Source: Chitinophagaceae bacterium (GTDB lineage Bacteria > Bacteroidota > Bacteroidia > Chitinophagales > Chitinophagaceae). From it: 21,502 nucleotides of DNA. The stretch covers positions 1 to 21,502 of the forward strand of contig JAACZX010000002.1 of assembly GCA_009996555.1 (NCBI GenBank). The letters run 5' to 3'. Below are positions 1 through 21,502 of this stretch, piece after piece. Numbering within the stretch: position 1 is the first letter of the stretch; the number at the start of each line of letters is the position of its first letter. Under the pieces are notes generated by a model. It was not told where the DNA came from and searched no databases. It worked only from the letters and a program-made list of their open reading frames with translations. Made by a program: the position numbers and the translations under genes.

Positions 1-589
1 TGATCATGGGCATTAAAATGCGGTTGGCAATAAAGCCGGGATAATCATTCACCACGCAGGGAATTTTGCCCAGCTGTTTGCTTAATTCAACAATGGTATC
101 GGTTACTTCTTTTTTGGTTGCATAACCATTAATGATCTCCACCAGTTTCATTACCGGCACCGGGTTCATAAAATGCATACCAATCACCATATTCGGACGG
201 TTGGTAACAGCTGCAATTTTTGTAATGGAAATAGAAGAGGTATTGCTGGCAAGAATGCAATTGGCTGGTGCTGCTTTATCAATCTCTTCAAAAATTTCCA
301 GCTTTAACGCTGCATTTTCAGTAGCGGCTTCTATTACCAGTTCTGCATGAGTTACACCGTTCAGCAGATCATGTGTGGTTGTAATGTTTTTTAATGTGCT
401 TTGTTTTTGTTCTTCTGTAAGAATTCCTTTTGCAACCTGGCGGTCTAAGTTTTTGGCAATGGTTTCTTTGGCTTTTACCAACTGGCCGGGGTGAACATCA
501 ATCAGGGTAACAGCAAATCCGTTTTGGGCAAATACGTGTGCAATTCCATTTCCCATGGTTCCTGCACCAACGACAGCAATCTGTTTCAT
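1..589 (-). CDS. 3-hydroxyacyl-CoA (3-hydroxybutyryl-CoA) dehydrogenase, C-terminus cut by window edge
   Basis: NAD-dependent oxidation of a 3-hydroxyacyl-CoA to the 3-ketoacyl-CoA, a cytoplasmic step of fatty-acid or butyrate/crotonyl-CoA metabolism. The visible 196 residues start MKQIAVVGAGTMGNGIAHVF, a Rossmann fold with the GxGxxG dinucleotide loop near residues 8-13. Further on are the catalytic-region blocks SNTSSIS, HFMNPVPVMKLVEII (catalytic His and Glu) and PGFIANRIL (the Asn-containing segment). Family members are about 280-300 residues, so roughly the last third, the helical 3HCDH dimerisation domain, lies outside the window. The start is the ATG at 587-589; no Shine-Dalgarno is visible. 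The fold and family are secure. The chain-length preference (Hbd/PaaH/FadB2-like) cannot be told from this fragment. Confidence 0.93.
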   Translation of the reverse strand, partial: MKQIAVVGAGTMGNGIAHVFAQNGFAVTLIDVHPGQLVKAKETIAKNLDRQVAKGILTEEQKQSTLKNITTTHDLLNGVTHAELVIEAATENAALKLEIFEEIDKAAPANCILASNTSSISITKIAAVTNRPNMVIGMHFMNPVPVMKLVEIINGYATKKEVTDTIVELSKQLGKIPCVVNDYPGFIANRILMPMI

Positions 590-682
590 TTCTATGCTTT
601 TTTATTGCGTGCAATATAAGAAAAGCACATTGTTGAATGAATGACTTGAATTAGAAATAATGCTGATGGAAGACAAGGCAAT

Positions 683-797
683 TTGCCACAAAGTCGCAAA
701 GGCACTAAGTAACACAGAGGAAGAAAAAGAAAACGTGGCTCAAATGCAGATGCAATCTTCTTCGTGCATCTTTCTGGCTTCGTGTCTTTGTGGCGAA
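683..797. repeat. Imperfect palindromic repeat built of about 8-nt CACAAAG-like units
   Basis: The ends are exact inverted repeats: GCCACAAAG at 685-693 and CTTTGTGGC at 786-794. Going inward, each arm is a run of about 8-nt units ending in AAG or GAG. The left arm reads GCCACAAAG, TCGCAAAG, GCACTAAG, then a longer unit ending CAGAG. The right arm read on the minus strand gives GCCACAAAG, ACACGAAG, CCAGAAAG, then a unit ending ACGAAG. It fills most of the gap between two minus-strand genes and begins right after the stop codon of the upstream one. I recall similar CACAAAG palindromes as dispersed intergenic repeats in Bacteroidota and other genomes. Whether it terminates transcription is unknown. 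Confidence 0.7.
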
Positions 798-799
798 AA

Positions 800-1441
800 C
801 TAATTTTTCTTTTTAAAATCCCCCCGTTTCCATGCCTGTATAAATTCGTTCCAGGCTACCGGGTTAAAGATGTTTTGCGGGCGGAACTGGCCATTGTAGT
901 ATTGCGATTGTGCATGCTGCCCCTGTACATATCTCGATGCTTCACCACCATCTCTCGGAAGTGATTGCTGCAGAATGCGTGCCTGTGCTGTGCGTGTATT
1001 TTGCCGGGCTATTTCAATTTTATCAGCAGGTACATCAGTGGTGAGGAATTCCCGTTCAAACTGTTCACGCCTTGGCCTTGCCTTAATAATAGTGGCAGGA
1101 AGATAAACCGTATCAACCACCATCAGTTGAATAATGTTGAACGAATTGCCTTCTATGTTTCCGGGAATTTTTACTTCTTTCGGTTTAAAACCAACATAAG
1201 TGAAGTCAATGATATCGCCTTTCAACACCACAATACTGAAAACGCCCTGCTCGTTGGTAAACGTACCCCTGTTTTGGTTACGCAGTTTAATGGTTACACC
1301 GGGCAGCCCACGAAGGCTGTCGGCAGTCATAACCACACCATACAATTGAACAACGGAATCTTTGAATGATTCAAATTGCGCCTTAACGGCAATGGGGGCA
1401 AGCATACAAAGTATAAGCGACAGGAGTAGAAATTTCTTCAT
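800..1441 (-). CDS. Secreted protein with carboxypeptidase-like regulatory domain
   Basis: A 213-residue exported protein of unknown role. The N-terminus MKKFLLLSLILCMLAPIAVKAQ is a typical Sec signal peptide with an AxA-Q type cleavage site. Residues about 30-105 form a CarboxypepD_reg-like beta-sandwich: GVVMTADSLRGLPGVTIKL, then GTFTNEQGVFSI, then a YVGFKPKEV block. This fold is common on Bacteroidota envelope proteins, often ahead of TonB-dependent receptors, but no receptor follows here. The C-terminal half is charged and low in known motifs (QFEREFLTTDV; a Gln/Tyr-rich stretch). The ATG at 1439-1441 is preferred over an in-frame TTG nine bases upstream because it begins a normal signal peptide. 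The gene stands alone, with the palindromic repeat directly downstream. Envelope location is well supported; function is not. Confidence 0.85.
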   Translation of the reverse strand: MKKFLLLSLILCMLAPIAVKAQFESFKDSVVQLYGVVMTADSLRGLPGVTIKLRNQNRGTFTNEQGVFSIVVLKGDIIDFTYVGFKPKEVKIPGNIEGNSFNIIQLMVVDTVYLPATIIKARPRREQFEREFLTTDVPADKIEIARQNTRTAQARILQQSLPRDGGEASRYVQGQHAQSQYYNGQFRPQNIFNPVAWNEFIQAWKRGDFKKKN

Positions 1442-1500
1442 CTGCTTCAAAAATAAGCTGAAATCATGATTTGCCTCATCAAATGAAAGCGTTCTATGGC

Positions 1501-1508
1501 TAATTTTG
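1501..1508 (+). promoter_or_regulatory. Candidate -7 box (TAATTTTG) for the mrp gene
   Basis: This matches the Bacteroidota -7 consensus TAnnTTTG and lies 36 bases before the mrp start. A TTG at the usual 17-23 base distance upstream is missing; the nearest TTG is 27 bases away. The call rests on the -7 box alone. Confidence 0.35.
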
Positions 1509-1544
1509 CAGTTCGATCCACTTTTTTAACAAATACTACTACAC

Positions 1545-2639
1545 ATGACAAAGGAACAAGTGCTGCAGGCATTGAGCAATGTACAGGAGCCCGACCTCGG
1601 CAAAGACCTTGTAACACTGAATATGATCAAAGACATTGTGATTGATGGCAATAAAGTGTCTTTCACAATTGTATTAACCACACCCGCCTGTCCCATGAAA
1701 GATATGATGGGCCGTGCAGCCACGAACGCCATTGAACTACTGGTGAATAAAGATGCGGTGGTGATTGTAAACTTTACATCAAACACCAGCAGCAACCGGA
1801 AAGATCCAAAATCGGTACTGCCCAATGTGAAAAATATTATTGCCGTAGTGAGTGGTAAAGGTGGTGTGGGTAAAAGCACTGTTAGTGCAAACCTGGCACT
1901 GGCATTGGCGCAAAACGGTGCAAAGGTTGGGTTGATGGATGCTGATATTTACGGGCCAAGCGTACCCATTATGTTTGGTGTGCGTGGCGAACGTCCGAAA
2001 ATGACAGAAGTAAATGGCAAAGGCATGATTGTGCCAATGGAGAAATATGGCATCAAATTCATGAGCATTGGTTTATTGGTGAACGAAAAAGATGCGATTG
2101 TTTGGCGTGGACCCATGGCCAGCAGCGCTATCCGCCAGTTTGTAACCGATGTGTTGTGGGAAGACCTCGACTATCTTGTAATTGATATGCCACCCGGCAC
2201 CGGTGATATTCACTTAACATTGGTACAAACAGTGCCGGTAACAGGTGCCATTGTTGTAACAACTCCACAGGATATTGCATTGGCCGATGCAAAGAAAGCA
2301 GTTGCCATGTTTGGCCAGGCGCAAATTAAAGTGCCGATCATCGGTTTGGTGGAGAATATGGCTTATTTCACTCCGGCGGAATTACCAAACAACAAATACT
2401 ACATTTTTGGTAAAGATGGTGGTAAACGTTTGGCCGAAGAATTTGAAATGAATTTCCTCGGGCAGATTCCGATTGTGCAAAGCATTCGTGAAGGTGGCGA
2501 TACAGGCAAACCGGTTATGGCCAGTGATGATGCAGTTACCAAAAAAGCATTTGAAGAATTTACAGCGGCAGCTGTGCGTAGTATTTCCATGCGCAATGCA
2601 GAACTGCCTGCCACTCAATTGCTGGAAGTAGTTTCGTAA
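1545..2639 (+). CDS. mrp: Mrp/NBP35 (ApbC) family iron-sulfur cluster carrier ATPase
   Basis: A cytoplasmic P-loop ATPase of the MinD/Mrp superfamily that is thought to carry or insert Fe-S clusters. Residues 1-80 are a MIP18/DUF59 domain (TPACPMKDMM at about 46-55). The ATPase domain starts near 98 with the deviant Walker A SGKGGVGKS (103-111). It continues with DADIYGPS, the Walker B-like YLVIDMPPGTGD and TTPQDIALADAKKAV. Its 364 residues are normal for DUF59-Mrp fusions. One oddity: after ENMAYF (270-275), where many Mrp proteins carry a CxxC cluster-binding pair, this one reads TPAELPNN with no cysteine. From memory this is usual in Bacteroidota Mrp. The gene is monocistronic, ending in a strong terminator. 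Confidence 0.93.
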   Translation: MTKEQVLQALSNVQEPDLGKDLVTLNMIKDIVIDGNKVSFTIVLTTPACPMKDMMGRAATNAIELLVNKDAVVIVNFTSNTSSNRKDPKSVLPNVKNIIAVVSGKGGVGKSTVSANLALALAQNGAKVGLMDADIYGPSVPIMFGVRGERPKMTEVNGKGMIVPMEKYGIKFMSIGLLVNEKDAIVWRGPMASSAIRQFVTDVLWEDLDYLVIDMPPGTGDIHLTLVQTVPVTGAIVVTTPQDIALADAKKAVAMFGQAQIKVPIIGLVENMAYFTPAELPNNKYYIFGKDGGKRLAEEFEMNFLGQIPIVQSIREGGDTGKPVMASDDAVTKKAFEEFTAAAVRSISMRNAELPATQLLEVVS

Positions 2640-2661
2640 GCAGAAATATTGTTGATAAGTG

Positions 2662-2690
2662 ATGGCGGGCCTTGCCCCGCCATTTTTTTT
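2662..2690 (+). terminator. Intrinsic terminator after mrp
   Basis: An 8-bp perfect stem, ATGGCGGG (2662-2669) with CCCGCCAT (2676-2683), and a 6-nt loop, followed by an uninterrupted run of T to 2690. It lies 22 bases after the mrp stop. Confidence 0.92.
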
Positions 2691-2750
2691 GGCACGATAA
2701 TTTTAGAGAAGCTGGTGACAGGATTTTATTCATCAATAAAAACACATTGT

Positions 2751-3002
2751 ATGGAAATTATTGTCACGCTTCTTATTGGTGCAATTGCAGGCTGGCTTGG
2801 CAGCCAGATTTTTAAAGGCCATGGCCTGGGATTAGTTGGAAATATTGTTGTTGGTATTTTAGGCAGTTTTGTTGGTTATTGGTTATTGGGTAAAATGGGG
2901 GTGAGCTTTGGCACAGGATGGATTGGCGCCATCCTTACAGGTGCGTTAGGTGCCATTGTAATATTGGCGGTAATCAATCTTGTGTTTAAAAGTGCGAAAT
3001 AG
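2751..3002 (+). CDS. GlsB/YeaQ/YmgE family (transglycosylase-associated) small membrane protein
   Basis: An 83-residue, Gly-rich inner-membrane protein with three predicted transmembrane helices: about 2-20 (IIVTLLIGAIAGWLGSQIF), 27-47 (GLVGNIVVGILGSFVGYWLL) and 56-78 (TGWIGAILTGALGAIVILAV). The pattern GAIAGWLGSQIFKGHGLG, followed by GNIVVGILGSFVGYW, is characteristic of the family formerly called transglycosylase-associated. These are small stress-linked membrane proteins of unknown biochemistry. The ATG at 2751 is chosen because upstream in-frame codons run back into the mrp terminator and would add a non-membrane leader. The gene lies between two hairpin terminators, so it is its own transcription unit. 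Confidence 0.88.
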   Translation: MEIIVTLLIGAIAGWLGSQIFKGHGLGLVGNIVVGILGSFVGYWLLGKMGVSFGTGWIGAILTGALGAIVILAVINLVFKSAK

Positions 3003-3024
3003 TAATTGAGGTTACAATGAAAAG

Positions 3025-3050
3025 TGGCGGGTTTATACCCGCCATTTTTT
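3025..3050 (+). terminator. Intrinsic terminator after the GlsB-like gene
   Basis: An 8-bp perfect stem TGGCGGGT/ACCCGCCA (3025-3032 with 3037-3044), a TTAT loop and six T. The stem is almost the same as that of the mrp terminator. Confidence 0.92.
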
Positions 3051-3062
3051 ATTCAGTTCAGT

Positions 3063-3097
3063 TTTGTGAATTGTGTTTTTACACTCCCTTACCTTTG
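3063..3097 (+). promoter_or_regulatory. Promoter of the PaiB-like gene (TTTG-N23-TACCTTTG)
   Basis: TTTG at 3063-3066 and TACCTTTG at 3090-3097 match the Bacteroidota -33/-7 pair with a 23-base spacer, at the long end of the accepted range. The box ends only four bases before the ATG at 3102, so the transcript would be leaderless or nearly so. Confidence 0.6.
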
Positions 3098-3101
3098 GCG
3101 C

Positions 3102-3731
3102 ATGTACAATTCTGCACAGTTCAAAGAAGATGATGAACAACAGGTGCTTGCGTTTATGAAAGCACATCCGTTTGCAATGTTGATTGGTAACAGCAATGGC
3201 CGTGCAGTGGCAACACAGGTTCCGTTGATGATGGAAGAGCGGGAGGGGAAGTTGTTGTTGATCGGGCATATTACACGCAAACAAGATCATCAGCTGGTGT
3301 TTGAAGAAAATGCAGAAGCACTTGTTGTGTTTACGGGTGCTCATGCGTATGTGAGTGCAAGCTGGTACGAAAATCCGCAAATGGTAAGCACCTGGAATTA
3401 CAGTAGTGTGCATGTGCGTGGAAAGCTTAAGTTTTTAGAGGAAGATGGATTGATTGCTGCCTTGCGCAAACTCTCACTGCATTACGAAAAACAGAATACA
3501 CAATCTTCAACCATCTACGATAATTTACCGGCAGATTATGCTGCAAAAATGCTGAAAGCAATTGTTGGGTTTGAGATGGAAGTTACATCAATTGATCATG
3601 TGTTTAAGCTGAGCCAGAACAGAGATGCTAAAAGCTACGATAACATCATCAGCCATTTGAAAGAAGAAGGAAGCGAAGCAGCAGCAGTAGCAAAAACAAT
3701 GGAAGAGCGGAAAGATAAAGTGTTTAAGTAA
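3102..3731 (+). CDS. PaiB-family FMN-binding protein
   Basis: A 209-residue cytoplasmic protein with a split-barrel FMN-binding fold, like Bacillus PaiB (annotated as a negative transcriptional regulator/FMN-binding domain). It begins MYNSAQFKEDD, the usual MYxPxxF start of the family. Family blocks follow: HPFAMLIGNSNGRAVATQVP, IGHITRKQDHQ, FTGAHAYVSASWYE and VSTWNYSSVHVRGKL. A longer in-frame start at 3024 is rejected, since it would put the start of translation inside the preceding terminator and lose the conserved N-terminus. The gene overlaps the downstream phosphodiesterase by one base (TAATG). The ligand and target are unknown; in the family it may act as a flavin-dependent regulator or a small oxidoreductase. 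Confidence 0.88.
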   Translation: MYNSAQFKEDDEQQVLAFMKAHPFAMLIGNSNGRAVATQVPLMMEEREGKLLLIGHITRKQDHQLVFEENAEALVVFTGAHAYVSASWYENPQMVSTWNYSSVHVRGKLKFLEEDGLIAALRKLSLHYEKQNTQSSTIYDNLPADYAAKMLKAIVGFEMEVTSIDHVFKLSQNRDAKSYDNIISHLKEEGSEAAAVAKTMEERKDKVFK

Positions 3732-4630
3732 TGAAAATCTGTTACAGGTTTATCCTCGTGATATTATTAAGCAGTTGTTCAAATATGAAGACGATTACAA
3801 ACACCCCTTCAGGGGATGGGGGCTTCGATAAACAAGGTCATCGTGGCTGCAGAGGATTGATGCCGGAGAATACAATTCCCGCCATGCTGCATGCATTGGA
3901 TTTGAACGTAACAACGCTTGAGCTGGATGTAGTGATTACAAAAGACAAGCAGGTTGTGCTTTCGCATGAACCATTCTTTAATCATGAAATTGCCACAAAG
4001 CCTGATGGGACGTTAGTAACGGAGGCTGAAGAGAAGAGTTTGAATATCTTTCACATGACCTATGATGAGGTAAAACGTTTTGATGTGGGTTTACGTCCGC
4101 ATCCACGTTTTCCGCAGCAGCAAAAAATCGCATCGTATAAACCGTTGCTCCGTGATTTGTTTGATAGTGTTTCGGTTTATCTGCAGTCGCACAATCGTCC
4201 GCAACCTTATTTTAATATCGAAACAAAATGTTTACCTGCAACAGATGGTATCTTTCATCCAAAGCCGGAAGAGTTTGTTGAGTTGTTGATGGCGGTGATC
4301 AGAGAAAAGAAAATGGAGCAGTGGGTCATTATCCAGTCGTTCGATTTTCGTACACTGCAGTACTTGCATCAGCATTATCCAAACATTAAAACAGCGATGT
4401 TGATTGAAGACGATGATCAACGTGGAATCGAAAAACAACTTGAAGACTTGGGTTTTGTGCCAACGATCTACAGTCCGCATTATTCGTTGGTGAATAAAGA
4501 AGTAATCAGCTATTGTCATCAGCGAAACATCAAAGTAATTCCGTGGACAGTAAATACAAAAGAAGAAATAGAACAATTGAAGAAGCTGGGTGTTGATGGT
4601 ATCATCAGCGATTACCCGAATTTACTTTAA
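3731..4630 (+). CDS. Glycerophosphodiester phosphodiesterase family lipoprotein
   Basis: Likely hydrolyses glycerophosphodiesters (deacylated phospholipid head groups) to glycerol-3-phosphate and an alcohol, on the periplasmic side. A short signal ends in the lipobox LLSSC, making Cys16 the lipidation site. The GDPD TIM barrel follows: GHRGCRGLMPENT (His37, Arg38), LELDV (Glu64, Asp66, metal ligands), LSHEP (His79, Glu80), and late in the protein IPWTVNTKEE and GVDGIISDYP. At 299 residues it is of normal length. It starts inside the stop codon of the PaiB-like gene (TAATG), so the two are probably translationally coupled; a functional link is not obvious. The REP-like hairpins follow 13 bases after its stop. 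Confidence 0.92.
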   Translation: MKICYRFILVILLSSCSNMKTITNTPSGDGGFDKQGHRGCRGLMPENTIPAMLHALDLNVTTLELDVVITKDKQVVLSHEPFFNHEIATKPDGTLVTEAEEKSLNIFHMTYDEVKRFDVGLRPHPRFPQQQKIASYKPLLRDLFDSVSVYLQSHNRPQPYFNIETKCLPATDGIFHPKPEEFVELLMAVIREKKMEQWVIIQSFDFRTLQYLHQHYPNIKTAMLIEDDDQRGIEKQLEDLGFVPTIYSPHYSLVNKEVISYCHQRNIKVIPWTVNTKEEIEQLKKLGVDGIISDYPNLL

Positions 4631-4643
4631 ATGAACGTACTCC

Positions 4644-4710
4644 GTCAGACGCCCTCGTCGGACGTATATTTTTTGATTTTTAACTTATTGGTCCGACGAG
4701 GGCGTCTGAC
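4644..4710. repeat. REP-like double hairpin (20-bp perfect inverted repeat)
   Basis: GTCAGACGCCCTCGTCGGAC at 4644-4663 and its exact reverse complement at 4691-4710 flank a 27-nt AT-rich spacer. Each 20-nt arm is itself a hairpin: GTC-A-GACG, loop CCCT, CGTC-G-GAC, with a single A/G mismatch. So the unit is two inverted small hairpins, the layout of REP/BIME elements. It is much richer in GC than its surroundings. It ends five bases before the kynureninase ATG and has no T-run after the right arm, so it does not look like a standard terminator. No target-site duplication is seen. Confidence 0.75.
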
Positions 4711-4715
4711 CTTGG

Positions 4716-5999
4716 ATGATTATGAACTTTCAACCAACGCTTGCATTTGCACAACAGCTCGATAAGCAGGATGCTTTAAGAAACTTCCGCAACGAGTTTA
4801 TTATTCCAACTGAAAACGGAAGCCAGCAATACTATTTTTTGGGTAACTCGTTAGGTCTGCAACCCAAACGTACAAAGGAGAAATTGCAAACCATTCTGGA
4901 TGATTGGGCGAAGCAGGGCGTGGAATCTTTCTTTCATGCTGAGCAACCGTGGATGGATTATCACGATCGCTTAACAGGTCCGTTGAGTAAAATTGTTGGT
5001 TGTTTGCCACACGAAGTAACGGTGATGAATAACCTCAGCGTAAACCTGCATTTGATGCTGGTGAGTTTTTATCGTCCGCAAGGGAAGCGTTGCAAAATTC
5101 TTTGCGAGGCCAAAGCTTTCCCCAGCGATCAGTACATGATGGAAACACATGTGCGCAATCATGGTTACGATCCTGCTGATGCCATTGTGGAAATTGCTCC
5201 ACGTCCCGGCGAACACACACTTCGTAACGAAGATATTCTGCAAAAGATCGTTGAGCTGCGTGAGGAACTGGCGCTGGTTTTATTCGGCGGCATCAATTAT
5301 TACAGCGGACAGGTATTCGATATGCAAACCATTACACAGCTGGCACAAAAGGCCGGTGCAAAAGTTGGGTTCGATCTGGCGCATGCTGCAGGCAACATCG
5401 AAGTGCAACTGCATAACTGGAATGTTGATTTTGCCTGCTGGTGCAATTACAAATATCTCAACGGTGGTCCGGGTGCCATTGCTGCAGCGTATGTACATGA
5501 ACGTTATCATAACGATGCATCGTTGCAGCGTTTTGCAGGTTGGTGGGGGTATGAAAAATCCACACGCTTTCAAATGAAAAAGGGGTTCAAGCCTATTCAG
5601 TCAGCAGAAGGCTGGCAGTTAGGTACGCCGCCATTGTTACTGTATGCATCATTACTTGCATCGTTAGAAGTAGTTGAAGAAGCAGGGTGGAACAACATCA
5701 ATACAAAACGGAAACAGTTAACTGCTTATCTCTGGTATATACTCGATGAGGTGAACAAGGCGCAAACAAAACCGATCATTGAATTTATTACACCACGCAA
5801 CGAAGCAGAACATGGCTGCCAGGTAAGTATGAATATGCTGCAACGTGGAAAGGAAATTTATACGGCCTTAATGGATGCCGGTTATTTTGTTGATTGGCGG
5901 GAGCCTTCGGTGATCCGTTTGGCGCCAGTGCCTTTGTACAATACGTTTGAAGAAGTGTGGAAGTTTGGGGAGCAGTTGAAGATGGTAATTAGCCAGTAA
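4716..5999 (+). CDS. kynU: Kynureninase
   Basis: A PLP-dependent cytoplasmic hydrolase that cleaves L-kynurenine to anthranilate and alanine, or 3-hydroxykynurenine to 3-hydroxyanthranilate. It acts in tryptophan breakdown or de novo NAD synthesis. It is a fold-type I enzyme. YFLGNSLGLQP lies near residue 40, TVMNNLSVNLH at 102-112, GFDLAHAAGN (PLP-ring Asp220) and the lysine motif CNYKYLNGGPG with Schiff-base Lys246. Late blocks GWQLGTPPLL and WREPSVIRLAP are also typical. At 427 residues it matches the family. The start is ATG 4716 or ATG 4722; neither has a clear ribosome site, and the REP-like hairpin lies just upstream. No other kynurenine-pathway gene is in the window. Confidence 0.94.
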   Translation: MIMNFQPTLAFAQQLDKQDALRNFRNEFIIPTENGSQQYYFLGNSLGLQPKRTKEKLQTILDDWAKQGVESFFHAEQPWMDYHDRLTGPLSKIVGCLPHEVTVMNNLSVNLHLMLVSFYRPQGKRCKILCEAKAFPSDQYMMETHVRNHGYDPADAIVEIAPRPGEHTLRNEDILQKIVELREELALVLFGGINYYSGQVFDMQTITQLAQKAGAKVGFDLAHAAGNIEVQLHNWNVDFACWCNYKYLNGGPGAIAAAYVHERYHNDASLQRFAGWWGYEKSTRFQMKKGFKPIQSAEGWQLGTPPLLLYASLLASLEVVEEAGWNNINTKRKQLTAYLWYILDEVNKAQTKPIIEFITPRNEAEHGCQVSMNMLQRGKEIYTALMDAGYFVDWREPSVIRLAPVPLYNTFEEVWKFGEQLKMVISQ

Positions 6000-6004
6000 G
6001 ACTA

Positions 6005-6063
6005 AAAGTCGGAAAGCGTAATTCTCTGCGTTTTGCGGAGTGAGTCTTCCGGACTTTCTTTCT
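6005..6063 (+). terminator. Dyad after kynU, probable terminator and possible operator
   Basis: AAAGTC-GGAA (6005-6014) pairs with TTCC-g-GACTTT (6047-6057), 10 bp with one bulged G. Inside it a second stem CTCTGC/GCGGAG (6024-6029 with 6035-6040) has a GTTTT loop. A pyrimidine-rich run, TTTCTTTCT, follows and merges with the toxin-antitoxin promoter box. The position suits a kynU terminator, but it could also be an operator for the downstream antitoxin. Confidence 0.45.
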
Positions 6064-6070
6064 ATCTTTG
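6063..6070 (+). promoter_or_regulatory. -7 box (TATCTTTG) of the toxin-antitoxin/pyrF unit
   Basis: A perfect TAnnTTTG box ends four bases before the ATG at 6075, the same spacing as at 3090-3104. No TTG is found at the standard distance upstream. A transcript from here would be essentially leaderless and would read through the antitoxin and toxin into pyrF. Confidence 0.55.
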
Positions 6071-6074
6071 TCTC

Positions 6075-6302
6075 ATGACAGAATTCGCAGCATATATCTA
6101 CATTGATCCTGAAATTCGATTCGGGAAGCCTTGTTTAAAGGGCACACGTATTGCTGTTGCAGATGTGTTGCAATTACTTGCACAAGGGGCTTCACACGAA
6201 GAAATTCTCTCTGATTTCCCTGCGCTTACTGAACAGCATATTTTGGCTTCACTTGCATTTGCTGCAAATAGGGAAACAATGATTAAAATGATCGCTGCCT
6301 GA
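6075..6302 (+). CDS. DUF433-family antitoxin
   Basis: A 75-residue protein matching the DUF433 profile: IDPEIRFGKPCLKGTRIAV (residues about 10-28), then a helix-turn-helix-like segment with GASHEEILSDFPALTEQHIL. DUF433 proteins are usually the antitoxin partners of PIN-like DUF5615 proteins and probably bind DNA to autoregulate the pair. The ATG at 6075 is chosen over an in-frame upstream start at 6033 because the DUF433 homology starts just after it and a -7 box lies four bases before it. Its stop overlaps the toxin start by one base (TGATG). Family assignment is strong; action as an antitoxin here is inferred from the partner. Confidence 0.88.
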   Translation: MTEFAAYIYIDPEIRFGKPCLKGTRIAVADVLQLLAQGASHEEILSDFPALTEQHILASLAFAANRETMIKMIAA

Positions 6303-6646
6303 TGAAACTGCTCTTAGATGCAAATATTTCGTGGCGATTGGTTAAGCTGTTACAAGAAAAAAGTATTGATAGTATACATGTGGAACAAACATCTTTACCT
6401 GTTCCTGCATCGGATCGAACTATCTGGCAATATGCGTTAAACGAAAATCTCATTATTGTTACGAATGATGAAGATTTTTTGAACATGAGTAATCTATATG
6501 GATTTCCACCGAAAGTAATATTGATCAAAACAGGTAATATGCGTACAGCATATCTGTTTGATTTAATTGTAAAACATTATTCTGCCATTAACGAGTTTGC
6601 AAATACTGCAGATATCGGGCTTCTTGAAATTTATAGTAAACAATGA
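6302..6646 (+). CDS. DUF5615 PIN-like toxin
   Basis: A 114-residue protein of the DUF5615 (Mut7-C/PIN-like) group, probably a metal-dependent RNase toxin. It opens with MKLLLDANISWRLVKLL, whose Asp6 lies in the usual first acidic position. It has SDRTIWQYAL in the middle and the acidic block IIVTNDEDFLNMS near residue 60, the typical TxDxDF motif. It overlaps the antitoxin by one base upstream and pyrF by four bases downstream (ATGA at 6643-6646). The gene looks richer in AT than pyrF, consistent with acquisition of the pair, though that is by eye only. It appears intact. The cellular target is unknown. Confidence 0.85.
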   Translation: MKLLLDANISWRLVKLLQEKSIDSIHVEQTSLPVPASDRTIWQYALNENLIIVTNDEDFLNMSNLYGFPPKVILIKTGNMRTAYLFDLIVKHYSAINEFANTADIGLLEIYSKQ

Positions 6647-7473
6647 CTCGTCAATTTTTAGTAGAACAGATTCAGCAAAAGCAATCGTATTTGTGTGTGG
6701 GGTTAGATACCGATCTTACCAAGATTCCCAAACATTTGCAAGCGCATCCTGATGCGATGTTTGAATTTAATAAAGCGATTATTGATGCTACCTTGCCGCA
6801 TTGCGTCAGCTATAAGATCAATACGGCATTTTACGAAGCAATGGGCGTGAAGGGCTGGGAGGTAATGGAGCGTACGGTTAATTATATTCCTGATACACAT
6901 TTTAAAATTGCCGATGCCAAGCGTGGCGATATCGGCAACACCTCTACACAATATGCCCGTGCATTTTTTGAAGCCATGAATTTTGATGCCGTTACTGTTG
7001 CGCCTTATATGGGCGAAGACAGTGTGCGTCCTTTTCTGGAGTATGAAGGTAAGTGGGCCATTGTACTTGGATTGACTTCTAACAAAGGTGCCAATGATTT
7101 TGAGTTAAAACAACTGGTGAGCAGTAATGGCGAGGAACATTTACGTGCTGAGTTTTTGTATGAACGTGTGTTGCGTTCAGTAGCAAAATGGGGTACGCCC
7201 GATAATCTGATGTTTGTAGTTGGTGCAACACAAGCAGAAGAGTTTGTGAACATCCGCAGTATTATACCCGATCATTTTTTACTGGTGCCCGGCGTTGGTG
7301 CACAAGGCGGCAGCCTGAAAGATATTTCTGAGAAAGCGATGAATAATGATTGCGGTCTCTTAGTAAATGCCAGCCGTGCAGTCATCTATGCATCAGGTAA
7401 AGAAGATTTTGCAACCGAAGCAAAGGCTATTGCAGAACAGTACCAGTTTGAGATGAAGGAGTATTTGCGGTAG
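6643..7473 (+). CDS. pyrF: Orotidine 5'-phosphate decarboxylase (type 2)
   Basis: Catalyses OMP to UMP plus CO2, the last step of de novo pyrimidine synthesis, in the cytoplasm. The catalytic block IADAKRGDIGNTS (Asp91, Lys93, Asp96) is intact. YLCVGLDTDLTKIP lies near the N-terminus, TVAPYMGEDSVRPF follows the catalytic block, and PGVGAQGGSLKD sits late, with SRAVIYAS near the phosphate-binding end. Its 276 residues fit the longer type-2 PyrF found in Bacteroidota and mycobacteria, not the 230-residue E. coli type. The ATG lies inside the end of the toxin gene (ATGA), so translation may depend on ribosomes finishing the toxin. No other pyr gene is nearby. Confidence 0.95.
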   Translation: MTRQFLVEQIQQKQSYLCVGLDTDLTKIPKHLQAHPDAMFEFNKAIIDATLPHCVSYKINTAFYEAMGVKGWEVMERTVNYIPDTHFKIADAKRGDIGNTSTQYARAFFEAMNFDAVTVAPYMGEDSVRPFLEYEGKWAIVLGLTSNKGANDFELKQLVSSNGEEHLRAEFLYERVLRSVAKWGTPDNLMFVVGATQAEEFVNIRSIIPDHFLLVPGVGAQGGSLKDISEKAMNNDCGLLVNASRAVIYASGKEDFATEAKAIAEQYQFEMKEYLR

Positions 7474-7489
7474 GCTAAAAAACAGGCTT

Positions 7490-7792
7490 ATGAAAATTCA
7501 CAAGGCAATTGTTCGTGATTCCTTTATTCATTTACTATTTAGTTTTGCTATTTTTCTTTTAGTAAATTTTTACACTAAAAATGAGGACGCCGGTTTGTTT
7601 TATTTGTTTGGATATTTCAGTTGTCTTGCATTTTTTACAATGATTTTGCCACTGTTTGTTTCCGAGAAAGCACGAAGAGATGTTCAAATAAAACCCTATT
7701 GGAAAGGAACAATGATAGTATTGTTTATGAATGTCTTTGTACCGTTTGTCGGTGCGCTTTTTGCAAGGTCAATTTATGATTTGATTAAATAA
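7490..7792 (+). CDS. Small hypothetical membrane protein
   Basis: A 100-residue protein I do not recognise. It has about three transmembrane helices: about 12-28 (IHLLFSFAIFLLVNFY), 36-58 (GLFYLFGYFSCLAFFTMILPLFV) and 73-95 (GTMIVLFMNVFVPFVGALFA), with a basic stretch EKARRDVQIKPYWKG between the second and third. It lies 16 bases after pyrF on the same strand and is probably co-transcribed. It ends only four bases from the stop of the convergent SGNH hydrolase. It looks rich in AT beside pyrF. The reading frame is plausible from its clean membrane pattern; function is unknown. Confidence 0.65.
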   Translation: MKIHKAIVRDSFIHLLFSFAIFLLVNFYTKNEDAGLFYLFGYFSCLAFFTMILPLFVSEKARRDVQIKPYWKGTMIVLFMNVFVPFVGALFARSIYDLIK

Positions 7793-7796
7793 ATCA

Positions 7797-8492
7797 TTAG
7801 TTCCTTTTTTTCATCTCTCTTACCATCACTTCCTTCACCTTCCCCGCCCAGCGTGCATAATCTTTTGCAGATGGATGCAATCCATCTTCTGCAACCAATG
7901 TTTTGTCATTTGCTGCTTCTCTTGTAAACGGCGTAATGTTGATGTAATGCACTTTGTATTTTTTTGCAATGGTTTCATTAATGGTATTGAACGCATCAAT
8001 CTCTTTTGCAATTTTGTTTCTGTCTCTGTCTTTTGCAAATGGCGTTACACCCCAATCGGGAATGCTTAATACAATTACATGGTTGGCTTTATCGCCAGCA
8101 TAACCCATTGCCTGCTGCAATAATTCTTCAAACTGTTGCGCATATTCTTTTTCACTTCGTCCACGGTATTGGTTGTTTACACCAATCAGCAGTGTAACAA
8201 AATCAAACGGTACTGCCAATCTTGTACGACTGAGTTGTTCCTGCAGTTCATCGGTCGTCCATCCTGTTTTGGCAACAATAGCAGGCTCATCAATAGTGAG
8301 CTTTTCTTTCCGTAATAAATCCACAACCTGGTGCGGAAAATTTTTGTTCTCAGGAACACTTTCGCCAATGGTATAGCTATCGCCAAGTGCTAAATAGGTG
8401 TATGTCTTTTGTGTATTGTTTGTTGGCATTTTACTGCTGTTGCATGAAATAGTGAAAATGAAAAATAAAAAAATGGAATAAACGAATTGCAT
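7797..8492 (-). CDS. SGNH/GDSL hydrolase family lipoprotein
   Basis: A 231-residue exported esterase or lipase of the SGNH superfamily. A hydrophobic N-terminus ends at ISC (Cys17), an acceptable though not ideal lipobox. The catalytic blocks are block I ALGDSYTIG with nucleophile Ser39, block III LIGVNNQYRG with the oxyanion Asn, and block V EDGLHPSAKDY with the Asp and His of the triad. The substrate cannot be predicted; relatives act on acyl esters and acetylated sugars. It follows the YciI-like gene by 30 bases on the same strand and may be co-transcribed with it. Confidence 0.88.
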   Translation of the reverse strand: MQFVYSIFLFFIFTISCNSSKMPTNNTQKTYTYLALGDSYTIGESVPENKNFPHQVVDLLRKEKLTIDEPAIVAKTGWTTDELQEQLSRTRLAVPFDFVTLLIGVNNQYRGRSEKEYAQQFEELLQQAMGYAGDKANHVIVLSIPDWGVTPFAKDRDRNKIAKEIDAFNTINETIAKKYKVHYINITPFTREAANDKTLVAEDGLHPSAKDYARWAGKVKEVMVREMKKRN

Positions 8493-8522
8493 ATTATGAA
8501 CCTGTTTGTAGTACTCGTATAA

Positions 8523-8939
8523 TTAATTTTCAGGAATTCCTGATTTAAAACTACCGCTTCCCATCGTCCACCACGGACGAATATCGTAGGTTAAACGACC
8601 GGCAATAACAGCAGGATCTGTTTTCACCAATGCTTCGATCTCTTCTTTTGTTTTACAACCCGGAGCCGATGCATCGAAGATGAATAAACCAACCCAATCA
8701 CCTCCATCACCAAACGGTCCGGCTACTTTCAACTTGCCTTCTTTATGCAGGCGTGCCATATTGCTCATGTGGCCTTCCTGTATTTTCGCAGCTGTTGCAG
8801 AATCCTGTGTGCGGTTAGCTCCTTTCAGCAGCATCACAAACCAGTAAGGTTGAATTTTTTCTTTTGGTTGCTCATTAGTTTGTTGCGCATAAGCAACGCT
8901 GCCGGTAAACAATAAAGCGAACAGCAGAAAATGTTTCAT
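8523..8939 (-). CDS. Exported YciI-like domain protein
   Basis: A 138-residue protein with a clear signal peptide, MKHFLLFALLFTGSVAYAQQ, cleaved after AYA. The mature part is a ferredoxin-like YciI/YCII domain: QPYWFVMLLKGANR, then EGHMSNMARLHKEGKLKVAGPFGDGGDW, then GLFIFDAS and KTDPAVIAGRLTYDIRPW. The His in the HMSNMARL segment and the Asp in GPFGDGG correspond to the conserved pair of the family. Cytoplasmic YciI proteins are dehalogenase-like or of unknown role; an exported version is less common. It is divergent from the acyl-CoA dehydrogenase and upstream of the SGNH hydrolase. The biochemical role is unknown. Confidence 0.85.
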   Translation of the reverse strand: MKHFLLFALLFTGSVAYAQQTNEQPKEKIQPYWFVMLLKGANRTQDSATAAKIQEGHMSNMARLHKEGKLKVAGPFGDGGDWVGLFIFDASAPGCKTKEEIEALVKTDPAVIAGRLTYDIRPWWTMGSGSFKSGIPEN

Positions 8940-8974
8940 ACAAGCGTATTAAGTGCCGAAAAAGTACAACTTTT

Positions 8975-9001
8975 TTGTGTGGTTGCCCACACGTACATTT
9001 G
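8975..9001 (+). promoter_or_regulatory. Candidate promoter of the glutaryl-CoA dehydrogenase-like gene
   Basis: TTG at 8975-8977, a 16-base spacer and a perfect TACATTTG box at 8994-9001. The spacer is one base short of the usual 17-23. The ATG at 9029 is 27 bases downstream of the box. Confidence 0.45.
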
Positions 9002-9028
9002 TTAACTTTTAAAACGAATGTTGTTGCT

Positions 9029-10213
9029 ATGTCAGTTAAACAAGACCTCTTCCAAAGTCCCGACTATTTTTTAGTTGATGAGTTGTTTACAGAAGAACAC
9101 AAACTCATCCGTGATGCCGTGCGCACCTACGTAAAAAAGGAAATTTCCCCAATCATTGAAGACTATGCACAGAAGGCTGAGTTTCCGCAGCAGATCGTTC
9201 AGCAAATGGGCGAGTTGGGCTGCTTTGGTCCTACTGTTCCTGTTGAATATGGTGGTGGCGGTTTAGATTATATCAGCTATGGTTTAATGATGCAGGAACT
9301 GGAGCGTGGCGATAGTGGTGTGCGTTCAACTGCAAGTGTGCAGGGCAGTTTGGTGATGTATCCCATTTATGCTTACGGCAACGAAGAGCAACGCAAAAAA
9401 TATTTACCCAAGCTTGCAAGTGGTGAGTGGTTGGGCTGTTTTGGATTAACAGAGCCCAATCATGGCAGTGACCCCAGCAGTATGCTCACGAATATTAAAG
9501 ATGCAGGCGATCATGTGCTATTGAATGGCGCAAAAATGTGGATCAGCAATGCACCTTATTCACAAGTGGCAGTTGTATGGGCAAAAGATGAAGAAGGTAT
9601 TGTGCGTGGTGTAATTGTTGAACGTGGTATGGAAGGATTTTCTACACCAACCACACATGGAAAGTGGAGCTTGCGTGCAAGTGCTACAGGTGAGCTGGTG
9701 TTTGATAATGTAAAAGTGCCGAAAGAAAATATTTTACCAAACGTACAGGGATTAAAAGGTCCGCTTGGCTGTTTAACCAAAGCACGTTATGGCATTGCAT
9801 GGGGTGTGTTGGGTGCTGCCATGGATTGTTACGATACAGCATTGCGTTACAGCAAACAACGTATTCAGTTTGGAAAACCAATTGGCGCATTTCAGCTGCA
9901 ACAAAAAAAGCTGGCTGAAATGATCACAGAAATTACAAAAGCACAATTACTCAACTGGCGTTTAGGTGTATTGATGAGTGAAGGCAGAGCAACACCACAA
10001 CAGGTGAGTATGGCCAAGCGCAACAGCTGCGAAATTGCAACCAATATTTGCAGAGATGCACGGCAGATGTTAGGCGGTATGGGTATTACCGGTGAATATT
10101 CCATTATGCGCCACATGATGAATCTTGAAAGCGTAATTACCTACGAAGGCACACATGATGTGCATCTGCTCATCACAGGTATGGATGTAACAGGCTTTAA
10201 TGCATTTAAGTAA
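9029..10213 (+). CDS. Acyl-CoA dehydrogenase, glutaryl-CoA dehydrogenase type
   Basis: A FAD flavoenzyme that most likely oxidises and decarboxylates glutaryl-CoA to crotonyl-CoA in lysine/tryptophan or aromatic degradation. The 394 residues match GCDH in length. Blocks resembling GCDH rather than short-chain dehydrogenases are DSGVRSTASVQGSLVMYPIY (substrate Arg99), LGCFGLTEPNHGSDPSSM (FAD contact), RIQFGKPIGAFQLQQKKLAEM and VITYEGTHDVHLLI with catalytic Glu373. The start is ATG 9029; an in-frame TTG at 8975 would add 18 unconserved residues and lies in the promoter. Crotonyl-CoA hydration would give the kind of substrate used by the dehydrogenase at 1-589, but the genes are 8 kb apart. A strong terminator follows. 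Exact substrate is inferred from motifs. Confidence 0.88.
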   Translation: MSVKQDLFQSPDYFLVDELFTEEHKLIRDAVRTYVKKEISPIIEDYAQKAEFPQQIVQQMGELGCFGPTVPVEYGGGGLDYISYGLMMQELERGDSGVRSTASVQGSLVMYPIYAYGNEEQRKKYLPKLASGEWLGCFGLTEPNHGSDPSSMLTNIKDAGDHVLLNGAKMWISNAPYSQVAVVWAKDEEGIVRGVIVERGMEGFSTPTTHGKWSLRASATGELVFDNVKVPKENILPNVQGLKGPLGCLTKARYGIAWGVLGAAMDCYDTALRYSKQRIQFGKPIGAFQLQQKKLAEMITEITKAQLLNWRLGVLMSEGRATPQQVSMAKRNSCEIATNICRDARQMLGGMGITGEYSIMRHMMNLESVITYEGTHDVHLLITGMDVTGFNAFK

Positions 10214-10234
10214 ATATGACCCTTTCTTTTTAGT

Positions 10235-10269
10235 GAGAGGATACCGGTAACGGTATCCTCTCTTGTTTT
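10235..10269 (+). terminator. Intrinsic terminator after the acyl-CoA dehydrogenase gene
   Basis: A 12-bp perfect stem GAGAGGATACCG/CGGTATCCTCTC (10235-10246 with 10251-10262) with a GTAA loop, followed by TTGTTTT. Confidence 0.9.
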
Positions 10270-10438
10270 CTGCATGACAAGCAGTTGATTTTTAATGAAA
10301 AATAAAAATAAGTGAGGCAACCAATTCTGATTGGCATTCATCTTGCTTCTATTCGGCGGGCTTTCCATGCCTGCCTGTATCCTTTGCAGACTAACTGTAA
10401 TTCATCCCGATTTCTGATTAACTAAAAAAAGTATTTGT

Positions 10439-11815
10439 ATGGTAACAGTAATTATCCCTGTATTGAATGAAGCGGAAACAATTGAAAGCGTTGTAAAATT
10501 TGCCTGGTCGAATGAACATGTATCGGAAGTGATTGTTGTTGATGATAAGTCTTTTGACGATACCGTAAATATTGCTTCAGCTGCAGGTGCAAAAGTTATT
10601 ACCAGTACAAAGTTGGGTAAAGGGATGTCAATGAAAGATGGGTTGCTTTGTGCAACAAATGATATTCTTGTTTTTCTGGATGGTGATATTAATCCTTATC
10701 CTCCTAATACGGTTCGTGATCTTACCGATCCCATCATCAATAACACGCATGATTTTGTAAAAGCCACATTCGGTCGTAATGCAGGAAGAGTAACAGAACT
10801 TGTTGCCAAACCATTGCTGAATATTTTATTTCCTGACCTTTCTGAATTTGAGCAACCCCTGAGCGGAATGATTGCAGGACGTAAACAGTTTTTTGAGAAG
10901 ATCGATTTTTATGATGATTATGGAGTGGACATTGGTATTCTCATTGACATGTACCTGATGAATGCACGCATTACAGAAATAAACATCGGTTACATAGATA
11001 ATAAAAGCAAACCATGGCAGGCGCTTGGTAAAATGAGTAAAGAAGTATCACGTGCCATTATTCAAAAAGCCATGCAACAGAATAAGCCCAATGCAACACT
11101 GGAAGAGCTGCAGTCTTTTTCTGAAATACGTGACCAGATGGAGTTTGCTATCCGTGAAAGTTTGAAGGGGTTAGATAAGATTGCCATTTTTGATATGGAT
11201 GGCACAATACTTCGTGGAAGATTTATTGACACCTGTGCAAAGCTGTACAGTTTTCAAAAGGAGTTGCTTGATATACGGGCAAGTGGTGCAGATCCTGCCA
11301 GTACAACAAAAAATATTGCCAAGCTGCTCAAAGGACTTAATCTGTCGCAGATACTTGCCGTGGCCGACAGTATTCCGCTGGTGTATGATGTAAAGGATGT
11401 AGTAAAGGAATTGAAAAACCGGGGTTATGTAGTGGGGATCATCAGCGATAGTTATGATGTGGTGACCAATCACATCAAAACAAAAATTGGTGCCGATTTT
11501 TCATTGGCCAATGAACTGGAGTTTTCAAAAAGTGTGGCAACAGGTGAGGTAAAACTTCCTTCTTTCTTTTTTAATCATAACGAATCTATCTGCAAGCATT
11601 CCATGTGCAAAACAAATGCAGTGCAGCATATTCTGAAGCACTACAATATCGACATCAACAATGCTATTGCCATTGGCGATAGTGAAAACGATCTGTGCAT
11701 GGTGAAGCATGTGGGTGTGGGTGTTTCTTTCTGTTCATCAAACGAATTATTGAACTATCTTGCCGACAGGCAGATCGTTAAACCTTCTTTTGAAGAAATA
11801 CTGGAATTTGCCTGA
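10439..11815 (+). CDS. Fused GpgS-like (GT81) glycosyltransferase and SerB-like HAD phosphatase
   Basis: Predicted bifunctional enzyme that would make a glycosyl-3-phosphoglycerate from NDP-sugar and 3-phosphoglycerate, then remove the phosphate to give a glycosylglycerate compatible solute. Residues 1-215 are a GT-A domain: VTVIIPVLNEAETIESVV, VVDDKSFDDT, GKGMSMKDGL and the metal motif DGD (81-83). The block GRVTELVAKPLLNILFPDL (117-134), then QPLSGMIAGR and YGVDIGILID (161-170), closely resembles mycobacterial glucosyl-3-phosphoglycerate synthase. Residues 246-458 are a HAD domain: FDMDGTILRG (Asp252, Asp254), ISDS (336), Lys391 region and GDSENDL (413-419). The 169 bases between the upstream terminator and the ATG hold no clear promoter box. 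It overlaps the ClC gene by one base (TGATG). Mannosyl rather than glucosyl transfer, or another acceptor, is possible. Confidence 0.75.
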   Translation: MVTVIIPVLNEAETIESVVKFAWSNEHVSEVIVVDDKSFDDTVNIASAAGAKVITSTKLGKGMSMKDGLLCATNDILVFLDGDINPYPPNTVRDLTDPIINNTHDFVKATFGRNAGRVTELVAKPLLNILFPDLSEFEQPLSGMIAGRKQFFEKIDFYDDYGVDIGILIDMYLMNARITEINIGYIDNKSKPWQALGKMSKEVSRAIIQKAMQQNKPNATLEELQSFSEIRDQMEFAIRESLKGLDKIAIFDMDGTILRGRFIDTCAKLYSFQKELLDIRASGADPASTTKNIAKLLKGLNLSQILAVADSIPLVYDVKDVVKELKNRGYVVGIISDSYDVVTNHIKTKIGADFSLANELEFSKSVATGEVKLPSFFFNHNESICKHSMCKTNAVQHILKHYNIDINNAIAIGDSENDLCMVKHVGVGVSFCSSNELLNYLADRQIVKPSFEEILEFA

Positions 11816-13599
11816 TGAACATGCCGCTCAGGACAATTATCCGAAATATTAACAGGTATCGTGCTGCACACATCAGCCACAGAAATTTTCTGTTCATTGC
11901 AAGTATCATTACAGGAGTAGTAATGGGGCTTGTTGCAGTGGCACTTAAAAAATCTGTACATGCTATTCAGCATTGGTTACAGGAAGGTTTTTTTGGTTAC
12001 GACTGGCAATTTCTTTTTTATCTGCTTCCGTTAATAGGCATACTCATTACCGTGTTTTATGTGCAACGTGTACATAAAGGTTCGTTAGGAAAAGGGATCA
12101 GTGGAATTATACAATCTGTTTCAAGACGCAATGGAAATGTGTCGGCAGATAATACATACAGCCACATGGTGAGTAGCGCTGTAACTGTTGGCTTTGGAGG
12201 CTCAGTAGGATTGGAGGCGCCAATTGTTATTACAGGCTCAGCAGTAGGTTCAAATATCGCCAGGATATTTTTGTTAGGCCAGAAAGAACGTATTCTTTTA
12301 CTTGCATGTGGTGCTGCTGCAGGTATTGCAGCTGTATTTAATACGCCTGTTGCCGGTGTGTTATTTGCAATGGAAGTATTACTGGCAGAATTTTCTATTC
12401 CCACGTTTATACCTGTATTAATTGCTTCTGCAAGTGGTGCGGTTATTTCAAGGTTGATGTATAATGAGCATTTATTCTATCTCATTACACAAGACTGGAA
12501 GATCGATGCAATACCTTTTTATTTATTGCTGGGCGGTTTGTGCGGATTGGTTTCTGTTTATTTTATGCGGGTATATTACTGGACGGAAAAAAAGTTTGCC
12601 CAAACCAAAACAGTCATACCAAAAGCAATTGGAGGAGGGCTGTTGCTAGGGTTGCTTATTTTCTGTTTCCCTGTTTTATATGGTGAAGGATATTCCACTA
12701 TTGCATCATTATTCTCCGGCGATACTTCAAAACTTCTGGAGAATGCTTTTTACAAAGAATGGGTGAGCAATCCTTATATACTTTTACTCATTATTGCTGG
12801 TATAGTTCTATTTAAAGTAATTGCTACAGCTGTAACCATTAATGCGGGTGGTAACGGTGGCATTTTTGCTCCCACTTTATTCTCCGGTGCTGTAACAGGT
12901 TTTGGTTTTGCCTTCTTCTTTAATACAACCGGGTTGAAGGAATTGCAAACAGTAAACTTTGTAGCTGCAGGCATGGCCGGTATTTTAAGTGGAGTAGTGC
13001 ATGCACCATTAACATCCATCTTTCTTATTGCGGAAGTAACCGGTGGTTATACATTGTTTGTGCCGCTTATGATTGTATCGGCAGCAAGCTATTTTATTAC
13101 CCGTGCTTTTGAACCATATTCCATTTATACAGAGAAGTTGGCGCAAAAAGGATTTAAGGTTGATGATAAGGAACTGGTGCTGCTGAACAATATAAAACCC
13201 GAATCTATTGTTGAACGGAGTTTTATTGCCTTGCAGGAAAATGATCGTTTCCGTAAGTTGAGCAATGCGTTTTTGGTGAGCGACCAAACCGTGTTTCCTG
13301 TTTTGAACAGTGAAAACAAGTTGGTGGGTCTTGTGTATATTGATGATGTAAAATCAATTTTGATGCATGAAGAGCTGTTTGATCAGAAACTTATTTCTGA
13401 AGTAATGGTTAAGCCGCAATACAGCATTTCGGTAAAAGACGATATTCAAAAGATCATGCGCCTGTTTGATCTTTCGGGGCTTTGGTATATTCCCGTACTT
13501 ACTACTGATGGAAGTTTTGCAGGCTTTGCAGATAAACGAAAACTGCTGGCGCTACTGCGTGAAACACTCACTTCGCATCAGTTATCTGAACGATTATAG
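11815..13599 (+). CDS. ClC-family chloride channel/transporter with two CBS domains
   Basis: A 594-residue integral membrane protein moving chloride (or another anion) across the inner membrane. The ClC core spans residues about 25-435. The selectivity-filter segments are GKGISGII (92-99), GFGGSVGLEAPIV with gating Glu134, GGNGGIFAPTLFSG (346-358) and GYTLFVP with Tyr412. After FNTPVAGVLFAMEV (175-188) the second Glu of the E. coli EE pair (proton Glu203) is Val188, as in animal ClC channels. The Ser of the usual GSGIP is Lys93. The C-terminal 125 residues form a CBS pair, a likely nucleotide-sensing module. It begins inside the stop of the glycosyltransferase-HAD gene and overlaps the convergent HxpB-like gene by six bases. 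Channel versus exchanger is undecided. Confidence 0.93.
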   Translation: MNMPLRTIIRNINRYRAAHISHRNFLFIASIITGVVMGLVAVALKKSVHAIQHWLQEGFFGYDWQFLFYLLPLIGILITVFYVQRVHKGSLGKGISGIIQSVSRRNGNVSADNTYSHMVSSAVTVGFGGSVGLEAPIVITGSAVGSNIARIFLLGQKERILLLACGAAAGIAAVFNTPVAGVLFAMEVLLAEFSIPTFIPVLIASASGAVISRLMYNEHLFYLITQDWKIDAIPFYLLLGGLCGLVSVYFMRVYYWTEKKFAQTKTVIPKAIGGGLLLGLLIFCFPVLYGEGYSTIASLFSGDTSKLLENAFYKEWVSNPYILLLIIAGIVLFKVIATAVTINAGGNGGIFAPTLFSGAVTGFGFAFFFNTTGLKELQTVNFVAAGMAGILSGVVHAPLTSIFLIAEVTGGYTLFVPLMIVSAASYFITRAFEPYSIYTEKLAQKGFKVDDKELVLLNNIKPESIVERSFIALQENDRFRKLSNAFLVSDQTVFPVLNSENKLVGLVYIDDVKSILMHEELFDQKLISEVMVKPQYSISVKDDIQKIMRLFDLSGLWYIPVLTTDGSFAGFADKRKLLALLRETLTSHQLSERL

Positions 13600-14253
13600 A
13601 AAATCCTGAGCAGCATCCGTTGTAAAACGCAGGAGCGAAGCTGATTTCAGATCAGCAGCATTCCATTTCGGATGATCATAATCTGCAGCTGCCGGAATAA
13701 CCACACACTTCATGCGTGCAGCTTTGGCTGCAATCATGCCATTGAACGAATCTTCAAAGGCAATGCATTCTGTTGGAACTACGCCCAACGATGCTGCGCA
13801 GTTGATGTACACTTCAGGATGTGGTTTTCCAAACGGAAGTTTTTCTGCTGAAGTAATTGCATCAAACGAATGTTGCAGGTTTAATTTTTTCAGCACCACA
13901 TCCACCAATGACAGAGGCGAAGAAGTGGCGAGGCCGATCTTGTATGATCGTTCTTTAAAGAAAGAAATAATTGTATTTACGCCGGGAAAAGCTTCGCCTT
14001 TTGCATCGATCTTGTAAATAGCCTTACTGATGATGCGTTCAATAGCCACTGGCGCCTGTTCCGGTGAAATAGAAAAATAATGAAACCAATGTTTGATCCA
14101 TTCTTCCGTACGCAAGCCTGTGGAAGTATGGTATTGTTCCAACGTTAATTCTTTACCAAACTCAGCTAATGTTTCGCTGCCCGCCTCCTGCCACAATGGT
14201 TCACTGTCAATAAGTAACCCATCCATATCAAAGATTGCTGCCTTAAATTTCAT
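13594..14253 (-). CDS. HAD-IA sugar phosphatase, HxpB/YniC-like
   Basis: A 219-residue cytoplasmic HAD phosphatase acting on small sugar or hexitol phosphates. The N-terminal motif FDMDGLLIDSEPLWQ carries the nucleophile Asp and acid/base Asp. Motif II is LATSSPLS, the motif III region is SAEKLPFGKPHPEVYINCA, and motif IV is AFEDSFNGMIAAKAARMKCV. The order and wording match E. coli YniC (hexitol phosphatase B/2-deoxyglucose-6-phosphatase) closely. The GKPHP loop and cap region also resemble beta-phosphoglucomutase, but mutase function is not favoured. It is convergent with the ClC gene and overlaps its end by six bases. TTTG lies four bases ahead of its ATG. It may be a house-cleaning phosphatase; a link to the nearby glycosylglycerate-like gene is speculative. 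Confidence 0.88.
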   Translation of the reverse strand: MKFKAAIFDMDGLLIDSEPLWQEAGSETLAEFGKELTLEQYHTSTGLRTEEWIKHWFHYFSISPEQAPVAIERIISKAIYKIDAKGEAFPGVNTIISFFKERSYKIGLATSSPLSLVDVVLKKLNLQHSFDAITSAEKLPFGKPHPEVYINCAASLGVVPTECIAFEDSFNGMIAAKAARMKCVVIPAAADYDHPKWNAADLKSASLLRFTTDAAQDFL

Positions 14254-14257
14254 GGCG

Positions 14258-14265
14258 CAAACTTC
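14258..14265 (-). promoter_or_regulatory. Weak -7-like box (GAAGTTTG) before the HxpB-like gene
   Basis: On the minus strand TTTG sits four bases before the ATG, the same spacing as the boxes at 3090 and 6063, but the leading TA of TAnnTTTG is replaced by GA. Only the spacing supports it. Confidence 0.3.
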
Positions 14266-14294
14266 GATAAAAAAAGCAGTCTTTAAAATAAATG

Positions 14295-15017
14295 TTACCT
14301 CAACGCATAAACAACACTAACTGAAAACTCAAGTTTTATTTTTTTAAAATTCACCAGGTCGTTGTTCCCGCTTGTCTTATCATTTGTTACTATCGCATTG
14401 GAATAGGAATATTGGTATTGAGCGAACGGGGACAACATGTGAGGTTCGTTTTCTGTTATGGTTACGGCGGAGCCTATTCCTTCTCCAACTGCCTGGGCAA
14501 GGTATTCTGCTTTTTCTTTTGCAGCTTTAATGGCTTTTATTTTCAATTGTCTTTTAAACTGGGTCATATTCGTATGCCACACTTTTACAATCTGGAAATT
14601 GGCGGTGGCATCTTCATTCAGCGTTTCAATTAATTTTTCCATTTTTGAAACATCATTAAACAGAATTTGATACGAAACTCCGGCAAGTAAAGTGGGATCT
14701 TTTTTACTCTTGCGCCACCAGTCATTACTGTTTATTCCTTCCATTGAAGCAATACTGATAGCTGAATCTGCAATGCCAACTGATCTGCAATTTTGAAGAA
14801 ACTCTTTTGTGATGCGTGCTAATTCAACTTTTTCTTCACCCTTTTTCTTGAATTCTTTCAAATCTACCTGTACATAAATTTCATTTGGTACAATTTCCAT
14901 TTCAGCCTGGCCGCTTACACTGATGGTTTTGGGATAAGGATTTGTAAACAGCTGTGTTTGAGATTTAACCGAAGAAGCAAGTAGTAAAACTCCGACAAAG
15001 AAGCATAAATGTTTCAT
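14295..15017 (-). CDS. SIMPL (DUF541) domain exported protein
   Basis: A 240-residue envelope protein. After the signal peptide (MKHLCFFVGVLLLASSVKSQ) comes the SIMPL/DUF541 fold. It opens with the ISVSGQAEMEIVPNEIYVQV block near residue 35. The conserved middle follows with helix FLQNCRSVGIADSAISIASM, and then the AIKAAKEKAEYLAQAVGEGIG block. DUF541 proteins (E. coli YggE, Brucella BP26) are periplasmic and linked to oxidative stress or envelope homeostasis, with no known enzyme activity. The ATG at 15015-15017 is preferred to an in-frame TTG six bases upstream. It is followed at 41 bases by the HxpB-like gene on the same strand, and is divergent from the acyltransferase. Confidence 0.88.
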   Translation of the reverse strand: MKHLCFFVGVLLLASSVKSQTQLFTNPYPKTISVSGQAEMEIVPNEIYVQVDLKEFKKKGEEKVELARITKEFLQNCRSVGIADSAISIASMEGINSNDWWRKSKKDPTLLAGVSYQILFNDVSKMEKLIETLNEDATANFQIVKVWHTNMTQFKRQLKIKAIKAAKEKAEYLAQAVGEGIGSAVTITENEPHMLSPFAQYQYSYSNAIVTNDKTSGNNDLVNFKKIKLEFSVSVVYALR

Positions 15018-15121
15018 GATCAATGATTAAGTGTGAAATAATTTTCGAAAAAATAACTTTTTGAATGTTACCAAAATGTTATCTTGCAGCACCCCAAAGG
15101 GGTTGTCAATCAACTTTAACC

Positions 15122-15892
15122 ATGTCAACTTTCTCTGAACGTATAAAGGGTTTTAACTTATTGCGTCGTGTGGTGTACGGTGTTGTTGGTGTAGCAACTT
15201 ACCCCGGTATTGCGCTCATCAATAAGCTGCAGGTGCACGGTGCTGAGCGGTTAAAAGATTTACCCAAACGCAATGTTCTGTTTGTAAGCAATCACCAGAC
15301 TTATTTTGCTGATGTTATTGCTTTTCTGCATATTTTCTTTGCTGCAAAATGGGGCAAATACAAAGGGTTAGGTATTCCTTATTATCTTCTCAATCCAATT
15401 ACAAGAATTTATTACGTGGCTGCAGCTGAAACCATGAAAGATACATGGCTCACCCGTTTGTTTGCCAGTGCAGGTGCACTAACGGTAAAGCGTACATGGC
15501 GTGCAGAAGGCAAAGAAGTGCAACGTGGGTTAGATCCCGGTGATACACGCAAAATTGCAAGAGCGCTTGATACCAGCTGGGTTATTACTTTTCCGCAAGG
15601 AACCACCAAGCCGTTTGCGCCGGGTCGTAAAGGCACAGCTTATATCATCAAACAAAATCAACCCATTGTAGTACCAATTGTGATCAATGGTTTCTGGCGG
15701 GCGTTTAATAAAAAAGGGTTGAAGTTTAAAAAAAGAGGAAGCATTCTTTCAGTCACCATCAAAGAGCCGATGAATATTGATTACAATGCACCGGTTGACG
15801 AAATTCTTGACCAGGTGATGGATGCAATTGAACAAAGTAAAAAATACATGCTTAAAGGAAAACATCACCTCATGAGCGTGATTGATAAATGA
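15122..15892 (+). CDS. PlsC-like (lyso)phospholipid acyltransferase with variant motifs
   Basis: A 256-residue member of the LPLAT/AGPAT superfamily, which transfers an acyl chain from acyl-ACP or acyl-CoA to a lysolipid at the inner membrane. Residues 17-35 are hydrophobic. Motif I reads SNHQTYFAD, so the catalytic pair is His58 and Asp64 with five residues between them, where the canonical motif has four. Motif III reads TFPQGTTKPF (156-165), where FPEGTRS is usual, so the acidic residue is Gln. PIVVPIVINGFW corresponds to motif IV. The ATG at 15122 is used because codons upstream of it lie in a promoter-like region. A strong terminator follows. The acceptor could be lysophosphatidate or an amino-acid lipid; sequence alone does not decide. 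Confidence 0.82.
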   Translation: MSTFSERIKGFNLLRRVVYGVVGVATYPGIALINKLQVHGAERLKDLPKRNVLFVSNHQTYFADVIAFLHIFFAAKWGKYKGLGIPYYLLNPITRIYYVAAAETMKDTWLTRLFASAGALTVKRTWRAEGKEVQRGLDPGDTRKIARALDTSWVITFPQGTTKPFAPGRKGTAYIIKQNQPIVVPIVINGFWRAFNKKGLKFKKRGSILSVTIKEPMNIDYNAPVDEILDQVMDAIEQSKKYMLKGKHHLMSVIDK

Positions 15893-15912
15893 AATTAGTG
15901 CCTGAGCGCCGG

Positions 15913-15946
15913 AAAAGGATGAGCCACTTCGCTCATCCTTTTTTTT
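15913..15946 (+). terminator. Intrinsic terminator after the acyltransferase gene
   Basis: A 12-bp perfect stem AAAAGGATGAGC/GCTCATCCTTTT (15913-15924 with 15931-15942), loop CACTTC, running into eight T (15939-15946). Confidence 0.92.
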
Positions 15947-15965
15947 GTACTTCTGTTCCCCGTTG

Positions 15966-15995
15966 TTTGTGAGCCTGTAATATTCATTAACTTTA
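15966..15995 (+). promoter_or_regulatory. Candidate promoter of the potassium channel gene
   Basis: TTTG at 15966-15969, an 18-base spacer and TAACTTTA at 15988-15995 (seven of eight bases of TAnnTTTG). The expected start of transcription is about 14 bases before the ATG at 16016. It follows directly on the acyltransferase terminator. Confidence 0.5.
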
Positions 15996-16015
15996 AAACA
16001 GCCAAACCACGCTGC

Positions 16016-16843
16016 ATGTATCACTCAACCGGTAAAAAGGTGCACATCCTGCTCCACCCCGAACTGGGGGAAACCAAATGGGATAAGATCATTAATGCCT
16101 TCATTATTTTTCTGATTATTTCGAATGTGCTTGTTGTGATGCTCGAAACTGTGTCATCACTGCATCAGGAGTATAAAACCTTTTTTTATTATTTCGATCT
16201 TGTTTCTGTTATCATTTTTTCTGTAGAATATGTGTTACGGGTTTGGACCTGTAATCATGATCCGAAATACAGTAACGGGATTTTGGGACGGGTGAAATAT
16301 ATTTTTTCGCTGGAAGGATTGATTGATCTGCTGGCAATACTTCCTTTTTATGTGCATGTTGTAGTGGGGCTCGATCTGCGTATACTGCGCATATTACGGT
16401 TATTGCGTTTTTTGCGTTTGTTCAGGCTTACTGCATATATGAAGTCGGCAAAGATGATCAAGAATGTTTTTGTGAAACGTGCAAGCGATCTAAAGCTGAG
16501 TGTTGTGCTCATTCTCATCCTCATCATCATATCTTCAAGTATTATTTATTTTGCCGAACATGAAGCACAGCCAAACGTTTTTTCCAGCATTCCTGCTACG
16601 CTTTGGTATGCATTGGTTACATTAACAACGGTTGGGTTTGGCGATATGATTCCTGTAACGTTTGTGGGGAAATTAATGACAGGCGTTATTATGCTGAGTG
16701 GTGTGGCTATTTTTGCATTGCCTGCCGGCATTATTACAGCCGGTTTTTTAGAAGAAGTGCAATACATGCGGGGCCGTAAACATGTAAAGTGTCCCGAGTG
16801 TGGTAAAAGTTTCATCCCAGATCATACAGAACACGGGCATTAG
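16016..16843 (+). CDS. Kv-type voltage-gated potassium channel with zinc-ribbon-like tail
   Basis: A 275-residue six-helix inner-membrane channel subunit, expected to form tetramers. S1 is about residues 26-44 and S2 55-76. S3 is about 98-115. S4 carries arginine at every third position (122, 125, 128, 131, 134, 137), a full voltage-sensor ladder. The pore helix and filter are LWYALVTLTTVGFGDMIP, with the potassium signature TVGFGD at 205-210. S6 includes ALPAGIITAGF. The 24-residue tail has CPEC (259-262) and three His (270, 273, 275), which could bind a metal. There is no cyclic-nucleotide or RCK domain. The regulatory-domain protein starts 30 bases downstream on the same strand. The channel call is secure; metal binding is inference. 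Confidence 0.93.
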   Translation: MYHSTGKKVHILLHPELGETKWDKIINAFIIFLIISNVLVVMLETVSSLHQEYKTFFYYFDLVSVIIFSVEYVLRVWTCNHDPKYSNGILGRVKYIFSLEGLIDLLAILPFYVHVVVGLDLRILRILRLLRFLRLFRLTAYMKSAKMIKNVFVKRASDLKLSVVLILILIIISSSIIYFAEHEAQPNVFSSIPATLWYALVTLTTVGFGDMIPVTFVGKLMTGVIMLSGVAIFALPAGIITAGFLEEVQYMRGRKHVKCPECGKSFIPDHTEHGH

Positions 16844-16872
16844 TATGATGTGATGAAAACGATCGTCCGGAT

Positions 16873-18009
16873 ATGAATACTGTATATAAACTTATCATCA
16901 TTTTCCTGTTAGTACAATGCACAGCAGCGGCACAGTCTTTTTATATTAAGGGTGTTGTTACTGATGATGAAACAGGAACTCCGCTTGCAAATGCAAGCAT
17001 CTTCATTAACAGCTCCACAACAGGAACAATTACAAACAGCGCAGGTGAGTTTCAGCTGGGGCCTTTTGCGCCGGGAACGTACGAAGTGGTTGCTTCGTTT
17101 GTGGGCTACGAAAGGCTGTTGTATGTCGCAGATCTTCGTACCACATCTATACGTATCAGCTTCCGGATGAATAAACGGAATGAAGAAATGCGTGAGCTGC
17201 TGATCTTGCCTGAAGAAACAAGAGTGCGTTACCTTGAAATTTTCCGAAAGACGCTGCTGGGCGAAACAAATGCGGCAAGGCGTGCAAAAGTGAAGAACTT
17301 AAGAGATGTGCAGTTTGAAGCTACAGCAAACCGAAATGAACTGGTGGCTTATTGCGATACAACATTGGTAGTTGATAATCCTGAGCTTGGGTATGTTGTT
17401 TATTTCGACCTGGTGGATTTTTATTATAACCGTGCAACCGGGGAATCACGTTTTTTTGGGTACACACGTTTTGTTGACAAGAATGATGAAGGAGAGAATA
17501 AACGCCGTTGGGCAAAGCGAAGACGGGAAACCTACGATGGAAGTTCCATGCACTTTTTCCGCAGCCTCGTGAATCGCCAACTGAAAGAAGAGAAATTTAC
17601 AGTACAGAATATTTACCGCAAAGAAATGAAGCAGGATGGAGTGCCCCCTAAAAATATCACAATTCAAATGGGCAGGAGTAATGCAATTGATATTGCAGTA
17701 CCCGTTACAGAAGATAGCCTTCTGCATCTTTACAGCGATTCAGGATATAAAATATACGAATTGAAAATGGCTGACCGTTTGCGAGTGGTGTATGCAAAAA
17801 ACACTGCTTTAAAACTGGAGGTCACGAAAAACAGAATAATTGGCGGGCAGGTTCGTGATGGCTCTATCTCTGGTCTTCGTCCGTATAAACCTCCCGTTCT
17901 TGTTGATTATCGAGGACGGTTGCTCACACCCATGGCTGCGTATTATGATGGCATCTGGTCGTTTGAACGGTTAGCGAATATGTTGCCGGAGGATTACAAG
18001 CCGGAGTAA
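16873..18009 (+). CDS. Large secreted protein with carboxypeptidase-like regulatory domain
   Basis: A 378-residue exported protein of unknown role. A signal peptide covers about residues 1-20 (MNTVYKLIIIFLLVQCTAAAQ, AAAQ cleavage). Residues 25-100 are a CarboxypepD_reg-like domain: YIKGVVTDDETGTPLANASI, GTITNSAGEFQLG, YEVVASFVGYER. The remaining 275 residues are a conserved-looking domain rich in beta strands, with YVVYFDLVDFYYN and a highly basic KRRWAKRRRETYDGS stretch. This layout is common in Bacteroidota envelope proteins annotated only as carboxypeptidase-like. There is no catalytic zinc motif, so it is not a peptidase. It lies 30 bases after the potassium channel and 50 bases before the GldM-like gene on the same strand. 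Confidence 0.87.
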   Translation: MNTVYKLIIIFLLVQCTAAAQSFYIKGVVTDDETGTPLANASIFINSSTTGTITNSAGEFQLGPFAPGTYEVVASFVGYERLLYVADLRTTSIRISFRMNKRNEEMRELLILPEETRVRYLEIFRKTLLGETNAARRAKVKNLRDVQFEATANRNELVAYCDTTLVVDNPELGYVVYFDLVDFYYNRATGESRFFGYTRFVDKNDEGENKRRWAKRRRETYDGSSMHFFRSLVNRQLKEEKFTVQNIYRKEMKQDGVPPKNITIQMGRSNAIDIAVPVTEDSLLHLYSDSGYKIYELKMADRLRVVYAKNTALKLEVTKNRIIGGQVRDGSISGLRPYKPPVLVDYRGRLLTPMAAYYDGIWSFERLANMLPEDYKPE

Positions 18010-18059
18010 ATGAAAGACAATAATGCTTAGCGGGCTTCGTTTTAGTCCAAATTGTTTTT

Positions 18060-18947
18060 ATGCTTACAGCTTCATTAAAATCATTACAATTTGTTGTATT
18101 TGTAGCGTTTGCTGTAATTGTAAGTATTTCAGGTTGTGTACAGAGTATTAACAACGAAAGTGTTTTGGTGAAAAGTCTGGATATAGGTATAACCGAGAGT
18201 AGCGAAACAATTAAAAGAAGCAATAGTGGAATTTATGAGGCAATAAAAATGAAAGCAGCAGATCCGGTTACAAGTGAACGGGCTATTGCAGTACTTGTTA
18301 AAGCAGATTCTCTCAGAAAGAAAGCAGAAAGAATCAAGAATTTACTATCTGAATACAAAAATAAAATTGCTGCAGATAAGATTGAAATGAACGATGCTGA
18401 TTTAAGTGATATGTTATTTGAGCAAATCAGAAATTATAATAGCGATTTAGTAAATGTAGACTCGCTGTTTCACACTACTGCAATGGCGAACCGGTTAAAG
18501 CTGAATAATATAGAAGCTGCAGGCTTGCATCTGTTTGAAAAAAATCTTTTAGAAGTTGGAGTGTTTTCTCAAAGTGTTTTCATAAACAAATTAATTGCTG
18601 ATGTTGTAATTGATGAAAATACATTATTGAATCAACTTTATGACAGATTGTGGACACAAGGAAAGTGTGTTTTTATATCGCCAATTGTCGGTATAAGCTC
18701 GTCTGTCATCTCCATTAATGATTCTGTAGAGATATTAGCTGGCATCGGACACTTTGAAGCTCCAAGACGTTCTAAAATGATTGTTGATGGCGTAACCGTT
18801 TATCCCGGTGCTAACGGACTCTTTATTTATAAATACAAACCAAAAGGGAAGAGGGGGAAATCAATAATTCCGGTGCAAGTTTTTTATACTGATGCAGACG
18901 GTAACGATGCTGTGACCGAAATGAAACTAACTCTTACTATAAGGTAG
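18060..18947 (+). CDS. GldM-like envelope protein lacking the C-terminal domains
   Basis: A 295-residue protein that reads like the first half of GldM, the inner-membrane periplasmic shaft of the type IX secretion/gliding motor. A hydrophobic segment (11-25) is followed by Cys26 in an SISGC context, which could instead be a lipobox. The region from 36 to 135 is helical, with ITESSETIKRSNSGIYEAI and KADSLRKKAERIKNLLSEY, like GldM domain 1. FINKLIADVVIDENTLLNQLYDRL (174-197) matches the conserved GldM helix. The region 205-295 looks like the GldM beta domain 2: FISPIVGISS, SVEILAGIGHFEA, ANGLFIYKYK, FYTDADGN. GldM itself is about 515 residues; no gldK, gldL or gldN is nearby. The gene seems rich in AT. 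Assignment is from remembered motifs only. Confidence 0.5.
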   Translation: MLTASLKSLQFVVFVAFAVIVSISGCVQSINNESVLVKSLDIGITESSETIKRSNSGIYEAIKMKAADPVTSERAIAVLVKADSLRKKAERIKNLLSEYKNKIAADKIEMNDADLSDMLFEQIRNYNSDLVNVDSLFHTTAMANRLKLNNIEAAGLHLFEKNLLEVGVFSQSVFINKLIADVVIDENTLLNQLYDRLWTQGKCVFISPIVGISSSVISINDSVEILAGIGHFEAPRRSKMIVDGVTVYPGANGLFIYKYKPKGKRGKSIIPVQVFYTDADGNDAVTEMKLTLTIR

Positions 18948-18961
18948 CATTAGTTTATTTC

Positions 18962-19477
18962 TTACCCTTCAGCAAACAACGCTTTCAACTCAGCTGCATC
19001 ATTCGGCTTCATTTTTCCACCAAGGATCAAACGTAATTGCCGGCGGCGTAATGCACCATCAAACAGTTTTTGTTCTTCTTCAGTTTCAGGAATCAACTGC
19101 GGAACAGGTTTGGGCTTGCGGTTAGGATCTAATGCCACAAAAGTGTAGTAGGCTTCGTTGCTTTTATAACGGTATTGCTGCACTGTATCTTCACCCCAAA
19201 CACGCATGTGCACTTCCATTGAGCTGTTAAATGCCCGTGTAACTTTTGCTTCAATATGAACAACATTGCCCAGCTTGATCGGGTTTTCAAACGAAATATT
19301 ATCAACGCTTGCTGTAACAACGGGGGAGTTACAATGTTTGCCTGCTGCTAATGCAGATGCAATATCCATCCAGTACATTAAGCGGCCACCCATAAGGTTA
19401 CCAAACACATTGGTGTCGTTTGGCAGTACCAACTCTGTCATTACAATAAACGATTCTTTTGCTGTTTTGCTGTTCAT
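18962..19477 (-). CDS. Acyl-CoA thioesterase (hotdog fold, YciA/BFIT-like)
   Basis: Hydrolyses acyl-CoA to free acid and CoA in the cytoplasm. The 171-residue protein has the hotdog signature PNDTNVFGNLMGGRLMYWMD (residues about 19-38), whose Asn/Asp region and GG helix start form the active site. DNISFENPIKLGNVVHIEA and AYYTFVALD follow. The C-terminal tail (EEEQKLFDGALRRRQLRL) is the usual helical extension of this subgroup. The GC-rich hairpin repeat lies only three bases before its ATG, so the leader would contain that hairpin. It is convergent with the GldM-like gene, with 14 bases between stops. Chain-length preference is unknown. Confidence 0.9.
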   Translation of the reverse strand: MNSKTAKESFIVMTELVLPNDTNVFGNLMGGRLMYWMDIASALAAGKHCNSPVVTASVDNISFENPIKLGNVVHIEAKVTRAFNSSMEVHMRVWGEDTVQQYRYKSNEAYYTFVALDPNRKPKPVPQLIPETEEEQKLFDGALRRRQLRLILGGKMKPNDAAELKALFAEG

Positions 19478-19480
19478 AAC

Positions 19481-19516
19481 GCCTCTCCCTCGTTCCCTCT
19501 CCGATAGAGAGGGAGG
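19481..19516. repeat. GC-rich hairpin repeat, copy A (minus orientation)
   Basis: TCCCTCTC/GAGAGGGA (19494-19501 with 19507-19514) forms an 8-bp stem with a CGATA loop. On the minus strand it is followed by a purine-rich tail, GAACGAGGGAGAGGC. It is inverted relative to copy B at 19629. I recall similar CCTCCCC-hairpin-plus-GGTTAGG tails as dispersed repeats in Bacteroidota. It sits right before the thioesterase start codon. Confidence 0.65.
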
Positions 19517-19545
19517 TTGAACTTTTAAAATTTTATCAAATTGGT

Positions 19546-19559
19546 GCTGACACGTCAGC
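19546..19559. repeat. Short near-perfect palindrome
   Basis: GCTGAC-AC-GTCAGC (19546-19559). It may be an operator-like site upstream of the thioesterase, or chance. Nothing else supports a role. Confidence 0.3.
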
Positions 19560-19565
19560 TATTGA

Positions 19566-19607
19566 AAAAGCATCTGCATTATTACGGTATAATGTGCAGA
19601 TGCTTTT
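19566..19607 (-). terminator. Terminator after queA, symmetric in both directions
   Basis: AAAAGCATCTGCA (19566-19578) pairs exactly with TGCAGATGCTTTT (19595-19607), and inner TTAT/ATAA pairs extend the stem. Read on the minus strand the stem ends in a run of T, fitting termination of queA transcripts before the thioesterase gene. The flanking A and T runs make it able to act both ways. Confidence 0.85.
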
Positions 19608-19628
19608 AATTTATTCGTTGCCTTTGTT

Positions 19629-19656
19629 CCTCCCCTCCGGGGAGGTTAGGTGGGGC
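19629..19656. repeat. GC-rich hairpin repeat, copy B (plus orientation)
   Basis: CCTCCCC/GGGGAGG (19629-19635 with 19639-19645), loop TCC, followed by the tail TTAGGTGGGGC. It has the same layout as copy A at 19481-19516 in opposite orientation. It ends next to the queA stop codon (19658). Confidence 0.65.
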
Positions 19657-19657
19657 T

Positions 19658-20707
19658 TTAGATCACCAGCATCGCATCTCCATAACTGAAGAAACGGTAC
19701 TTGTCTTTAATTGCTTTTTTGTAAGCTTCCATGGTAAGATCGTAACCGGCAAATGCGCAGGTCATGATCAGCAAACTTGTTTTTGGCAGGTGGAAGTTTG
19801 TTACCAATGAATCAGCAATATTAAAATTGTAAGGAGGATGAATGAAAATATTCGTCCAGCCTTCACTTGGTTTTAATAACTGTTGTGCAGTGAATGATGT
19901 TTCCAGTGCACGCATGGTTGTGGTGCCAATGGAACAGATGCGGTGTTTGCCTTCCTTTGCTTTGTTTACAATTTTGCAGGCAAATTCATCGATCTTATAG
20001 TATTCTGCATCCATTTTATGCTTGCTCAGGTCTTCCACTTCAATTGGGCGGAAAGTGCCTAAACCGGTATGCAGTGTTACTTCTGCAAAACGTACACCCT
20101 GAATTTCCAGGCGCTTGATCAGCTCCTGGCTGAAGTGCATACCTGCAGTGGGCGCAGCAACCGCACCTTCGTGTTTTGCAAACACGGTTTGGTAACGCTC
20201 ACGATCTTCATCATCCGGCTTACGCTTAATGTATTTTGGCAAAGGTGTTTCGCCCATGTTATAAAGCACAGTGCGGAACTCTTCATCAGTACCATCAAAC
20301 AAAAAGCGGATTGTACGACCACGTGAAGTAGTGTTGTCAATTACTTCTGCAACCAGGTCTTCTGCATCGCCAAAGTATAATTTGTTACCTACACGGATCT
20401 TTCTTGCGGGATCAACAATTACATCCCACAAACGATTTTGCTTATTTAACTCACGGAGAAGAAAAACTTCAATTTTAGCACCTGTTTTCTCTTTGCGGCC
20501 ATACATGCGGGCAGGAAATACCTTCGTGTTGTTCACAACAAAAACATCCTTGTCGTCGAAATATTCCATGATGTCACGGAAAGTTCTGTTTTCGATGTTA
20601 CCGGTTTTACGGTTTACCACCATCAAACGGCTGTCTTCACGTTTTTTTGTTGGATTCTGAGCAATGAGGTTAAGGGGTAGATCGAACGTAAACTGTGATA
20701 GCTTCAT
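19658..20707 (-). CDS. queA: S-adenosylmethionine:tRNA ribosyltransferase-isomerase
   Basis: Transfers the ribosyl part of SAM to preQ1 in the anticodon of GUN tRNAs, making epoxyqueuosine, the penultimate step of queuosine synthesis. The 349 residues are of normal length. Family blocks are [20 protein letters not shown] at the N-terminus, [28 protein letters not shown], the strongly conserved [42 protein letters not shown] and [13 protein letters not shown]. The ATG at 20705-20707 gives the standard MKLSxFxFDLP start, but no Shine-Dalgarno is visible. Instead a long hairpin arm ends one base before the ATG, part of a structured leader described separately. It ends against hairpin repeat B and a terminator. 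No other queuosine gene is in the window. Confidence 0.96.
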
Positions 20708-20818
20708 ACTGCGTTTTAGAATTTTCGTAACGGTGCAAACGCAGGACTGAGATGAGTGCTTGGGAGTATCTCTCCAAACCCCGTCTTACGGCACCGGGTT
20801 TGAACCTGTTACTTTTGA
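20708..20818 (-). promoter_or_regulatory. Structured queA 5' leader, candidate cis-regulatory RNA
   Basis: From the -7 box to the ATG there are about 110 bases without an ORF of note. In transcript order: stem P1, CAAACCC (20796-20802) with GGGTTTG (20775-20781), with a small inner CGT/ACG stem. Next is a short GGAG/CTCC stem (20763-20775). Stem P3 follows, CTGCGTTT (20737-20744) with AAACGCAG (20709-20716), ending one base before the start codon. The P1 loop holds GGTGC (20791-20795) and the P3 loop holds GCACC (20732-20736), so the loops can kiss; counting the adjoining pair, CGGTGC/GCACCG is six bases. I do not recognise a known preQ1 riboswitch pattern. Confidence 0.5.
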
Positions 20819-20824
20819 TGGCTG

Positions 20825-20832
20825 CAAAGGTA
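20825..20832 (-). promoter_or_regulatory. -7 box (TACCTTTG) of queA
   Basis: A perfect TAnnTTTG on the minus strand, in the gap between the ABC ATPase stop and queA. No TTG is seen at the standard distance, only a TTTTC. It implies a leader of about 110 nt. Confidence 0.5.
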
Positions 20833-20868
20833 AGGGAAATGGCTGAAAACCGGAGAAACTTATGCACA

Positions 20869-21502
20869 CTAACCCAGCTGTACTTTACGGCCGGGAATAG
20901 CTTCCAAAAGCTGGCGTGTATAGGTAGATTGTGGCCGGAAATAGATATCATCAGCAGCACCGGTTTCTTCAATACAACCTTTGTTCATCACAATAATCCG
21001 GTCGCAGATGTAACGCACAACAGAAAGGTCGTGGGAGATAAAGATGGACGTAAAATCAAACTCATCTTTAAGCTCGTTGAGCAGGTTTAGTACCTGCGCC
21101 TGCACACTCACATCAAGTGCCGAAACGGACTCGTCCCAAACAATAAATGATGGATGCAGGGCTAATGCCCTTGCTATAACAATACGCTGCCGTTGTCCGC
21201 CACTGAACTCATGTGGATAGCGGTTGAAATGATCGGCCTGAAGGGTTACTTTTTCCAGCAATTCCACCACTTTTTCCTTGGCTTGTTTTTTTCCTGGCTG
21301 CAAACCATGTACAAGCATCGGTTCGGCAATGGCATCGCCAATACTGATGCGTGGGTTGAGTGAAGAGTAGGGATCCTGGAAAACGATTTGCAGGTCTTTG
21401 CGCTGTTCTTTGAAACTTGTTGAAGATGTCTTCAGCATGTCTTCACCTTTCAGCAAAATACTGCCGGATGTAGCTTCCACAAGCCGGAGAATGGCTCTGC
21501 CA
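20869..21502 (-). CDS. Oligopeptide-type ABC transporter ATP-binding protein, N-terminus cut by window edge
   Basis: The C-terminal 210 or so residues of an OppF/DppF-like ATPase, energising uptake (or export) of peptides or similar small molecules at the inner membrane. The first visible residues, GRAILRLVEATSGSI, directly follow where the Walker A GxSGSGKST lies, so that motif is just outside the window. Present are the Q-loop IVFQDPYSSLNPR, the signature FSGGQRQRIVIARAL, Walker B FIVWDESVSALDVS (Ser where DEPVSALD is usual), and the H-loop ISHDLSVVRYICDRI. The end with YTRQLLEAIPG resembles the oligopeptide-transporter C-terminal region. The upstream sequence could hold a second fused ATPase domain. 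Permease genes are not in the window. Confidence 0.92.
   Translation of the reverse strand, partial: GRAILRLVEATSGSILLKGEDMLKTSSTSFKEQRKDLQIVFQDPYSSLNPRISIGDAIAEPMLVHGLQPGKKQAKEKVVELLEKVTLQADHFNRYPHEFSGGQRQRIVIARALALHPSFIVWDESVSALDVSVQAQVLNLLNELKDEFDFTSIFISHDLSVVRYICDRIIVMNKGCIEETGAADDIYFRPQSTYTRQLLEAIPGRKVQLG

Follow-up and report, generated by a model that had tools for sequence, protein, structure and literature searches.

The stretch of DNA analysed here, referred to as the window, comprises 21,502 nucleotides from a Chitinophagaceae bacterium. It carries a single open reading frame for 458 aa in which a GT81-like glycosyltransferase domain is followed by a HAD phosphatase domain (Table 1). 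This architecture, described in the initial annotation of the window, is borne out by profile matches. Pfam places Glycos_transf_2 at residues 3–118 and HAD at residues 249–422, and NCBIfam gives a glycosyltransferase match over residues 2–230 and a HAD-IB/SerB-type match over residues 245–456. The structure model of the protein has two confident domains (mean pLDDT 87.8). The overlap with the next gene, a ClC chloride channel or transporter, was likewise annotated correctly as TGATG: the TGA stop of the fusion occupies positions 11813–11815, and the ClC ATG begins at its last base. Relatives bearing the name Lacibacter are 81–90% identical to the fusion protein, and the window is assigned to this genus or its vicinity. 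The family is common in Chitinophagaceae yet inconsistently named, with GpgS, SerB, HAD-IB phosphatase and glycosyltransferase all in use among its source names.

Table 1. Features of the fusion gene and the overlapping ClC gene, in window coordinates; residue counts are for the covered rows of alignment A1
Feature	Position	Strand	Evidence or conservation
Fusion CDS, GT81-like/HAD-IB, 458 aa	10439..11815	+	ORF calls, Pfam/NCBIfam, structure model
GT-A domain, GpgS-like, residues 1–213	10439..11077	+	
DGD motif (D81, D83), putative donor/metal site	10679..10687	+	Both D in 53/53
GRVTE (116–120), aligned with GpgS Arg185-Val186-Thr187, putative acceptor carboxylate site	10784..10798	+	G, R, T in 53/53
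N188, position of GpgS His258	11000..11002	+	N in 53/53; H in 14/14 GpgS controls
Linker, residues 214–243, partly low-confidence	11078..11167	+	pLDDT <50 at 216–222 and 233–243
HAD-IB phosphatase domain, residues 244–458	11168..11812	+	
HAD motif I DMDGT, nucleophile D252	11192..11206	+	53/53 (A1 is without the phosphatase-dead clade)
R261, position of SerB Glu20	11219..11221	+	R 43, S 8, K 2 of 53; E in 14/14 SerB-type controls
CxHxxCK loop (385–391), catalytic Lys at end	11591..11611	+	C 52, H 51, C 52, K 53 of 53; absent from 14 SerB-type controls
HAD motif IV GDSENDL	11675..11695	+	First D 51/53, last D 53/53
ClC chloride channel/transporter gene, 594 aa, overlapping fusion stop codon	11815..13599	+	PF00654 284.7 bits, cut-off 24.8
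ClC C-terminal CBS region, residues 467–585	13213..13569	+	PF00571 29.3 bits at 467–516, the one CBS stretch found by Pfam; NCBIfam CBS-type matches to about 585

Spread of the fusion and decay of its phosphatase half

The fusion is real and widespread, and is not a chance joining. In a protein search that scored 8000 candidates, the best 120 of 3510 matches, one of which is the window's own protein, all carry GT2-type and HAD Pfam domains, with query cover of 93–100%. A survey of Bacteroidota for a conserved fusion, proposed in the initial annotation, found it in genome samples of both the phylum and the family. A single frame spans both halves in 6 of 296 genomes of the phylum sample. In the family sample (E 1e-12), 74 of 244 genomes have a match, and 70 have one open frame over both halves; the remaining matches comprise one half only (G384, G412 and G331) or a broken frame (G486). 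When the glycosyltransferase half is used as the query (E 1e-25), 116 of 394 Chitinophagaceae genomes match. Among the matches listed for this half, frames shorter than 300 aa occur only in G541, at a contig end, and in G608 and G603. In the latter two genomes the halves are present as split, adjacent genes (L133 and L134, respectively). L134 nests with support among fused rows in the tree, and thus at least this split form looks like the result of fission.

The window protein has a complete HAD catalytic set. Of the 56 rows in the tree, 17 no longer have every HAD catalytic residue. Four of these show a sole Asp-to-Asn change in motif IV and are possibly still active; in the other 13 the loss is of another kind or greater. 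The phosphatase-dead label requires at least four changes on the tree. Intact and dead forms occur together in three genomes: G302 (L105, L106), G464 (L100, L101) and G524 (L120, L121). The loss of these residues in 17 of 56 rows indicates that some lineages can do without dephosphorylation by the fused domain.

Residues of the glycosyltransferase and phosphatase halves

Among glycosyltransferases, GpgS gives both the best family profile and the best fold for the N-terminal half. The half scores 178.9 bits against the GpgS profile NF010496 and 81.9 bits against the next family, AglJ, and its top structure matches are GpgS, MpgS and MgS chains. A profile search had been named at the outset as the check between GT81 and a polyprenyl-phosphate GT2, and it falls on the GT81 side; the polyprenyl-phosphate identity is rejected on these scores. 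The earlier GT81-like label therefore holds for profile and fold, but the protein is a divergent GT81 relative. Its score lies below the GpgS equivalog cut-off of 262 bits, compared with 395 bits for a canonical control (L124). Identity to GpgS of Mycobacterium tuberculosis and M. hassiacum is 34–38%.

Conservation was assessed in alignment A1, which consists of 57 hand-picked rows and contains no row of the phosphatase-dead clade; residue counts refer to the 53 covered rows. The positions of the GpgS DxD, Lys114, Arg185 and Thr187 are kept in 53/53 rows. GpgS Arg185, with which the GRVTE of the fusion aligns, has a role at the acceptor carboxylate site. Across 58 rows, the glycosyltransferase catalytic set is intact in all but one (L115).

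One GpgS study names Asp134-Ser-Asp136, Lys114 and Glu232, describes Val186 and Thr187 as binding the carboxylate of 3-phosphoglycerate, places His258 near the metal, and links the PLSGE motif to donor choice (PMC2581804). Several of these positions differ in the fusion family. The Glu232 position is Asp in the 53 covered rows, in contrast to Glu in 14 canonical GpgS controls. PLSGE has become PLSGM (Glu212 to Met) in 53/53 rows, whereas the Glu is kept by 14/14 GpgS controls. His258 is replaced by Asn, a far relative in G135 retaining His, and the stretch from DxD to GRVT is 15 residues shorter in the window protein than in M. tuberculosis GpgS. Because of the His258 and PLSGE changes and the shortened stretch ahead of GRVTE, donor and acceptor may differ from those of GpgS. 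The donor could be glucose or mannose, and the acceptor is best regarded as less sure than the initial annotation had it.

The phosphatase half scores above the HAD-IB cut-off (TIGR01488, 64.7 versus 45 bits), has the catalytic motifs, and falls below the serB cut-off (TIGR00338, 112.3 versus 144.15 bits). What had been called a full SerB-like HAD domain is SerB-like in fold and catalytic motifs, but the residues that select phosphoserine are gone. Glu20 and Arg56 of SerB are found at their aligned columns in 0/53 A1 rows, whereas 14/14 SerB-type controls carry both. No row of a wider set of 58 has Glu at the Glu20 position. Arg is absent from the Arg56 column in all 53 rows, and is present in the adjoining column in 22. 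These altered positions fit a substrate without an amino group. The phosphatase half further differs from SerB in the attached glycosyltransferase and in the inserted CxHxxC loop, which may be a metal or redox site. Judged by its residues, the fusion protein is not plain GpgS plus SerB.

Could the HAD domain nevertheless be the cell's phosphoserine phosphatase, joined to a glycosyltransferase by accident? The genome content lends this some weight. The fusion is the sole full-length SerB-type match in its own genome, which is 93% complete (111.3 bits, with the next match at 21.8), and SerC is present there. Of the 244 family genomes, 3 have a SerB above its curated cut-off, and all 3 are missing from the fusion match list. 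SerB is also one of the names given to fusion relatives. Against this stand the altered selecting residues, with the caveat that an Arg shifted by one position is possible in 22 of the 53 rows, and the repeated decay of the HAD domain. SerC matches were obtained in 16/16 genomes tested (seven over the curated cut-off), including 12/12 family genomes without a fusion or SerB-type match at the thresholds used, so another phosphoserine phosphatase is likely to exist in Chitinophagaceae. A plain SerB is consequently rejected, and a SerB role for the domain is considered quite improbable.

Gene neighbours

Neighbours were counted at 57 loci. These were selected without sight of their neighbours, partly for diversity and partly to include the window's genus, split genes and additional genera, although the 1.5-kb flanks of some had been examined earlier. 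Left out were L016 and L018 (the places already counted as L137 and L128), L091 (whose glycosyltransferase was missed by the ORF caller), L135 (at a contig end), and the canonical GpgS loci L124–L126. Neighbours were labelled by phmmer, with proteins of these same loci serving as seeds. As controls, 563 complete ORFs of at least 100 aa were drawn from 40 arbitrary 18-kb stretches of the same genomes as the target loci; kinase or regulator seeds had no match among these 563 genes.

ClC adjoins the fusion directly at 6 of the 57 loci, all from the window's genus. The ClC adjacency reported initially thus holds in six of the nine genomes of that genus that contain the fusion gene, but at none of the other loci, and ClC is absent beside the fusion at the 84%-identical loci L017 and L018/L128. 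The TGATG-type overlap recurs at three of the six loci (the window, L127 and L137), and at the remaining three the ClC start codon lies a few bases further on. Among 37 loci with 1.5-kb flanks, ClC was seen in L016, L048, L049 and L050, of which L016 and L048 are one place; the flanks of L019–L023 and L048–L076 were examined only for the window's own neighbours. In 16 genomes, chosen partly with knowledge of loci that have ClC nearby, one or two ClC copies were present in 12, and none was found in G577 (at E 1e-10), G654, G504 or G212. ClC lies about 5 kb upstream of the fusion in G464 and G302. It is the second neighbour in G675 (L130), where DUF389, the fusion, NhaD (NF038006, 152.9 bits, cut-off 80) and ClC follow one another on one strand. 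Given the low frequency of adjacency, its absence at L017 and L018/L128, and the lack of a ClC match in G577, ClC is rejected as an obligate partner.

The Kv channel gene lies where the initial annotation put it, 2.4 kb downstream, beginning 2,417 bases past the ClC stop. Three genes intervene, and the Kv synteny is kept in L016–L018 with or without ClC; it is therefore merely syntenic, and its membership of the unit is rejected.

Of the 113 direct neighbours, 15 are ion or water transport or DUF389 genes, whereas the 563 controls include 2 such genes (Fisher p about 1e-10); when the Lacibacter ClC is counted once, the figures are 10/103 and 2/563 (Fisher p 2.7e-7). Usp genes account for 16 of the 113 and none of the 563. 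When the 113 were all scanned with Pfam, the counts were Usp 15, ClC 6, DUF389 3 and Na_H_Exchanger 2, with one Usp (L134) under the Pfam cut-off, together with eight acyl-CoA dehydrogenase and eight RRM genes that are there through shared synteny. Besides such syntenic housekeeping genes, the most frequent families are Usp, ClC and kinase domains. Among 113 genes sampled at random from the 563 controls, the families with at least two members did not include Usp, ClC, DUF389 or Na_H_Exchanger; MarC had two. DUF389 is a direct neighbour in G212, G091 and G675, and Na_H_Exchanger in G524 and G319, with a Na+/Ca2+ exchanger in G190, an aquaporin in G654 and PF03458 in G676. Within two genes of the fusion, transport or DUF389 genes are found at 14 of the 57 loci, Usp at 16 and neither at 27; six of the Usp loci also have a histidine kinase within two genes.

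These observations support the view that ion-transport or stress genes are over-represented next to fusion relatives, an excess partly inflated by synteny. Raw counts overstate independence, since the neighbour families were picked after the loci had been seen and some are shared by synteny. For the osmotic or ionic-stress module suggested initially, an ion-transport or stress setting is found in part of the relatives, but direct ClC adjacency is confined to one genus. With post hoc families and 27 of 57 loci having neither kind of neighbour, an ionic-stress role is supported but not proven. The same points, along with the counts inflated by synteny, could be taken to mean that the transport neighbours are coincidental or syntenic and that the fusion is a general metabolic enzyme. 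This seems doubtful, as the enrichment over same-genome controls persists with the Lacibacter ClC counted once, the random control set lacks these families, and the run in G675 is a separate arrangement.

A different setting is seen in G349 (L096), where a mannose-1-phosphate guanylyltransferase-type gene (TIGR01479, 301 bits, cut-off 373) lies directly upstream on the same strand and adjoins a KpsF/KdsD gene, which hints at GDP-mannose or at a cluster for a glycan. It would suit an enzyme that makes some other glycosyl carboxylate, or a lipid or polysaccharide primer as mycobacterial GpgS does, instead of a free compatible solute. Mycobacterial glucosylglycerate primes methylglucose lipopolysaccharide (PMC4555173). 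The shortened acceptor region and the substitutions that the whole family shares at donor and metal positions point the same way. However, L096 is the only such neighbour noticed among the 57 loci, whose neighbours are partly annotated, and the commonest non-housekeeping neighbours are of other kinds. This alternative is accordingly regarded as unlikely.

Proposed function and known synthase–phosphatase systems

The best reading, and a moderately probable one, is that the fusion is a bifunctional glycosyl-3-phosphoglycerate synthase/phosphatase that makes an anionic compatible solute. It draws on the domains, the fold, the catalytic sets, the fused and split forms, and the enriched transport and Usp neighbours. 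A nucleotide sugar would supply the hexose that the GT81-like domain attaches to 3-phosphoglycerate, or to a closely similar carboxylate bearing a phosphate. The attached HAD-IB domain would then strip the phosphate to yield a negatively charged glycosylglycerate, which might serve as an osmolyte and potassium counter-ion. In Lacibacter, the fusion would be made together with ClC, which could adjust or balance chloride; we infer this joint action from the overlap and adjacency.

A more far-reaching possibility, to which only limited credence is given, is an undescribed ion-linked solute pathway in Bacteroidota. Here, a GT81 offshoot with a changed donor and acceptor site and a HAD-IB phosphatase whose Cys-His-Cys loop has a metal or redox function would run alongside chloride, sodium and water transport. 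The dead-phosphatase sister lineages would either output a phosphorylated sugar-glycerate or use the pseudophosphatase for regulation.

If the bifunctional synthase/phosphatase reading is right, a single gene would be enough to produce a valued compatible solute, and the protein would be one more synthase–phosphatase fusion that was built independently. Its intact, split and phosphatase-dead forms would constitute a natural series for testing why fusion and dephosphorylation matter. To our knowledge, compatible-solute use in these bacteria has been little studied.

No title or abstract opening found in the open-access literature describes a GT81–HAD fusion, and as far as these titles and abstracts show, the pairing of GT81-like and HAD-IB domains is a new combination of known parts. 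The closest parallel in logic is MgsD of Dehalococcoides mccartyi, which consists of GT55 plus HAD-IIB and so differs from the fusion in glycosyltransferase family and HAD class. MgsD, as described in PMC8490865, converts a nucleotide sugar and 3-phosphoglycerate to mannosylglycerate in one polypeptide, a logic with which the architecture of the fusion would agree. GgpPS of Marinobacter and others is a fused glucosylglycerol-phosphate phosphatase–synthase for a compatible solute (PMC10873239); its phosphatase is N-terminal, unlike that of the window protein, and its acceptor is different. At the three canonical GpgS loci with flanks (L124–L126), a HAD gene of another type directly follows GpgS. 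These established solute fusions, together with the HAD gene after canonical GpgS, are the reason for taking the window protein as a putative two-step enzyme. MpgS of Rubrobacter xylanophilus (3f1y, 3kia and 3o3p) is 28–30% identical, the matched chains being without a fused HAD domain.

Gene neighbours of the fusion

A second, separate ClC link of the fusion is provided by one genome (G675), in which DUF389, the glycosyltransferase/HAD fusion, NhaD and ClC follow one another in that order on a single strand. DUF389, a membrane family, directly adjoins the fusion in three genomes (L087, L090, L130), and its gene overlaps that of the fusion by 4 bases in two of these (L090, L130). Genes of the KpsF/KdsD and mannose-1-phosphate guanylyltransferase types lie directly 5' of the fusion in another genome, G349.

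Coordinates of the features discussed
Locus	Positions	Feature
L130 (G675)	1198-6946	DUF389 - fusion - NhaD - ClC
L096 (G349)	4759-6832	KpsF/KdsD and mannose-1-phosphate guanylyltransferase-type genes
L124	5746-8790	canonical GpgS with flanking genes
L125	5743-8789	canonical GpgS with flanking genes
L126	5635-8810	canonical GpgS with flanking genes
Window	6033-6646	two short ORFs, presumably a DUF433/PIN-like toxin–antitoxin type pair

Canonical GpgS loci, SerB and SerC

In the three canonical GpgS loci examined, GpgS is flanked by an M20-type peptidase gene (assignment checked against Pfam for L124 only) and by a HAD gene of another type, which is a candidate GpgP. SerC was matched in all 16 genomes tested, despite SerB exceeding its curated cut-off in just 3 of 244 Chitinophagaceae genomes (G433, G442, G355).

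Relatives of the fusion and of its HAD domain

A paralogous clade of the fusion, with proteins of 487–540 aa (L101, L106, L113, L114, L116–L119, L121, L140) has a HAD domain that, judged by sequence, is probably inactivated, and GRVTE is replaced by GRVTQ or GRVTK. Within some genomes, such a paralogue coexists with the intact fusion. The arginine and both cysteines of the fused HAD domain also occur in P0358, an archaeal (Nitrososphaerales) HAD-IB protein that stands alone, without a fused glycosyltransferase, and carries arginine where the fusion has histidine.
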